Shown: positions 1 through 64,000 of the stretch, piece after piece
Layout: every line of letters starts with the position of its first letter
How positions within the stretch are numbered: the first letter of the stretch is position 1
Source of the DNA: Bacteroidia bacterium
Lineage (GTDB): Bacteria; Bacteroidota; Ignavibacteria; SZUA-365
Assembly: GCA_027493955.1 (NCBI GenBank)
Contig: JAOSJT010000001.1
Coordinates: 4,698,552 to 4,762,551 of the forward strand
DNA length: 64,000 nt
Direction: 5' to 3'
The notes under the pieces: generated by a model
Seen by the model: only the letters and a program-made list of their open reading frames with translations
Database searches by the model: none
What the model was told of the DNA's origin: nothing
Made by a program: the position numbers and the translations under genes

Positions 1-2
1 AC

Positions 3-374
3 ATCCTCCTCCGCGAGGGCGACGTCATCGAAGTGCCGAAACTGAAGAATTACATCCGCATCATCGGCCGCGTGAACAATCCCGGCAACGTCATTTTCAA
101 TCCCGATTGGACGTACATGAACTATCTGAACGCGGTCGGAGGCTTCGGCTGGCGGGCGGATGACGGCGACGTCCGCGTCGTGAAGGCGCGCACTGGCGAG
201 CTGGTGGATGCGGAGAATTATAGCGATTACGAACTCGAGCCCGGCGACACAATCTGGGTGCCGGAAGTACCGGAGGTGAAATTCTGGGAAATCGCCTTCG
301 AAGCGCTCGGCGTCATTTCGCAGATTGCCGGTATTGTCGGTATCGTCATCGCAATTTCACAGATCAACAAGTGA
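3..374 (+). CDS. SLBB-domain polysaccharide export protein, C-terminal part (5' end outside window)
   Basis: The frame is open from base 3, so the gene begins upstream of the window and only about 123 C-terminal residues are visible. The text resembles a soluble-ligand-binding beta-grasp (SLBB) repeat: an IRIIGRVNNPG core, then a GDTIWVPE strand near the end. SLBB repeats are typical of Wza-type outer-membrane export channels. The last ~25 residues are hydrophobic (AFEALGVISQIAGIVGIVIA) and could be a membrane or amphipathic helix. The stop lies 10 bases before the Wzz-like gene, and the following genes are all surface polysaccharide genes, which supports an export role. Family assignment is fairly secure; the exact subfamily cannot be judged from a fragment. 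Confidence 0.8.
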   Translation: MLLREGDVIEVPKLKNYIRIIGRVNNPGNVIFNPDWTYMNYLNAVGGFGWRADDGDVRVVKARTGELVDAENYSDYELEPGDTIWVPEVPEVKFWEIAFEALGVISQIAGIVGIVIAISQINK

Positions 375-384
375 GTTGACGCCC

Positions 385-1602
385 ATGCGCGAAGCAGCAT
401 CGAACAGCGATTTAGACGGCTGGCTCTCCCTGTACCGGAGCGTCCGCGCGAAGTGGAAGGCTGTACTGGGCATGATGGGAGCGATCACGGCCGTGATGCT
501 CGTCTATGTGCTCATCATGCCGCAGAAGTTCACATCCACGGTGACGCTGTTACCTCCACAGAAGGAAAGCAATGCGATGGGGCTCGGCTCGTTACTGCAG
601 GGTGCCTCGTCCTTGCCCATGTTCGATATCGGCTCCTCCCTCGGCTTCGGTGGCAGGCCGAGCGACATTTTCGGCGAGATACTCAAAAGTCAATCCGTGG
701 CGGAGAGTCTCATCGTCGGACACAGGCTCGACGCGTATTTCGGTGTGCCCGCCGGGAAATCGCACCGGCACGCCATAGAGCCGCTGCGTGAAGCCAGCGA
801 GATCGAAATCAACAAGAACGGGCTGATCCGCGTATCCGTTACGCTCGGTACCGGATTCTTTCCTTCGTCTTCCGAGATTGACTCGATCAAGGCGCTCGCC
901 GCCAACGTCGCGAACGATTATGTGCTGTGGCTGGACCGCATCAACCGCGACAAGCTGATCTCGAGCGCGCGGAATTCCCGGCAGTTCATCGAGCAGGAAC
1001 TGCAACGGACGCAGGATGAACTTGACAGCGCCTACGCCAAGCTGGTCAGTTTTCAGCGTGCCAATAAGTCCGTGTTTCTGGACAAGCAAATGGAAGCCGC
1101 GTTGAGCGGCGCAACGGACATCAGGGAGAAATTGATGCAGGCGCGGGTGGAACTGGGCGTGCGGAAGCGTGATTTCGCGGAGCACAGCCGTGTGATCGCG
1201 CAATTGCAGTCGCAGATCGATGAATTGTCACGCCAGTATCAGTCCATGAGTTCGGGCGCCGGCGGGGAGGACTATGCGGTGCCCTTCCAGCGTGTTCCCG
1301 AAGTCGCCCGCGACATGGCGGGTCTGATGCGCGATGTAAAGATTCTCGAGCAGGTGATCCTGTATTTGAGTCAGCAGTATTATGAGGATCGCGTGCAGGA
1401 AGCGCGCGACACGCCCACGGTGCAGGTGCTGGATGCGGCGGTGCCGGCGATACAGCGCACGTCGCCGAAGCGTGCCGCATGGATGTTGATGACGGTATTT
1501 CTCGCTTTTGTGGGATCGGTCGGTTTCATCATGGTACGCGCATTCCTCGACGCACGTCGCGGAGCTGTGCCGGCGCATCCATCGGATTCGAGACGCTCCT
1601 GA
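385..1602 (+). CDS. Wzz/chain-length determinant-like inner-membrane protein
   Basis: 405 residues from the ATG at 385, chosen because the longer frame would overlap the upstream gene by about 50 bases. A first membrane segment lies near residues 26-46 (VLGMMGAITAVMLVYVLIM) and a second near the C-terminus (WMLMTVFLAFVGSVGFIMV). Between them is a long periplasmic region with an N-terminal Wzz-like part (MPQKFTSTVTLLPP) and a heptad-rich, Gln/Glu/Arg-rich coiled-coil part, as in polysaccharide co-polymerases. No Walker motifs or tyrosine-kinase domain follow, so this is a Wzz type without a fused BY-kinase. It presumably sets polymer length together with the SLBB export protein upstream and the polymerase at 3058. 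Acts in the inner membrane facing the periplasm. Confidence 0.85.
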   Translation: MREAASNSDLDGWLSLYRSVRAKWKAVLGMMGAITAVMLVYVLIMPQKFTSTVTLLPPQKESNAMGLGSLLQGASSLPMFDIGSSLGFGGRPSDIFGEILKSQSVAESLIVGHRLDAYFGVPAGKSHRHAIEPLREASEIEINKNGLIRVSVTLGTGFFPSSSEIDSIKALAANVANDYVLWLDRINRDKLISSARNSRQFIEQELQRTQDELDSAYAKLVSFQRANKSVFLDKQMEAALSGATDIREKLMQARVELGVRKRDFAEHSRVIAQLQSQIDELSRQYQSMSSGAGGEDYAVPFQRVPEVARDMAGLMRDVKILEQVILYLSQQYYEDRVQEARDTPTVQVLDAAVPAIQRTSPKRAAWMLMTVFLAFVGSVGFIMVRAFLDARRGAVPAHPSDSRRS

Positions 1603-1615
1603 GCGGGCGCAGAGC

Positions 1616-3058
1616 ATGGCGGCGCCAACCGTTCAGCGTTTTGCCCTGAATTTCTGGACGCTCACCGTCTCGAGAATTCTGTATCGTGCCGTGAGTGTCG
1701 GCGTGGCGATGTACCTCGCGCGTTCATTGGGCGCGGCGGTGCTGGGGGAATACGCAACGGTACTGAATGTGCTCACGTTATATCTCGCCTTCGCCGATCT
1801 TGGGGTGACCAATCTCGTGATACGGGACGTGAGCAGGGATACCTCGCTTTCCGCCGATTACCTCGACAATTTTTTCGGTCTGCAGCTGCTCGTGGGTGTG
1901 GCGCTGGTTTTCCTTATTCTCGGAACGGGCTGGATTTCGGGCTACAGCGAACTTCTCATCATTGCGCTGTTCATCGGAAGTTTCGGACCGCTGTTCAGCG
2001 GACTCTCGAACGCGTATCAGGGCCTGATGAACGCGCAGCAGTTGTTCTATCCCTTCGCCGTCATCGAAATCGTGTGCATGCTTGTCTTCCTTGCCGGGAA
2101 TGTGCTTGTGGTGCTCCTGGGAGGAGCGCTGCTGGAGCTGGTAGCAGTGACTTCGGTGGTGTCGCTTGTGAAATACGCGTTGGGCGCGATGTGGGCGCGG
2201 CGTTTCGGCATGCGTGTACGCAGGAGATGGGATGCGGAGCTCATCCGCGGCATGATGACTGCGGGACTCCCGTTTCTGCTGATCAACGGAGCGCATTTCG
2301 CCATACAGCGGATGGACGTACTCTTCTTGTCGTGGACGGTGAGCGAAGACCGCGTCGGCATGTATGCCGCGGCGTCCCGTTTGATCTTCGCCTCGTTGTT
2401 TCTGGTCTCCAGTGTCGGCGCGATGCTGTATCCCCAGTTCAGCAAGGCGTTGCAGGAGCATCGTGAACGGGCGGCGGAATTGTATGCCCGGAGCACGGTG
2501 TATCTCACCATCGCCGGCGGCGTGACGGGCCTGCTGTTCTGGCAGCTTGCTCCGCACATCACGGCGATACTGTACGGAGAGGCTTTCGCGGAATCCGCCC
2601 GCATATTGCAGATACTGGGGTTGTTTATTCCGTTGTTCTCTCTCGGGCTTGCCGCCAGCAATGTGCTGATGGTCAGTGACGCCGTAAGGCACGCCGTATA
2701 CGCGAGCGTGATAGGGCTGCTGGCCGGAGCCGCCGCATCTCCATACCTGATCGCCCTCTACGAGATACAGGGTGCGGCCTATGCCGTTCTCATCGCGGAA
2801 GCAGTCGCCGCAGTCCTGTACATCGGTTACACGCGCAGGCAGCTCGGATTCGCCCTGCCGTGGAGGAAGCTCGCAGCCGCGGCACTGTCCTGTGCGCTTC
2901 CGCCGATGTTGCTCTCGCTCGCGGGCGGGGAGACGGGGTGGCTGCAGGCAGGGGCGGGTATCGCGGCGTGCATGCTGCTGTTGTTCGCAACGCGCGTGCT
3001 GACTCGTACCGATGTGAAGCATGTGGCTGCCCTGGCGGGCTTCCGGAGGGTCTCGTGA
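1616..3058 (+). CDS. Wzx-like oligosaccharide flippase
   Basis: 480 residues from the ATG at 1616, 13 bases after the previous stop. The protein is almost entirely hydrophobic, with about a dozen or more predicted membrane spans. The N-terminal pattern (FWTLTVSRILYRAVSVGVAMYLAR, then GAAVLGEYATV and FADLGVTNLVIRDVSR) is typical of polysaccharide-biosynthesis flippases of the MOP superfamily. These carry undecaprenyl-linked repeat units across the inner membrane. Its stop (TGA 3056-3058) shares a base with the next gene's ATG, indicating translational coupling with the polymerase-like gene. Substrate specificity cannot be read from sequence. Confidence 0.88.
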   Translation: MAAPTVQRFALNFWTLTVSRILYRAVSVGVAMYLARSLGAAVLGEYATVLNVLTLYLAFADLGVTNLVIRDVSRDTSLSADYLDNFFGLQLLVGVALVFLILGTGWISGYSELLIIALFIGSFGPLFSGLSNAYQGLMNAQQLFYPFAVIEIVCMLVFLAGNVLVVLLGGALLELVAVTSVVSLVKYALGAMWARRFGMRVRRRWDAELIRGMMTAGLPFLLINGAHFAIQRMDVLFLSWTVSEDRVGMYAAASRLIFASLFLVSSVGAMLYPQFSKALQEHRERAAELYARSTVYLTIAGGVTGLLFWQLAPHITAILYGEAFAESARILQILGLFIPLFSLGLAASNVLMVSDAVRHAVYASVIGLLAGAAASPYLIALYEIQGAAYAVLIAEAVAAVLYIGYTRRQLGFALPWRKLAAAALSCALPPMLLSLAGGETGWLQAGAGIAACMLLLFATRVLTRTDVKHVAALAGFRRVS

Positions 3059-4596
3059 TGCAACGGTTGCTGCAGTTGCCGCTGTTTCGCAAAGAGGGGA
3101 CGCAGTACGCTTTTGTCGTCGTGCTGACTGTCATCATCCTCACCGGTATGGGTGAGACCTTGCTGTCCTCGCCTGCGCACTTCGCGGGATTACTGGTGGC
3201 GGCGGCCGCGGCAGTGCTCGCGATAGCGAACTATCGGCTCGCTTTGCTGTTGTTCACGGCGTTTCTGTTCGCCTATGAGGAATTCAATCTCGTCAGTCAG
3301 GAGGCGTTCGTCGAGGAGAACATCAGCAACACCGTGCTGGCCGTGAAGGTACTCGGCTTCGCGTTGATGGACGTGCTGTCGCTGCTGCTGCTTATCCCTG
3401 TTCTCCTTCGTGAATGGCGATGGTCCGTTGCCCACGGACGGGTGCGTATTCTCCGCGCGGACACGTGGCTGCTGCCATTGATACTGGTGTGGGTGTTCGG
3501 CATGATGACGGGATGGTTTTCCATGATGTCGTTCAGCGCCTATACCTGGGACCTCCGCATGCTCGGGCATGTGCTGGTGTTTTACTACATCTACTCTCGC
3601 ACCTTCACCGAGCGAAGGGACTACACAGCGGCTATAGTGCTCGGGGCGGTGGTGTTCGTGCTGAAGCAAAGCGTGTTTCTCTGGCGCTACGTCGCAGGCA
3701 CGGGTTTGGACATGGGGGGCATTCGGCGCGTCCTGCTTGGCAGCGACCTGCCCCTCACGGCGGTGTTCCTCTGTCTGAGCGTCGCCGCGTACTTCATTTA
3801 CAGACACGAAACCGGTTGGAAGCGTCCTGCGGCGCTCGCCTTTTCCATCTATTTCACTGTGATGCTGATAGCGGGACTGGGTAAGCTCACGTATCTGCAG
3901 GCGACATATTCGCTGCTGATGATTTTCCTGCTTCACCGGGGGGAAATCAGCATGAAGAGCGTCGGCAAAGTCGTTCTCACTGCGGGAGCGGCGTCGCTGT
4001 TGGTGTACATGGTACTTCTGCCGCCCGGTGTACGCGAAACCGTTTCCTACGCATTGAGCAGCGCATTCAACTGGGTGGACGCGCTGAAGCTCTACGGTGA
4101 TCTGTCCTTCGGTACGCGTCTTCTGGAAATCATCAATGTATGGGCGGTGCTGCAGCGGGAAAGCGCCGTACTGTGGGGACTCGGCTGGGGTGCGCCGTGG
4201 AGCGAAATCGCCGTACATATGCCATTCGACGGCGGCGCGTTTGCGGTGGAGGAGCAATACAGCGGTGTGCATGTGCAGACGCATATTGACGCAATCACCA
4301 TCATGCTCAAGGTGGGCATATTCGGTGCACTGATCATCTACGCCACCATGCTTCGCTTCTGGACAGCATCGCTGCGCCAATACCGGCGTATCGAGTCACC
4401 GGCAGAGCGCTGGACGCTGATGGCGTTGCTGCTGCTGCTGGTGATTGTCATTCCGAATTTTCTCTATTTTATTCGTCTGAAGTATCTGCTGGGCTTCGCC
4501 CTCGCGGGTGCGGCGGCATTTTCCATCAACCACGGCGCGACGCATGCGGGCCAGACGCACAATACCGGTAACGCTCATACTGACGACGCTGAATGA
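3058..4596 (+). CDS. O-antigen ligase/polymerase-like membrane protein (Wzy type)
   Basis: 512 residues starting at the ATG that overlaps the preceding stop by one base. About 10-12 hydrophobic segments are visible, with a large loop toward the C-terminal third containing a GLGWGAPWSE motif and then HVQTHIDAITIMLKVGIFG. That order (G-rich loop, His-containing loop, helix) matches the Wzy_C family of O-antigen ligases and polymerases. In this operon the likely role is periplasmic polymerisation of the repeat unit delivered by the flippase, rather than ligation to lipid A, but sequence alone does not separate the two. The C-terminus overlaps the next glycosyltransferase gene by 53 bases. Confidence 0.8.
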   Translation: MQRLLQLPLFRKEGTQYAFVVVLTVIILTGMGETLLSSPAHFAGLLVAAAAAVLAIANYRLALLLFTAFLFAYEEFNLVSQEAFVEENISNTVLAVKVLGFALMDVLSLLLLIPVLLREWRWSVAHGRVRILRADTWLLPLILVWVFGMMTGWFSMMSFSAYTWDLRMLGHVLVFYYIYSRTFTERRDYTAAIVLGAVVFVLKQSVFLWRYVAGTGLDMGGIRRVLLGSDLPLTAVFLCLSVAAYFIYRHETGWKRPAALAFSIYFTVMLIAGLGKLTYLQATYSLLMIFLLHRGEISMKSVGKVVLTAGAASLLVYMVLLPPGVRETVSYALSSAFNWVDALKLYGDLSFGTRLLEIINVWAVLQRESAVLWGLGWGAPWSEIAVHMPFDGGAFAVEEQYSGVHVQTHIDAITIMLKVGIFGALIIYATMLRFWTASLRQYRRIESPAERWTLMALLLLLVIVIPNFLYFIRLKYLLGFALAGAAAFSINHGATHAGQTHNTGNAHTDDAE

Positions 4597-5497
4597 AGAA
4601 GCGGGTATCCCGCTCTTTTTTCAGGGCGTGCGCGCATCCACCGTGTTGCCCGCGGACATTGTCATCTGTGATGGCGGATCCACAGACGCTACTGTCGAGG
4701 CCATCCGTCATGAAGCGGGTATGCTGCCGGTGACCTTGGTGATCGAAGCGGGAGCGAACATTGCACGCGGACGTAACGCCGCCGTGGCGCGGGCGACACA
4801 GGACATCCTTGCCATCACCGATGCCGGGTGCCGCATCGAGCCCTTGTGGCTGGAGCTTCTCACAGAGCCGTTGTTGAACGATGTATCAATTGATGCCGTC
4901 GGCGGCGGGTATGCGCTCGAGGGCGAGACCTGGGTGCAGCGCTGCACAGAAGCGGCGACACTGCCGTTGGAAGCGCAGGACCCGGAGAATTTCCTGCCGT
5001 CGTCGCGGTCTTTCGCGGTGCGGAGGGACGCGTTCCTGCGGGCGGGCGGTTATCCCGAAGAGCTGACGTTCGCCGGCGAAGACACCGCGCTGTGCCTGCG
5101 CATGCGCGCGCTGGGAATGCGTTTCGTCACCCGTTGGGATGCCGTGGTACACTGGGAAACACGCCGCACGCTGAAGTCTTTCTTGTGGCAGTACTATCTG
5201 TACGGACTGGGTGACGGCGAGGCGCGGTCTCTGGGTTGGCGTTACCGGCGCATCGCCCTGAAATGGGGTGCGATGCTCCTCCTCTTGCTGTGTTCACCGC
5301 TGCTGCCCTGGCTGCTCGTGCCCGCCGCACTCGGTGTTGCCGCGTATGCGGCGCATTTATACCGCGTGTTCCGATGGAAGAGACTTTCGCCGCTACGTGC
5401 CGCCGGGGGGTTCCTGTTCGTGCTGCTGAAAGAGGCGGCGATGTTTGCGGGCTATATCGCGGGCCGCGTCTTTTCACCGAAGCGTCTCCGAACATGA
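4544..5497 (+). CDS. Family 2 glycosyltransferase with C-terminal membrane segments
   Basis: 317 residues from the ATG at 4544; an earlier in-frame ATG at 4508 would overlap the polymerase gene even more. The GT2 (GT-A fold) signature is clear: VTLILTTLNEEAGIP at the N-terminus, DIVICDGGSTDATVEA for nucleotide-sugar binding, a metal-binding DXD-like region around AITDAGCRIEP, and GEDTALCLRMRALG in the acceptor part. The last ~80 residues include hydrophobic stretches (MLLLLLCSPLLPWLLVPAAL) that would anchor it in the inner membrane. It probably adds a sugar to the lipid-linked repeat unit. The stop overlaps the next start (ATGA at 5494-5497). Confidence 0.88.
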   Translation: MRARRTIPVTLILTTLNEEAGIPLFFQGVRASTVLPADIVICDGGSTDATVEAIRHEAGMLPVTLVIEAGANIARGRNAAVARATQDILAITDAGCRIEPLWLELLTEPLLNDVSIDAVGGGYALEGETWVQRCTEAATLPLEAQDPENFLPSSRSFAVRRDAFLRAGGYPEELTFAGEDTALCLRMRALGMRFVTRWDAVVHWETRRTLKSFLWQYYLYGLGDGEARSLGWRYRRIALKWGAMLLLLLCSPLLPWLLVPAALGVAAYAAHLYRVFRWKRLSPLRAAGGFLFVLLKEAAMFAGYIAGRVFSPKRLRT

Positions 5498-6663
5498 CCA
5501 CACGGCCACGCATAGCGCATGTCGCCTTCAATCAGGCGCTCAAGCTCCCGGTGCTGATTGCCGAGCTGCGTTCGTTACGCAACGAGATGGACATCGAACT
5601 CGTCGTCCCGTCCTACGATCAACGTCCGGCGGAACTCGAAGCATTGCTTGACGGTGTGCGTGTGCGCTTCGTGCGACTGCTCTCCCGCGAATGGTCCGCG
5701 AGGCAAACGGCACCACTCAAACTTCTGCGCTTCCTCGAATTCACCGTGAAGGCATGGTGGACGCTCGTCACCGGACGTAGCGATCTGTACGTCGGGCACG
5801 ATATGCCGGGCATGCTGCCGCTGCTGCCGTATGTGCTGTTTTCACCACGCAGCGTCGTTTTCGCCGCACATGAACTGTGGACGGAAGCGGCAGAAGACAA
5901 CGCGCCCGCGCGTCCGTTGTGGCGCATGCTCGAACGCTGGATCGTTCGCCGCGCGGGTCTGGTGATCGTGCCGGAAGAAAACCGCGCGCGTATCATTTTT
6001 GAAGAGTACGGATCGAAAGCCGCGCCTGCCGTCGTGCGCAACATCCCCGAGGAGGTCGTTGACGTACCCCGGGGATCCCTGTTGCGCGATCTGCTCGGTA
6101 TCTCCGCTGACGCCGTCATCGTGCTGTATCAGGGTCTCGTGTCCGACACGCGCTGCCTGCGTGAGCTTGCCCAATCCCTTGCCTCGCTGCCGCCGCACGT
6201 TCACATCGTCATCGTCGGCGAAGGCGACACGCGGCTTCGGTCCGACCTCGAAGACATCGCCGCGGACACACGCGGCAGGCTGCGGCTTCTTCCCTGGATG
6301 CCGCCGGACGAGCTGCGCGCCTTCACCGCATCGGCGGACGTCGGCGTGCTGCTGTACCGCAACAACGGACGGAACAACTATTTCGCGGCGCCCAACAAAC
6401 TCTACGAATATCTCTTCGCCGGGCTGCCTCTCGTATCGAGCGCATTTCCCGGGCTGCAGGCCATCATTGAAGGCAGCGGCTTCGGTGTGTGCGCCAATCC
6501 GGACGATCCGGGTGACATCGCGCGCGCGATTCTTGAGGCATCCACCATCCCGGCTGGCGAGAGCATCGCTTCGGCGGCGCGCCAGCGCTTTCGCTGGACG
6601 GATGAGGCCGCAGTGCTCAGAAGTATCTACGCTGAACTGCTGGAGGCGCGCCATGCAGGCTGA
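5494..6663 (+). CDS. Family 4-type (GT-B) glycosyltransferase
   Basis: 389 residues from the ATG at 5494, which overlaps the previous stop by four bases. The N-terminal half has an acceptor-side pattern (IAHVAFNQALKLPVLIAELRSL, DLYVGHDMPGMLPLLP). The C-terminal half has the donor-side GT-B pattern: VIVLYQGLVSDTRCLRELAQ, HIVIVGEGDTR, then FAAPNKLYEYLFAGLPLVSS, which contains the Glu that typically contacts the nucleotide-sugar. No membrane segments or signal peptide, so cytoplasmic or peripherally membrane-associated. Sugar specificity unknown. Overlaps the next gene by 11 bases. Confidence 0.87.
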   Translation: MTTRPRIAHVAFNQALKLPVLIAELRSLRNEMDIELVVPSYDQRPAELEALLDGVRVRFVRLLSREWSARQTAPLKLLRFLEFTVKAWWTLVTGRSDLYVGHDMPGMLPLLPYVLFSPRSVVFAAHELWTEAAEDNAPARPLWRMLERWIVRRAGLVIVPEENRARIIFEEYGSKAAPAVVRNIPEEVVDVPRGSLLRDLLGISADAVIVLYQGLVSDTRCLRELAQSLASLPPHVHIVIVGEGDTRLRSDLEDIAADTRGRLRLLPWMPPDELRAFTASADVGVLLYRNNGRNNYFAAPNKLYEYLFAGLPLVSSAFPGLQAIIEGSGFGVCANPDDPGDIARAILEASTIPAGESIASAARQRFRWTDEAAVLRSIYAELLEARHAG

Positions 6664-7819
6664 CGGAATCGTCTGTTTTGCCGGCAACGACTGGTGGGTG
6701 CACAACCCGATGACGGAAAAACATTGGATGCGCGCGCTCGCCAGGCGTGGATGGACGGTGCTCTTCATCAACAGCATCGGCGTGGGTATGCCCTCGGCAG
6801 AATCGCCACGGGTGATGCGGCGCCTGCTGCGGAAGCTGCGGAGCATGCTGCGCTTTTTGAAAAAAGATGAAGGGGTCTGGGTTCTCACTCCCGTGCTGTT
6901 GCCGTTGTGGTCCTTCGCACCGGCGCGCTCCTTTAATGTGTTCTTGCTCACCATGCAGGTCCGCTGGGCCATGAAGCGGAGCGGAATGAGCGCGGCATTG
7001 TTCTGGGCAGGCATACCCACGGCGGCGTTGTTGCTTCGCCACATCACACACACGGCGTCGGTGTACTATGTGCAGGACAACTATCCCGCGTACTACGACG
7101 CGATGCATTTTACCCGCATTGAGGAAGACCACGACACTTTGCTGCGCGAAGCCGACGCGGTGATCTGCGCCTCAATCGGACTCTATGAGCGCATTGCCGC
7201 GGAACGAAGCACTGTGCATTACATTCCGCACGGCGTACATCCCGCGTTTCTCGGGGCACCGCTTGCGCCCTCCACCGAAGCTCCGGCGTTGATCAGGGAT
7301 ATACCGCATCCGATCATCGGGTACTGGGGATCGCTCGAGGCGTTGCAGGACCTCGATCTTGTGTACGAGCTTGCGTCCGCGCATCCGGAGTGGTCCTTTG
7401 TGTTTATCGGCCGTGTGATGGCCGATGTCGCTGCCGTCGCGGCACTGCCGAATGTCCACTATCCGGGGCCCGTGCCCCTTGAGGAAGTACCATGCTACGG
7501 TGTGCATTTCGATGTCGGCTTCATGAGTTTCGTACAGACGGAATGGATCCGTTTTTCCTGTCCCATCAAGTTCCGTGAGTATCTTGCGATGGGCCTCCCG
7601 GTGGTCGCGCCGCCTATTATCGAGGTGGAGCGCGCCTATGGAGGAGAAGGGCGCATCGCCTCTACGGCGGAGGCGTTTGCAGAACAGATTCGCCTGGCAC
7701 TGCAGAGCGACACCCCCGCGGAGCGAATGCGCCGCCGCGCGCTGGTGGCCGGCGAGACCTGGGAAGCTTCGGCCGGGCGTGTCGCGTCGATTCTGAGTAC
7801 CATGGGAGGGAGGCGCTGA
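6653..7819 (+). CDS. GT-B glycosyltransferase, TuaH-like
   Basis: 388 residues from the ATG at 6653; a longer upstream frame is only shadow coding inside the previous gene. N-terminal features WWVHNPMTEKHWMRALARRG and a later YYVQDNYPAYYDAM, YIPHGVHPAFLG and IGYWGSLEALQDLDLVYELA resemble the teichuronic-acid/spore-coat type glycosyltransferases often annotated TuaH-like. The donor-site region CPIKFREYLAMGLPVVAPP near the C-terminus is typical of GT4-like enzymes. Predicted cytoplasmic. The stop shares a base with the asparagine synthetase-like gene that follows. Confidence 0.82.
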   Translation: MQADGIVCFAGNDWWVHNPMTEKHWMRALARRGWTVLFINSIGVGMPSAESPRVMRRLLRKLRSMLRFLKKDEGVWVLTPVLLPLWSFAPARSFNVFLLTMQVRWAMKRSGMSAALFWAGIPTAALLLRHITHTASVYYVQDNYPAYYDAMHFTRIEEDHDTLLREADAVICASIGLYERIAAERSTVHYIPHGVHPAFLGAPLAPSTEAPALIRDIPHPIIGYWGSLEALQDLDLVYELASAHPEWSFVFIGRVMADVAAVAALPNVHYPGPVPLEEVPCYGVHFDVGFMSFVQTEWIRFSCPIKFREYLAMGLPVVAPPIIEVERAYGGEGRIASTAEAFAEQIRLALQSDTPAERMRRRALVAGETWEASAGRVASILSTMGGRR

Positions 7820-9798
7820 TGTGCGGCATTGCGGGCATGTTCGGACGTAGCGACGAACGGCAGTTGCGTGTGATGACGCAAATGCTGCGGCATCGCGGAC
7901 CCGACGGTGGAGCGGTGTGGTTTGGCGACGACGTGGGATTCGGGCACCGGCGTCTGAAAATAATAGACCTCAGCGAAGCGGCGGCACAACCGATGCTGTC
8001 GGCGGATGGCCGCTGCGCGCTCACGTTCAATGGCGAGATTTTCAATTACCGGGAACTGCGTACACAGTTGCGTGGGCTCGGGTATGCCTTCCGTACGGAA
8101 AGCGACAGCGAGGTACTGCTCGCGGCATGCATGCACTGGGGACAACGCGTCGTGGAACACCTCGTCGGGCAGTTCGCCTTCGCCTATGCGGATGCCGGGT
8201 CCGGACTGCGCATGCTGGTGCGCGACCACCTCGGTGTCAAGCCATTGTACTACGCCGAGAACGGTGATACGCTGTATTTTGCTTCCGAGGCGAAGGCGAT
8301 ACTGGCGGTGCTGCCCGGGACGCGCGAACCCGATTGGAGACATTTTCCGAAGTACCTGACTTTTCTCTGGGTACCCGGGGAGGATACGCTGTTCCGCGAT
8401 GTGCGAAAATTGTCACCCGGCAGCATGCTCATCGAGCGCGCGGGGCGGTGGACCGTCCGTAGTTACTGGAATCCCGTAGAGACGTGGCTGGGTGCGGAGC
8501 AGAGCACGGCAACGGAAGCGGAGCGCGACGAACAGCTCCGCGTACTGCTGGGCGAGGCCGTACAGTCGCAGCTCGTCAGCGATGTGCCGCTCGGACTGCT
8601 GTTGAGCGGCGGATTGGATTCCACCATACTGCTGTCCGCCATGGCCGGGCGTGGGCGTACTCCCGAGGCGATCACGGCAACGTACTCGTCCGAAAGTCGG
8701 GCACGCGACGTGTTCGATGACGATCTGCCGTATGCGCGTTCGGCCGCAGGGGCGTTCGGCGCGGATCTGCGCGAAGCCCTGATTGACGCCGATGTCGTTT
8801 CGCTGTTACCGGAGGTGTTGTGGCAGCTCGACGAACCCCTCGCCGATCCGACCGTGATCACGAACTTCATCCTTACCCGGCAGGCGAAAGCCACACATAC
8901 GGTTCTGCTGACGGGGATGGGCGCGGACGAAATCTTTGCGGGCTATCCCCGTTATGCCGCCACCATGCTCGGCGAGATGCTCCGCACCGTGCCACCGGGA
9001 ATGACGCGTTTTGCCGCGCGCGCGGTCCGCTGGCTCGTGGACAAAGGTGTCGTGCCTTTGGAACAGGCGCGGCGTCCCATGCAGCTGCTCGATCAGTTGG
9101 ACAAGCCATTTGAGGAGCGATATATCGGCTATTCGTCCTACGCGACTTCCGACACGTTGCGGTCGCTGCTTTCCGCGCAAGCGCGACATCCGGGAGAATG
9201 CGGTATCGTGTTCGATCAGCACAGGGAACTGCTCCGCAAGAGCGCGAAACTCAGTCCGCTCTCCCGTATGCTGGCGACGGATCTGATGACCTTCCTTCCG
9301 AAGCTGAATCTCGAGAATATGGATAAAACCAGCATGGCGCATGCTGTGGAAATGCGCGTGCCCTTCCTCGACCACCGCCTGGTGGAATTTGCCATGACGC
9401 TGCCGGACAGTGATAAGCTCGGCGCGAAGGGCGAGAGAAAGGCCATTTTACGCCGGGCATTCGCGAATGCGATCCCCGATGCCATTCTGCGTCGTCCTAA
9501 AACCGGCTATAGTCCGCCCGTGCGCGGTTGGATGCGCGACAGTCTTCGGGAATTCACCGAAGACATGCTGTGCTCAGAGGATGCGTGCAGCAAGGACCTT
9601 TTCCAGCCCGCGGAACTCCGCCGGATAATGGAGGAGAACCGTACCGGCAAACGCGATCATTCCCTGCAACTCTGGGCCATACTCACGTTTGAGGTCTGGC
9701 TCCGGTCGGTCGCGCAGCGGCAAGACTGGACGCCGCCCGTAGATCCGAAGCTACTCCCCGTGATACAGCAACCTACGAGGAACGAAACCCATGAATGA
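7819..9798 (+). CDS. asnB: Glutamine-hydrolysing asparagine synthetase-family amidotransferase
   Basis: 659 residues. The N-terminus begins MCGIAGMFG, so Cys2 is exposed after Met removal as the Ntn-type glutaminase nucleophile, followed by HRGPDGG and FNGEIFNYREL. The synthetase half has the PP-loop ATP motif LLLSGGLDST near residue 265 and GMGADEIFAGYPRY. The enzyme uses glutamine nitrogen to amidate an AMP-activated carboxylate. AsnB paralogues are common in exopolysaccharide clusters, where they may amidate uronic acids, but free asparagine synthesis cannot be excluded. Start codon overlaps the preceding stop by one base, and its end overlaps the next gene by 8 bases, so it belongs to the operon. 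Confidence 0.93.
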   Translation: MCGIAGMFGRSDERQLRVMTQMLRHRGPDGGAVWFGDDVGFGHRRLKIIDLSEAAAQPMLSADGRCALTFNGEIFNYRELRTQLRGLGYAFRTESDSEVLLAACMHWGQRVVEHLVGQFAFAYADAGSGLRMLVRDHLGVKPLYYAENGDTLYFASEAKAILAVLPGTREPDWRHFPKYLTFLWVPGEDTLFRDVRKLSPGSMLIERAGRWTVRSYWNPVETWLGAEQSTATEAERDEQLRVLLGEAVQSQLVSDVPLGLLLSGGLDSTILLSAMAGRGRTPEAITATYSSESRARDVFDDDLPYARSAAGAFGADLREALIDADVVSLLPEVLWQLDEPLADPTVITNFILTRQAKATHTVLLTGMGADEIFAGYPRYAATMLGEMLRTVPPGMTRFAARAVRWLVDKGVVPLEQARRPMQLLDQLDKPFEERYIGYSSYATSDTLRSLLSAQARHPGECGIVFDQHRELLRKSAKLSPLSRMLATDLMTFLPKLNLENMDKTSMAHAVEMRVPFLDHRLVEFAMTLPDSDKLGAKGERKAILRRAFANAIPDAILRRPKTGYSPPVRGWMRDSLREFTEDMLCSEDACSKDLFQPAELRRIMEENRTGKRDHSLQLWAILTFEVWLRSVAQRQDWTPPVDPKLLPVIQQPTRNETHE

Positions 9799-11308
9799 CA
9801 ATGCCACCTCCGGGTCCGCCACAGAACTGCTGCAGCGCTTCCTGACCATTCTGCTCCTTTCGCTCCTGCTCATCGGAAGCGTGGCGCAGCTGCATGTGGG
9901 ACTGGCGGACAACGGTGATTTCTCGCGGCTCTCGCCATGGCTGACCTCCATGCCGGAAGGATACACCGAGAACTGGCCCGCGGAAGCAAGTACGCAATAC
10001 CACGAGCGTTTCTACAACAACGTGATCGCCTTTTGGAAACTCGATATGCCGCTGACGTCACGCTGGGTGAGCTCCATACTGCTGGTCTGGCTGCCGGGCG
10101 CCCTGCTCAATACGTTGTTGTTTTCCACGGACACGTTGTATCTGCCGCTGCTTTCCTTTGCGCCGCGCGTCATTCTGTTACTGTTCGTATGGCTTGTTCT
10201 GCGCTGGCTGCGGCGCGAAACGGCATCTGCTGCCGCGCTGTACTCGGTGCTTCTGGGCGTGCCCCTGGTGTTCTTCGGTTTCAATACCGATTATGTGGCA
10301 TATTTCACGAGCATGTATCAGGAACCCGCATCGCTGATCGGTGTCATTCTCGTGGTCCTGACACTTGCGCGATTTGCGGGACGCGGTGATTCACCCTGGC
10401 GTCCATGGATAGCCGGTGCCGCGTTGCTTTTCCTGACGGGAGCCAAGATCAGCAATGTGCATTGGGCTTTCGTCGGCGCCCTGGTGCTCATACCCTGGAG
10501 CGCATTGCTGCGCAAACCCCGCCGCCTGGCGCTGTATCTGATGCTGGTTCTGATCCTCCCCGCGGCGCTTCCCATTGCACAGGCGAGTCTGTACGGTACG
10601 CGGAAGGTGAACGCATATCAGAGCATTTTTTGCGGAACGCTGCTGTTCAGCGATGCTCCCTGGCAGCACTTGTCGCGGCATGATATGCGGCCCGCCACAA
10701 AGTACATCGGGCATCACGCCTACGGAGTTGAAGGCCGTGAATGTCTGGACCTGTACAGTGATAAACTCAGCCACGCGGCAGTCGCGGAGATGATCGCGCA
10801 CGAGCCGGTGATCGCCTGGCGTATGCTGCTTTTTGCGGCGGACAGCATGCAGCAAGCGGAACTGACACATCTGAGCAAGCATGTGCTGTACAACACGCCC
10901 GGAGCCGCAAAGCACTGGTCGCGTTGGCTGCCGGCGACCGCAGCCATTGATACGCCACTGAATGCGTGGACACGGCTGAAGCTCGCAGTCTTTCCCACAG
11001 GAGCTACACTACTTGCCGTATTCGCTCTCGCACTGCTGCTCTTCGCCGCGGGACTGCGGAGCCGCGACCGAGTGCTGCTCACTATCGCCCTTGTCGGAGT
11101 CCTGCTCGCTCTCGCCGCACCGCTGGACATGTGGATGCAGATTTTCGGCGATGGGCAGCGCGACCTGATCAAGCATCTGTATCTCGCGAACATCTGTTTC
11201 GACGGCATCGCCATACTCTTGCCGGCTTATGTTCTGCGCGTGTTGCAATTGCTCTTTTCCGGAGGCCGAAGCGGCTACTGGATGGAGGATTGGAAACGAT
11301 TGAGCTGA
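9791..11308 (+). CDS. Polytopic membrane protein, WsfD-like glycan biosynthesis candidate
   Basis: 505 residues, ATG at 9791 overlapping the end of asnB. An N-terminal membrane helix (FLTILLLSLLLIGSVAQL) is followed by a periplasmic-type loop with VGLADNGDFSRLSPW and then about nine more hydrophobic segments. The acidic NGDF motif just after the first helix and the multi-span layout resemble GT-C-type or WsfD-like hexose transferase proteins of glycan clusters. This is a recollected resemblance and was not tested by search. A role in adding a sugar at the outer face of the inner membrane would fit the operon. Product name should be treated as tentative. Confidence 0.6.
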   Translation: MNDNATSGSATELLQRFLTILLLSLLLIGSVAQLHVGLADNGDFSRLSPWLTSMPEGYTENWPAEASTQYHERFYNNVIAFWKLDMPLTSRWVSSILLVWLPGALLNTLLFSTDTLYLPLLSFAPRVILLLFVWLVLRWLRRETASAAALYSVLLGVPLVFFGFNTDYVAYFTSMYQEPASLIGVILVVLTLARFAGRGDSPWRPWIAGAALLFLTGAKISNVHWAFVGALVLIPWSALLRKPRRLALYLMLVLILPAALPIAQASLYGTRKVNAYQSIFCGTLLFSDAPWQHLSRHDMRPATKYIGHHAYGVEGRECLDLYSDKLSHAAVAEMIAHEPVIAWRMLLFAADSMQQAELTHLSKHVLYNTPGAAKHWSRWLPATAAIDTPLNAWTRLKLAVFPTGATLLAVFALALLLFAAGLRSRDRVLLTIALVGVLLALAAPLDMWMQIFGDGQRDLIKHLYLANICFDGIAILLPAYVLRVLQLLFSGGRSGYWMEDWKRLS

Positions 11309-11355
11309 CTTTACCCGAACCTTGAGGCTACTGTTTTTCACCGTAACTTTTGAAT

Positions 11356-13188
11356 ATGCTTCATCAAGTCTTCATAACAGCCTGGTCGCTCTGGTATCTC
11401 AAACCGTCCATGATTTTCTGGCGCGTGTACAGAACGATCAAGGGCGCAATCATCCGCATTGTCGAACGAGCAGGTTTGGCGGAACGATTCTTCCGTAGAG
11501 CGGAAGGCCGTATCGATTGCTCCTCGTTTCCTGTACTCAGTGGCCGCTATCATTGCGAAAAAATCGATCTCGCAGCCCGCAACGTCAGTTTCCTGAACGA
11601 CGAGCTCACGCTTCCGGCAGACCCTACCACGTGGCGAGCGGCTGCGGAAACCAAGCCCCTGCTCTGGCAATTCCATTTCGGCTATCACGATTATCTGCTC
11701 GCGCTGCTCTCGCGCGACGATGCCGACGACGCAATACTTGACACGGCGATACGCTTCGCACTGGACTGGGATGAAGCGTTCGCTCTGCATCTCCCCGGAG
11801 CGCGGCGCAGCGCCTGGCATCCTTACGTGCTGTCCATACGCACCGAGAGCTGGGTGCGTCTGCATGGTATTGTGATTGCACACGGCTGGTCCGGGGACGA
11901 CGCGCGCTTGTCGGCCCTCCCCGGCGGGGTGGAGCAGATGACCGCTGTGCTCCTTCGCAACCTCGAGAAGGGAACCATGGCGAATCATCTGCTGCGCAAC
12001 ATCAAGGCGTTGGTCTTCGCAGGTCTCTTTCTCGACACCGACACGGGTGCTTCCGCGCGGCGCATCGGCATGAGACTGCTCGAACGCGAGCTGCGCGAGC
12101 AAATCCTTGACGACGGCTGCCATTTCGAGCGCAGCCCGATGTATCATGTATCCATGTTGAACGATGTGCTCGACATGGCCGAGGCCATGCTGCTCTCCGG
12201 AAGCACCGTGCCGGAGTCGCTGGCGTCCGCAATTCTGCGCATGACGGACTTCCTGCGGCGCATGCGGCATCCCGACGGCGAGATACCGATGTTCAACGAT
12301 TCGACCCGCAGTTTCTTTCTCCGCACCGATGAAGTGCTTGCGCGCGGAACGGCGCTGTGTGCGGAGCTTGAAGTGGAAGCCCCGCGTCCTGCGGCATCCG
12401 ACAGCGATCCGCGGCGCATCTCCGGTCTGCTTATCGCCGAGACCCCGCGCCTCTGGCTGGTTTTCGATGCCGGACTCGTCGGTCCTGATTATCAGCCGGG
12501 GCATGCGCATTGCGATACCCTGAGTTTCGAGCTGTCGGTGGACGGTCGGAGATTCATATCGGATACCGGCGTCTTTCATTATAAAGAGTCGCCCGAGCGG
12601 ACCTACTCCCGCAGTACCGCCGCGCATTCCACCATCGAGATAGACGGGCGGGAGCAGTCCGAGGTCTGGAAAAGCTTCCGTGTCGGTCGCCGCGCGAAGA
12701 TCCGTCACATGAGCAGGACTGTGCAGGATGGGTTGATCATCCTGCGCGGGATGCACGACGGCTATACGCGCTATGGAAAAGGGCTGCTGCACGAGCGTGC
12801 CGTAGTTGTCGGCACGGACTGGATACTCGTCGCCGACTGGCTGCACGGATCGGGCTGTCACCGATGGAGCAGCCGTGTGCATCTGCATCCGGGAGTGGAA
12901 GCCTCGGCAGCGGAAGCGGGACTGCGCCTTCGGAATGGCGAAACCACCGCATGCGTCACGACATTCGGCAACACTGCTTTGCGCGTGGAAGAAACAGACA
13001 TGTATCCGGCGTTCGGGGAGAGAGCGGCCCGAAACAGTATTGTCCTGGAGGGGGCTGGTGATTTCCCGATGCTGACAGGATTCATGCTCTCTTTTGGCGA
13101 GGATGTCCCGGTCCTCACCTTCCCGGAATCCGCGACAGGTGAACTGCGTATCGGTCCATTGACGGTGAAATCTGTTCTCCACCGATGA
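11356..13188 (+). CDS. Heparinase II/III-family polysaccharide lyase-like protein
   Basis: 610 residues from the ATG at 11356; a TTG two codons earlier is also possible. The N-terminal half is an alpha-helical toroid-like region with WDEAFALHLPGARRSAWHPY. The C-terminal half carries the Hepar_II_III_C signature: PGHAHCDTLSFELSVDG, SDTGVFHYKESPERTYSRST and AAHSTIEIDGREQSEVW, the last with the conserved His. Proteins of this type cleave uronic-acid glycans by beta-elimination. In exopolysaccharide clusters they often sit beside AsnB and WbuB-like genes, as here. There is no clear Sec signal peptide, so it may act on nascent or misassembled polymer rather than degrade foreign glycans. It begins 47 bases after the preceding gene. 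Confidence 0.85.
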   Translation: MLHQVFITAWSLWYLKPSMIFWRVYRTIKGAIIRIVERAGLAERFFRRAEGRIDCSSFPVLSGRYHCEKIDLAARNVSFLNDELTLPADPTTWRAAAETKPLLWQFHFGYHDYLLALLSRDDADDAILDTAIRFALDWDEAFALHLPGARRSAWHPYVLSIRTESWVRLHGIVIAHGWSGDDARLSALPGGVEQMTAVLLRNLEKGTMANHLLRNIKALVFAGLFLDTDTGASARRIGMRLLERELREQILDDGCHFERSPMYHVSMLNDVLDMAEAMLLSGSTVPESLASAILRMTDFLRRMRHPDGEIPMFNDSTRSFFLRTDEVLARGTALCAELEVEAPRPAASDSDPRRISGLLIAETPRLWLVFDAGLVGPDYQPGHAHCDTLSFELSVDGRRFISDTGVFHYKESPERTYSRSTAAHSTIEIDGREQSEVWKSFRVGRRAKIRHMSRTVQDGLIILRGMHDGYTRYGKGLLHERAVVVGTDWILVADWLHGSGCHRWSSRVHLHPGVEASAAEAGLRLRNGETTACVTTFGNTALRVEETDMYPAFGERAARNSIVLEGAGDFPMLTGFMLSFGEDVPVLTFPESATGELRIGPLTVKSVLHR

Positions 13189-13389
13189 TGACGGGATGAA
13201 TTGCCGTTGAGTCACACTCCAAAACGCTCTGCTTCATAGGCAATAATCGACTGAGGCGAGGGTGTGCATCACTTTGGCTGACAAGACTTCCTCATGCGGG
13301 GTCATCATGTTCACGCTTTCATGATGTCCAGCCCAAGGGCCCCGTGTAACATCGCTTGAGCCCATGTGTCCCTTGACTATATTGTGATC

Positions 13390-14613
13390 ATGGGTTTACC
13401 ACCGTTGCATATCCTCTACATCTGCCAGTATTTCCCTCCCGAAATGGGGGCTCCCGCCGCGCGGGCGTATGAGTTCAGCACGCGCTGGGTCAAGGCCGGG
13501 CACCGCGTGACGGTAATCTGCGGGATACCCAATCATCCCACAGGCGTTGTGCAGCCGGGGTACCGTCGGCAGTGGCGGAAAAAAGAAATCATCGACGGGG
13601 TGGAAGTGCATCGCATGTGGGTGTATGTCACCCCGAACAGCGGTACACTCAAACGCAGTCTCAACTATCTGTCCTTCGGTGTGACGGCCGTTCTCGGCGC
13701 TTTGCGTCTGCGCCATGTGGATGTCTGCATCGCCAGCACACCGCAATTCTTCGCCGGCCTCGCGGGCACCGTCCTGCGCACGCTCAAGCGCCTTCCGCTG
13801 CTGCTCGAGGTGCGCGACCTCTGGCCGGACTCCATCGAGGCGGTGCAGGTGCACAAGGGGGGAGTGGTGATTTCCCTTCTGCGGCGCGTCGAGCGCTTCA
13901 TGTATCGCAGCGCGGACCGCATCGTCGTGGTGAGCCCCGCATTTCGCGCACACATCGAGGGGACGAATATTCCGCCGGAGAGCATCCGTGTCGTGCCGAA
14001 TGGCGTGAATACCGCCCTCTTCGCGCCGGCGCAGCGCGGGGATCGTCGGGTGCTTCACGATCTCGACGGACGTTTCATCGTCGCCTACATCGGGACGCAC
14101 GGACTTGCCCATGCGCTGGAAACCGCGGTCGATGCCGCCACACTGCTGCAGGATCAATCGGATATTCATTTCCTCTTCGCCGGTGAAGGCGCGCGAAAAG
14201 CGGCGCTCAAGGAGTACGCCGGCGACGCACAGAATATCACGTTTCTCGACCAGTTGCCGCGCAGCGAGATCGCCGTACTACTCGGTGAGATCGATGTCGC
14301 TCTGGTGTTGCTCCGCGATACTCCGCTTTTCGCCACCGTCATCCCTTCGAAGATGTTCGAAATCATGGGCACGGGGGTGCCGATGATTCTCGGCGTTCGC
14401 GGACAGGCGTGCGATATCCTTCACGAGGCGGGAGCGGGAATCGCGATTGAACCGGAAAATGCGCGCCAGCTCGCCGACGCGGTACTCCGTCTGCGCGACG
14501 ATCCCGCCTTCGCCGCACAGTGCGGAAAAAATGCCTTTCTCCATGTACGCAAACAGTACGATCTTGATCAATTAGCGCGAAACTATCTCGACATTATCGC
14601 CTCGATGCCATGA
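13390..14613 (+). CDS. GT4 glycosyltransferase, WbuB-like
   Basis: 407 residues from the ATG at 13390, preferred over a GTG 24 bases upstream. The N-terminal signature ILYICQYFPPEMGAPAARAY, with VICGIPNHPTG soon after, is highly characteristic of WbuB/FnlB-associated aminosugar transferases. The centre has LLEVRDLWPDSIEAV and RIVVVSPAFRAHI, and the donor site has VIPSKMFEIMGTGVPMILG. Predicted cytoplasmic GT-B enzyme, probably transferring an N-acetylaminosugar. The 200-base gap before it is the widest in the cluster. Its stop overlaps the C25 peptidase start (ATGA at 14610-14613). Confidence 0.88.
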   Translation: MGLPPLHILYICQYFPPEMGAPAARAYEFSTRWVKAGHRVTVICGIPNHPTGVVQPGYRRQWRKKEIIDGVEVHRMWVYVTPNSGTLKRSLNYLSFGVTAVLGALRLRHVDVCIASTPQFFAGLAGTVLRTLKRLPLLLEVRDLWPDSIEAVQVHKGGVVISLLRRVERFMYRSADRIVVVSPAFRAHIEGTNIPPESIRVVPNGVNTALFAPAQRGDRRVLHDLDGRFIVAYIGTHGLAHALETAVDAATLLQDQSDIHFLFAGEGARKAALKEYAGDAQNITFLDQLPRSEIAVLLGEIDVALVLLRDTPLFATVIPSKMFEIMGTGVPMILGVRGQACDILHEAGAGIAIEPENARQLADAVLRLRDDPAFAAQCGKNAFLHVRKQYDLDQLARNYLDIIASMP

Positions 14614-17600
14614 AACGCTGTACCTCGACAACAACTCTGCTGCTTGTTTTCGTACTTGTCGCGTCGGCACGGCTGCACGCGCAGCACATCTCCGGGTCGC
14701 CCTTCCGTATCGAGCGCGTTTCCGCCTCGCTCTGGCGCGTCACCGCGCAGCACGAGGGCCCGCGTATCGTGCGCATGCCGGGAGAGCCGGCATATTCCGC
14801 CGTGCTCATGCCGGGTTACGAGCAACGCGTCCTGCCAGGATTGCCCGCCCTGCCGGTGGCTTTTCTGTCCTTCGCCCTGCCGCCGGATGGCGCACTTGCG
14901 GTCAAGGTGCTGTCGGTGCAGGAGGAGCAGTTGACCACGTCGCTCGCTCCCTTTGGCGGAATGGAATACGCCTCCCGCCCGCAGACGGAATGGGTGGAGA
15001 CTGTTCCTGTCACCGAACGGAATGAGTATCGAAACGGGGGCATACGTTTTTCGCCGGTGCGTGTTGTTGCCGGTGGTTTACGCTGGGCGCGCAGCATTAC
15101 GCTGGAGATACGTATCGACGGGGCGGAAAGCGCTCTTGCTGCTACCGCGCGGTCAGCGGATCGATCCTTTGTGAATGCGGACGACGCGGGAGGGTGGCGC
15201 ATCGCCGCCGCACGTTCCGTCGCCACCGTCACGCCCTTTTCCGCGAAGCGCGCCGGAGAACGCTATGTGGTGCTGCGAACGCCCGCGCAAGGTATGTACC
15301 GCATCACCGCGGCCGATCTGACGGCTCTCGGAGTCGGTGTATCCGCTATCGATCCGCGGAACTTCCGGCTGCTTTCACGCGGTGTCGAAATTCCCGTGCG
15401 CGTGCGCGGGGAGGAAGACGGCAGCTTCGACGGCGGCGATGCCCTGGAGTTTTATGCCGCACGCAAGCAGGGAGACGAAGGAGAATACTTCGATGAATGG
15501 TCCGACGACAATGTCTTCCTTCTGGAATGGGGAGATGTGCGCGGACTGCGCGGCGGAAGCGAGGATGTTGCCCCCGCCACATGGCCGCAGGCTCAGCTCA
15601 TAGACGCGCTCCCCGCGATACTGCGGTTGGAAGAGGACCGGGAGTATCACCGCGGCGATTTCGAGTACACCGACATGCAGTACAGTGATCGGGTTCCGGG
15701 CGAGACCTGGATGTGGACGTATTTACTGAAAAAGGATAGTCTCCGTATTCCCTTTTCTCTGCAGCAACCCGGTGCGGACAACGCCGCGCTCGAGTTTCGC
15801 GTAAAAGGCGCCTCGCGCGATCCCTCGCTGCTGCGCCTGCTTCTGAATGACGTCGTCGTTTTTGAAGACACGCTGGGGAGCTATGATACGACACGCCAGC
15901 GCGTTTCACTTCCCGGTGGCGTGTTGCGCGACGGCGCGAACACCCTCGTGTTTCTGAACGTCGGACTGGTGGATTGCCCGCCGGAAAATCCCGCCTGTTC
16001 CATCGAACGCATCTATGTGGATTGGGCCGAACTGCGCTATCAGCGTTCGGTCACCCCGCTGGACGGCGTTCTGGATGTCGACGCATCTCTCGGTACGGGA
16101 CCGGCGCTGCCCGTGCGCGCATTGCTCCGTGTACGGGCGGCATCACTCCGCGGCGTCAACATCGATACGGGCGACGAACTGAACGGCATAGACGTTTCCG
16201 CGGGGGTCGCCGCGATGGCGATAAGCGGAGAATCGCGATATCATCTCTTCACCGGCGAAGCGAACACTCCGCAGCTGGAACTGCGTGAGTACAAAGATCT
16301 TGCCGATCCGCTCCGGCAGGCGGACTATATCGTGATCACACATCCAGCCTTTGCCGCACAGGCGCGGCGCCTCGCCGACTACCGCGCGCAAAGCGACGGC
16401 TACAGCACTATCGTGGCGGACGTGAACGACATTTACGCGGAGTTCAATGACGGGCACAAGCATCCTTCGGCGATCAAGGCCTTCCTGCGCAACGCGTACG
16501 ACGCCTGGAGCGAGCCGCGTCCGCGCTTCGTTTTGCTCATGGGTGATGCAAGCTGGGACGCGAAGTTCCGCAAAGCAAGCTCCACCAGGGCCGATTACAT
16601 CCCCACGTACGGTAATCCGGCAAGTGATAATTACTTTGTCCGCTTCGCAGACCGGAGCTTCGATCCGACGCCGTTCATCCCTATCGGACGCATCCCCGCG
16701 GAAACGCCCTCCGATGCCGATGCGGTGATAGACAAAATCATCGAGTACGAGGCCCTGCCGCCGCAACCGCATGACAACCGCTATCTGTTCTCTGTCGGCG
16801 GGGAAAGCGCCTTCGAGCAGGACCTGCAGCTCAAACCCATTGCGGAAGCGCTCATCCTGAATTACGTCGAGCCCTTCTGCCTCGAGCCGCGCCGCATCTA
16901 CAAGCGCACCCTGACCACGGTGAGCTACGATGATCTTGATACGCTCATTCACGAAGTGAATCAGGGTGTGACGTGGTTTCTCTTCGCGGGCCACGGCGGC
17001 ACGCGCGTCATTGACGTCGGCATCGAACGGCCGGACATTTTCTCGAACAAGGGGAAGTACCCGTTCTTCGCGACTATTTCCTGCAATACGGCGCATTTCG
17101 CCGAGCCCTTTGAAACCGGTCTCAACGAGCGTTTCGTGCTTGCGAAAGAGCACGGCTCCATTGCCTCCTTCGGAACAGCGGGGCTGGGCATCATCAACTA
17201 CGGCTATATCATGAGCAGGGCGATGTTCCGCGCGATGACGGACAGCGGCGTACGCACCTTCGGCGAGCTTGTGCACAAGGGAAAACTCGGCCTCATCGCA
17301 CACTACGGCCCCGGCGACATCAACACCATTCACAGCGCGGATCAGCACTGCCTGCTGGGCGATCCGGCCACCCGCGTCCCGCTCGCCCGGGGACCTGAGC
17401 TTCTCGTTCAGACCTCGGACATCCTGACCGACCCGGAGATTATCACCGAGCAGCAGCGCACGCGCATCACCACCACCGTCCGCAACGCGGGCATGTGCAT
17501 GGCGGACAGCGTCACTGTGCGTCTGCGCGTCATAGCGGGCGGACAGGAGCAGCACTCCGCGACCCGGCGCATCGAGGCCTTCGCCGTGAGCGCCGTGCTG

Positions 17601-19898
17601 GATTGGGAATATGACTTCGCCGGCGTGGACGGCGAGGTGAGCATTGAAGTGACGGTGGACGCCGACAACGAGATAGCGGAGCTTCGCGAGGACAACAATA
17701 CCGCCACGCTGAAAAAATCCGTGTTACCCCGCGGTATCGCGCAAATCTTTCCGCTGGACAATGCGGTGCTCGCCCCCGGAACGGACGTGACCTTTATGCT
17801 GGCGAATCCGTCGTATGTGCCGACAGCGGGGGATCCGGCTGTGGAGCTGGAAATATCCTCCTCATCGGATTTCTCGACGGATATGCGGCGCTTCTCCACT
17901 CCCGTGGACGAAGTGTACACTTCGCTCAATGCCTCCGGGCTGAGTGCTGATCGTGTGCTCTACTGGCGCGCACGCATGAGCACCGCGGGCGCTGCGGATG
18001 TCTGGTCCGCCACGCGCAGCTTCCGCCTCGAGACGCCCCCGGCACCCGAAACCTGGAGGCAGGACGCACCGGCGCAGTTGGCTACCAATGCGGTGGACGC
18101 GCTGCGGCGTGACGGTGATGGAAGCTATCAGCTCGGCAGTCGTCCCGTGCAGTTGGAGGTCACTTCCGGTGGTTTCAACGGACCCTTCCGTTTCGCCATA
18201 CTCCGCGTGGACGACGTGGATCACAGCCCCAACCAGCGCGGCTTCAACTGCGCGGTGGTGGAGCCGCGCTTCGGCGATGTGATCGCAGCCGAAAACTTCG
18301 ATACGTATCTGAATACCGGTGAAACGCAGCGCATGATCGACTTTGTGCGCACCGTGCCCGACGATCACATTCTGATGATCGCGGTGCTGGACGACGCCAA
18401 CGGTTGGCCGCCTGTGTCACCGAACGGCAGCAACATTCTGCCCGAACTCAAAGCCGAGTTGAAGCGCTTCGGCGCGTCGCTCATAGACAGCGTGAGCTAC
18501 CGGGATTCCTACGGATTCATCGGCAGCCGCGCGCGTCCGTCGGAAGCCCGGGAAATGCACTTCGTGCTGGGGACCGTCTTGTTTGCGGACACGCTCGTGG
18601 TACAGGCGCGTGAGGGACGTTTCACGACACAGCGCATCGGACCGGCGAATATCGCTACCGCACTTGGCTGGCGCGGGGAGTTGCCGCACGACAGCGCCCG
18701 CGTGGACCTGACGTTGCTGGGCCGCTCCTCCGACGGCAGGGACACCGTCTTCGCGGCCTTGAAAAACGTACAGCCGGGAACACCGCTGGATCTGGGAGTA
18801 CTGGATTGCACCGCCGCTCCCTTCCTGCGCGTCGAGGGCCGTATGCAGGATCTCAACGGAGCGGGGAGTCCGGTGTTTCGCGGACTGGAAGTACGCTACG
18901 TTTCGGAGTTTCCGGAAATCGGGGTAACCTCGCAGGTGGTGCGTCTGGACGCGGATTCCGTGCTGGAAGGGGGCAGCATCGCGGTGGATGTGCGCGTGCG
19001 CAATTCGGGACGCGCGTCGGCCGGTCCCTTCGACGTCGGTTTGCGCGCAGCGGGAGGAGCGGCGGCGGTACCTGTGCGGGTGGCGGCGATCGCGCCCGGC
19101 GGAGCAGCCGATGTGGAACTGCAGTTGCCGACCACGGGATTGCGCGGGCGGCACAGCTATGAACTGACGGTGGATGCGGGGAATGCCGTTACGGAATATT
19201 ACCGCGCCAATAACGCGTATTCCGGGACCTTCGTTTCCGGCCGCGACGGCAAATCGCCTGTGCTCGACGTGCTCTTCGACGGCGCGCCCATCGTCAACAA
19301 TGACTATGTGCGTCCTCGGCCGGAAATCAGCATCGTGTTACGCGACGCTTCGCCGTTGCCGGTCACGGACACCACGGCCATGCAGGTGTTTCTCGATGGC
19401 CGTCGCGTCTGGCTGTTGAGCGATCCCGCCGTGCGTTACACGGCTCCGACCAACGGAGAGGAAAAGGTGCAGGTGCTGTACACCCCGGAGCTGAAAGACG
19501 GCTTGCATTTCCTCGCCGTGTCGGGAAAGGACGCCACGGGCAACGCGGCGGACACGATTCCGTACCAGGTACGTTTTTACGTATCCAGCACCGCGCGTAT
19601 CGATCAGGTGCTGCCCTGGCCCAGCCCTACACGCGGGCCGGTGGATTTCACCTACCGTTGCGCCGGCACTGACGCACCCGAAGCCGCCGAGGTGCGCATT
19701 TACACGGTGGCGGGTCGCCTCATTCGCCGCATCGAAGCCGAGTCCGGCGATCTGCGTATCGGCTTCAACCGCATCGCATGGGATGGCCGCGATCAGGACG
19801 GTGACGCCATCGCCAACGGTGTGTATTTCTACAAGCTCAGCGTCACGCAGCAGGGCGCTGCCTCCGAACACGTAGGCAGATTCAGTGTGCTGCGGTGA
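14610..19898 (+). CDS. Secreted C25 (gingipain-like) cysteine peptidase with T9SS sorting domain, PorU-like
   Basis: 1762 residues. A Sec signal peptide is visible (basic start, LLLVFVLVASARLHAQ, cleavage near residue 25). The peptidase core has RFVLLMGDASWDAKF near residue 645, the His-containing FLFAGHGGTRVID near 793 and the Cys-containing FATISCNTAHFAEP near 826, matching the His-Cys pair of clan CD family C25. A CARDB-like domain spans about 930-1045 and another about 1433-1535. Between them, about 1190-1315, is a segment with RGFNCAVVEP, FDTYL and YRDSYGFIGSRA that resembles the ILEI/FAM3 domain. The last ~100 residues (WPSPTRGPVDF to FYKLSVTQQG) are a T9SS C-terminal domain. It is exported and surface-attached, and may be the T9SS sortase PorU/PorU2 or a secreted protease. 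It is translationally coupled to the last glycosyltransferase. Confidence 0.85.
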   Translation: MKRCTSTTTLLLVFVLVASARLHAQHISGSPFRIERVSASLWRVTAQHEGPRIVRMPGEPAYSAVLMPGYEQRVLPGLPALPVAFLSFALPPDGALAVKVLSVQEEQLTTSLAPFGGMEYASRPQTEWVETVPVTERNEYRNGGIRFSPVRVVAGGLRWARSITLEIRIDGAESALAATARSADRSFVNADDAGGWRIAAARSVATVTPFSAKRAGERYVVLRTPAQGMYRITAADLTALGVGVSAIDPRNFRLLSRGVEIPVRVRGEEDGSFDGGDALEFYAARKQGDEGEYFDEWSDDNVFLLEWGDVRGLRGGSEDVAPATWPQAQLIDALPAILRLEEDREYHRGDFEYTDMQYSDRVPGETWMWTYLLKKDSLRIPFSLQQPGADNAALEFRVKGASRDPSLLRLLLNDVVVFEDTLGSYDTTRQRVSLPGGVLRDGANTLVFLNVGLVDCPPENPACSIERIYVDWAELRYQRSVTPLDGVLDVDASLGTGPALPVRALLRVRAASLRGVNIDTGDELNGIDVSAGVAAMAISGESRYHLFTGEANTPQLELREYKDLADPLRQADYIVITHPAFAAQARRLADYRAQSDGYSTIVADVNDIYAEFNDGHKHPSAIKAFLRNAYDAWSEPRPRFVLLMGDASWDAKFRKASSTRADYIPTYGNPASDNYFVRFADRSFDPTPFIPIGRIPAETPSDADAVIDKIIEYEALPPQPHDNRYLFSVGGESAFEQDLQLKPIAEALILNYVEPFCLEPRRIYKRTLTTVSYDDLDTLIHEVNQGVTWFLFAGHGGTRVIDVGIERPDIFSNKGKYPFFATISCNTAHFAEPFETGLNERFVLAKEHGSIASFGTAGLGIINYGYIMSRAMFRAMTDSGVRTFGELVHKGKLGLIAHYGPGDINTIHSADQHCLLGDPATRVPLARGPELLVQTSDILTDPEIITEQQRTRITTTVRNAGMCMADSVTVRLRVIAGGQEQHSATRRIEAFAVSAVLDWEYDFAGVDGEVSIEVTVDADNEIAELREDNNTATLKKSVLPRGIAQIFPLDNAVLAPGTDVTFMLANPSYVPTAGDPAVELEISSSSDFSTDMRRFSTPVDEVYTSLNASGLSADRVLYWRARMSTAGAADVWSATRSFRLETPPAPETWRQDAPAQLATNAVDALRRDGDGSYQLGSRPVQLEVTSGGFNGPFRFAILRVDDVDHSPNQRGFNCAVVEPRFGDVIAAENFDTYLNTGETQRMIDFVRTVPDDHILMIAVLDDANGWPPVSPNGSNILPELKAELKRFGASLIDSVSYRDSYGFIGSRARPSEAREMHFVLGTVLFADTLVVQAREGRFTTQRIGPANIATALGWRGELPHDSARVDLTLLGRSSDGRDTVFAALKNVQPGTPLDLGVLDCTAAPFLRVEGRMQDLNGAGSPVFRGLEVRYVSEFPEIGVTSQVVRLDADSVLEGGSIAVDVRVRNSGRASAGPFDVGLRAAGGAAAVPVRVAAIAPGGAADVELQLPTTGLRGRHSYELTVDAGNAVTEYYRANNAYSGTFVSGRDGKSPVLDVLFDGAPIVNNDYVRPRPEISIVLRDASPLPVTDTTAMQVFLDGRRVWLLSDPAVRYTAPTNGEEKVQVLYTPELKDGLHFLAVSGKDATGNAADTIPYQVRFYVSSTARIDQVLPWPSPTRGPVDFTYRCAGTDAPEAAEVRIYTVAGRLIRRIEAESGDLRIGFNRIAWDGRDQDGDAIANGVYFYKLSVTQQGAASEHVGRFSVLR

Positions 19899-20160
19899 GG
19901 GAAGCACGGGCGGATGGGACAGACACGAGTGCTGCGGAAGTTCGGACAGACAGGGGATGAGCAAAGAGGAGACCGGAGGGATGCGCCAGCTCCCGATGCG
20001 TGGCATTTCCGTCCAGACGGACGCCGATGTATGGCGCTGGCAGGCACATTCAGCATGTCACCCCGCGCGAAGTCGAAGGGCCTGTCCTGAGTGAGGTTTC
20101 GGCTACGCTCAACCACCGTCGAAGGGTCCGGCGCGTGGATGGATGGATTCTGCGACTCCG

Positions 20161-20304
20161 CTTCGCTCCGCGCAGAATGACAATGGAGGCGCTTCGCTCC
20201 GCGCAGAATGACAATGGAGGCGCTTCGCTCCGCGCAGAATGACAATGGAGGCGCTTCGCTCCGCGCAGAATGACAATGGAGGCGCTTCGCTCCGCGCAGA
20301 ATGA
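20161..20304. repeat. 31-bp tandem array 1 (five register marks)
   Basis: The landmark GAATGAC occurs at 20175, 20206, 20237, 20268 and 20299, exactly 31 bases apart. Between marks the unit reads AATGGAGGCGCTTCGCTCCG followed by CGCA. Each unit can form a small hairpin (GGAG-G-CG, loop CTT, CGCTCC). The last copy switches to ACCGTTGTCTGTCACC, the start of module 2. Confidence 0.93.
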
Positions 20305-20417
20305 CCGTTGTCTGTCACCCCGCGCGAAGTCGAAGGGCCTTTCCTGAGTGAGGTTTCGGCTACGCTCAACCACCGTCGAAGGGTCCGGCGCGTGGGTGGA
20401 TGGATTCTGCGACTCCG

Positions 20418-20530
20418 CTTCGCTCCGCGCAGAATGACAATGGAGGCGCTTCGCTCCGCGCAGAATGACAATGGAGGCGCTTCGCTCCGCGAAGAATGAC
20501 AATGGAGGCGCTTCGCTCCGCGCAGAATGA
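20418..20530. repeat. 31-bp tandem array 2 (four register marks)
   Basis: GAATGAC occurs at 20432, 20463, 20494 and 20525, a 31-base period. The third copy carries a variant CCGCGAAGAATGAC instead of CCGCGCAGAATGAC, a useful marker for tracing copy exchange among the arrays. The array ends with the same ACCGTTGTCTGTCACC junction as array 1. Confidence 0.92.
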
Positions 20531-20643
20531 CCGTTGTCTGTCACCCCGCGCGAAGTCGAAGGGCCTGTCCTGAGTGAGGTTTCGGCTACGCTCAACCACC
20601 GTCGAAGGGTCCGGCGCGTGGATGGATGGATTCTGCGACTCCG

Positions 20644-20911
20644 CTTCGCTCCGCGCAGAATGACAATGGAGGCGCTTCGCTCCGCGCAGAATGACAATGG
20701 AGGCGCTTCGCTCCGCGCAGAATGACAATGGAGGCGCTTCGCTCCGCGCAGAATGACAATGGAGGCGCTTCGCTCCGCGAAGAATGACAATGAAGGCGCT
20801 TCGCTCCGCGCAGAATGACAATGGAGGCGCTTCGCTCCGCGCAGAATGACAATGGAGGCGCTTCGCTCCGCGCAGAATGACAATGGAGGCGCTTCGCTCC
20901 GTGAAGAATGA
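20644..20911. repeat. 31-bp tandem array 3 (nine register marks)
   Basis: GAATGAC occurs at 20658, 20689, 20720, 20751, 20782, 20813, 20844, 20875 and 20906, again every 31 bases. The fifth copy has the CGAAGAATGAC variant also present in array 2, followed by ACAATGAAGG. The final copy has CGTGAAGAATG and ends in ACAATTTGCCC, leaving the repeat. The remaining sequence up to the OPT gene (20937-21158) is ordinary intergenic DNA in which nothing else is recognisable. Confidence 0.93.
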
Positions 20912-21169
20912 CAATTTGCCCTTCCCGCCTGTTTTCCTTGTGTTTCACCGCAGTCCTGTGTAATTTCATGTGTTCCGCAGGATCCGGATAATCGGATCGT
21001 GCAATTGGGCCGCTGCACGCAATCCATCTGACGCAAAGCCACCACCGGCGGTATTCGCCGCGGAATCGGCGGAGCCGCAGGCGGCATCATCTCCGGCATG
21101 GACCGGCACCCGATGCAAACATCGCGCATGAATCCATTTTCATATTCTCTTTTCATTTAGGAGACTTGT

Positions 21170-23257
21170 ATGGCTGAGACGAAACATATTCCGTTCGTCC
21201 CCGCGGACACGGATATGAAGGAGTTCACTCTCCGTGCCCTGCTCATTGGTCTCGTTCTTGCCGTCGTGCTGGGCGCGGCGAACGCATATCTGGGTCTAAA
21301 GGCCGGTATGACGATCGCGGCAACCTACCCGGCGGCGGTCATCGGCATGGCCTTGCTCAAGGCCGTGAAAGGAACGATTCTCGAGGAGAACATGGCTCGT
21401 ACCGTTGGCTCCATCGGAGAATCCGTGGCGGCCGGCGCGATATTCACGCTGCCTGCGTTCTTCGTTGCCGGTATCTGGCCGGATTTCTTCACCACGTCGA
21501 ATTACATCACCTCCACGTTGATTCTGATCTCCGGTGGTGTGCTTGGCATCATGTTCGTGGCGCTTCTGCGTCGGGTGATGGTCGAGGATCCAGACCTGCC
21601 GTATCCCGAATCCGTTGCGGCGGCGGAAATCCACAAGGCCGGACGCGGTAGCGGCGGCGGATCGAAATTCCTCTTCGGAGCGATGATCGGCGGCGCGCTC
21701 GTCAAAGCCCTCGGCGAATTCAAGCTCTTCCTCCCGTTGTGGGAAAAATTCGTCGCGTTCAGTAAAACCGGCATCACCGGTCTCGACAAAGTGCCCCTCG
21801 CCTCCGGTGGTACGGGCGTTGCCGGCACGGGCGGCATGGTGCTGACCTCATTCAAGATCAGCCCGGCCTACGTCGGCGTCGGCTACATCATTGGACCGAA
21901 GCTCGCGTCGCTCAACTTCTCCGGCGGCATCATGGCCTGGGGATTGTTGACGCCGATTATTCTGTACTTCATCGCGCCCTATCTGAATATCGACGGAATG
22001 GTCGCAGCGATTCTCGCCGCCGACCCGGGTATGTCGCAGAGCGCGGCAACGGAAAAGGCCTGGATCGATTCGGCCTATTCCGTGTGGAAGTTCATCGTGC
22101 GTCCCATCGCCATCGGCGGTATGCTCGTGGGCGCCAGCTACACGTTGTTCAGAATGCGTAAGAGTCTGGCTGCCGGCATCGCCCGCTCCATCGGTGACGT
22201 GAAGAAGGCCGCTTCCGGTCACGCGAGCGATATCCCGCGCACGGAAAAGGACATTCCCTTTACCTGGACGCTGATCGGTATTTTCGGTGTGGCGGTTGCG
22301 ACCTTCCTCATCACGTATTTCCTCTTCGCGACGACCTTCCTCGTGGCCTTCGTTGCAGCGACGGTCATGATCATCCTCGCGTTCTTCTTCGCAGCCGTGT
22401 CCGGTTATCTCGTCGGCATCATGGGTTCGTCGAACAACCCGATCAGCGGTTTGACACTCACCGCGCTGGTGGTGACGGCACTGATCATGGTGGTGCTCGG
22501 CGTCGAAGAGGCGCATGGTGTGGCCGCGGTGCTCGGCGTTGCGGCGATTGTCTGCGTCTCGGCCGCGGTTGCGGGCGAGATGCTGCAGGATCTCAAGGCC
22601 GGTCACATCCTCGGTGGTACGCCGTGGAAGATGCAGGTCGGTGATATCATCGGCGTCGTGCTTGCCGGCATCGTGATGTTCGGCGTGCTGGTCTTTCTCA
22701 ACAACGGCGACATCGCGAACGGCATGAGGGAAGGGTACACCGGCGGCTTCGGCAGCCGCGAGCTCCCCGCACCACAAGCCAGTCTCATGGCCATTCTTTC
22801 GCGCGGCATCGTCGAGCAGCACATGGCCTGGCCGCTGATCATCGTTGGCATGCTAATGGGCGCGGCCTTCATTCTCATGCAGGTCAAGAGCCCGATGCTC
22901 GTCAGCGTCGGTATGTACCTCCCGCTTGAAACAACCTTCGCCATTTTCGTCGGCGGCCTCATGAAGGGTCTGGTTGACATGGTCAAGGCGAAGCGCAAGC
23001 TCAACGAGGCGCAGGACGCCCGCGTCGAAAATACCGGGGTGTTGCTCGCTTCGGGCCTCATTGCCGGCGAGGCGCTGGTGGGACTCATCTTCGCGGGCTT
23101 CGCGGCCTTCGAGATGTTCCCGGGCGCGGTATTCTCGTCGCCGTCCTTCCTCGTCAGTCTCGTCGTCATGGGTATCATCGGTTGGGTGCTCGTACGTCTT
23201 CCGATTTCCAACGCCGGAAATCCCGACGAACCCGCACCACCGAAAGCGGCGCACTGA
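21170..23257 (+). CDS. OPT-family oligopeptide/metal-chelate transporter
   Basis: 695 residues from the ATG at 21170, preceded by AGGAG at 21159-21163 with a 6-base spacer. The protein is a polytopic membrane protein with roughly 14-16 spans. The N-terminus FTLRALLIGLVLAVVLGAANAYLGL followed by KAGMTIAATYPAAVIGMA is typical of the OPT family (oligopeptide and YSL-like transporters). Further family-like blocks are NMARTVGSIGESVAAGAIFTLPAF and DLKAGHILGGTPWKMQVGDI. It probably imports small peptides or peptide-like metal chelates by proton symport across the inner membrane; the substrate cannot be deduced. It stands alone downstream of the repeat block and is followed by a stable hairpin. Confidence 0.92.
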   Translation: MAETKHIPFVPADTDMKEFTLRALLIGLVLAVVLGAANAYLGLKAGMTIAATYPAAVIGMALLKAVKGTILEENMARTVGSIGESVAAGAIFTLPAFFVAGIWPDFFTTSNYITSTLILISGGVLGIMFVALLRRVMVEDPDLPYPESVAAAEIHKAGRGSGGGSKFLFGAMIGGALVKALGEFKLFLPLWEKFVAFSKTGITGLDKVPLASGGTGVAGTGGMVLTSFKISPAYVGVGYIIGPKLASLNFSGGIMAWGLLTPIILYFIAPYLNIDGMVAAILAADPGMSQSAATEKAWIDSAYSVWKFIVRPIAIGGMLVGASYTLFRMRKSLAAGIARSIGDVKKAASGHASDIPRTEKDIPFTWTLIGIFGVAVATFLITYFLFATTFLVAFVAATVMIILAFFFAAVSGYLVGIMGSSNNPISGLTLTALVVTALIMVVLGVEEAHGVAAVLGVAAIVCVSAAVAGEMLQDLKAGHILGGTPWKMQVGDIIGVVLAGIVMFGVLVFLNNGDIANGMREGYTGGFGSRELPAPQASLMAILSRGIVEQHMAWPLIIVGMLMGAAFILMQVKSPMLVSVGMYLPLETTFAIFVGGLMKGLVDMVKAKRKLNEAQDARVENTGVLLASGLIAGEALVGLIFAGFAAFEMFPGAVFSSPSFLVSLVVMGIIGWVLVRLPISNAGNPDEPAPPKAAH

Positions 23258-23276
23258 TCGGAATATGTTCTTGCAG

Positions 23277-23310
23277 CAAGGAATCTCTCGCAGCCGCGGG
23301 AGATTCCTTG
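23277..23310 (+). terminator. Hairpin after the OPT gene
   Basis: CAAGGAATCTC (23277-23287) pairs perfectly with GAGATTCCTTG (23300-23310) around a 12-base loop, starting 20 bases after the OPT stop. Only a short T-poor tail follows, so it may be a weak terminator or an mRNA 3'-end stabiliser. Confidence 0.6.
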
Positions 23311-23365
23311 TTGTGAGGCAGTCCCTCGCCCGGCATCGTCCCATACAGTCACCATCGGACCTTCC

Positions 23366-23734
23366 ATGTTCGCAAAAAAAGCCAAAGTCACGCATAATCT
23401 GCTCGAGCTCGTGCCCCGGCGCCTGCGCGACTACGATGTGGACGACGAAGGGATAGTCACCGTCCGCGTACCGCGATTCAAGTACCAGTGGATGGCGACG
23501 CGCTTCCTGCCGAAATGGAAGAATCCGAACATCCTTACCCGTCTCGACGCCATCGGCAGCCAGGTATGGTTGAATATCGATGGTCAGCGCACCGTCGCCG
23601 CCATCGCCGCGCTTGCCGACGAACGCTTCGGGGAGGCGATGCATCCGCTGCATGACCGGCTTTCGGTGTTTCTGCACTCCCTGCTGCGTCGCGGTTTTAT
23701 CTCCCTGCACAAACCGGACGGGACGCAGGTGTAA
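23366..23734 (+). CDS. Small PqqD-like protein
   Basis: 122 residues. The C-terminal two thirds have a PqqD/winged-helix pattern: LDAIGSQVWLNIDGQRTVAAI, then ALADERFGEAMHPLHDRLSVFL and a final hydrophobic RRGFISL. PqqD-type domains act as peptide chaperones for radical SAM enzymes in RiPP pathways, but no precursor peptide or radical SAM gene is adjacent here, so the partner is unknown. The N-terminal KYQWMATRFLPKWKNPNI is less usual. No signal peptide. It lies between two transporters, 60 bases upstream of the MFS gene. No strong Shine-Dalgarno precedes the ATG. A T-run at 23761-23768 follows the gene. Confidence 0.7.
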   Translation: MFAKKAKVTHNLLELVPRRLRDYDVDDEGIVTVRVPRFKYQWMATRFLPKWKNPNILTRLDAIGSQVWLNIDGQRTVAAIAALADERFGEAMHPLHDRLSVFLHSLLRRGFISLHKPDGTQV

Positions 23735-23793
23735 CACGGCAGTATTCCGCGACAGATAATCTTTTTTTGAGAAACCTCTAACACCAAGTCCTT

Positions 23794-25179
23794 ATGGAAC
23801 ACATCAAGACCGCGCTCAACGAATCGAAAGCCGCACGGTGGACGGCGCTCTTTCTCATCGCCTTCTCGATGCTTGCGGCCTATTTTTTCGTGGACATGCT
23901 GGCACCCTTGCAGCAGTTGCTGGAAGTAAGCTACAAATGGAATCCCGAGGTGTACGGCACCTTTTCCGGTTCGGAGTACTACCTCAACATGTTCGGCTTT
24001 TTGCTGATTTCGGGCATTATTCTCGACAAGCTCGGCATCCGCTTCACCGGCGTGCTTTCGACCTTCCTCATGCTGGGCGGCGGTCTGCTCAAGCTCTACG
24101 CCCTCACGGATTATTTCAACGCCGGCGGTTTCGGGTATGATTTCTTCAACTCGTTTATGACGTGGATGCCCGCATCGGCCAAACTCGCCTCCGTCGGCTA
24201 CGCTGTTTTCGGCATCGGCGTGGAGATGTGCGGTATCACCGCGTCCAAGACCATTGTGAAATGGTTCAAGGGTAAGGAACTGGCGCTGGCCATGGGCATG
24301 GAAATGGCGACGGCGCGCATGGGCGCCTCGGGCGCGTTCTTCTTTTCGGCGATGATTGCGGGCAACGAGCCCAGCCGTTCCGTGGTGGTCGGCTGTGCGC
24401 TGCTGTTCATCGGCATGCTCACCTTCCTCACCTATGTGATCACGCTGGACAAGAAATTCGACAAGGAGATGGGCATAGAGAAGAGCGGCGGGGGAGAGGA
24501 CGAGTTCAAACTCAGCGATCTCGGCAAAATCGTCACCAACAAGGCGTTCTGGTACATTTCCCTGCTGTGCGTGTTGTTTTACTCGGCCGTGTTTCCCTTC
24601 CTGAAATACGCCGTGAACATGATGCAGAACAAGCTTGACGTCGCGGCCGAGACGGGCGGATTGATTTCCGGCTTGCTGCCTGTAGGCACCATTTTGCTCA
24701 CGCCCATCATCGGCAATTACATCGACAAAAAGGGCAAGGCGGCGTCCACGATGATGCTCGGCGCCACACTGCTATTCATCTCGCATCTCATTTTCGCCGT
24801 GGCGCCTCCGAGTATGCCGCTGTATATATTCGCGATACTGTTGCTCGGTGTGGCCTTCTCGCTGGTGCCCGCGTCGCTCTGGCCGTCGGTGCCCAAGGTG
24901 GTGGAGGAGCGCTATCTCGGTTCGGCGTACGCTGTCGTGTTCCTGATACAGAACTGGGGGCTCGGACTTATTCCCGCGTTTATCGGCATCATCCTGACCG
25001 CGGTGAATCCCGGCGTGGCCGAGGCTCTTGCCGGTGGCGACACGAGCGCGCGCTATGACTACACGGTGCCCATGCTCGTATTCGCCTCCCTGGGTGTGCT
25101 GGCTCTGGTTTTCGGCTTCCTGCTCAAAGCCGAAGACAAAAAGAAACAGTACGGCCTGGAAGCCCCGAATGTGAAATAG
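23794..25179 (+). CDS. Major facilitator superfamily transporter
   Basis: 461 residues with about twelve hydrophobic segments and a central hydrophilic loop (ITLDKKFDKEMGIEKSGGGE), the 6+6 arrangement of MFS proteins. The stretch KTIVKWFKGKELALAMGMEMATAR after helix 4 is typical of organic-anion or nitrate-type MFS carriers, and GNYIDKKGKAASTMMLGATL is the second-half equivalent of the A-like motif. Probably a secondary inner-membrane carrier for a small solute; substrate not predictable. The gene ends 42 bases before a long perfect inverted repeat. Confidence 0.88.
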   Translation: MEHIKTALNESKAARWTALFLIAFSMLAAYFFVDMLAPLQQLLEVSYKWNPEVYGTFSGSEYYLNMFGFLLISGIILDKLGIRFTGVLSTFLMLGGGLLKLYALTDYFNAGGFGYDFFNSFMTWMPASAKLASVGYAVFGIGVEMCGITASKTIVKWFKGKELALAMGMEMATARMGASGAFFFSAMIAGNEPSRSVVVGCALLFIGMLTFLTYVITLDKKFDKEMGIEKSGGGEDEFKLSDLGKIVTNKAFWYISLLCVLFYSAVFPFLKYAVNMMQNKLDVAAETGGLISGLLPVGTILLTPIIGNYIDKKGKAASTMMLGATLLFISHLIFAVAPPSMPLYIFAILLLGVAFSLVPASLWPSVPKVVEERYLGSAYAVVFLIQNWGLGLIPAFIGIILTAVNPGVAEALAGGDTSARYDYTVPMLVFASLGVLALVFGFLLKAEDKKKQYGLEAPNVK

Positions 25180-25221
25180 CCGCAGCGGTTTCGGCCCCGC
25201 GCGAACAGCAACCTTCATAAA

Positions 25222-25264
25222 CGCGCCGCTGAATGGACAGTCCCCCTGTCTGTTCAGCGGCGCG
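25222..25264 (+). terminator. Long hairpin after the MFS gene
   Basis: CGCGCCGCTGAA (25222-25233) pairs perfectly with TTCAGCGGCGCG (25253-25264), and inner GACAG (25236-25240) pairs with CTGTC (25246-25250). It begins 43 bases after the MFS stop. No U-tract follows, so termination is likely but not certain. Confidence 0.7.
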
Positions 25265-25300
25265 GTGTTATGCGTTTGCTCCGTCGCCGCGATCCGAGTG

Positions 25301-25334
25301 CGCTCTCACTCCACCCTTTTGGCGACGAGCATGG
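25301..25334. repeat. Left copy of a 34-bp direct repeat matching a phosphatase gene 3' end
   Basis: This segment matches 29799-29832 in the same orientation at 32 of 34 positions; the core CTCACTCCACCCTTTTGG is identical. On the minus strand both copies read MLVAKRVE-stop, but only the right copy is attached to a real phosphatase gene. The two copies bracket about 4.5 kb of DNA. The rest of 25265-25565 shows no convincing gene; frames on both strands are short and lack recognisable motifs. Confidence 0.85.
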
Positions 25335-25565
25335 GTGACGGGGGAGGCAGGCGGCGGGCGTGGATCGGCCTCCAGCGTGCGTCGCCGAAGCGGACGGGCA
25401 CACCCGGGCGCGGCCGGGATGACGCGACGCCGCCACGACACCGCGATAACGGGAGCGGAGACCCCGCGGTGTTGTACAGTACCATGGTCGATAGGCGGTT
25501 GTGCTTCGAACCAGGATGGCACGCAAAAAAAACGATAAAAAAATATGATAAATATTCCGGAGTAC

Positions 25566-25594
25566 TTGACACGTATGCCGGAAAACGTTACTTT
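25566..25594 (+). promoter_or_regulatory. Candidate promoter upstream of the pentanucleotide-repeat leader
   Basis: A perfect TTGACA (25566-25571) is followed after 17 bases by TACTTT (25589-25594). The extended TTACTTTG also resembles the Bacteroidota -7 element TAnnTTTG. Just upstream is A/T-rich DNA with A-runs (about 25525-25558). Transcription would start near 25601, about 30 bases before the ATG at 25632. Confidence 0.55.
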
Positions 25595-25631
25595 GCCGAT
25601 TCAAAGCCGTGATAGTATCAGGAGGAAGGAC

Positions 25632-25682
25632 ATGTCCCAGCCCAGCCCAGCCCAGCCCAGCCCAGCCCAGCCCAGCCCGTAA
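25632..25682 (+). other. SD-ATG-(CCCAG)8 leader: candidate phase-variable switch
   Basis: GGAGG at 25621-25625 lies 6 bases before an ATG at 25632. That ATG is followed almost at once by eight exact copies of CCCAG (25636-25675) plus CCCG. With eight copies the frame reads M-S-Q-P-S-P-A-Q... and stops at TAA 25680-25682 after 16 codons. One unit more would open a frame ending at 25833 (KDKRIRKTITEF...). One unit fewer would open a frame ending at 25837 (VKRINGYVKLLRN...), overlapping the next ORF start at 25830. Slippage in such repeats is the classic contingency-locus mechanism; whether it operates here is inference. Confidence 0.55.
25636..25675. repeat. CCCAG pentanucleotide microsatellite, eight copies
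   Basis: Eight uninterrupted CCCAG units, ending in CCCGT. Because five is not a multiple of three, every gain or loss of a unit shifts the reading frame. It lies directly behind a start codon with a good Shine-Dalgarno. Confidence 0.97.
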
Positions 25683-25829
25683 AAAGGATAAACGGATACG
25701 TAAAACTATTACGGAATTCAGTGCCGTGCGGCCCGGAATGCGCCTCCGCCCCATTCTCGACTCCCGGGATCGCGCACCTGAACAGAGGCGACGAATCACG
25801 CAACCGCCACGCATATCGGCGAGGTGGCG

Positions 25830-26339
25830 ATGAGTAACAGCATCGGAGTACTGTATGTCGGTGATGTGCTTCACAGGGCCCTGCTGCGCTGCGATGCCTT
25901 TTCCCACGATTGTTTGCGCCGCGTTGTGCGGGCGGATTGCCGCGCCGTCGTGTCCAACGGCGCGCACAACGGCATTGCGCTGTATGCGACCTTCCGGCGG
26001 ATGCACGAAGGTATTGTGCGGGACGAGTTCCTCCGCCCCGTGATCGGCCATCTGATCTGCAACATCGGAGGCTGCCTGTTCTTTCATGAAGACGGAGAAG
26101 AGGAGTGGCTGTCGGGCACTTTCCGGCAGATCGGTTGCGAAGCCGCGACAAGCGCGTTGCTCGTCGTCTGCTCCTCGCAATCGCAACTGCGCGAAGCGCT
26201 TGCCTGCGCCGGGCCGTGGTTTCAACCGGCACCGGAAGCGACTCAAACCGAACCGCGCGGGACTCCCCGACGATGGAGTTGCCTGTTGATCGCGAACGGC
26301 CGCGGCCGGCCCGATGCGCCCCGATGCGCGGACACATAA
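25830..26339 (+). CDS. Hypothetical protein downstream of the CCCAG switch
   Basis: 169 residues from the ATG at 25830, with GAGG at 25821-25824 and a 5-base spacer; a GTG at 25824 is an alternative. I do not recognise a family. It is rich in Cys and Arg, and the middle part (GHLICNIGGCLFFHEDGEEEWL, TSALLVVCSS) looks like a small alpha/beta fold. G/C-rich third positions favour coding on this strand over the competing minus-strand frame. No signal peptide or membrane span. The -1-unit frame of the CCCAG leader would end inside its start region, so translation could be coupled. It is followed 30 bases later by the lipoprotein gene. Moderately likely to be real. Confidence 0.45.
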   Translation: MSNSIGVLYVGDVLHRALLRCDAFSHDCLRRVVRADCRAVVSNGAHNGIALYATFRRMHEGIVRDEFLRPVIGHLICNIGGCLFFHEDGEEEWLSGTFRQIGCEAATSALLVVCSSQSQLREALACAGPWFQPAPEATQTEPRGTPRRWSCLLIANGRGRPDAPRCADT

Positions 26340-26369
26340 TGGTTACACACACACCCTGGAGATAGCCCC

Positions 26370-27551
26370 ATGACAACCCATGTACCCCACTCGCGAAATA
26401 GTCTGCGCAGCGGACGCTGGCTGCGGCGCCAGGCGCTGGTTTTGCCGCTGCTGCCCGCGCTGCTGCTCGCGCTCGCCTCCTGCGACGAGCCGGTGGAGCC
26501 CGTGCCGCCGCCGCCGCATGTACAGCAGGACACCACCAGCCACGAGATAGAATGGACGGTGTACCGCTTCGGGCCCGGCATACCTTCCAGCTCGTTGCGG
26601 GATATAATCGCATTCAGCGATACCAACGTCTGGGCGGTGGGTGGTGTGTACCCCGACACGCCGGATACGGGAGCGCTGGGGAAAAAACCCTACACCGTGC
26701 TGCACTGGAACGGCAGGGAGTGGAAGAAATTCAAGGTGCCGATGCAACGTTGTACCTCGCAGAACACGTTTTTCTCGCCGTTTGAAGCAATAGCGGGTAA
26801 TGCTAATGATTTATGGCTGGGTTCTAGTGCGGGAGAAGGTGCAAGATGGGATGGAGTGAACTTCTATCCTGCCTGTATCATGGCTGATTCCTCCCTTTCA
26901 TGGGGGGCCGCCTGTAAAGACATACTGCATTACTCGGAGAATGAAGTGTATTTTGCCGGTGATTTGTTGGGAATTGGCGAAATTACCAAATATACAAACG
27001 GGAGGTATTCGCGTATTTCCACCTTCCCCTACTCCCCGGTCACTTCCCTTGCCGGCGACGGGAAGGGGAATCTGTGGGCGGGGGGGTATGATTACAACAC
27101 GGGGAAGGGCAGTTTCGTCTGGCGCACGCCGGATGGGACGGTAAGGGATATCCGAAAGCGGGAGCGTATTGATAAAAAGTGGGAGTTCGGCGGGGCACTG
27201 GCCTTGTGGATAAGCCACGACTCACTATACGCCAGTGTAGCGGGGTACCTGTACATTCAGTCGTTGTATGATACCACGCATTATCGTTATCTCCGCATCG
27301 CGGAAGCTGATCCAACCAGGGGAGCCAAGGTGTGCATAGCGGGTCTCGCGGACAACGATGTATTTTTGGCTGGGAGTTTTTGCACCGTGGTACATTATAA
27401 CGGGAAGAGCCTGCGCTCATACCCCGAACTTACCGCTGAATTCGACGGAGGTCGATTCTATCAGGTGAGTCTGACCCGGGACCACGTCTATTTATGCGGT
27501 TACGACGACCAGACACGCGCAATCGCAGTTATTGGGAAAAGAAGGCATTAA
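26370..27551 (+). CDS. Predicted lipoprotein with beta-propeller-like repeats
   Basis: 393 residues, ATG at 26370 with GGAG eight bases upstream. A lipoprotein signal is clear: basic N-terminus, ALVLPLLPALLLALASC with the lipobox Cys at about residue 36, and then an acidic/proline linker (DEPVEPVPPPP) expected for a mature tether. The rest has repeated strands such as IIAFSDTNVWAVGG, GNANDLWLGSS, SENEVYFAGDL and GKGNLWAGG, typical of a propeller built of D-x-W/V-aG blocks. Probably anchored in the outer membrane; function unknown. Base composition becomes distinctly more A/T-rich from about 26760 onward than in neighbouring genes, which fits transfer or a mosaic origin. Confidence 0.75.
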   Translation: MTTHVPHSRNSLRSGRWLRRQALVLPLLPALLLALASCDEPVEPVPPPPHVQQDTTSHEIEWTVYRFGPGIPSSSLRDIIAFSDTNVWAVGGVYPDTPDTGALGKKPYTVLHWNGREWKKFKVPMQRCTSQNTFFSPFEAIAGNANDLWLGSSAGEGARWDGVNFYPACIMADSSLSWGAACKDILHYSENEVYFAGDLLGIGEITKYTNGRYSRISTFPYSPVTSLAGDGKGNLWAGGYDYNTGKGSFVWRTPDGTVRDIRKRERIDKKWEFGGALALWISHDSLYASVAGYLYIQSLYDTTHYRYLRIAEADPTRGAKVCIAGLADNDVFLAGSFCTVVHYNGKSLRSYPELTAEFDGGRFYQVSLTRDHVYLCGYDDQTRAIAVIGKRRH

Positions 27552-27672
27552 TCCTGTATAATGATCAACGGAGGTTCACGCTCGATTCTGGCAACACATT
27601 GTTCTTCAACCCGTTTACCACAACCAGATCATCATGCACCAATTATTCTATTATTCTCATTGGAGATGTCTT

Positions 27673-29835
27673 ATGTCAAAATTTGCATTCGTCGCCATCG
27701 CGCTGTTGTGCGCGATGGGACTTCCGCCCGACAGTCACGCGCAGGAATACCACGGTGGCCCATTGGAAGGTTCGTATGTCCAATACCCCGGCGGTGGTCC
27801 GCTGTCAATTGATCCCGGCTGCCTCGTCGGGCTGAACGTCGTCCTTCACATCCTTCGGGGTCCGCAGGGAGAGGGAGGAATCACCACCAACGAGGCGCTC
27901 GCATCGTTCGAGTACCTCAACGACGTATTTTCGGCGTACAACATCACTTTCGTGCATCTGGACGATCAAAATCCGGTGCGTGTACACAATCTGCCAAACT
28001 ACTCGTATTGGCCTCTTCCCGAGTACGCCGGCCTGACAGTGTCGGGATGGTATCGGGAGGCCAACGCTATCAACATTTACTATGTCGATGGAGCCAGCAA
28101 TGAAGGGTGGCTGGGATTCACCACGAGCAGATCCGCCGCCGATATGTTTATTCGTACGGGATACCAGACGCTCTATCCGATGATTCACGAAATGGGTCAT
28201 TGCTTCGGGCTGAGGCACACCCACGGCGATCCCTCGAGTCACGATGAGCTCGTCACCCGCGGTCCCGGAGCGAATTGCGCCACGGCCGGGGATATGCTCT
28301 GCGATACACCGGCCGAACCCTGGAACAATGATGGCGGTATCCGCACCTATGTAAATATGAGTTGCGAGTACACTGGCACATTCAAGGATGCGAATGACGA
28401 ATACTACACGCCGGATACGCACAACTACATGAGCTACACGAATATTCACGATTGCTACACACACTTCTCTGCCGGTCAGGTTGCTCTGATGCGGTCGTAT
28501 ATCGCGAATGACCAGTTTCTGATATTTCAGACTATTGCCGGACAAAGGGTCCGCTTCGCGAATATCGTCGGAGGGCAGGAGCATGCTTCGGGCGACATTC
28601 GGATCTATGATACATACGACAACGCGTTCCACACCGGTACGTCGCCGTTCGAAATTGACCTGCCTGCCTGCATTTCATACAGCGCGCATACTCTCTCGGA
28701 GCGTCTGTTGTCTCAGGCTTCGGTGTATGAAAAACACCAATCCTGGAATGAGGACTTCGGAACATTCAAACTGAAGAAAACGCTGTCGATTCCGATGAGC
28801 CAAACTGTATGGGATGAACAGGCGTGGTTCCGTCCCATGTCCCCCCTCACACTCACCGTCGAGAGCGACGGAGGGACGTTGGCGCCGAACATCCTCTTCA
28901 AAGATCCATGGTTCATGGAAACGGACGGCTCGCAGCCGGTGAGCTTCCTGTCCTTCGCCGCTCCCCACAGCCCGACGGGCGCAAGGGCCGAGCAAACGGG
29001 AGGGGTGTTTGAGCACCTCAATAATCCCGACTTTCCGAAATACCTCTACCAAGCCAACAGATATCTCGACGGGAATCTCGACGCGAAGCAATTGCCTCTC
29101 GACGTGGGGGACTGGGTGTGCACCGGTATGTACAGCAGCGACGCGAACGCGGCCGAGGTGCTGGAAAGCGCGGAGTATCCCGACCTCGTCTCCACACGCT
29201 TCGCTCCGACGCTGACCCGCATCGTGCAGGTTAATCAGGACAATGCCGAAGTGCGCGCAGAGTACAAGGCGCATCGCTGCTCGGTGAACAACGAAAGGCC
29301 CAGCGCCGGCAACTCGCAACGGCGTATCGTGTTCGACAAGCTCGACGCCTCGCTGCAACAGTCGGACCGGCATTACGCAGTCTACGAAAGCGATGGGCGT
29401 ATCTACCTCATCATGAGCGAAGACGCCGGAAGCAGTTGGTCCGCCGAGGCGCTTGTCACCGATCCCTCCGCGACCTGCAAGCGTCCCTCGCTCGCCATCG
29501 CCGATTATGACGAGGCCCCCGGGCTGCTGTATCTCGTGTATGTGGACGTGGACAACAGCGAGGTGGTGCTGAAGAAACGGGAATCGTGGTCGTCGCTCTC
29601 CTGGACGGAGATCGACCGCATCGCCGTGACCGACCCCGAACAATGCCATCCGTCCGTCTCCGCGCTGGTGATATCCGGTGGCGTCCCCGCCGTGGCGACG
29701 GCGTGGGAGGATGTCGGCGTGGTCATACCCCCGAGCCAGACCGCGACGAACGGGACCAAACCCTGCTCAACGAAAATGACAGGATTTATTGATCACTCCG
29801 CCCTCACTCCACCCTTTTGGCAACGAGCATGGTGA
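27673..29835 (+). CDS. Secreted M43 (pappalysin/cytophagalysin-like) metalloprotease, apparently truncated
   Basis: 720 residues from the ATG at 27673, preceded by TTGGAGATG; the frame extends farther upstream but MSKFAFVAIALLCAMG is the obvious signal peptide (cleavage after SHAQ). The zinc site HEMGHCFGLRHTH at about residue 172 and the Met-turn NYMSYT near 251 define family M43. Downstream are beta-rich segments and a BNR-like part (YLIMSEDAGSSWSAEAL). Family members in this lineage usually end in a T9SS sorting domain; this one ends abruptly in HSALTPPFWQRAW, encoded by the direct repeat shared with 25301-25334, and overlaps the convergent phosphatase gene by 32 bases. It therefore looks 3'-truncated, and may not be surface-anchored normally. 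Confidence 0.88.
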   Translation: MSKFAFVAIALLCAMGLPPDSHAQEYHGGPLEGSYVQYPGGGPLSIDPGCLVGLNVVLHILRGPQGEGGITTNEALASFEYLNDVFSAYNITFVHLDDQNPVRVHNLPNYSYWPLPEYAGLTVSGWYREANAINIYYVDGASNEGWLGFTTSRSAADMFIRTGYQTLYPMIHEMGHCFGLRHTHGDPSSHDELVTRGPGANCATAGDMLCDTPAEPWNNDGGIRTYVNMSCEYTGTFKDANDEYYTPDTHNYMSYTNIHDCYTHFSAGQVALMRSYIANDQFLIFQTIAGQRVRFANIVGGQEHASGDIRIYDTYDNAFHTGTSPFEIDLPACISYSAHTLSERLLSQASVYEKHQSWNEDFGTFKLKKTLSIPMSQTVWDEQAWFRPMSPLTLTVESDGGTLAPNILFKDPWFMETDGSQPVSFLSFAAPHSPTGARAEQTGGVFEHLNNPDFPKYLYQANRYLDGNLDAKQLPLDVGDWVCTGMYSSDANAAEVLESAEYPDLVSTRFAPTLTRIVQVNQDNAEVRAEYKAHRCSVNNERPSAGNSQRRIVFDKLDASLQQSDRHYAVYESDGRIYLIMSEDAGSSWSAEALVTDPSATCKRPSLAIADYDEAPGLLYLVYVDVDNSEVVLKKRESWSSLSWTEIDRIAVTDPEQCHPSVSALVISGGVPAVATAWEDVGVVIPPSQTATNGTKPCSTKMTGFIDHSALTPPFWQRAW
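29799..29832. repeat. Right copy of the 34-bp direct repeat
   Basis: Matches 25301-25334 at 32 of 34 positions. It forms the last codons of the minus-strand phosphatase gene and, in the opposite direction, the last codons of the metalloprotease frame. Confidence 0.85.
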
Positions 29836-31549
29836 TGTCGTCACTTTGGGGGGCGCCGCGGGTGTAGGCTACTATTTCGTCGCGGATTTTGGAAATGGCG
29901 CCGTCGGCTCCCTGGCTGCGGCATTGATGTACAAGGTCGAGAAAGCGCTCGTCGCCGAACTCCACCATGTCCGCGGACATCGCTTCATTGACGCCGTCGG
30001 TGTAACCTATGAGCACGTCGCCGGGATGCAGCTGTATGCTGCCGGCGCTGTACGGCGGCGGCGTTTCCAGGATGCCGAGTATGAGGCCACCGTCGCTCAG
30101 TTTTTCCACTATGCCATCGCCGCGGAGTACATAGGGAGGATTGTGACCGGCATTGACGTACTCGAAGGTATGCGCGCGCGTGTCGAGCACGCCCCAGAAA
30201 AACGTGATGAACTTGTCTATATCGGTATTGCTGTAAATCAGACTGTTAATGCGCGCGGTGGCTTCGGGCAGCGGCAGGCGCAGCGGCGCGATGGTGCGTA
30301 ACGCCGCCTGCACATTGGCCATCAGCAGCGCTGCGGGTATGCCCTTGCCCGCCACATCGCCTATGGCGAGCACATACTCGTGCTCGGACAGGGTAATGAT
30401 GTCGTAGTAATCGCCGCCCACCTGCTGCGAACTCTCGTTGATCGCGCCGATGTCGTAAAAAGGTATCGCGGGGATACGCTTCGGGAGCAGACCCTGCTGA
30501 ATGGATTTCGCAAGACTGAGCTCTTTTTCGATACGCTGCTTTTCCAGCATCTCACCGAACAGCCGCGCATTCTCGATTTCGGAAATGGTCATTTTCGCGA
30601 GAGCGCTGAGGTACTCGAGTTCGCTGCGATCGAAACTCTCGCCTCCGACGCGGTCGCCCAGGCACAGCACCCCGCGAAGTTCGTTTTGCGAGAGCATGGG
30701 CACGATGCAATGCACGCCCTGCGCCTGCAGCCATTGTTCGACCGGAACCTCCGCGGGGCGTCGCGCAGAGAACTGGATGGTTTCACGGAGCGACATCATT
30801 GCCTCACCCATGTCGTCGCGGTCCGCGAAATCCGGCATGCGGACGCTGACAGGCCGGAGACGTGTGCCGTCCCAGCAATACACCACGTAGCGCAGCACAC
30901 GCAGCTGGCCCATCAGCGCGTAGCCGAGAATGCGGAGAATGGTGCTCATGTCGAAGGTGGTGTTCATCTCGCGGCTCAGCTCGAACAGGGTGTTCATTTC
31001 CTGCACCTTCTTGTCGAGCCGGCGATTGACCAGACGCAGTTCCTCGATGGTGACGGCGCTGCGCACCGCGGTGGCCGCCACGGCCGCGACGGACTCCAGG
31101 AACGTGATATCCGAAGATTCGAAGGGCTTGCCGGTGATCTTTCCGCTGAAGGCGAGTATGCCCACCATGCGCTCCTCGAGTCGCATCGGGATGACGATTT
31201 CGAGTGCGCAGTCCGCGCAGCACCGGGCGAAATCGCGCACCTGCTGATTGTCGTCTTCAAGCAAGGATGCGACGGAGCGCAGGTGCTCCCACTGTACGGG
31301 AATGTCGAATTGCTTGTCCGCGTCGAAGCCATGGATGCCTTTGGTCTCGCGCAGGCGGTAGCTGCGCTCCCCGCTTTCCACGAACACGGCGCTCCGCGTC
31401 ACCAGCAATTTCCCCATGGACGAGAGCAGCACATTGCCGAGGATGAAATCCAGGTCCGTCGAGGCATTGAGCACATTGCTCAGTTCCAGCAATGCGCCGC
31501 TGTCCGAGATGATGTCGCGTGCGGTGGTATCCATGGGAGATTCGGGCAA
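29804..31549 (-). CDS. RsbU-type PP2C phosphatase with N-terminal GAF domains
   Basis: 581 residues. The start is a TTG at 31549, preferred over the ATG at 31534 because AGGAAG lies 5 bases upstream of the TTG. Two GAF-like sensor regions occupy about 25-170 and 195-340. The SpoIIE/PP2C domain follows a KQRIEKELSLAKSIQQGLLP linker helix, with metal-binding GGDYYD near 376, GDVAGKGIPAALLM, YTDGVNEA near 515 and DDITMLV near 568. It would dephosphorylate an RsbV-like antagonist in response to a GAF ligand. It is the last gene of the minus-strand partner-switch cluster, separated from the RsbW-like gene by 308 bases. Confidence 0.93.
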   Translation of the reverse strand: MPESPMDTTARDIISDSGALLELSNVLNASTDLDFILGNVLLSSMGKLLVTRSAVFVESGERSYRLRETKGIHGFDADKQFDIPVQWEHLRSVASLLEDDNQQVRDFARCCADCALEIVIPMRLEERMVGILAFSGKITGKPFESSDITFLESVAAVAATAVRSAVTIEELRLVNRRLDKKVQEMNTLFELSREMNTTFDMSTILRILGYALMGQLRVLRYVVYCWDGTRLRPVSVRMPDFADRDDMGEAMMSLRETIQFSARRPAEVPVEQWLQAQGVHCIVPMLSQNELRGVLCLGDRVGGESFDRSELEYLSALAKMTISEIENARLFGEMLEKQRIEKELSLAKSIQQGLLPKRIPAIPFYDIGAINESSQQVGGDYYDIITLSEHEYVLAIGDVAGKGIPAALLMANVQAALRTIAPLRLPLPEATARINSLIYSNTDIDKFITFFWGVLDTRAHTFEYVNAGHNPPYVLRGDGIVEKLSDGGLILGILETPPPYSAGSIQLHPGDVLIGYTDGVNEAMSADMVEFGDERFLDLVHQCRSQGADGAISKIRDEIVAYTRGAPQSDDITMLVAKRVE

Positions 31550-31561
31550 CAGAACTTCCTT

Positions 31562-31607
31562 TGACGACTTACGATGTACGACTTACGACTACGACTTACG
31601 ATTTGAC
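31562..31607. repeat. Low-complexity TACGACT/AATCGTA repeat cluster
   Basis: Overlapping copies of ACGACTTACGA-type words occur just upstream of the phosphatase gene. The reverse complement (AAATCGTAAGTCGTAGTCGT...) resembles the cluster at 35330-35397 on the other side of the partner-switch genes. A second short run lies at about 31750-31782 (GAAATCGTAAATCTGAAATC). No gene is supported in 31550-31857. Confidence 0.75.
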
Positions 31608-31807
31608 CGTTAGGGCGGGCTTCTGCGCTGCGAAAAAACGCATCCATCGCCTGTTGTCATTGCGAAACCGCACGCCATACTGCGCGAGCGCTTAACGGAT
31701 CCCCCATCGTAATCAGAAAATCGTACGTCTCTATGCGTGCTTCGTCGTTCGCGAAATCGTAAATCTGAAATCTGAAATCGTCCCGCCCGCGCTCTCCTGT
31801 ACTGACG

Positions 31808-31856
31808 GTTGTGCAATGGTCCTACGATGCATCGGCGGGCAGGCAATCGTACATCG
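31808..31856. repeat. Dispersed ~45-bp repeat, copy 1
   Basis: TTGTGCAATGGTCCTACGAT followed by GCATCGGCGGGCAGGCAATC matches 35199-35246 with a handful of substitutions; the core TCGGCGGGCAGG is identical. It sits at one edge of the partner-switch cluster, next to AATCGTACATCGCTTA. Confidence 0.75.
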
Positions 31857-31857
31857 C

Positions 31858-32310
31858 TTATGCCGGGAGATATTTCACGAGTCGTATCGTGTTTCGATGG
31901 CCGGGGGTTTGTTTGTACTCGACCTCGTCCATCAGTTTTTTCATAAGTACTATGCCGAGTCCGCCGTGACGCAGTTTGCGAAAATACTCCTTCATGTCGG
32001 GTGTGCTGTACTTGCTGCTGTCGAAAGAGATCCCGCTGTCTGCGATTTCAATGACGAACTGCGGGGAGGCGTTCGCGTCGCGACGGCTGCTGATGCTGAT
32101 TTCTATGATACCGTCGGGATTGTAGCGGTAGGCATGTTTGATGATGTTGGTACAGGCTTCATCAATGGCAAGTTCTATTTTCCCTACATCCGTTTCATCG
32201 AAACCAAACACCCTCGCGGCATCCGAGACGAAACTGCGGATCTCGGACAGGAGCTCCGTTCTGCTCTGAATGCGGAGCGATCTGGTCGTATGGTCGGTTG
32301 ATGCTGCCAC
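31858..32310 (-). CDS. RsbW-like serine kinase / anti-sigma factor (GHKL ATPase)
   Basis: 150 residues starting at a GTG (32310). The GHKL fold is visible: N-box ELAIDEACTNIIKHAYR around residues 45-61, G1-type EIADSGISFD, and G2-type HGGLGIVLMKKLMDEVEY. Proteins of this size act as anti-sigma factors that bind a sigma factor or other target and phosphorylate the antagonist. No sigma factor gene is adjacent, so the output may be encoded elsewhere. Located 45 bases after the RsbV-like gene in the same transcription direction, the usual order for a partner-switching pair. Confidence 0.92.
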   Translation of the reverse strand: MAASTDHTTRSLRIQSRTELLSEIRSFVSDAARVFGFDETDVGKIELAIDEACTNIIKHAYRYNPDGIIEISISSRRDANASPQFVIEIADSGISFDSSKYSTPDMKEYFRKLRHGGLGIVLMKKLMDEVEYKQTPGHRNTIRLVKYLPA

Positions 32311-32355
32311 GTCTGCTTGTTGTTTGTTCCCGGTGGCGGGTTTCAGCTCTCTCTG

Positions 32356-32721
32356 TTACGAAAGATTTGCGGATTTGTTCAGAAATTTTCCCACAGCGTC
32401 GTCTTCTTCCGGAAAAATTTCGTAAAGCATGGGAAAACCGAGCAGATCAAAGACGTTGAACACTCGTGGCGACATGTTGCTCAGCTTGATGTCGCCTTCG
32501 TTTTTTCTGACGTCCTCGATGAACTGCATCAGCACGCCCAGACCGGCGCTGCTGATGTACGCCAGATCCCGGAAGTTCACCACGATACTGTAGCAGCGAT
32601 CCTCCAGTTGCTTCTGGAAGGCGCGTTCGAGTTCCGGGGCGGTATGGGCATCGAGGTATCCCTTGAGGTCGAAGACCGCAACCTGTTCTCTCTGTCTGAT
32701 ACCTACCGAAAATTCACTCAT
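32356..32721 (-). CDS. RsbV-like anti-sigma factor antagonist (STAS domain)
   Basis: 121 residues, one STAS domain. The phosphorylation loop LAYISSAGLGVL places the likely phospho-acceptor at Ser58, the same position as in SpoIIAA/RsbV-type proteins. The core DLKGYLDAHTAPELE precedes it and FDLLGFPMLYEIFP closes the domain. It would be phosphorylated by the RsbW-like kinase downstream and dephosphorylated by the phosphatases at 32785-34935 or 29804-31549. Soluble, cytoplasmic. It lies 63 bases after the membrane phosphatase gene. Confidence 0.94.
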   Translation of the reverse strand: MSEFSVGIRQREQVAVFDLKGYLDAHTAPELERAFQKQLEDRCYSIVVNFRDLAYISSAGLGVLMQFIEDVRKNEGDIKLSNMSPRVFNVFDLLGFPMLYEIFPEEDDAVGKFLNKSANLS

Positions 32722-32784
32722 GGAATAATCCTCACAACCAGAATAAAAACTGACTGGATAATTTACTTCGAAACGCGTCCTGTA

Positions 32785-34935
32785 TCAAACGCCGCGCCAA
32801 CGCAGAACCACGCCTGTCATGTCATCCTCCGCATGCGCGGTCCCGCGATGATTGCGCACCACGTTGAACACCGCATCGAGTATGCTCTGCGCATCGCGTT
32901 CACCGTGGGTCCGCAGCACGTCCGCGAGTCGTTCGTATTCGAATTCCGTCCCGTCCGCGTCATGTGCTTCCGTGACGCCGTCGGTAAACATCATCAACAC
33001 ATCTCCCGGTTGGAGATGCAGCTCGGATTCTTCCAGCACGTCCGCGAAACGCTCCGATCCCTCCAATCCCAAGGCCATGCCTCCGGGCTGCAAGTACCGG
33101 CACTCCTGCCCGCGGAGAAACAGGAGGGGACAATGTCCCGCCCGCGCGAACGTCGCACTGCCGCGCGTATGATCCACGATACAGTACAGCAGGCTGATGA
33201 ACGATTTACGCTCCATGCTTCTCCAGAGAGCCGTATTCAGCCGCAGCAGAAAATCACGTGGACCGAGGTCATTCTGCCCGATGGATTGCGATGCGCCCTT
33301 GAGCTGCGCCATATACAAGGCCGCCGAAACGCCCTTGCCGCTAACGTCGCCGACGGTGATTCCGATCTTGCCTTCGTCCAGTTGACGCACATCGTAGTAG
33401 TCTCCGCCGACTTCGTATGCGGGGACCGAGCGCGCGGCGATTTCGAATGACGGCAACGCGGGAAGCGTTTGCGGGAGCAGACTTTGCTGCATCTGCTTGG
33501 CGACGAGCAGTTCCTGCTCCATGCGTTCCTTCACGAAGGATTCGCGAATGAGGCGGCTGTTTTCTATCGCCACCGATGCGATATCGGCAAACGCGTACAG
33601 TACATTCAGGACGTCGCGGTCGTATTCGTACGGTGTGCGTTTCCCGACGCACAGAAGTCCGATAATATCGCCCCGACTGATCAGAGGGAGCATGGCCAGC
33701 GTACCAAGATGTGCGGTGCCACGGGTGGATGCATGTACGCGGCGGTCGCTTTCGAGGTCCTGAATCAGAACCGGTTTCTCGGTTTCGATAGCCAGATGCT
33801 GCAGCCTGCTCCCGTCGGACAGGTGCAGGCTTTCCACCTGTGCGCTGGTGATGTTGCGAAGACTGTTGTCGACGATACGCGTTGTCGACTGATTTGATCG
33901 TCCTTTTCCCGGCGTCGTGCCATGCACGTCCGCAAGTTCCAGCCATGCGCTGTCGCTCTCGCTCACTTCGAGCGCGAGTTGTGAGGTGGTCGCCACCAGC
34001 TCGTCGAAATCGAACACCTGTGTGGTGAGTCGGCTCAGGTTTTGCAGCGATGAGATTTCCGTCTTTTTTCTGTCGAATTCCTTCGCGGTCGGCAAATGCA
34101 GGAGCGTACTGGTGAAGCCGACGCCGGTGTAAACGGTTCCGAACAGGAAGGTCAGTGAAACGAAGTTCTCAACGAGCGGATGATACAGCTCCAGCGAAAG
34201 GGCGAGATTGTCGTTGTCGCCGGAATAAATGGTGAGAATGAGGAAGAACAGAAAGCCGAATAAAGTTACAATGAGGTGGAGGAATTTTTCACGCCGACTG
34301 AGGAGCAGAATCCAGGAGAAGCGGAAGGCATTCACCACGACCGCCGCGATAGCCAGCGCGTAAGCAATGGATGCTACGGTGTCCAGCGAAGTCATGCCCG
34401 CACCGTTGGGACTGGCGAGCCAGCCGAACAGCACAAAGAGGGAGGACAGAACGCACATCACGATGAAGTTCCTCTTCGTCGTCCGTCTGCGCTTGACAAA
34501 CAGGAGTCGTGAAATGCCGAGAAAGATGAAAGCGGAAGCCGCCAGCATGACCATGGCGAGCAACGTGGAAGTCACCAGCGACGCGTAGGACGTGGCGGAC
34601 ACCACTCCTTCACGTACTCCGAAGTTCAGCAAGCCGGTAACCTGCAGCAAGCCGACGAGCAGGAGGCAGAACGTTGCCGTCATCATGACGCGCCAGACCG
34701 CCTGCATGGGCTTCAGTTCCTCATCTTCCCGCAGAGTACGCCAGATGGCGAGAAAGGTCGCCACCGTTGTAATAAGAACAAGCAGTGTATGCGGTATGTC
34801 GCCCCCGGGCACCCCGCTGCCGTTCAGGGAGCGAAGCATCGCGAGGTAGAAAAAATCCGCCGTGGCGGCCAGTAAGGCTGCGGTCAGATACATGTTGCGA
34901 TACAGTCTCATTCCGTAAAGCGCCGCTGATGACAA
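32785..34935 (-). CDS. Membrane-anchored RsbU-type PP2C phosphatase with GAF domain
   Basis: 716 residues from a TTG at 34935, with GGAG 7 bases upstream; an ATG at 34911 is an alternative with poorer ribosome-site context. Residues ~10-260 hold about seven or eight hydrophobic spans, a 7TM-like sensor region. A GAF domain (about 305-460) follows, then the linker VKERMEQELLVAKQMQQSLLP and a SpoIIE/PP2C domain: GGDYYD near 508, GDVSGKGVSAALYM, TDGVTEAHD near 650, DDMTGVVL at the end. It probably reports an envelope or small-ligand signal by dephosphorylating the RsbV-like protein encoded next. First gene of the minus-strand partner-switch cluster. Confidence 0.93.
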   Translation of the reverse strand: MSSAALYGMRLYRNMYLTAALLAATADFFYLAMLRSLNGSGVPGGDIPHTLLVLITTVATFLAIWRTLREDEELKPMQAVWRVMMTATFCLLLVGLLQVTGLLNFGVREGVVSATSYASLVTSTLLAMVMLAASAFIFLGISRLLFVKRRRTTKRNFIVMCVLSSLFVLFGWLASPNGAGMTSLDTVASIAYALAIAAVVVNAFRFSWILLLSRREKFLHLIVTLFGFLFFLILTIYSGDNDNLALSLELYHPLVENFVSLTFLFGTVYTGVGFTSTLLHLPTAKEFDRKKTEISSLQNLSRLTTQVFDFDELVATTSQLALEVSESDSAWLELADVHGTTPGKGRSNQSTTRIVDNSLRNITSAQVESLHLSDGSRLQHLAIETEKPVLIQDLESDRRVHASTRGTAHLGTLAMLPLISRGDIIGLLCVGKRTPYEYDRDVLNVLYAFADIASVAIENSRLIRESFVKERMEQELLVAKQMQQSLLPQTLPALPSFEIAARSVPAYEVGGDYYDVRQLDEGKIGITVGDVSGKGVSAALYMAQLKGASQSIGQNDLGPRDFLLRLNTALWRSMERKSFISLLYCIVDHTRGSATFARAGHCPLLFLRGQECRYLQPGGMALGLEGSERFADVLEESELHLQPGDVLMMFTDGVTEAHDADGTEFEYERLADVLRTHGERDAQSILDAVFNVVRNHRGTAHAEDDMTGVVLRWRGV

Positions 34936-35198
34936 GTGAGTGCTCCGGCGGCAAAGACCAGAGTATACGGATTGTCAAGCAATCAGTTGCATAATATACG
35001 CCACGGGGGGGACAGAGTACACAGAGGCGAATCGGTCCGCCCGGACGTAGTGAATCGGGAATCGTTAATCGTTCAACGTTAAACGTGAACCACATTAAAG
35101 GTTCATCGTGCATCGAGTCATTCGGATAGAGGTGATTGAGAAACGGATGACCTGATGCTCGATAACACCCGGAGCATGTGCGTCAAATCGTACATCGA

Positions 35199-35246
35199 TT
35201 GTGCCATGGTCCCATAATGCTTCGGCGGGCAGGGAATCGTGAACGC
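35199..35246. repeat. Dispersed ~45-bp repeat, copy 2
   Basis: TTGTGCCATGGTCCCATAAT followed by GCTTCGGCGGGCAGGGAATC matches 31808-31856 in the same orientation. Both copies are followed by AATCGT-type sequence and both lie in gaps beside the partner-switch genes. Confidence 0.75.
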
Positions 35247-35329
35247 AGAATTCGCAGAAAAAACAGAACACGCAGAAAAGTCAGCACCGACGGATGAGCT
35301 GCCACAGGGGAATGCTCCGGGGGGCAAGC

Positions 35330-35397
35330 TTTAAATCTTCAAATCGTAAATCGTAATTTATAAATCGTAAATCGTAATTCGTAATTCGTACATCGCT
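35330..35397. repeat. AAATCGTAA low-complexity repeat cluster
   Basis: Seven or eight overlapping copies of AAATCGTAA / ATTCGTA type words, ending in GTACATCGCTCATTG. It is the opposite-strand counterpart of the run at 31562-31607. No gene is supported in 34936-35434; the frames there are short and come from these repeats. Confidence 0.85.
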
Positions 35398-35434
35398 CAT
35401 TGTCCTTTGCCGCGCTTCTCGCTATTTTTCATGA

Positions 35435-36490
35435 ATGGCAGAGATTACGAATCCACCGCTTGCAACAACACCGATCGTCGATGTGCGGGACCTGAAGAAG
35501 TGGTTCCCGGTACGGCGCGGGTTATTCTCGCGCTCCTTGGGTTTTATTCGCGCGGTGGACGGTGTGACGTTCAGCATCGCCCGCGGTGAGGTGCTCGGGC
35601 TTGTCGGCGAGTCCGGCTGCGGCAAGAGTACGCTCGGGCATCTGATCCTCCACTTGCAGACACCGACGGATGGTGTCGTTTACATGGATGGCGTCGATGT
35701 CACGAGAACCCCGCGCCAGGATCTCAAGCGTTTCCGCCAGCGCGCACAGCTGGTGTTTCAGGATCCCTACTCGTCGCTTAATCCACGCCTCACAGTGGGC
35801 TCCGCGTTGCGTGAGGTGTTGCTGGTGCATGACATCGTCCCGAAAGCCGAGGTGAACGAGCGCGTGGGGGCCTTGCTGCGCATGGTAGGACTGAATGAAT
35901 TCCATGCCCGGCGCTACCCGCATGAGTTCAGCAGCGGGCAGCGCCAACGCATAGGAATAGCCCGCGCACTGGCGCTTGGACCGTCGTTTCTCGTGTGCGA
36001 CGAACCCGTGTCCGCTCTCGACGTCTCCATACAGGCGCAGATACTGAATCTTCTGACCGATCTGCGCTCGCAGCTGCATCTGACCTATCTGTTCATTTCG
36101 CATGATCTAACCGTCGTGCAGCATGTGTCGGATCGCATCGCCATCATGTATCTTGGTCGCATCGTGGAAATCGGTCCTTCGGAGGACATCATCAATCGTC
36201 CGCTGCATCCGTATACGCAAATCCTGTTGGCCTCCATCCCTGTTGCTGACCCGGCCGTCCTGCGGAAGCCGCCGGAATTGCGGCGTGAAATGCCGAATCC
36301 CCTGCATCTGCCTTCCGGGTGCAGTTTCCACACGCGTTGCCCGCAGGCCATGGAGCATTGCCGCACCGTCACGCCCGAACTTCGTGCGTCAACTCCGGGA
36401 CACGCGGTGAGTTGTCTGCTCTACGATGCTTCCTGGCCCGAGGATGATGTCCGACCCGTTGTACCACGTCCTGTTGAGGATATTGCCTGA
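35435..36490 (+). CDS. Oligopeptide-type ABC transporter ATPase, OppF/DppF-like
   Basis: 351 residues. Walker A GLVGESGCGKSTLG, Q-loop LVFQDPYSSLNPR, signature EFSSGQRQRIGIARAL, Walker B FLVCDEPVSALDVS and H-loop FISHDLTVVQHV are all intact. The C-terminal oligo_HPY extension (RPLHPYTQILLASIP, SGCSFHTRCPQAM with its cysteines) identifies the OppF/DppF class. Such ATPases normally pair with OppD and two permeases, none of which are in this window, so it is an orphan copy or partner to distant genes. The ATG at 35435 is preferred; another ATG lies 4 bases upstream in a different frame. Its stop overlaps the start of the Memo-like gene. Confidence 0.92.
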   Translation: MAEITNPPLATTPIVDVRDLKKWFPVRRGLFSRSLGFIRAVDGVTFSIARGEVLGLVGESGCGKSTLGHLILHLQTPTDGVVYMDGVDVTRTPRQDLKRFRQRAQLVFQDPYSSLNPRLTVGSALREVLLVHDIVPKAEVNERVGALLRMVGLNEFHARRYPHEFSSGQRQRIGIARALALGPSFLVCDEPVSALDVSIQAQILNLLTDLRSQLHLTYLFISHDLTVVQHVSDRIAIMYLGRIVEIGPSEDIINRPLHPYTQILLASIPVADPAVLRKPPELRREMPNPLHLPSGCSFHTRCPQAMEHCRTVTPELRASTPGHAVSCLLYDASWPEDDVRPVVPRPVEDIA

Positions 36491-37722
36491 TGGAGCCCTA
36501 CGCATCACCTGACGCCCCTGTAGCCGCACTCCGCGGAGATTTGGATATTCAGCTCATTCGGGACAATGGCGAAGAAATGCTGCTGTTGCGGGACCCCGCA
36601 GGATATTCCGGGGAAATGCTCGTGTTCAAACCGCAGGCCTGGGCTCTGTTGTCGCTGTTCGATGGTGTACGCAGTGTGCATTCCTTGCAGCAGGAAATAT
36701 TTGAAGCGACGAAAACCCATGTGGATGCGGAGCAGCTCATCGGTATCGTCCGGGCGCTGGACACCTATCTCTTTCTTGACAACGAGCGCTTTGCGGAGGC
36801 GAAAGCACAAAGCGATGAACAGTACCGGAAAGCCGGACTGCGGCCCGCAGTGCATGCGGGCGCCTCGTATCCCGAAGACGCGGAGGAGCTGCGCGCGTTT
36901 CTCACGGCGCTGTTCAAAGAGCAGGCGCCGGCGCAGGACGCAGGGCGTGTCGTCGGCGTGCTCGCGCCGCATATCGATCTGCAAATAGGACCTGATGTGT
37001 ACGTCCCCGCCTTCGAAGCGCTGTGCTCCACCGATGCGGACACCATTGTCGTGCTGGGCACGAGCCATTATTCCGACGAGGATGTATTCATCCTCACCTC
37101 CAAGCACTACGAGACTCCGCTGGGCGTTCTCCCCACCGATCAGGAATTCGTCGCCGTGCTGCGCGAGAAAAGCGGGGGAATATTCACGACGTCGGATCTG
37201 GCGCATCGCATGGAACACAGCATCGAGTTCCCCGTGCTGTTTCTGCAGCATTTGTTCGGCAACGAAGGTCCGCGCATCGTGCCGATACTCGTGACATCCT
37301 TCGAGGAATATCTCGTTGAAGGGCGCGAGATTTCCGAGGACGAGCGCTATGCCGCTTTCATTCGGGCATTTCATGAGACGGTAGAAGCATTGGGCCGCAA
37401 GGTGGTGTTCGTACTGAGCGTGGACTGGTCGCATGTCGGCCGGAAATTCGGGGACGGTGTGGATGCCGCCGAAGTACTCGATGCGGTGCGCGTATCGGAC
37501 ATACAGCAGCTCGAAGCGCTCGAGCGGTGCGCGTACGGGGAATTTCGCGAACTCCTCCGTGCGGGTGCCAACGCCACGCGTATCGATGGATTTTCCTGCA
37601 TCACCACATTTTTCGATCTTGCAACACCACGGCGCGGTGCGCTGCTCGGGTATCGGCAATGGCACGAAGAGGAACGCGCATCGGCGGTGTCATTCGCGAG
37701 CATGGCCTTCTATGCGAAATGA
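36490..37722 (+). CDS. Memo-family (AmmeMemoRadiSam B-like) protein with N-terminal PqqD-like extension
   Basis: 410 residues; ATG overlaps the preceding stop by one base. The first ~110 residues (FKPQAWALLSLFDGVRSVHSL, QLIGIVRALDTYLFL) look like a PqqD/winged-helix unit. From about 120 on it is a Memo-type alpha/beta domain: GASYPEDAEELR, APHIDLQIG near 158, GTSHYSDEDVF near 189, HSIEFPVLFLQHLFG near 242, SVDWSHVGRKFGDG near 310 and GFSCITTFF near 367. The His and Cys in these positions match the conserved set of Memo/class III dioxygenase-like proteins. The bacterial family often occurs with AMMECR1 and a radical SAM enzyme; neither is adjacent here. Cytoplasmic; reaction unknown. Confidence 0.87.
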   Translation: MEPYASPDAPVAALRGDLDIQLIRDNGEEMLLLRDPAGYSGEMLVFKPQAWALLSLFDGVRSVHSLQQEIFEATKTHVDAEQLIGIVRALDTYLFLDNERFAEAKAQSDEQYRKAGLRPAVHAGASYPEDAEELRAFLTALFKEQAPAQDAGRVVGVLAPHIDLQIGPDVYVPAFEALCSTDADTIVVLGTSHYSDEDVFILTSKHYETPLGVLPTDQEFVAVLREKSGGIFTTSDLAHRMEHSIEFPVLFLQHLFGNEGPRIVPILVTSFEEYLVEGREISEDERYAAFIRAFHETVEALGRKVVFVLSVDWSHVGRKFGDGVDAAEVLDAVRVSDIQQLEALERCAYGEFRELLRAGANATRIDGFSCITTFFDLATPRRGALLGYRQWHEEERASAVSFASMAFYAK

Positions 37723-37764
37723 TCGCGTACGCGTGAGAACGAACGAACAGAAAGGCGGGACGCT

Positions 37765-38556
37765 TTGGATTTTATCGATACGCATTGTCATCTCTACTGG
37801 GCTGATTTTTCGAATGATCTTCCCGATGTATTCCAGCGTGCGCGCGCCGCGGGTGTGCGTCGCTTCATCATTCCTGCCACGGACCTGAACACCTTCGAAG
37901 CCGCGGCGGAGATAGCCGCGACGGAGCCGGATGTCTGGATCACCGCGGGCGTGCATCCGCACGATGCCGCCAATGTCGGCGACGACATCATCGAGCACCT
38001 GAGGCAAGCCGCCAGGCATCCCAAGGTCGTCGCCATCGGCGAAATAGGTCTGGATTATTACTATGACTTTGCAACGCCGCAGGTGCAGCAGCAGCTATTG
38101 CACGCGGAGCTCGAACTGGCCAAAGAACTCGATCTCCCCGTCATCATTCACAATCGCGATTCGGATGAAGATCTTATCGCCATCGTGAAAGAACATCAGA
38201 ACGGGACGCTCCGCGGACAGTTTCACTGCTTCAGCTCCAGCGCGGCGTACGCAACACGCGTGCTCGACACGGGTTTCCACATATCCTTCACGGGCAATGT
38301 GACGTACAAAAAATCCACATTGGATCCCGTGCTCTCCCTGATTCCGGACAACAGATTACTTATGGAAACCGACGCACCGTTCATGGCGCCAGGCAAATTG
38401 CGGGGTAAAAGAAACGAGCCGTCGTATATTCCTCAAATCGCGGAGTATTTTGCCTGGATGCGGCATCAAACCGTGCAGCATATCGCGACCATCACCACCA
38501 CCAACGCGGAGCGCCTGTTTCGCCTCGACACAAGGGGAGCCACCCGTGACCATTGA
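37765..38556 (+). CDS. TatD-family metal-dependent hydrolase/DNase
   Basis: 263 residues from a TTG at 37765, supported by AAAGGCGGGA a few bases upstream and by the fact that the family motif starts right there (MDFIDTHCHLYWADF). The metal ligands fit TatD: HCH near residues 6-8, GEIGLDYYYD near 92, VIIHNRDSDED near 130, and LMETDAPFM near 200. TatD proteins are TIM-barrel metalloenzymes, reported as DNases and linked to D-aminoacyl-tRNA or RNA processing. Its end overlaps the LptB-like gene by 11 bases. Confidence 0.93.
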   Translation: MDFIDTHCHLYWADFSNDLPDVFQRARAAGVRRFIIPATDLNTFEAAAEIAATEPDVWITAGVHPHDAANVGDDIIEHLRQAARHPKVVAIGEIGLDYYYDFATPQVQQQLLHAELELAKELDLPVIIHNRDSDEDLIAIVKEHQNGTLRGQFHCFSSSAAYATRVLDTGFHISFTGNVTYKKSTLDPVLSLIPDNRLLMETDAPFMAPGKLRGKRNEPSYIPQIAEYFAWMRHQTVQHIATITTTNAERLFRLDTRGATRDH

Positions 38557-39340
38557 ATCCTCGCAGCTCAGCACAGCGGCAGCATCGCCATCCGACATTC
38601 GCGAGGGCAACCGCGTCCTCAGATCAGAAGGTCTGAAGAAACGCTACAAAAAACGCTTTGTCGTAAAAGGAGCGACAGTGTCGGTGCGACAGGGCGAGAT
38701 CGTGGGACTCCTGGGCCCCAACGGCGCGGGGAAAACCACGACATTCTATATGATCACCGGAATGATACGACCGACGGAAGGGCGAGTGTTTATTGACGGC
38801 ACCGACATTACCCGTCTGCCCATGTACCGCCGCGCCCGACTCGGGGTTGGCTACCTGCCGCAGGAAGCGTCCATTTTCCGGCAGCTCAGCGTGGAAGAAA
38901 ATCTTCTCGCGACCCTGGAAGTTATGGGCTACAACAGAAAGCAACGGGCGGAACGGGCGGAAGAGTTGCTCCGGGATTTCAATATCGAGCATATCCGTAA
39001 AAGCAAGGGATACATGCTCTCCGGCGGTGAGCGACGCCGCACGGAAATTGCGCGCGCGCTCACCACCAATCCCAGCTTCATCCTGCTTGACGAGCCCTTC
39101 GCCGGCGTCGATCCCATTGCCGTCGAAGACATCATGCGCATCGTGAAAGCGCTCAAGGCCCGGAATATTGGCGTGCTCATCACCGATCACAACGTGCATG
39201 AAACGCTGTCCATCGTGGACCGCGCCTATCTGCTTTTCGACGGCAGCATACTGATGGAGGGCGATTCCGAAATGCTCGCGAACGACGCCGAGGCGAGAAA
39301 AATCTATCTCGGTGAAAGCTTCAAGCTCGACCGCTACTGA
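38546..39340 (+). CDS. lptB: LPS export ABC transporter ATPase
   Basis: 264 residues from the GTG at 38546, chosen because AGGGGAG sits 6 bases before it; the frame is open farther upstream inside tatD. Walker A GLLGPNGAGKTTTFYMITG, Q-loop GYLPQEASIFRQLSVEENL, signature MLSGGERRRTEIARAL, Walker B FILLDEPFAGVDPIAVEDI and H-loop LITDHNVHET are all present and follow the LptB consensus closely. It would power LPS transport to the outer membrane with LptFG, which are not in the window. The ~25-residue N-terminal extension before the ABC fold is slightly long. Confidence 0.93.
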   Translation: MTIESSQLSTAAASPSDIREGNRVLRSEGLKKRYKKRFVVKGATVSVRQGEIVGLLGPNGAGKTTTFYMITGMIRPTEGRVFIDGTDITRLPMYRRARLGVGYLPQEASIFRQLSVEENLLATLEVMGYNRKQRAERAEELLRDFNIEHIRKSKGYMLSGGERRRTEIARALTTNPSFILLDEPFAGVDPIAVEDIMRIVKALKARNIGVLITDHNVHETLSIVDRAYLLFDGSILMEGDSEMLANDAEARKIYLGESFKLDRY

Positions 39341-39443
39341 GAGCACACCAACCCGGCACCCGGCACTGTGAACTCTTCGACGAACGAGGGTGTTATCCAT
39401 GCAGCACATTTTCCATCGCATTGCCCGCACGCAAGGACGTCAC

Positions 39444-39827
39444 ATGCTGCTCTATACAAAAACGACAAGTGGAGTGACCATCTCCGTCCAGAACCAGTTT
39501 CTGGAGGAGCGGTCGAATATTCTCCAACAGACATTTTTTTTCGTGTATTTCATCAGCATCACAAACAACGGGGAGCAGCCGGTGCAACTGTTGCGACGAC
39601 GCTGGTTCATTCACGATCCCGCCGGTACGGACTATGAAGTTGCCGGCGATGGCGTTGTTGGCGAGCAGCCGATCATCGCTCCGGGAGCGACGTATCAGTA
39701 CAACAGTTTCTGTGTGCTGAAATCCTTTGAAGGCGAGATGGAAGGGGAGTACACCATGCAGCGAGAGGATGGGTCCACCTTCGAGGTGGAGATCCCCCGA
39801 TTCTTTCTTCGTGCCAGGACGAATTGA
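39444..39827 (+). CDS. apaG: ApaG-domain protein
   Basis: 127 residues from the ATG at 39444, with AAGGA 7-11 bases upstream; this length matches the usual ~125 for ApaG, whereas earlier starts would add an unconserved extension. The single immunoglobulin-like ApaG domain shows TTSGVTISVQNQFLEE, FVYFISITNNGEQPVQLLRR, RWFIHDPAG and the later YQYNSFCVLKSFEGEMEGEY. ApaG proteins were linked to Co/Mg efflux phenotypes in enterobacteria, with no proven enzymatic activity. It ends the plus-strand group, 150 bases before a bidirectional terminator. Confidence 0.92.
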   Translation: MLLYTKTTSGVTISVQNQFLEERSNILQQTFFFVYFISITNNGEQPVQLLRRRWFIHDPAGTDYEVAGDGVVGEQPIIAPGATYQYNSFCVLKSFEGEMEGEYTMQREDGSTFEVEIPRFFLRARTN

Positions 39828-39980
39828 CCCGCATCAGGGGCATGGGTTCGGGCAGCGGCTGAAGCTCCATCGTCATTACGGTCATTCAGGGACGTCCCGC
39901 CGTGTGCTGTAGTGCGCTCGCAGGACGCGGTGACGCAGCGTAGTGCGCACCTGCAACAGGATATCGAACTCTTCTAAAAA

Positions 39981-40008
39981 GAAAAAAGCGGCATGAGCCG
40001 CTTTTTTC
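39981..40008. terminator. Bidirectional terminator between apaG and clpC
   Basis: GAAAAAAGCGGC, loop ATGA, GCCGCTTTTTTC: a perfect 12-bp stem with A-tract and T-tract on either side, so it can act for both convergent genes. Confidence 0.92.
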
Positions 40009-40025
40009 TTTTCGTTGTGACATGT

Positions 40026-42593
40026 TCAATCCTGACGGGGCGATACGCCGTTATCCTCTACGATGGGATGTTCTTCCTCGGGTGAGTCCTTGACGTCGGC
40101 GGGGGCGTCGCCGATGGAGCCGGGTTCGAAGCTGAACCCCGTCTTCTCCTCGTTCAATTCCACGAGCACCGCACTGCCGTTCTGGAAACGTCCCTTGAGA
40201 ATTTCCTCCGCGAGGGGATCCTCCACGTAATTCTGCAGGGCACGGCGCAGCGGACGTGCACCGTAATTGGCGTCGAAGCCCTTGTCCGCGAGGAAGTCCT
40301 TGGCCTCGGTCGTGAAAGTCAGCGACAAGCCCATGTGTCCGAGGCGATCGAACAGCTTCCGCGTGGAGATATCGATAATCTGCTTGATATGCTCCTTGGT
40401 GAGGGAATGGAAGACGATGCTCTCGTCGATGCGGTTCAGGAATTCCGGATTGAAGAGCTTCTTCATCGAGTCTTCCAGAATTTTCTTCATGTCGCGATAG
40501 GCGTTTTTCTCCATCGGCTCTTCACCGAAGCCGAAATGCCCGTCCTTGCGGATTTCACGCGCGCCGATATTCGACGTCATGATGAGTATCGTGTTCTTGA
40601 AATCCACACGGCGGCCGAGTCCGTCGGTGATGATGCCGTCGTCGAGCACCTGCAGCAGGATGTTGAACACGTCCGGATGTGCTTTTTCTATTTCATCCAG
40701 CAGCACCACGGAGTAGGGCTTGCGACGGATTTTCTCGGTGAGCTGACCACCTTCCTCGTAGCCGACGTAGCCCGGAGGCGCGCCGACGAGGCGGGAGACG
40801 GAGAATTTCTCCATGTACTCGCTCATGTCAATGCGTACCAGCGCATCCTCGCTGTCGAAGAGATAGCGCGCGAGCACCTTTGCGAGTTCCGTCTTGCCGA
40901 CGCCGGTGGGGCCCAGGAAGATGAAACTGCCGATCGGGCGCGAGGGATCTTTGAGACCGGCGCGGGTACGGCGGATGGCCTTGGCGAGACTGTCGATGGC
41001 TTCGTCCTGTCCGACGATCTCCTGCTTGAGTTCTTCGGCCATACGCAACAGTTTTTGCGATTCGGACTGGGCGATGCGATTCACGGGGATACCCGTCATC
41101 ATGGATACGACATCGGCGATGACGGAGTCGTCCACTTCGTGAATGATAGCCTGGGATTCGACCTCCCATTCGCGCTTGGCTTCGTCGAGATCGTGCAGGA
41201 GGCGCTTTTCGATATCGCGCAGGCGTGCGGCTTCTTCGAAGTTCTGATTGCGCACGACGGAATTCTTTTCGGATTTGATCTTTTCGATCTCTTCCTCCAT
41301 CGCGACGATGTTTTTCGGAACGACGATGTTCTGCAGATGGACGCGCGCGCCGGCTTCATCCATGACGTCGATGGCTTTGTCCGGAAGGAAGCGGTCGGTG
41401 ATATATCGGTCGCTGAGCCGCACACATTCCTGTATGGCTTTCGGCGTGAAGCGCACGTTGTGATGCTCTTCGTACTTGTGCTTGATGTTGTCGAGAATCT
41501 GCATGGTCTCTTCGACCGAGGTGGGATCGACCATGATTTTCTGGAAGCGGCGGTCGAGAGCTCCGTCCTTCTCGATGTTCTGCCGGTACTCGTCGAGCGT
41601 CGTGGCGCCGATGCACTGAATGTCTCCGCGGGCGAGGGCGGGCTTGAACATATTGGACGCGTCGAGTGAACCCGAAGCGCCGCCTGCGCCCACGATGGTG
41701 TGCAACTCGTCAATGAAGAGAATGATGTCGCGCGCCTTTTCAAGCTCGTTCATGACGGCTTTCATGCGCTCTTCGAACTGGCCGCGGTATTTGGTGCCGG
41801 CCACGAGTGCTGCGAGGTCAAGTGTTACCACGCGCTTGTTATGCAGCACGCGGGAGACCTTTTTCTCGATGATGCGCAATGCGAGACCCTCGGCGATGGC
41901 GGTTTTTCCTACTCCGGGTTCGCCGATGAGTACGGGGTTGTTTTTCTTCCGGCGGGAGAGCACCTGCGCGACGCGTTCGATTTCCTTGTCGCGGCCGATA
42001 ATCGGATCGAGCTTATCCTCGATAGCCATTTTGGTGAGGTCCCGGCCGAAATTATCGAGCACCGGAGTCTTGACACGCTCTTGCCGTTTTTCGCCCTGAC
42101 CGGGCTCGTTCCGTTCGGCACCGGGCTTCGGATCGCCTGACGAGGGAGAGGAGGGCCGTCCGCTGATGATATTGTCCAATTCGTTACGGACGACATCGTA
42201 CTGCACGTTGAACTGATTCAGGATCTGGGCGGCGATATTGTCATCGTCGCGCAGGAGGGAAAGGAGCAGGTGCTCGGTACCGATCACTTCCGATTTATAG
42301 AGCTTGGCTTCGAGGTAGGTGATTTTCAATACTTTCTCGGCCTGCTTGGTCAGCGGAATATTGCCGATCGTGATCGTGCCGCCGGACGAGCGCACCGTAT
42401 CCTCGATGCTCTTCTTGAGCTGATACAGATCGCAGCCCAGGTTACGGAGGATTTTGACAGCGATGCCCTCACCCTCGCGAATGATACCGAGCAACAGATG
42501 CTCGGTGCCGATGTAGTCATGGCCGAGACGGAGAGCTTCTTCACGGCTCAGCCGAATGACCTCCTGGACTCTGTTTGAAAAGTTGCCTTCCAT
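40026..42593 (-). CDS. clpC: ATP-dependent Clp protease ATPase subunit
   Basis: 855 residues from the ATG at 42593; the frame extends upstream but [20 protein letters not shown] is the family N-terminus. Two Clp_N repeats fill residues 1-145 ([20 protein letters not shown]). AAA-1 has Walker [14 protein letters not shown] near 222. A UVR-like segment ([17 protein letters not shown]) lies between the AAA domains, as in ClpC rather than ClpB. AAA-2 has [19 protein letters not shown] near 561. The C-terminal D2-small domain ends in an acidic tail. ClpC unfolds proteins for ClpP; clpP is not in the window. Only weak Shine-Dalgarno (ACGGAAA) precedes the ATG. Confidence 0.96.
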
Positions 42594-42776
42594 TGTATTT
42601 CCGTCGCTTTTACGCGTGTGAGGATTGAGTTGAGTTTCAGGCCATGTGTTGCATAGACACGCCCGGGGACACATCAGTTACAACCATTTAAGATACAGTG
42701 AGGGTTCCCCTCGAACAAGGTGCTTCGCAATGCCCGTTGACGGGAAGCCCGTTGACGGGAGCGCGGTGCATCAGAC

Positions 42777-43565
42777 TCAGAAAATAATGGTCCAGAGTGC
42801 GTAGTCGAGAATGAGGATCATGGCCGAGCTCAGCACGAAGGCGCGAATCGTTGCTTTCCCCACCCCCTCGGCTCCTCCGGCGGTACGGAAACCGATATGG
42901 CAACCCAGCAACGCCGTCACACCGCCGAAAGCCACAGATTTCACGAGTCCGGATACGATGTCCTTCGTTTCAAAAAAGCGTTCGACACTCCCGAAGAACA
43001 CTTGTGGCGTGAGATCGAGAAAAAAATTGGCTACGAGAAATGCTCCGCCGAGCGCGATGGCATTGGCGAAAATCACCAGAATGGGCATCATTGCGACGGC
43101 GCCGAGGAAGCGTGGCATGGCGAGGTAACGGACGGGATTGATGGCCATGCTCTCGAGCGCGTCGATCTGTTCGGTCACTTTCATGGTCCCGATCTCGGCG
43201 GCGATAGAGGCCCCGACGCGCCCGGCGATGACGATGGCTGTGAGTACCGGTCCGAGCTCGATAAAAATTGCGCGACTGACTGCGCCGCCGATAAGGGAAA
43301 AACTGATCATGCCCTTGAATTGATACGCCGCCTGCCACGAGGAAACCATACCCGTGAAGAGCCCGATGATGAGCACGAGAGGCAGCGAGCCCACACCGAT
43401 ATGCGCCATCTGTTCGATCAGGAGGTGTCTGTCGCGGTACAATCGATGCGTGCTGCGCATGATTCTTGCGAGCAGACGCGCAATTTCCCCAATTTCCGAG
43501 AGGAAGGAGATGGTGCGCCGGCCGAGTCTGTCGATTCCAAAAGTGAGCATAGGGAAATGTAGCAT
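42777..43565 (-). CDS. MlaE-family ABC transporter permease
   Basis: 262 residues from the ATG at 43565; a second ATG at 43550 is equally possible and neither has a strong ribosome site. Hydrophobic permease with MlaE signatures: QMAHIGVGSLPLVLIIGLFTG, the highly conserved ELGPVLTAIVIAGRVGASIAAE, EIGTMKVTEQIDALESMAINP and GVTALLGCHIGFRTAGGAEGVG. These form the inner-membrane channel of Mla-type lipid transport systems. The matching ATPase (MlaF) and substrate-binding MlaD are not adjacent. It lies 59 bases downstream of the radical SAM gene on the same strand and may be the tail of that operon. Confidence 0.92.
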   Translation of the reverse strand: MLHFPMLTFGIDRLGRRTISFLSEIGEIARLLARIMRSTHRLYRDRHLLIEQMAHIGVGSLPLVLIIGLFTGMVSSWQAAYQFKGMISFSLIGGAVSRAIFIELGPVLTAIVIAGRVGASIAAEIGTMKVTEQIDALESMAINPVRYLAMPRFLGAVAMMPILVIFANAIALGGAFLVANFFLDLTPQVFFGSVERFFETKDIVSGLVKSVAFGGVTALLGCHIGFRTAGGAEGVGKATIRAFVLSSAMILILDYALWTIIF

Positions 43566-43624
43566 AATCCGCGCGCAGGGGAAAGAGCGCGAGCGCTTGA
43601 AACCGCTGTCGAAAAATACGGAGC

Positions 43625-44638
43625 TTATCGGTAAATCCGGAGTCCTTCGGTGCAGTTTCTGCACATCTCCACGTTCCGACGTCCGCGGAGAATGCGATGG
43701 CGAAAATCGTGATAGGGCCCGGACTGCCAAATCTCTTTGAAGGACATATCGTCCAACGAGCCGAGCGGATACTCCGCATCCTTGTCGAAGCAACAGGGCA
43801 CGACCGTTCCGTCCCAGGTGATGACGCTGCGCTCCCACAGCCGTACACAGCGGTTGTGCATTTTTCCCCGTATGCGCAACGCTCCGTTTACGATATCGTA
43901 TCTGCGCCACTTGGCAGCATCGGGAAGAAAGCGCTCCGCTCCGTCGATGCCGTATACCTGCATCGTCTTCAACTCGGTCTCGGCATGCACGGAGCGCGCG
44001 AAATCCTTCAGGCGCGGGATATGCGCTTCGCTCTGCTTTGTCACCAGCATCTGCAAAACAAGTTCGGTGTGGCAGGCGCGACCGCGTTTCCTCCGCTCCG
44101 CATCGACGCTGCGCACCGCATCGAGCGCGCGCTCGAGTGATCCTCCCACGCGGTACTCCTCGTACACCTCCTGCGTCATCCCGTCAATGGAGACGATGAG
44201 CCGGTCGAGGCCGGCATCGAGAAGTTGCCCGATGACTTCAGGACGCAGATAGTGCGCATTTGTACTCACCGCCGTGTACATGCGTCTTTCGTGCGCATGC
44301 CGCAGCATATCGGCGAGACGATTGTTGATGAAGGGCTCTCCCTGGAAAAACAGTTGGAGATAAAACACCTCACCCGCAACCTCTTCCACGATTGCCGAAA
44401 AGCGATCCATGCTCAGTAAGCCCTGCGGACGCGTCATGGCGCCATTGCCGGAGGGACATTCCGGACATTTCAGATTGCAGCGGTTGGTCGGCTCTATGGT
44501 CAAGGTGTACGGCAGGCCCCACACGATGCTGCGGGACGTCCATGCAGACAGACGAAACGAGACGAAAATCCTGAGAAGATTCCAGACGCGTCTTGCCGTG
44601 ACGCAGCGCAAGAGATTCCTTGCCGTGCGCAGCGTCAT
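43625..44638 (-). CDS. Radical SAM/SPASM-domain enzyme
   Basis: 337 residues from the ATG at 44638, which overlaps the methyltransferase stop by four bases. The SAM-cluster motif is CNLKCPEC (Cys54, Cys58, Cys61), followed by LQLFFQGEPFINNRLADML and VSTNAHYLRPEVI. A C-terminal SPASM-type cluster is suggested by NRCVRLWERSVITWDGTVVPCC, CFDKD and a final CRNC. Such enzymes modify peptides, proteins or glycans; many lone SPASM proteins next to glycosyltransferases act in cell-envelope pathways. No precursor peptide is visible nearby. Short N-terminal region before the barrel carries several hydrophobic residues. Confidence 0.88.
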   Translation of the reverse strand: MTLRTARNLLRCVTARRVWNLLRIFVSFRLSAWTSRSIVWGLPYTLTIEPTNRCNLKCPECPSGNGAMTRPQGLLSMDRFSAIVEEVAGEVFYLQLFFQGEPFINNRLADMLRHAHERRMYTAVSTNAHYLRPEVIGQLLDAGLDRLIVSIDGMTQEVYEEYRVGGSLERALDAVRSVDAERRKRGRACHTELVLQMLVTKQSEAHIPRLKDFARSVHAETELKTMQVYGIDGAERFLPDAAKWRRYDIVNGALRIRGKMHNRCVRLWERSVITWDGTVVPCCFDKDAEYPLGSLDDMSFKEIWQSGPYHDFRHRILRGRRNVEMCRNCTEGLRIYR

Positions 44639-45468
44639 GACGGGAGCTTTCTGCAAAGGAGATACCAGGTGGGATTGATCCGGCGGTTGAAGAAACCGGG
44701 CTCGTCGTTCACCATGCCGAGAGCCGCGCGGTACATCCCGCTGCGACGGAGAAATGCCACAGCCCGCACATGCCAGGTACTCCAGACCAGTGCGTCCGGC
44801 TGCTCGAAGAGGGCCTTCGCAACGCGCGTATTGATGAAGCGGAACGAAAATCCACTGTGCTGCAGCGCATCCGAGAACGCAGCGAGCGAGAAGAGCTCCG
44901 CCAAATCGTCGCGCTCCGCCTCCGAGGGGCGCTTTGCGCGCAGGAGTGTACGGAGCTCGGCGCGCTTTTTCGTCGCCGCAAACGGCAACCCGAAATGCGG
45001 ATCGGCGACGAGATTCAGCACCGAATCCCTGTTCGGCGTGCTCATGTACAGCAGCCCGTCGTCGCACAGAACACGATGCATTTCGCGCAATACCCCGAGG
45101 GCATCGGTGACATGCTCGATCACGTCCTGCAGTATGATCAGGTGAAAGGACTTATCGGGATAGGGCAGCGACGCTATGTCGGCGTGTTCGATTTCCAGGG
45201 AGGGACAGGTGGCGGAAAGTTCTCCCAGCCGTGCTGGATCGCGATCCACCGCAATGACGTCCGCACCGCGCTCGCAGAGCGCGATGCTGGTGCCGCCGTA
45301 TCCGCAGCCGGCATCGAGTGCGACTGCTTCGGAGAAATTGACCTCGGGGGACAGCAGATCGCAGATCATGCGTCCGCGGAGTACGGCCCTTTCTCTTGCG
45401 CGCCCCCAGCGCTGTGCGTCCGAAGGATGCGCGTCGTGTTTTTGTATGGTGATGATTGCTTCGTTCAT
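44635..45468 (-). CDS. Class I SAM-dependent methyltransferase
   Basis: 277 residues. Motif I VALDAGCGYGGTSIALCE, motif II-like VIAVDRDPARLGEL, IEHADIASLPYPDKSFHLIIL and the loop QDVIEHVTDALGVLREMHRVL identify a UbiE/type-11-like methyltransferase fold. The C-terminal ~110 residues (SFRFINTRVAKALF, PGFFNRRINPTWYLLCRK) are less conserved and may bind the substrate. Substrate unknown. Located between a membrane glycosyltransferase (6 bases upstream) and the radical SAM gene (4-base overlap), so the three probably act in one pathway. Confidence 0.88.
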   Translation of the reverse strand: MNEAIITIQKHDAHPSDAQRWGRARERAVLRGRMICDLLSPEVNFSEAVALDAGCGYGGTSIALCERGADVIAVDRDPARLGELSATCPSLEIEHADIASLPYPDKSFHLIILQDVIEHVTDALGVLREMHRVLCDDGLLYMSTPNRDSVLNLVADPHFGLPFAATKKRAELRTLLRAKRPSEAERDDLAELFSLAAFSDALQHSGFSFRFINTRVAKALFEQPDALVWSTWHVRAVAFLRRSGMYRAALGMVNDEPGFFNRRINPTWYLLCRKLPS

Positions 45469-45474
45469 GAACGG

Positions 45475-46593
45475 TTACCAGCGTTGAGGCCTGAAGAATG
45501 AGGCAATACCGGCAAGAGCCGAAAATACGACATGAAAGCATTCGAGGCCAGCAAGTGACGTTCGGCGTGCTTCCATTCCCAGCAAGCGTGTGACCGGCAT
45601 CATGAATCCTGCGTTGTAATGCAGCATCCACAGGAGGCCGATTTGTGGGAGCGCCGCCGCCATGAATTGCCCGTGCAGCAGGAAGAGTATGGTCAGGATG
45701 ATTGCCAGAGGAAAGACCGACACCTGTGATGCCACAATGATGCCAAGCAAGAGGGCGGCCTTGCCGCTGTACGCGCCCGACACGCGATAATGCCGCATTT
45801 TTTGTCGGACAAGACTCGAGAATTCACCCGGCGCATCGGAGCGCACGAAAGCATTCGCCTCCGTGCATGCGGCAATCCGCGCTCCCGAAGCGGCGAATTG
45901 CTGGAGCAGAAGGTCGTCGTCCCCACCAAGCCATCTTCCCACAGCGGGCAGGCCATCGCAGCGGGTGTACAGCGATTTTCTGTAACCCCAGTTACGACCG
46001 CTGGCCATGTACGGAACGCCGTGTGCCGTGGCGGCTATCATGAAGGCGGCGGTGCGGCATGCTTCATAGGCGGAATAGCGCTCCGTGAAACCTTTACCGC
46101 CTTCCAGGGGTGCGGGTGCGACCACGACCTCGGCACCTGCCGCAAATACGCGGTGCAAGCCGGCAATCCAACCGGGTTCGGGACGGCAGTCCGCATCGGT
46201 GAACAGCAAGATATCCGTGTGCGCCGCATGAATGGCGAGATGCAGGGCATGTTTTTTTGGTGACAGGCCTTCCGGCGTGCTGTCGATGCGCAGAATATCC
46301 AACCGAAGATCGCCGGCGTGGGCGCGGGCGATCTCCGCCGTGCCGTCGCTGCTGCGATCGTCGGCGATGATGACGCGTATACGATCCGCCGGGTAATCCT
46401 GTGCGCGGATAGCGTCGAGAACACGGACGATATTCGATCGCTCATTATGCGCCGCGATAATGATTGTGACATCTTCCGCTTCAGCCGACGGCAGCATGAC
46501 ACGCAATGCGCGGAACCACCCATTGGACACGAGGGCAAAACTCAGTGAGGAAAGAAGCAGCAAACAGACAAAGAGGACGATCAATGTTGTCAT
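45475..46593 (-). CDS. Membrane-anchored family 2 glycosyltransferase
   Basis: 372 residues with one N-terminal membrane helix (LIVLFVCLLLLSSLSFALV), a GT-A domain (VTIIIAAHNERSNIVRVLDAI, VIIADDRSSDGTAEI, ILLFTDADCRPEPGW, LGGDDDLLLQQFA and the QKMRHYRVS acceptor motif), and three or four C-terminal spans. The arrangement resembles processive or lipid-linked GT2 enzymes; the acceptor-side QKMRHY replaces the QxxRW of synthases. Start codon overlaps the gatB stop by four bases. Likely builds an envelope glycan or glycolipid with its two downstream neighbours. Confidence 0.86.
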   Translation of the reverse strand: MTTLIVLFVCLLLLSSLSFALVSNGWFRALRVMLPSAEAEDVTIIIAAHNERSNIVRVLDAIRAQDYPADRIRVIIADDRSSDGTAEIARAHAGDLRLDILRIDSTPEGLSPKKHALHLAIHAAHTDILLFTDADCRPEPGWIAGLHRVFAAGAEVVVAPAPLEGGKGFTERYSAYEACRTAAFMIAATAHGVPYMASGRNWGYRKSLYTRCDGLPAVGRWLGGDDDLLLQQFAASGARIAACTEANAFVRSDAPGEFSSLVRQKMRHYRVSGAYSGKAALLLGIIVASQVSVFPLAIILTILFLLHGQFMAAALPQIGLLWMLHYNAGFMMPVTRLLGMEARRTSLAGLECFHVVFSALAGIASFFRPQRW

Positions 46594-48074
46594 GAGCGCA
46601 TGCCGTCCTTTGATTCCGTATCGTCGGCCGCGTGGAGGTACAGCGTGAGACGCTGCGCCGTGAGACGGGGGTTGAGTCGTCCCTCGCCCAGGCGCATAAT
46701 CTCACCCATGAGCGCGGTAAACACCTTCGTGCGGCCTGCGCGCCAGGCCGTCACCAGAGTGTCGTGCTGTCTCATCCCTTCGAGGATACAGCGGTCCACA
46801 AAATTTTCATCTGATATCTGCATCGCACCGAGTCGTGTTGCCGCCACTTCGGCGGGCGCGCCTGTGGTCAGCATTTCGTGGACAACCCGTTTTGCCGCAG
46901 TATCACTGAGCCGCTCGTGGAGAATCAGGAGCAGGAGATCGGCGAAGGCTGCCGGCCGTAATGCGAAGGTCTGCCAGCCGCCTCCGTACGCATCACGTTT
47001 CGTTGTCAATTCGCCCTGCATCCATCGGGCCGTCAGCGCCGCCCGCTCCGGGGACGCGGCGTCAAACGCCGCGAGGGTTTCCTCAAAGTACTCCGCCGCA
47101 TCCGGCTCGGCGCAGAGAAATGCCGCCTGCCCTGGTGGAAGTGCGTACTGTTGCCGGAATCGCGTTTCGAGATCCAGAGGGAGTTCGCACAGCCCGTCAC
47201 GACAATGCGCCAGCATCTCTTCAGTGATGGTAATGGGGGGGAGGTCCGGTTCAGGCGCATAGCGGTACTCGTACTCCCGTTCCTTCGTGCGCATGATCGT
47301 ACCGGAGGCGCTCCCTTCATCCCAATGTATGGTTCGGGCAGCGCGAGGATCCATCCGCATGGCGTTCGCAAGCCGATGTCCCTCCCAATTGATGGCGTCA
47401 CGGATCGCCGCGAAAGAATTGAGATTTTTTATCTCGCTTCGTCCCGTGTCTGTATCTACTCCGTATGACACGTTCACATCGCAGCGAAACGAACCGGCTT
47501 CCATTTTACCGTCGCAGACGCCCAGAAAAAGCAGAATACGTCGCAATTCGCGTGCTGCGGCCACGGCATCGTCCGCGCATTTCAGGTCCGGTGCGGTAAC
47601 GATTTCCAGCAGCGGGATACCGCAGCGGTTGTAATCCACGATGGCCTCGCCGTCGCGATGGGTGAGCTTCGCCGCATCCTCTTCGACATGGAGCCTCCAG
47701 AGTCGGAGTTCACGCACAGCGCCGTGCGCGACTCTGAAACGCAATACCCCCCCTGTGAAAAGAGGGTGTTCAAACTGCGTAATCTGGTACCCTTTGGGAA
47801 GATCCGGATAGGAGTAGAGCTTGCGGGAAAACGCTACGCTGCGGTGTACATCGGCATCGAGCGCCATGCCCGCGAGCAGGGCCACTTCGATCATACGACG
47901 ATTCACCACCGGGAGTGTGCCGGGCAGCCCCAGACAGACAGGACAGACGTTGGTATTCGATGCTACGGTCACATCATTTGCACAGGTGCAGAATGCCTTG
48001 CTGCGGGTGCGCAGACGCGCGTGTATTTCGAGACCGATGCGGAGACCTTTTTCCGCGGAGGCGGGTGTGTTCAT
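46590..48074 (-). CDS. gatB: Asp-tRNA(Asn)/Glu-tRNA(Gln) amidotransferase subunit B
   Basis: 494 residues. The N-terminus GLRIGLEIHARLRTRSKAFC with NTNVCPVCLGLPGTLPVVN is the GatB signature, followed by FSRKLYSYPDLPKGYQITQFE and VDYNRCGIPLLEIVTAPDL. The C-terminal ~140 residues form the helical tail and YqeY-like tRNA-binding domain. GatB is the kinase/transfer subunit of GatCAB; gatA and gatC are not adjacent. It shares four bases with genes on both sides, an unusual placement for a housekeeping gene inside an envelope-type operon. Confidence 0.94.
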   Translation of the reverse strand: MNTPASAEKGLRIGLEIHARLRTRSKAFCTCANDVTVASNTNVCPVCLGLPGTLPVVNRRMIEVALLAGMALDADVHRSVAFSRKLYSYPDLPKGYQITQFEHPLFTGGVLRFRVAHGAVRELRLWRLHVEEDAAKLTHRDGEAIVDYNRCGIPLLEIVTAPDLKCADDAVAAARELRRILLFLGVCDGKMEAGSFRCDVNVSYGVDTDTGRSEIKNLNSFAAIRDAINWEGHRLANAMRMDPRAARTIHWDEGSASGTIMRTKEREYEYRYAPEPDLPPITITEEMLAHCRDGLCELPLDLETRFRQQYALPPGQAAFLCAEPDAAEYFEETLAAFDAASPERAALTARWMQGELTTKRDAYGGGWQTFALRPAAFADLLLLILHERLSDTAAKRVVHEMLTTGAPAEVAATRLGAMQISDENFVDRCILEGMRQHDTLVTAWRAGRTKVFTALMGEIMRLGEGRLNPRLTAQRLTLYLHAADDTESKDGMRS

Positions 48075-49432
48075 GCCGCCTCCGGAGTTCTGGCGGTCTG
48101 TTCATTTTGTGCGGCTGCGGCAATGCGCGCACGGTTTACCGGCCCCAGCAGAAAAAGATTCGCACCCATGCGTCCCGTGAGCAGCGCAATGGAGGCCGCA
48201 ATCGCCCCGATTGCATCGAAGTGCACAATGGCGGTATAAAGCACGATCAGAATCAGGACGACCTCGACAATGGTCGCTGTCGTCATAGTGCCGGTACGCT
48301 TGCTCACGACGAGTATCGCACGCTGGAATGAGAGCAGTACCGATGTTGCGGGCATAATCACGAGCAACTGCGTCGGCAGCAGGGCGAAGAGCGCAAGATC
48401 CTCGTTCAAACCGGAAAGCTGACGAAACCACAGATGCGCCACGGGTGTGAAGGCAACCAATGCCAGTCCCGCAGCCGCGGCCAGACTCAACCCGAGAGCA
48501 AAATTCCGTACAGGCAAGTAGTGTCGAAGCTTCGATCCGAGTTGTGACACCGCCACTTCCTGATACGAGAGACCGAAGCTGCGAAAAATGAATACCAGGG
48601 AATTGATGACGGGCATGACGGCGAGTGATTCCAGCGGCATGCGGCTCTGGCCGAGGAAGAACGCCACCATGGGATGCACCCCCAGCGCAAGGATGGATGT
48701 CAGTGCCAGGGGATAATAAAAACGCACAATGCCGGGATACTCCGGCACATCGGATGTATCCTCATCACTGTCACGCAACATCCTGATCGTTCCGTGAACC
48801 ATGAAGCGTGAGGCGACCGCTTCAAACACCACTCCCACGGAAAGTGCGGCTGTGGCGACCACCGCGCCGGGGAGCGACGTTGAGAGCGCGAGAAGAAGCG
48901 CCGTCGCGCTCATCGCCACGAGGCGGATCATCGTGCCCCAGGCCACGCGCCGCGTTAAGTTGGAGCGGATCAGCAAGCCCTGATAGAAGCGACGAAATCC
49001 AATGGCTGCGGGCCAGGGCAGCAATAATGCCGTGGCGGTGTGCGTAATGCGCGCCACTTCCGTCGGCAGCTTCATCAGATCTTCCGTCACGACACGGAAC
49101 ACCGGCGGAAGTACCAGCACCACCATGAGCACCGTGATGCCGATGTTCAGCACGGCGGTGAAATTGCGCAACCGCACATAGGAGAGCTTCCCTTTGACCA
49201 GGGCTGTCGACGCCGTCATCATCATGATGATGGGAGACTCGATGATGAGAGCGAGACTGAACGCCACGCCATAGGCCGCAAGATTGTACTTGGCCTCGGC
49301 CATGCGCGCGATTACGGCCGCAAGGAAGGGGCCCTCGACGGACATCATCTGCCAGGTGGCGAGCAGAGGCAGCCAGAAGGTCAGAATCCGCCGTGGCGTT
49401 GGTATCTGTACCGTTGAATCGTGCGAGCGCAT
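48071..49432 (-). CDS. Polytopic MOP/MATE-superfamily transporter, ANKH-like
   Basis: 453 residues, ~12 hydrophobic segments in two similar halves (ILTFWLPLLATWQMMSVEG in the first, GIVRFYYPLALTSILALGVHP in the second). That repeated F-x-x-PL start is typical of the MOP flippase superfamily; the general look (YGVAFSLALIIESPIIMMM) also recalls the ANKH-like branch. This resemblance is by eye only. It may export a lipid-linked or small anionic product. Its last four bases overlap gatB. No Shine-Dalgarno is visible (CCCTCCTCACC precedes the ATG). The gene is 81 bases downstream of the phosphatase gene at 49514. Confidence 0.7.
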   Translation of the reverse strand: MRSHDSTVQIPTPRRILTFWLPLLATWQMMSVEGPFLAAVIARMAEAKYNLAAYGVAFSLALIIESPIIMMMTASTALVKGKLSYVRLRNFTAVLNIGITVLMVVLVLPPVFRVVTEDLMKLPTEVARITHTATALLLPWPAAIGFRRFYQGLLIRSNLTRRVAWGTMIRLVAMSATALLLALSTSLPGAVVATAALSVGVVFEAVASRFMVHGTIRMLRDSDEDTSDVPEYPGIVRFYYPLALTSILALGVHPMVAFFLGQSRMPLESLAVMPVINSLVFIFRSFGLSYQEVAVSQLGSKLRHYLPVRNFALGLSLAAAAGLALVAFTPVAHLWFRQLSGLNEDLALFALLPTQLLVIMPATSVLLSFQRAILVVSKRTGTMTTATIVEVVLILIVLYTAIVHFDAIGAIAASIALLTGRMGANLFLLGPVNRARIAAAAQNEQTARTPEAA

Positions 49433-49513
49433 GGTGAGGAGGGATAGAAAGGAGAATCGTTCAGTGCTTCCCGGCTGATCTGCGGCAACCGGGGCGTTGT
49501 GGAGGCGTCGGTG

Positions 49514-50446
49514 TCATTGACGCTCCACAACGAGAAATGTGACATCGTCATCAATGAGGCGCATGTCCTGGAAGGATGCCACCGCCTGATAGAGCTGTCC
49601 GGCGATGTCCTGCGCCGAACCCCGCGCAGCAGCGAAGGACGCGCTCAACCGTCCGAGCCCATACTCGTTGCCGTCCGCATTCCCGGCCTCAATGATTCCG
49701 TCCGTACAGAGGAGCAGCACATCCTCTTGCCTGAAATCGAGGCGGGACGCCTGATACGTCGAATGCGTGAACACGCCCAGGGGACGTCCCGCCGCCGGGG
49801 CGGCAGTGATGTGGCCATCACCTCGTCGATGCAGCAGTGCCGGATGCGCGGCGGAGACATACTGCACCCCCTCAGGTCCGAAATCCAGCAGTACTCCGGT
49901 CGCGTAGAGCACGTCCTCGCGCGATTGCAATATGCCGCAGAGCAGGCGGTTCAGCTCGGAAAAGCGGCGGGAAATGTCCTTCTCATCCCTCAGCTCCGTC
50001 ATTATAACGCTGAGCAGCGCCGCGAGCAGACCTGCATGCAGTCCGTGACCGGACATATCCATCAGCCACAGGTGCATACCCCCGTCGTCCGAATCTTCCC
50101 ACCCAAAAAGATCCCCACTCAAATGACAAAAGGATTCCAGCACCGCGGTCACTCGGAAATGCTCCGATCGTGGTGCGTGTTTCGGGAGCAGCGCATGCTG
50201 CAGCTGATGCGCCCGCTCCAACAGAGGATCCATTTCGGGGAAGGTGTGCGGTTGATAGAAAAAATATTGCGCGGGGCCGGCAAGACTCTTTCGGGATCGT
50301 TCCATCGAATCCGGAGGGCACCACTGTGGTTCATTCGCGACGTCTATCTGTTCGAGAAGTTCATGCAATGCCTCGCCCACCGTGGCACGCGACAGTCGGT
50401 AATCGAGGTTCATGAACGTTGAAGCGGTATGGAGGAGACGGAGCAT
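49514..50446 (-). CDS. RsbU-type PP2C phosphatase, third copy
   Basis: 310 residues from the ATG at 50446; an internal ATG at 50413 is possible. A short N-terminal region has no recognisable sensor domain. The PP2C/SpoIIE core shows ERAHQLQHALLPKHAPRSEHF, a divergent metal motif SGDLFGWEDSDDG instead of GGDYYD, MDMSGHGLHAGLLAALLS, AAHPALLHRRG, CTDGIIEAGNADG and DDDVTFLVVE. It would act on an RsbV-type protein such as the one at 32356, or one elsewhere. A degenerate relative lies at 54208-54402. It precedes the MOP transporter gene on the same strand. Confidence 0.9.
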   Translation of the reverse strand: MLRLLHTASTFMNLDYRLSRATVGEALHELLEQIDVANEPQWCPPDSMERSRKSLAGPAQYFFYQPHTFPEMDPLLERAHQLQHALLPKHAPRSEHFRVTAVLESFCHLSGDLFGWEDSDDGGMHLWLMDMSGHGLHAGLLAALLSVIMTELRDEKDISRRFSELNRLLCGILQSREDVLYATGVLLDFGPEGVQYVSAAHPALLHRRGDGHITAAPAAGRPLGVFTHSTYQASRLDFRQEDVLLLCTDGIIEAGNADGNEYGLGRLSASFAAARGSAQDIAGQLYQAVASFQDMRLIDDDVTFLVVERQ

Positions 50447-50747
50447 GTCAGGAGCAATGAGTGATATGGCCTCTTGGAAAATGGATAATTGCCATGAGAA
50501 AACGAAAAAGCGGATGCTGGCGGCAGGCTGAGCAGCAAGAGGCTGATCATTGTGACGGGTTTCGGTTCTTCCAGGATGACGCGATGTCGCCTGCGAAATC
50601 GACCGGTGTTCGCCTTGGCGGATGATGGATACACTCGGCTGACGCCGTTGTCTGTCTTTTCTTGAGGTTCCACCGGATGTCTGTACCAGGCGTGCGTGGT
50701 GACGTGTGCATGCGGTAATGCGGTCTCGGCCGAACGCGACATTTTTC

Positions 50748-50776
50748 TTGCATCATATCCCCCGGCGTGCTAATAT
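50748..50776 (+). promoter_or_regulatory. Candidate promoter for the T9SS protein gene at 50855
   Basis: TTGCAT (50748-50753), a 17-base spacer and TAATAT (50771-50776) form a good sigma-70-like pair, about 75 bases upstream of the start codon in an A/T-rich patch. No gene is supported in the rest of 50447-50854. Confidence 0.5.
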
Positions 50777-50854
50777 CAGATATAACATATCCTAAATATC
50801 GGTCACGACACCAACGTACAGGGCCACTCTTCTCAACAAAGAACGGAGGTTGCC

Positions 50855-53434
50855 ATGCGACTTCATCACAACGCGCAACAGCAATGGGGATACTGCGTAC
50901 GGAAGCTCTTCACGAAAGGACGCCGTGCGCGCGCGTTCGTCGGTGTGTTCGTTTGCCTCATGAGCGGCCTCAGCGTGACCCTCTCCGCTCAGGGCTCGTA
51001 CGAAAAGCATTTCCATTCGTTCATGTTCACTATGCAATCCGAAATCACCATATCGGATCAGGATTCGGAATCCCGCATCGGCGTGCGTCTGCGGGATATT
51101 GCACTGCATTACGACGAAGCGGAGGATGCGTATCTCGGAGAGGGTGATCTCGAACATACGTTGTTTGAACTCAGTCTCTCACCTGACTGCGAGATCAAGG
51201 AACCACTCTATCGCAGCGACCGATTCTATGTGCGTGTCGAGGTCGAGGAATACCACGATGCTGCTCCGACGGTCCGCTTGTTTCTGCGCATGCGCGGAGA
51301 TGATGTCAGCACCATGGCAGGTGAGGGTGCAATTATCGAATGCCAGACATCCAACGGACCACGCACCTTTCGCTTCGATCCCGTGCCGTACTGGGCCGCC
51401 GGATGGTTTGTTGTCCGCGGAGACCTCGGTGAGGATCCCGCAGCCCCGCACGGTTGGCCCATTCGCGATCTCGTCGTGGAAGGTTGGCAGATCACCGGCA
51501 TCGAGGATGAAAAATTCCGCATCAGAAAAGTACTCGACCATACCGCCGTTGACACCAGTGGCGCGGAGATCCGGGAAGTGGCGACATATGAATTGTTGCC
51601 CTGTCTCGAATACAGCACCGGCTTTGAGATGCCGTACGATGCATACGCCTTTGCCAACGAGGAAGCCATCGTATGGCCGGAAAGCTATTGGACAACCTTT
51701 CGCTATGAACTCGAGGACGAGATTTTCCGTGAGCTGACAGGAAATCCGCCGAGGTCCCGATATCCGGATTGGTACAGCTTCGAACGCGCCTTCGGTGAAG
51801 CGCAAGTGCTGCGCAGCAACGTGCCCAGAGTATTCAATCCCGCCGCCCTCCTTCGATGGAAGCATATTGCCATGGACACATTTCGCGGCGCCTGTTATGG
51901 CTTCGTCTACTCGAGTCTGCTGCATTACACCGGACTGCGGAATGTGTTTCCGCGGCCGATCGCGGGACTGACGATTGACGATGCCGTCCGTGATGAGATC
52001 ATTTCCAAACATCTGTATCAGATCAGCCGGGAGGGCGCACTCGCCGACGCCGCGGAACGGAATACGCGGCCACGCCAGCTGATAGAAAAATTGATCGCCA
52101 ATTTTCGAGAGGATGGCAGACGGAATCGCGGTCTCGCAGTGTTCATTGCCGGTAACGCGCATTCCATGGTGCCCATGCGTATTCGACGCTGCGTACAGGG
52201 CGACGGCAGCGACATCATGAGCGAAATTGATGTCTGGGACAATTACGAGCCGACGAAACACCGCACGGTCACAGTCAATGAAACGCAGAATCGCATCATC
52301 GGCTCGGGTAGCGAACTTTCGCGCGGTTTCTATCCCGATGCGCAAGCGGACGTGTACACCAATCCCTATCCCACCATGCCGAAATCCGGAGTCGCGAGCT
52401 ATCCCGCACTGATGGGCGGAGATTGGACGGAAGTGTATCACCGGGGCGACGGGACAGCGCAGCTTGTCGCGGGTGAACGCGGTCCGGCGGATATTCACGC
52501 CATTGACTACGAGGCCTCTCCCGATTTTTTCAACTTGCAGATAAAAACCGGTACCGTGCCGTTTATCCCCGGCTGTTTCGTCGCGAATACGTTGGCGGAT
52601 CGTCTGATACTGGACCTTGAAGCCGCAGGGAAGGAGTCCATTACCGTATTACGCGACGGGTATAGCTTCGATATGGACTTTGAGGCCGATCCGGGCACGT
52701 CGCTGCGTGCACAATTTCAGACGGACGCCGGGACTCTGGCGATAGCGACGGATGGAGCCATGCGTGATATCGTGCTCTTCCTCGCCCGCACTGCGGGCAA
52801 CACGGATGAAGCGATCCGATTGATTGCAAAGGAGTTCGCAGCGGCTGATTCATTGCACTGTCATGTCGGTGCCGGCGAAACCTATGCAGTCATTACGAAT
52901 CCCGGTACAGAGAAAACCGTGACTCTGGAGCTGCTGCGCTTCGGGGACGTCTTTACCCGCAGCGGACGCTTTCCCGACATCACTCTTGAGACCGGCGCGA
53001 CGGTGCAACTCGTCACGGGAAACAACGACAGTCTCGCGACGACGCGTATCGCCCTCCGGGTCGACAGCAACGGTGACGGACAGATGGACGAAGAGCGTCT
53101 CCTGCGTGATTACCTTGCGACATCCGTGGACGCTCACACCATGCCCATCGCGGAGATGGGATTTTGGCCGTCACCCTGGGACGCCAGGCAACCCGTGCGT
53201 ATGCACTACACGTTCAGGAATCCCACGTCCGCCCGACTTGTCGTGTACGATATTTTGCAGCGCGTCGTCGTCGAACTTGTGCCGCCGACCTGGCATCATG
53301 CGGGCGCCCGGTACGAGACATTCTGGGACGGACGTGATGCCCGTGGATATCCCGTCCCCGCCGGAATCTATCTGTACTCTCTTGAAAGCAACGATGGGTC
53401 CCGTCTGACCGGTAAAATCCCGGTATTTCGGTAA
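50855..53434 (+). CDS. Secreted T9SS-type protein with a possible papain-like domain
   Basis: 859 residues; GGAGG at 50845-50849 fixes the ATG at 50855. A long signal peptide (RAFVGVFVCLMSGLSVTLSAQ) ends near residue 46. The central part has FRGACYGFVYSSLLHYTG (Cys near 347), VFIAGNAHSMVPMRIRR (His near 435) and IDVWDNYEPTKHRTV (Asp/Asn near 460). That order of Cys, His and Asp/Asn, in C-x-G, GxAH and DNxxP contexts, resembles papain-like domains of secreted bacterial proteins; the family match is by eye. The last ~90 residues (FWPSPWDARQPVRMHYTF, TFWDGRDARGYPVPAGIYLY) are a FlgD-like/T9SS C-terminal domain. Surface or extracellular; function unknown. Followed 21 bases later by a small exported protein. 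Confidence 0.8.
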   Translation: MRLHHNAQQQWGYCVRKLFTKGRRARAFVGVFVCLMSGLSVTLSAQGSYEKHFHSFMFTMQSEITISDQDSESRIGVRLRDIALHYDEAEDAYLGEGDLEHTLFELSLSPDCEIKEPLYRSDRFYVRVEVEEYHDAAPTVRLFLRMRGDDVSTMAGEGAIIECQTSNGPRTFRFDPVPYWAAGWFVVRGDLGEDPAAPHGWPIRDLVVEGWQITGIEDEKFRIRKVLDHTAVDTSGAEIREVATYELLPCLEYSTGFEMPYDAYAFANEEAIVWPESYWTTFRYELEDEIFRELTGNPPRSRYPDWYSFERAFGEAQVLRSNVPRVFNPAALLRWKHIAMDTFRGACYGFVYSSLLHYTGLRNVFPRPIAGLTIDDAVRDEIISKHLYQISREGALADAAERNTRPRQLIEKLIANFREDGRRNRGLAVFIAGNAHSMVPMRIRRCVQGDGSDIMSEIDVWDNYEPTKHRTVTVNETQNRIIGSGSELSRGFYPDAQADVYTNPYPTMPKSGVASYPALMGGDWTEVYHRGDGTAQLVAGERGPADIHAIDYEASPDFFNLQIKTGTVPFIPGCFVANTLADRLILDLEAAGKESITVLRDGYSFDMDFEADPGTSLRAQFQTDAGTLAIATDGAMRDIVLFLARTAGNTDEAIRLIAKEFAAADSLHCHVGAGETYAVITNPGTEKTVTLELLRFGDVFTRSGRFPDITLETGATVQLVTGNNDSLATTRIALRVDSNGDGQMDEERLLRDYLATSVDAHTMPIAEMGFWPSPWDARQPVRMHYTFRNPTSARLVVYDILQRVVVELVPPTWHHAGARYETFWDGRDARGYPVPAGIYLYSLESNDGSRLTGKIPVFR

Positions 53435-53455
53435 CGGAACAGAACAGGAGCTAAC

Positions 53456-54016
53456 ATGGCAAGATCGCTCACACTATACACAGGAATGCTGCTCTGCGGC
53501 ATGATGATCGTAACAACCGGCGTGGAATTGCACGCGCGTGCGCTTCTCTCCGAGCCCGGGCAGGATATGCTTGCTGCGGTGGTGCGTTTATGGAAGCTTG
53601 CTCCGAAGAAGTACGCGCCGCTTGTCTCTGAGAAATCCTGGGATACGGGCTCGCGGTACACCGTTTCGAAAAAGGGTGTGAAAAAGAACACATTGAATTA
53701 TGATATACCCGAGTTCGACAAAGAAGATGCGCGAGTGTCGCGAATCGCCGGTCAGCAGCCCGACTATGTCGTTTCCGCGACAAAGGAGTTTTCTTCCGAT
53801 GCCGCGTGCCTGACCTATTATAACGCGTTACTCGATCGTTTCAGCGAGCTGTTGCAACCGGATGGTGCTATTCGGTCCGATCACCGCGACCACGTTTTCT
53901 TCAAACAGAAAAGCGCATCGTGGGAGCGCAAATTGTATGTGAAGCATTATGTGAAGCAGAAAGCGGGTCGCAAGCCCCGCGTTGTGGTGTCGGTACGTGT
54001 GAGCTTTACGGAATGA
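53456..54016 (+). CDS. Small exported hypothetical protein
   Basis: 186 residues; AGGAG at 53446-53450 supports the ATG at 53456. A hydrophobic N-terminus (LYTGMLLCGMMIVTTGVEL) suggests Sec export. The mature part is Lys-, Tyr- and Asp-rich with no recognised domain; there are no cysteines arranged for disulfides or a lipobox. Located 21 bases behind the T9SS protein gene in the same direction and likely co-transcribed with it; perhaps an accessory protein. I do not recognise a family. Confidence 0.65.
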   Translation: MARSLTLYTGMLLCGMMIVTTGVELHARALLSEPGQDMLAAVVRLWKLAPKKYAPLVSEKSWDTGSRYTVSKKGVKKNTLNYDIPEFDKEDARVSRIAGQQPDYVVSATKEFSSDAACLTYYNALLDRFSELLQPDGAIRSDHRDHVFFKQKSASWERKLYVKHYVKQKAGRKPRVVVSVRVSFTE

Positions 54017-54207
54017 TCTTCGGGCTGTCCGCACGGTAGTTGCCGGCGTGCGCGGTGGCATGGCATTTTTTTGGGAGAGCATTCCGCACGTCCGGCACAC
54101 CCTCCGCACCGAGCATGGAGAGCGCTACGAGTGCACGCGAACTTCGAAGGAATTCGAACGCCGGTGAGGCTTCGCTGTGTCCTTCCCACGTCCTTACGGG
54201 AGTCAGG

Positions 54208-54402
54208 CTACGCAGCGGATACATGCTGTATCCTCTCAGGTCCGACATCAATCAGTACGCCGACGGCCTGGGGCACGTCCTCGCGCGAATGGAGGAGACC
54301 GCCGGCAACGCTGTGACTCTTCACCGGGAGACTCTTGCCGGCTGCACATGTTTCGCTCCGAGCATCAGCCCTCGATTCCTTCGACACGGCGCGTTGACTC
54401 AT
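54208..54402 (-). pseudogene. Decayed RsbU-type phosphatase fragment
   Basis: The minus-strand text SREDVPQAVGVLIDVGPERI followed by QHVSAA aligns without gaps with SREDVLYATGVLLDFGPEGV/QYVSAA of the phosphatase at 49514-50446. At DNA level, 54215-54300 matches 49851-49932 with blocks such as CTCAGGTCCGA and CACGTCCTCGCGCGA identical. Reading frame breaks on both sides and the metal-binding and catalytic motifs are absent, so this is a remnant about 65 codons long. Confidence 0.82.
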
Positions 54403-54477
54403 AAATAATCTTACCGAAGGGTTTCATCATAGCATTCGTTGCCTCAAAATTGGACCTTACCCAATTGGAGGCACACT

Positions 54478-54630
54478 ATGACCCTTGGCAGTCGGAAAGA
54501 ATACATGGAAATAATGCGAGAACGCCACCAAGTATCAAGCAGAGCCGATCGCACCGTTCTTCTCAATGTAGTCTGTCGCACCTGTTCGTATTCGCGCAAA
54601 TGCGCCATATCGCAGCTCTCGCCTTCATGA
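54478..54630 (+). pseudogene. Transposase N-terminal remnant
   Basis: GGAGG lies 7 bases before an ATG at 54478 that opens 50 codons: MTLGSRKEYMEIMRERHQVS, then SRADRTVLLNVVCRTCSYSR and KCAISQL before a TGA. This resembles the helix-turn-helix start of integrase-type (ISNCY-like) transposases, where an M-x-x-x-S/K-x-E-Y...R-Y opening is followed by a [K/R]-x-x-ILDE-x-x-x-x-[TS]-G-Y-x-R-K-x-A pattern. No DDE domain follows. Judged by eye; moderate confidence. Confidence 0.5.
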
Positions 54631-55294
54631 TCGCCGCATCCGAAAGAAAGCCCGTCATCGCCATGTGCACGAGGACGCCCGCGACGGTCCGCCCGTCTGG
54701 TGAATATGTCGGAGATCGCCGCGCCATTTCAGCTCAGTCGACCGCCATACGCGAGTACACGACACTGCTGTCGCGGATTTTTCCGCTCGATGAATTGCCG
54801 CCCTGCACAGCGATAAAATGAATCGCCTCGTCAAGACACCGAAGCTGCATCAGAGTGATACAGGCCTGCGTTGTGCACTCCTCGGTTTGAATGCAGGGGA
54901 TCTGTTTCCGGGAATACGTTAACGAGGTGCTACCCCATCGGAGAGCATTACGCAAATCCTGATCACGCGCTGTTCCGGGAGGGGTACAGCATCGGTGCTA
55001 TCCGAACATCGCGGAAGCTACAAAGGGAGACCGAAACGATAGATGACGGAGCGGTATGTTGAACGATATGACCGGGATCTCACATTATTCCGGGTGCGAA
55101 CCCGACCGCGGTGCTTCTGAGTTCCCGGGATCGCATGCGCGGCACGGTATTTTTTCAGGATGGAACTTGCGTTGCCGCGTCTCCTGTTATATCGCACAGA
55201 CAGTAAAGCCCTTACACGATACGAGCTTTGGAGTGAGCGCAACGATGGTCAGAAATGAGACAGTGAACGGATATTTTCGATGCGGAGGTGTGCA
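54631..55294. other. Gene-poor decayed stretch
   Basis: No frame here has a family motif, signal peptide or good start site. Together with the phosphatase and transposase remnants it suggests an old, eroding insertion region between 54017 and 55294. Confidence 0.5.
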
Positions 55295-55810
55295 GTGAGA
55301 AGTGTATTCCATGAGTTCGTCGCGAGGGATTTGCAGGGCCGAGAGCTTCGTATGGCGGAATTCGCCGGCAAGATTGTGCTTGTGGTGAACACCGCCAGTG
55401 CCTGCGGATTCACTCCGCAATATGAAGGTCTCGAGCGCCTGTACCGAAAATACCGCGACCATGGCCTCGTCATTCTCGGTTTCCCCTGCAACCAGTTCGG
55501 CGGTCAGGAACCGGGGGACGAACGCAGCATCGCCGCGACGTGCCTGTTGAATTACGGCGTGAGTTTTCCGATGTTCGAGAAAACAATGGTGAATGGAAAA
55601 CAAGCGCATCCGATGTTCCAATATTTGCAAAATGCGCTGCCGGGAGTTGCCGGAGGACGCATCAAGTGGAATTTCACGAAGTTCCTTCTTGACGTCCACG
55701 GAAACCCTGTGCGCCGTTTTGCCCCGGTGACGCCACCAGACCGCATTGAACCGGCCATCGTGAAACTGATCGAGGACAATAGGGTACGGTCGTACGACAT
55801 AGCCTGCTGA
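55295..55810 (+). CDS. Glutathione peroxidase-family thiol peroxidase
   Basis: 171 residues from the GTG at 55295, preferred over the ATG at 55280 because GGAGG (55284-55288) sits 6 bases before the GTG. The peroxidatic site VNTASACGFTPQYEGL carries Cys37 where animal enzymes have selenocysteine. The Gln of GFPCNQFGGQEPG and the Trp-Asn of KWNFTKFLLD complete the tetrad. Cys83 in SIAATCLLNYG is placed like the resolving Cys of thioredoxin-dependent plant and yeast homologues, so thioredoxin rather than glutathione is the likely reductant. No signal peptide, cytoplasmic. Stands alone. Confidence 0.93.
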   Translation: MRSVFHEFVARDLQGRELRMAEFAGKIVLVVNTASACGFTPQYEGLERLYRKYRDHGLVILGFPCNQFGGQEPGDERSIAATCLLNYGVSFPMFEKTMVNGKQAHPMFQYLQNALPGVAGGRIKWNFTKFLLDVHGNPVRRFAPVTPPDRIEPAIVKLIEDNRVRSYDIAC

Positions 55811-56164
55811 TCCGCCGGGGCGCAGATCTACAGATCACATCGGACGACGAAGCTCCTCCCGTACCTCTGCCACACAGCTCACGCGACACTTCTTCTTTTC
55901 TCCTGCCTGCCGTAGCGATGCATGCCCTGCCGCGCGCTCCGCAATCCCGGGGGCGATAATGGGAGATATGGGAGAATAAAAGGTCATACGCTGTTAGTAC
56001 GTGCAAGTACACCGCATGCACGGGCAGGGAAAAATCGAACGGTGCGGGAACTCCCAGGAAGCAGACAGGGTTTTACTAACGCAACGCAGCGATCATATAC
56101 AAGACATTAAGCGATACTCATAGCAAGATCTCCGTTACCATCTTATAACCAAGGAAAGGTCCCT
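55811..56164. other. Intergenic region upstream of the DUF4397 gene
   Basis: No gene seen. The last bases, AACCAAGGAAAGGTCCCT, hold a clear Shine-Dalgarno for the ATG at 56165. A promoter must lie here but no unique -35/-10 pair stands out. Confidence 0.4.
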
Positions 56165-58309
56165 ATGCGATACATACATTCCCTCGTAGCAGCAGTGCTT
56201 CTTTTCACTGCATCCCCGCTGATTGCGCAGCAGGCACGCCTGCAGGTCATTCACAATGCCGCCGACCCCGCGGCGTCGGTTGTCGACATCTATGTCAATG
56301 GGGCACTGTTCCTTGACAACTTCGCATTTCGCGCCGCGACGCCGTTTGTGAACGTGCCGGCCGGTGTACCCTTGTCCATAGGTATCGCGCCGGGCAGCAG
56401 CAGCAGCGTGCTCGACGCCATCGCAACTTTCACTCCGACCTTCGATGCGAACAAAACCTATGTTGCCGTCGCGAACGGTGTGCTTTCACCACCTTCCTTC
56501 GCGGCCAATCCTGACAGCCGCAGTACGGCGTTCACCCTGTTCGTGACGGACATGGGTCGCGAGACCGGCAGCAGTCCCACAAATGTCGATATCAACGTTC
56601 TGCATGGCGCGACCGACGCTCCCACGGTGGATGTGATGGTACGCGGTAACGGAGTGCTTGTCAACAATGCGGCGTACGGTGACATGACCGGCTACCTATC
56701 CGTGCCCGCAGCGAATTACACGCTCGATGTCACTCCCGGCAATGACAACAACACCATCGTGGCCTATTACCAGGCCGATCTCTCCACGCTGGGCGGTGGT
56801 GCCGCGGTGGTGTTCGCGTCCGGCTTCCTGACGCCCTCCACGAATCAGAACGGCGCTGCCTTCGGTCTCTATGCCGCTTTGCCCAATGGCACGGTGATCG
56901 CTCTCCCGCAAGCAGCCGCACCGACTGCGCGCTTGCAGGTCATTCATAACGCGGCCGATCCTGCCGCGTCGCTTGTCGACATTTACGTTAATGGATCCTT
57001 ATTTCTGGATAATTTCGCCTTCCGTGCAGCGACGCCGTTCGTGACCGTACCGGCGGGTGTGCAGCTTTCCATCGGAGTGGCTCCCGGCAACAGCACCGGC
57101 CCGGGCGACATTATCGCGAGTATTCCTGTGACGCTCGGTGCCGCGAAAACCTATGTCGCCGTTGCGAACGGTGTACTTGCGCCGCCTTCCTTCGCTTTCA
57201 ATCCCGACAGCCGCAGCACAGCGTTCACACTCTTCGTCACCGACATGGGCCGCGAAGCCGGCAATAGTCTCTCAAGCGTCGACCTCAACGTACTGCACGG
57301 TTCGACCGATGCACCGACGGTAGACGTCATTGCCCGTGGTGTCGGGACAATCGTGAACAACGCCGCGTATGGTGATTTCACCGGTTACCTGTCCGTGCCC
57401 GCCGGTCGCTACGTGCTCGATATCACGCCGGGTTCGAATAGCAGCGTTATTGTGGCGTCCTACGTCGCCGATGTTTCTTCGCTTGGCGGCGGCGCGGCCG
57501 TTGTGTTTGCCAGCGGTTTCCTTGCTCCGGCCTCCAATCAGAATGGTCCGCGTTTCGGTCTTTTCGCCGCACTTGCCAACGGCACGGTCATCCAACTTCC
57601 CGTCAATGCTCCGCTGGATATTCTTCCTGGCGGCTGCCCGAACCCCTTCAACCTGCGCGCGCGCGGAGCCCTGCCCGTAGCCCTGGCCGGAAGTTCGTGG
57701 TTCAACGTCACGAGCGTGGATGCATCCACGGTGCGTCTCAACGGCGTCGCTCCGAACGGAAATCCGTCGCCGGGTAATGTGACCGCTCCGTTTCCGGGCG
57801 TCCCTGCAAACTGTGGCGACTGCTATTCCGGCTCTGCGGACGGCATGACCGACTGGACGTTTCTTTTCGATCGTCAGAGCATCCGTTCGACGCTCGGCAT
57901 GGTGAGCAATAATGCCTGCGTCGTTGTTACCGTGACGGGACAGCTCAACGACGGTACGCCGTTCGTTGGTACGGATGTGCTGCGCATCCTCGGCGCCGGC
58001 AATCCGAAAGCGGATGGTGGCATGAGCGAACTCGATGTCAGCCTCGCGCAGAACGCGCCGAACCCGGTTGTGTCCGGCACGACGTTCCAATACTCGTTGC
58101 CTGAGGAATCCTATGTGACGCTGGAGATTTTCAATGCTCTCGGTCAGCGGGTTGCGTCGGTGTTCAATGGCGTGCGTGCTGCCGGTTCGTACAGTGCGAG
58201 CTGGAATGGCATTGGAGATAACGGTGTGTCACTTCAGCCCGGCAGTTACATCTACCGCCTGAAGGCCGGCGAGCAGGTTCTCTCGCGTATGCTCGTTATC
58301 ACCCGTTGA
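56165..58309 (+). CDS. Secreted tandem DUF4397 protein with T9SS sorting domain
   Basis: 714 residues. A signal peptide (YIHSLVAAVLLFTASPLIAQ) precedes two ~235-residue repeats (about 23-252 and 255-485). Each has two DUF4397-type units: ARLQVIHNAADPAAS-VDIYVNG and then VLHGATDAPTVDV. The repeat copies are very similar, pointing to a recent internal duplication. A further beta domain follows (ILPGGCPNPFNLRARGALPV, with a C-x-x-C). The last ~85 residues (NAPNPVVSGTTFQYSLPE, GSYIYRLKAGEQVLSRMLVI) are a T9SS type A sorting domain. Probably a surface or released structural/adhesive protein; DUF4397 has no known activity. Confidence 0.9.
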   Translation: MRYIHSLVAAVLLFTASPLIAQQARLQVIHNAADPAASVVDIYVNGALFLDNFAFRAATPFVNVPAGVPLSIGIAPGSSSSVLDAIATFTPTFDANKTYVAVANGVLSPPSFAANPDSRSTAFTLFVTDMGRETGSSPTNVDINVLHGATDAPTVDVMVRGNGVLVNNAAYGDMTGYLSVPAANYTLDVTPGNDNNTIVAYYQADLSTLGGGAAVVFASGFLTPSTNQNGAAFGLYAALPNGTVIALPQAAAPTARLQVIHNAADPAASLVDIYVNGSLFLDNFAFRAATPFVTVPAGVQLSIGVAPGNSTGPGDIIASIPVTLGAAKTYVAVANGVLAPPSFAFNPDSRSTAFTLFVTDMGREAGNSLSSVDLNVLHGSTDAPTVDVIARGVGTIVNNAAYGDFTGYLSVPAGRYVLDITPGSNSSVIVASYVADVSSLGGGAAVVFASGFLAPASNQNGPRFGLFAALANGTVIQLPVNAPLDILPGGCPNPFNLRARGALPVALAGSSWFNVTSVDASTVRLNGVAPNGNPSPGNVTAPFPGVPANCGDCYSGSADGMTDWTFLFDRQSIRSTLGMVSNNACVVVTVTGQLNDGTPFVGTDVLRILGAGNPKADGGMSELDVSLAQNAPNPVVSGTTFQYSLPEESYVTLEIFNALGQRVASVFNGVRAAGSYSASWNGIGDNGVSLQPGSYIYRLKAGEQVLSRMLVITR
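56228..57620 (+). repeat. Internal ~700-bp tandem duplication in the DUF4397 gene
   Basis: Bases 56228-56920 and 56928-57620 encode two nearly superimposable copies of the same ~230-residue block. Divergence is mostly at third codon positions, with a few substitutions such as NVDINVLHGATDAP versus SVDLNVLHGSTDAP. Confidence 0.85.
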
Positions 58310-58362
58310 TCATTGCGCTCTCCCCGAATGCATTTCTCACCCTCGACGCGCTCGATCACGAT

Positions 58363-58390
58363 GGCGGCTCCCCGACGGGAGCCGCCGTTT
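58363..58390 (+). terminator. Strong terminator after the DUF4397 gene
   Basis: GGCGGCTCCC (58363-58372), loop CGAC, GGGAGCCGCC (58377-58386), then GTTTTAT: a perfect 10-bp GC-rich stem with T-tract. Confidence 0.92.
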
Positions 58391-58964
58391 TATCTGTGGA
58401 CAATTTGAGCAGTCGCGCGTCAGGATGCAGGAGGTCAAACGGCATTCCCCGTTGAGCAGGTCCGGAGGTGAAGCGTCCGTTAAACAAGGATGCGTCGGTC
58501 CTGTACCACTATGCTCAACCACATACTGAGGAGGAACAACGGGGTGCCAGATTCTCAGCCGGAGGTTGCTTCTCCCGTTTCCCTCCACCACAGGCTCTGT
58601 CCGGAAACACGTGATATGGCGGAAAGAGTAGTTTTGCCAGCCTGAACACAACGAGATATGTTCCTGCGTCAGGCAGCTGAACACCTGATCGATACACACA
58701 CGGCTTTCATAAGAATCGCCTCGCTGCTGTTCGATTATGTCATTCGTGGATAACATTCGCGTCAGGTGGAGGTGATCGTCGTAGATATGGACGGGACAAG
58801 GAGTCGAGGAGACACGATGTGTAGATCAGGCAGCAAATGGATCGGGCGCCGACATGAGCACAGACACGTGAGATACCCGTGCACCGCCGTTCCATCGCAT
58901 ATAGATTTCATCCGTTGCCGATTTCGTGCCGATTTCGCTTCCTTTGTCTCACACATGAGAATCC
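58391..58964. other. Intergenic DNA with no supported gene
   Basis: A 139-codon minus-strand frame exists across this area but it runs into the terminator, shows no domain, and has no third-position bias. I see nothing else definite here. Confidence 0.4.
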
Positions 58965-59085
58965 CGTTCTTTACTTTGATTCGCCCAATCCCGCAAGCAG
59001 GTTTGGGCAGACCCCGCGCGAATGTGGCGAAATTGGCATATACGCCAGATTTGGGAAATAGCCCATATTATGCTTTTATAGAGTA
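58965..59085 (+). repeat. ~120-bp dispersed repeat A containing a 5'-half tRNA-Leu-like segment
   Basis: Aligns with 61648-61770 in direct orientation, roughly three quarters identical; anchors are ATCCCGT, GCCCAATCC and the exact GCGAATGTGGCGAAATTGGC. From GCGAATGTGG to about TTTGGGAAA it matches the acceptor, D-arm and anticodon 5' strand of tRNA-Leu genes, but the anticodon stem does not close and no variable or T arm follows. It is therefore a fragment, not a tRNA gene. Confidence 0.78.
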
Positions 59086-59203
59086 ATTACAGGCGCGAAT
59101 GTCACAATCCGGCTCGGGCTTCAGTGTGAGTCCCTGAGAACTTGACTACGAAGGCGCAGGTTAGTCGAGACAATTTCGACCTGGAACGGAAAACGGACAG
59201 TGG

Positions 59204-61417
59204 TTATTTCATCAAGGTCAGTTTTCTGGTCAGCACAGTATTGTTCACCATCAACCGGCAGAAATACAGACCATTGGGCAGACCGGTCGCATTCCAGCGT
59301 GTCACATGAGTGCCGGGATCCAGACTGGAACGAACGAGGGTTGCGACTTTTTCCCCGACAATGTTATGGATGGTGAGCGAGACGAACGCCCGCACAGGGA
59401 TGTGAAATTGAACGGCGGTTTGCGTGTGAACGGGATTCGGATAGGTCTGCAGAAGAGAAGGATCGGAAGAAGTTGCCGTAGCGTCTGCTTCCACAGCGGT
59501 TATGTCCGAGAGCGGACGCCGCCATACACCAGATGAACGGGTGCCTGCGAATAGATACGGCCCTGCGATCGCAAGTGACTCGACCGCCTCAGCTGCCAAC
59601 CCTTCGGAAATACTATTCCATGTTTCTCCGAGGTCATGAGATACGAATACTCCTTTTCGCTGTGTTGCGGCAAAGACCTGCACACGCCCGTCAAGTTCAC
59701 GGATCAGTACTGCATACACGTCTTTATCGGTCAAACCCACGTTACTGCTGCGCCAGGTGGTTCCGCCATCGGTCGTGACCCCGACTCCACCACGTCCTGT
59801 GCCCGCGAAGATGTATGAACGACCCTGAATATTGGTAACAGCCAAGGAAAGGACAGGGTAATTACCGGGAGGTGAGGCTTTAGTCCAGCTTTCCCCATCG
59901 TCGATGGACCAGAGAAAGTCGAAGGCACCGCCGGCGTACAGCGTGTCTCCGATGTAGGCGAAAGCGTTCGTATGGCGGACCGGTGCCGAAGCTCCGAGGT
60001 CTCGCCAGTTGTCTCCGTAGTTTGGTGAAACGAATGCCACCTCCCCATAGAGGCCGGCAAACAGATATTCACCCAGCTTGTCATTTCTTGGTTTTAATAG
60101 CATGGTCAGCACGGGCCGATGCCCCATTCCGGCACTTGTATTCTGCCATGACAGACCGCTGTCTTCGGAACGGAAGACACCCCGGTCCGCCGATCCTGCA
60201 AACAGCAGCAGTGGATGGGGTGGCGTCGCGATTACGGATGAATACAAAGCCAGTGCATCCTTCGTTGTATAGCCAAAGTTGGAGTGATGCCATGTATCGC
60301 CGTAATCCGTTGTGCGGCTGACACCGATATCGATCGACGCCGTCAGGAGCAACTCTGGAACACCATCCTGCGCGGGGAGCACCGTCATCGCTCTAGTATT
60401 GGACCAGACATTATACATCCCCGAAGAGGATTCCGTCCAACTGCTCCCGTTGTCGGTGCTGGCGTAGCAACCGACGGCTGTCACAGCGAACACGCGTTGT
60501 TTGCTGCTGACGATATGTGTGACGTCGGGATTTTGTATCCCGTTGCTCGCGAGATGCCAGGAAGCGCCATCATCAACTGATCGAAATACGCCCTCGGACG
60601 AATTCAACATCAACGTATCTCGGCCAGTGCGTGAGGAGCGGATGACAGATCGAAGAATATTCAGTGTCGAACCGACATTCACGGGGGACCAGGTAAAACC
60701 GAGATCGGTAGAAACATGCAGCACACCGATATCGCCGACATACACACGAGCATTGCCAACAGCCGCCGGATCTGGGATGAGCGTGATGCTTGGATACCGT
60801 GATGTGCACTGCAATCCATCCAGTCTGGTCCATGCATCCCCCTCGTTGGTGGAATGATAAATCCCTTCTGTCGTTCCTGCGAAAACATATCGACTCGTAT
60901 CCGGTGCTGTTGCGATCGTGGAGAGATGCAAATCCTCCAATCCCTCATTCACGGCCTCCCAATGCACCCCGTTGTCCGATGATCGGTACACCCCCTTCTC
61001 ATGCGTGCCGAGGTAGATGTACCCGTTGTCGTAATGACTGAATGCGGTGGCGTAGACTGTTCCGTATTCCAGGCTTCCCGCCATTTCCTGCCAGTCATCA
61101 CCACCGTTCGTACTCCGCCAAAAGTTGGTGGACATCCAGGCGAATACCATTACTCCGTTCGCGCACACATGTCGGACCATGTGATTCGGGTAACCGGGAT
61201 GGGAAAGATCCCAATGCACACCGTAGTCTTTTGACGAGTATATCTGAATGGCGTTGCCAATGAGAACGGTGGTCCCCGCTTCTTCTGATTCGACAACCGC
61301 CATCGTGGTGATCGAGCCACCTCCGGGCCCCGAAGTCTGTTGCCACTGTGCAACGAGAGCTGTCGGTAACAGAACAGTCATCAACACCTGAATGAACAGC
61401 CAACGGCGGAAACTCAT
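59204..61417 (-). CDS. BNR/Asp-box repeat protein with T9SS sorting domain
   Basis: 737 residues from the ATG at 61417 (a G-run lies 7 bases upstream; a GTG at 61447 is less likely). Signal peptide: FRRWLFIQVLMTVLLPTALVAQ. About ten Asp-box-like blocks follow (STNGGDDWQEM, SSDNGVHWEAV, STNEGDAWTRL, SVDDGASWHL, SHDLGETWNSI), giving a sialidase/YCF48-like propeller. No sialidase catalytic Arg-triad or Asp/Tyr/Glu set is evident, so it is probably a non-enzymatic propeller. The last ~85 residues (YPNPVHTQTAVQFHIP to LYFCRLMVNNTVLTRKLTL) are a T9SS type A domain. Its gene lies between the two copies of the tRNA-Leu-like repeat. Confidence 0.9.
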   Translation of the reverse strand: MSFRRWLFIQVLMTVLLPTALVAQWQQTSGPGGGSITTMAVVESEEAGTTVLIGNAIQIYSSKDYGVHWDLSHPGYPNHMVRHVCANGVMVFAWMSTNFWRSTNGGDDWQEMAGSLEYGTVYATAFSHYDNGYIYLGTHEKGVYRSSDNGVHWEAVNEGLEDLHLSTIATAPDTSRYVFAGTTEGIYHSTNEGDAWTRLDGLQCTSRYPSITLIPDPAAVGNARVYVGDIGVLHVSTDLGFTWSPVNVGSTLNILRSVIRSSRTGRDTLMLNSSEGVFRSVDDGASWHLASNGIQNPDVTHIVSSKQRVFAVTAVGCYASTDNGSSWTESSSGMYNVWSNTRAMTVLPAQDGVPELLLTASIDIGVSRTTDYGDTWHHSNFGYTTKDALALYSSVIATPPHPLLLFAGSADRGVFRSEDSGLSWQNTSAGMGHRPVLTMLLKPRNDKLGEYLFAGLYGEVAFVSPNYGDNWRDLGASAPVRHTNAFAYIGDTLYAGGAFDFLWSIDDGESWTKASPPGNYPVLSLAVTNIQGRSYIFAGTGRGGVGVTTDGGTTWRSSNVGLTDKDVYAVLIRELDGRVQVFAATQRKGVFVSHDLGETWNSISEGLAAEAVESLAIAGPYLFAGTRSSGVWRRPLSDITAVEADATATSSDPSLLQTYPNPVHTQTAVQFHIPVRAFVSLTIHNIVGEKVATLVRSSLDPGTHVTRWNATGLPNGLYFCRLMVNNTVLTRKLTLMK

Positions 61418-61562
61418 GATAGTACCCCCCAAGAGGTGAAATAACACGACTTGTCCGGAAGAATATCCTCACCGAGAAGATACCGTGGATACGCGGTAAT
61501 AGCAATCCAACAGCTGTCAGACGATTCAACATAAGATAGTTCTACATCGGCTGATCGTATGC

Positions 61563-61625
61563 GATGCGGTCCTTGTTAGCGATGCGGTCCTTGTTAGCGA
61601 TGCGGTCCTTGTTAGCGATGCGGTC
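61563..61625. repeat. 18-bp tandem repeat, 3.5 copies
   Basis: GATGCGGTCCTTGTTAGC occurs three times exactly (61563, 61581, 61599) followed by a half unit. On the plus strand it reads as MRSLLA repeats, but no gene is supported. Confidence 0.95.
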
Positions 61626-61647
61626 ATATTTGTCCCCACCAGAAAAT

Positions 61648-61770
61648 CCCGTATTTTACCTTAATTTGCCCAATCCTGCATTCGGGATTGGCCATGCCCT
61701 GCGAATGTGGCGAAATTGGCATACGCGCCAGACTTGGGAAATAACCCGCTTTTATGCTATTATTGAATAT
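61648..61770 (+). repeat. ~120-bp dispersed repeat B containing a 5'-half tRNA-Leu-like segment
   Basis: Direct-orientation counterpart of 58965-59085. It carries GCGAATGTGGCGAAATTGGC then ATACGCGCCAGACTTGGG, the 5' half of a tRNA-Leu. Translated, it gives MWRNWHTRQT, a peptide typical of tRNA-Leu shadows. Similarity may extend weakly another ~60 bases to the shared AACTTGAC. Nothing else is seen in 61771-62147. Confidence 0.78.
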
Positions 61771-62147
61771 TTTCAAGCACTTGCACTGGATTCCGTCTCG
61801 GGAATCGGCGTGATTCACAATGAACTTGACGAAAGGGGAGCAGGTTGGTCAACATGCGATTGTTGAATTCATGTGCCGTGACATTTATTCGCCCGCATCC
61901 ATCTGTGCCGCACACGCGATGGAAACGTACCTTCGATTGATCGAGTCACGCATTCGGAAACATCATGATACGTGTTCGGCTCCGTGGAGGCGTGTATGAT
62001 CAGCTTTTCCAGGACACGTTGGGCTCTATGCAAGGGCGTAGCCCCAGTCGCTGCTGCAGGACCATTCACGACAGCAGGTAGCGTGTAACCCACGCAGCAT
62101 TTGCGCTGTCATTCCATTCTTTGTGCTTCCACGGAGTTTATCGAGCC

Positions 62148-63770
62148 ATGTCGTATCTGGAAAAATTCACTGGGGATTGGAATTCTGCCCAAGCCAGGCA
62201 TTTGCTGCGCAGAACGACGTTCGGTCCGTTGCAGGCGGATGTGGTAAGCGCCGTGCAACTTGGACTCGACGGTACACTCGATGCGCTTTTCGCGGCAGTT
62301 AATAACCCTGATCCGCCAGTAAAGTATCTCCCGGACGGATCGGGATCGAATGCGCTCAATGATCCCGGCGCGAAGCAGGGCGAAACCTGGATTCATGCCG
62401 ATCCTTTCCCCAGTGTCAATCCACCCATGCTGCGCAATCGCGTCATCCGCGCGCGCAGCAAGTCTCTCTATGCCTGGACCATCCTGCAGATGCACTATTC
62501 GGATATGTCTATTCGTGAGAAGCTCACGCTCTTCTGGCACAATCATTTTGTGACAACATCCATTGTACCACATCGCGAGTACATCTATCACATGCTGCTG
62601 CGTTCACATTCGCTGGGGAATTTCCGACAGCTTACCAAGGATATCACGATCGATACCAGTATGCTGCAGTACCTGAGTGGTGCGGAGAATACGAGTGCGG
62701 CACCGAATGAGAATTACTCACGCGAATTGCTGGAGCTTTTCACGGTTGGAAAGGGACCACTCATCGGACCGGGTGACTATTCGAACTATACCGAGCGAGA
62801 TGTCATCGAGATGGCGAAAGTACTCACGGGCTGGAGCGTGTCACATGTTTCGGATCCCGCTACGCTCACTGCATCGTTCGACAGCCGGCGGCATTCAACC
62901 GGCGTCAAACAGCTCTCGAAGCATTTCGGGGGTGCTGTCATCGGTGAGAACGGTGAGGATGAATACGAGGACCTTGTCGATGTGATTTTTCAGCAGGAGG
63001 TTTGCTCGCGGTTCATCATGCGAAAGCTATACCGCTGGTTCGTTCATTCGAATATCACACCCGAGGTTGAACAACAGGTCATCGAACCGCTTGCACTGCA
63101 GATGCGTACCGACGATTACGACATTGCTCCGGCTTTGAAAACGCTTTTCGCATCTGACCATTTTTTTCGATCGACGGCATGCATGATCAAGAGTCCGATT
63201 GACCTTCTGTTCTCCGCATCGCGGGCGTTGGGAGCAAAACCACCAAAGTCCGGGGTGCAGGAGGAATATGAATATGCCTTTAATCTGTATGCTATGGCCG
63301 CTGAACTGGAGCAGGCGATGTTCAATCATCCCGATGTCGCCGGTTGGAAAGCCTATTATCAGGAGCCAGGCCTGGACCGGAACTGGTTGAACAATCTGCT
63401 GCTTCCAAAGCGCCACGAGCTTTGCAGGGCCATCGTCGAAGGTGGGACGATTACAATCGACGGTGACAATTACAGAATTGCTCCGATGGTACCCGTGCTC
63501 GACCTGGCAGCGGGAGTCCCGAATGCCGGCGATATCAGTGCCCTTGTGATGGGGCTGGCGGAACGGATGTTCAATTATTCGATCTCGAGCGGGCAGCTGA
63601 CCGCACTGAAGAACATCGTGCTGCAGGGGTTACCTGATTACGAATGGACGGTCGAGTACGGTGAGTATGTTGCGGATCCGGGTAATGATGCGCTCCGCGT
63701 TCCAGTGGAAAACAATCTCCGCAGACTGCTTTCCGTAATGATGGGCATGTCAGAATTTCAGGTGATGTGA
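62148..63770 (+). CDS. DUF1800-family protein
   Basis: 540 residues from the ATG at 62148; nine further codons upstream are possible. The family opening is seen at WNSAQARHLLRRTTFGPLQAD, followed by REKLTLFWHNHFVTT, SLGNFRQLTKDITIDTSMLQ YLSG, NENYSRELLELFTVGKG and the conserved DVIEMAKVLTGWSV. DUF1800 proteins are of unknown function and typically occur directly upstream of DUF1501 proteins in Bacteroidota and planctomycete-type genomes, as here. No clear signal peptide at the chosen start. Two bases separate it from the next gene. Confidence 0.9.
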   Translation: MSYLEKFTGDWNSAQARHLLRRTTFGPLQADVVSAVQLGLDGTLDALFAAVNNPDPPVKYLPDGSGSNALNDPGAKQGETWIHADPFPSVNPPMLRNRVIRARSKSLYAWTILQMHYSDMSIREKLTLFWHNHFVTTSIVPHREYIYHMLLRSHSLGNFRQLTKDITIDTSMLQYLSGAENTSAAPNENYSRELLELFTVGKGPLIGPGDYSNYTERDVIEMAKVLTGWSVSHVSDPATLTASFDSRRHSTGVKQLSKHFGGAVIGENGEDEYEDLVDVIFQQEVCSRFIMRKLYRWFVHSNITPEVEQQVIEPLALQMRTDDYDIAPALKTLFASDHFFRSTACMIKSPIDLLFSASRALGAKPPKSGVQEEYEYAFNLYAMAAELEQAMFNHPDVAGWKAYYQEPGLDRNWLNNLLLPKRHELCRAIVEGGTITIDGDNYRIAPMVPVLDLAAGVPNAGDISALVMGLAERMFNYSISSGQLTALKNIVLQGLPDYEWTVEYGEYVADPGNDALRVPVENNLRRLLSVMMGMSEFQVM

Positions 63771-63772
63771 TC

Positions 63773-64000
63773 ATGAAGAACAAATTTTCTATCTCCCGCA
63801 GGGATTTCCTTCGTCTGACCACCATCGCCTCTGTACCGTTGGTTCTTGGTCGCTTTCCATTGTCCGCTCATGCCGCGCCACTCATTTCGAGAGGACTGGC
63901 GGAGAGTGACAGGGTGCTCGTGCTTGTGCAGCTTCAGGGGGGCAACGACGGACTCAACACCCTCATCGACCTGAACCAGTATGACGCTTTGCAGAGTGTA
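63773..64000 (+). CDS. DUF1501-family Tat-exported protein, N-terminal part (3' end outside window)
   Basis: 76 codons are visible before the window ends. The N-terminus SISRRDFLRLTTIASVPLVLG is a twin-arginine (Tat) signal with the SRRDFL motif and an Ala-rich cleavage region (SAHAAP). The mature start RVLVLVQLQGGNDGLNTLI matches the DUF1501 opening, an alkaline-phosphatase-like fold. Together with the DUF1800 gene it forms the usual two-gene unit of unknown function. Confidence 0.92.
   Translation, partial: MKNKFSISRRDFLRLTTIASVPLVLGRFPLSAHAAPLISRGLAESDRVLVLVQLQGGNDGLNTLIDLNQYDALQSV

Follow-up and report, generated by a model that had tools for sequence, protein, structure and literature searches.

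Mobile elements that depend on tyrosine recombinases commonly carry direct repeats of 8–60 bp and are commonly found at the 3' ends of housekeeping genes, where one of the repeats completes the gene (PMC5704250). Elements whose integration and transfer genes were lost, while attL and attR are retained, are described as CIMEs (PMC5704250). Here, we analyzed a 64,000-nt stretch of contig JAOSJT010000001.1 (hereafter the window), in which a segment of about 4.5 kb resembles a CIME: direct repeats stand at both ends, one of them completes an intact protein gene at its 3' end, the site is empty in relatives, and the cargo has neither integrase nor transfer genes. It differs in that no related element whose integrase acts at this site was found, and the cargo is a single truncated surface-protein operon. 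Another described system to which the cargo can be compared is the SSR contingency loci of Haemophilus and Neisseria, where short units of a length that is not a multiple of 3 closely follow the start codon, within surface-protein genes or in front of them, as they do here.

In kind the insertion is ordinary, with one interesting feature in its cargo. As a case from a little-studied group it is clean and lineage-specific, and it corrects the view of low GC as a mark of foreign DNA. The more useful lead is a pair of short-repeat arrays, each behind a start codon in one of two paralogous surface-protein operons; with it, phase variation in free-living Ignavibacteria can be tested directly from the repeat lengths in reads.

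The two direct repeats (25301–25334 and 29799–29832; 34 bp each) have the same orientation, are identical at 32 of 34 bases and are spaced by 4,498 bp. This match had been noticed in an earlier, sequence-only reading of the window, and our recomputation confirmed it, together with the statement that a phosphatase gene ends in the right copy and that the left copy is an isolated tail. The right copy (minus strand) is the real gene end and reads ATG CTC GTT GCC AAA AGG GTG GAG TGA plus flanking bases, while the left copy (also minus strand) consists of the phosphatase 3' tail MLVAKRVE-stop plus 3' flank. By chance, about 4e-8 to 9e-8 such 34-bp pairs, i.e. ~1e-7, are expected in 64 kb, and searching the whole 5.24-Mb genome for the 34-mer revealed these two copies and no third. 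Outside the repeat block at 19.3–21.2 kb, only two other exact matches of at least 19 nt occur in the window, one of them a 23-nt pair near 59 kb and the other an 18-bp tandem. Across 533 kb sampled from this genome, non-dispersed direct repeats of similar length and spacing are rare, and those present are of different kinds, for example tandem lipoprotein duplicates. A hairpin at 25222–25264 (19-nt inverted repeat, 89% complementary, 5-nt loop) lies 3' of the MFS gene in the native left flank and is probably the terminator of that gene.

The phosphatase (29804–31549, minus strand) is an intact protein of SpoIIE/RsbU type with GAF-GAF-PP2C organization (Pfam SpoIIE at 2e-49, plus GAF), and it keeps its own stop codon despite the insert. 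Its orthologues within the family are 50–69% identical to it and put the genome among MAGs labelled Ignavibacteria/Bacteroidetes. The operon to which it belongs (phosphatase, HATPase, STAS and second phosphatase) is conserved in most relatives where the contig or stretch shows it. We searched 11 genomes of the same family and 4 of the same order, and the regions were read in 11 and 2 of them, respectively. In all 13 an MFS gene lies 13–290 bp from the orthologous phosphatase end; it is convergent with the phosphatase in 8, as in the window, and in the other 5 its place is taken by a different MFS gene, encoded on the same strand as the phosphatase. None of the 13 has a lipoprotein or protease gene between the phosphatase and the MFS gene, or a second copy of its own phosphatase end nearby, and no element was found at this phosphatase end across the relatives examined. 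Thus the comparison with related genomes that the sequence-only reading had proposed shows the phosphatase beside an MFS gene, without insert or second tail. Because the site is empty in all 13 relatives, 25335–29832 is a lineage-specific insertion. The MLVAKRVE tail is specific to this genome; the relatives' tails differ, so the 34-bp core is not conserved, and the duplication arose after the genus split off, within its own lineage. There is thus good support for what had been suggested from the repeats, namely an insertion at the 3' end of the phosphatase gene that duplicated this end.

Between OPT/PqqD and the phosphatase, the MFS gene (23794–25179) is swapped among relatives, at 25–39% identity and in both orientations, whereas the OPT neighbour is conserved at 58–89% identity, so a small variable slot lies between conserved genes. 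In one relative (G007), two extra secreted-protein genes are found at the OPT-phosphatase slot.

The inserted segment itself (25335–29798, plus strand; the 4,498-bp period includes one repeat copy) gave no Rfam match, and a clear coding signal is absent from the ~230 bp after the left repeat. A promoter-like site, TTGACA-17-TACTTT (25566–25595, plus strand), can be suggested next. The same site is also readable as TTG-19-TTACTTTG, which is Bacteroidota-like; it is weak, falling below the threshold of a sigma-70 scan, and AGGAGGAAGGAC-ATG stands 3' of it. The short leader ORF (25632–25680, plus strand) starts with ATG TCC followed by (CCCAG)8.6, an array at 25636–25678 that is unique in the genome. 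At the present copy number the leader stops after 16 codons. We computed its reading frames for -2 to +2 CCCAG units: with +1 or -2 units the leader has 63–68 codons and ends at a TGA overlapping the next ATG (ATGA), and with -1 or +2 units it ends at a TAA a few bases beyond the ATGA. Gain or loss of CCCAG units would thus relocate the stop of the leader, now at codon 16, to the point where the next ORF begins, and translational coupling would then switch the downstream genes. The ORF whose ATG overlaps this TGA (25830–26339, plus strand; 169 codons) has a weak coding signal. It was already listed as unknown in the earlier reading and turned out to be an orphan in all databases searched, with no homologue in 60 relatives, plasmids, IMG/VR, Pfam, NCBIfam or PHROGs; its single-sequence fold (pLDDT 38) is useless.

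Two larger genes follow on the plus strand. The first (26370–27551) encodes a beta-propeller lipoprotein with one Reg_prop match, and about seven paralogues of it occur at 7 other places in the genome. The second (27634–29750) is a truncated M43-type metalloprotease-like gene with a propeller part and the motif HEMGHCFGLRH; its Pfam M43 score of 22.5 bits (E 1e-4) is just below the curated cut-off of 23. It shares a signal-peptide-like N-terminus, the HExxHxxGxxH motif and the propeller-like part with T9SS-sorted M43 proteases, but not the sorting tail and ~450 residues. For the lipoprotein-protease pair, G007 has the best homologue, with 55% identity to each gene and the order protease-lipoprotein. 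The protease homologue of G007 and the paralogues in the own genome extend ~450 aa further to a T9SS sorting tail (TIGR04183), and this C-terminal sorting domain (TIGR04183 / PF18962) is absent from the window copy. The truncated protease has probably lost surface sorting. For the missing 3' half, no high-identity match was found elsewhere in the genome (best 41%). According to the earlier reading, the protease is truncated exactly at the repeat. This holds for the reading frame, which continues into the right repeat and meets a chance stop there, but the homology stops at WEDVGVVIPPSQT near 29745–29750, ~45–50 bp before the right repeat, and a stretch of ~48 bp (29751–29798) between the two is unassigned. 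In the closest protease homologue (G007 contig C280, L066) the N-terminal M43 half is lost, while in the window copy it is the C-terminal half.

GC is lower (~53%) around 26.5–28.7 kb, and the lipoprotein and protease genes fit the host codon usage worse than the flanking genes do. The lower GC remarked on earlier for the lipoprotein gene is therefore real, but as a sign of foreignness it fails, because paralogous modules elsewhere in the genome share it. In codon usage, the paralogues at 2.72, 2.75, 3.08 and 5.22 Mb have similar values. Codon usage as proof of transfer was rejected on the same ground, since the genome's own paralogues score alike. Composition thus neither supports nor refutes a recent transfer, and the odd values are a trait of the lipoprotein/protease gene family in this genome.

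As to how the segment arrived, one lineage-specific event would have put a 4.5-kb surface-protein operon fragment directly downstream of the phosphatase. The operon would have brought along its promoter-like site, repeat-switchable leader, orphan ORF, propeller lipoprotein and secreted M43-type protein, and the insertion would have duplicated 34 bp of the gene end, sparing the phosphatase stop codon. The most likely route, which we infer tentatively, is site-specific integration followed by decay to a CIME-like element. The 34-bp repeat would be the attL/attR core of an integration at a gene 3' end, and the integrated element would later have shed its integrase along with part of its right side, so that a cis-mobilizable-like remnant was left. 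That no integrase is visible had been noted before and agrees with our search: there is no integrase, relaxase or excision gene among the insert ORFs, and all matches to PF00589 (tyrosine recombinase) in the genome lie outside the insert. This lack tells against site-specific integration, as do the absence of an element at the phosphatase end in the relatives examined and the weak coding signal of an orphan ORF that has no relatives. The sole phage-type tyrosine integrase of the genome, at 5.08 Mb, was rejected as the mover, with no site like the 34-mer in the 36 kb around it. Insertion of a DDE transposon or IS does not fit either, as the terminal 60 bp of the insert contain no terminal inverted repeat (best 10/15) and the duplication is 34 bp, compared with target duplications of 2–14 bp.

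Nearly equal to site-specific integration in our judgment is an illegitimate capture, in which repair or replication joined a random operon fragment and re-copied 34 bp, by a template switch or by staggered-end fill-in, without any mobile element. Such a capture would account for insert ends that look arbitrary, with a gene cut midway and ~48 bp of filler, for the lack of mobility genes and terminal inverted repeats in the insert, and for a repeat that occurs at no other genome site. However, a 34-bp duplication that overlaps yet spares a gene end is more usual for integrase sites (PMC5704250), and by our own rough estimate the duplication would hit the gene end in ~1/5 of random viable insertions. 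The genome has no Ku gene either; classical end joining is thus unavailable and NHEJ capture disfavoured, so a capture would need template switching or another Ku-independent route.

Two further histories are far less probable. The left tail may be the remnant of a second phosphatase copy from an old tandem duplication, the operon fragment having taken the place of the rest of that copy; the 2 differences in 34 positions of this tail would fit, and tandem duplication is common around the lipoprotein family (the 397-bp repeat at 2.75 Mb and the 86% duplicate at 4.07 Mb, see below). We consider it unlikely, because two coincident events would be needed, the homology of the copies ends at 34 bp with a possible gapped extension of 3–5 bp and nothing convincing beyond, and two adjacent phosphatase copies were seen in no relative examined. 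Slightly more doubtful still is a homologous replacement through the conserved flanks (OPT and the phosphatase operon) from a relative carrying the segment, with the 34-bp repeat as an incidental feature. The variability of the OPT-phosphatase slot described above, in the identity and orientation of its MFS gene and in the two further secreted-protein genes of G007, is in keeping with such exchanges, but a replacement explains the arrival and not the origin of the repeat, and no donor with the same arrangement was found.

Apart from the question of arrival, the leader array has a counterpart elsewhere in the genome. We scanned 571 kb for short tandem arrays, comprising module loci that were chosen deliberately and an evenly spaced sample of 400 kb, and found arrays of 4–5-nt units at two places only: CCCAG in the window and (CCAC)10 at 1.07 Mb. 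The 400-kb sample and the relatives' loci examined contain none. The (CCAC)10 array (genome 1,072,954–1,072,993) comes directly after ATG GAG CTG TA of a T9SS-tailed gene (genome 1,072,943–1,076,353; L221:944–4354), which adjoins a paralogue of the window lipoprotein (E 3e-17). This gene is in frame (ON) at 10 units and OFF at 8, 9, 11 and 12. It represents the classical SSR type with the layout of a contingency locus, the array being inside the gene itself, whereas the window array precedes the operon, within a short leader ORF, where switching would work through coupling, in one genome. The leader had been called switchable in the sequence-only reading. The frame shift behind this is computed and the second array makes the switch more credible, while the coupling would be the predicted step. 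Taken together, the two arrays behind start codons support phase variation of the surface-protein family, as an association and not as a measured enrichment. A broader proposal would be that in this Ignavibacteria lineage the operons of propeller lipoproteins and T9SS proteins are a family of phase-variable surface modules that carry their switches, 4–5-nt arrays behind the first start codon, along with them. A recombinase supplied in trans would move such modules from one gene 3' end to another, with the gene end duplicated in the process; at present we regard this proposal as quite improbable.

Flanking repeats were also considered as an insertion signature of the lipoprotein modules and rejected, as the modules have no common signature. 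For example, the 154-bp repeat that flanks the 5.22-Mb module is dispersed over the whole genome, with 31 matches. At 2.75 Mb there is a 397-bp direct repeat with 97% identity (L070:7479–7875 and 9636–10029), which is a tandem duplication of the 5' end of a lipoprotein paralogue plus its upstream region, behind a truncated partner gene; this module has an M16 peptidase neighbour, and its flanks are not conserved, so synteny is uninformative. At 4.07 Mb (L220:4929–7448), two tandem lipoprotein paralogues with 86% DNA identity have a transposase-like ORF and tandem arrays of 72 bp close by.

Other repeats in the window include a tandem array of 31-bp and 226-bp units at 20056–20915, of which a similar GGAGCGAAGCGGAGTCGCAGAA-type repeat is arrayed at 5.07 Mb, and a perfect 18-bp tandem repeat with 3.6 copies at 61561–61625.
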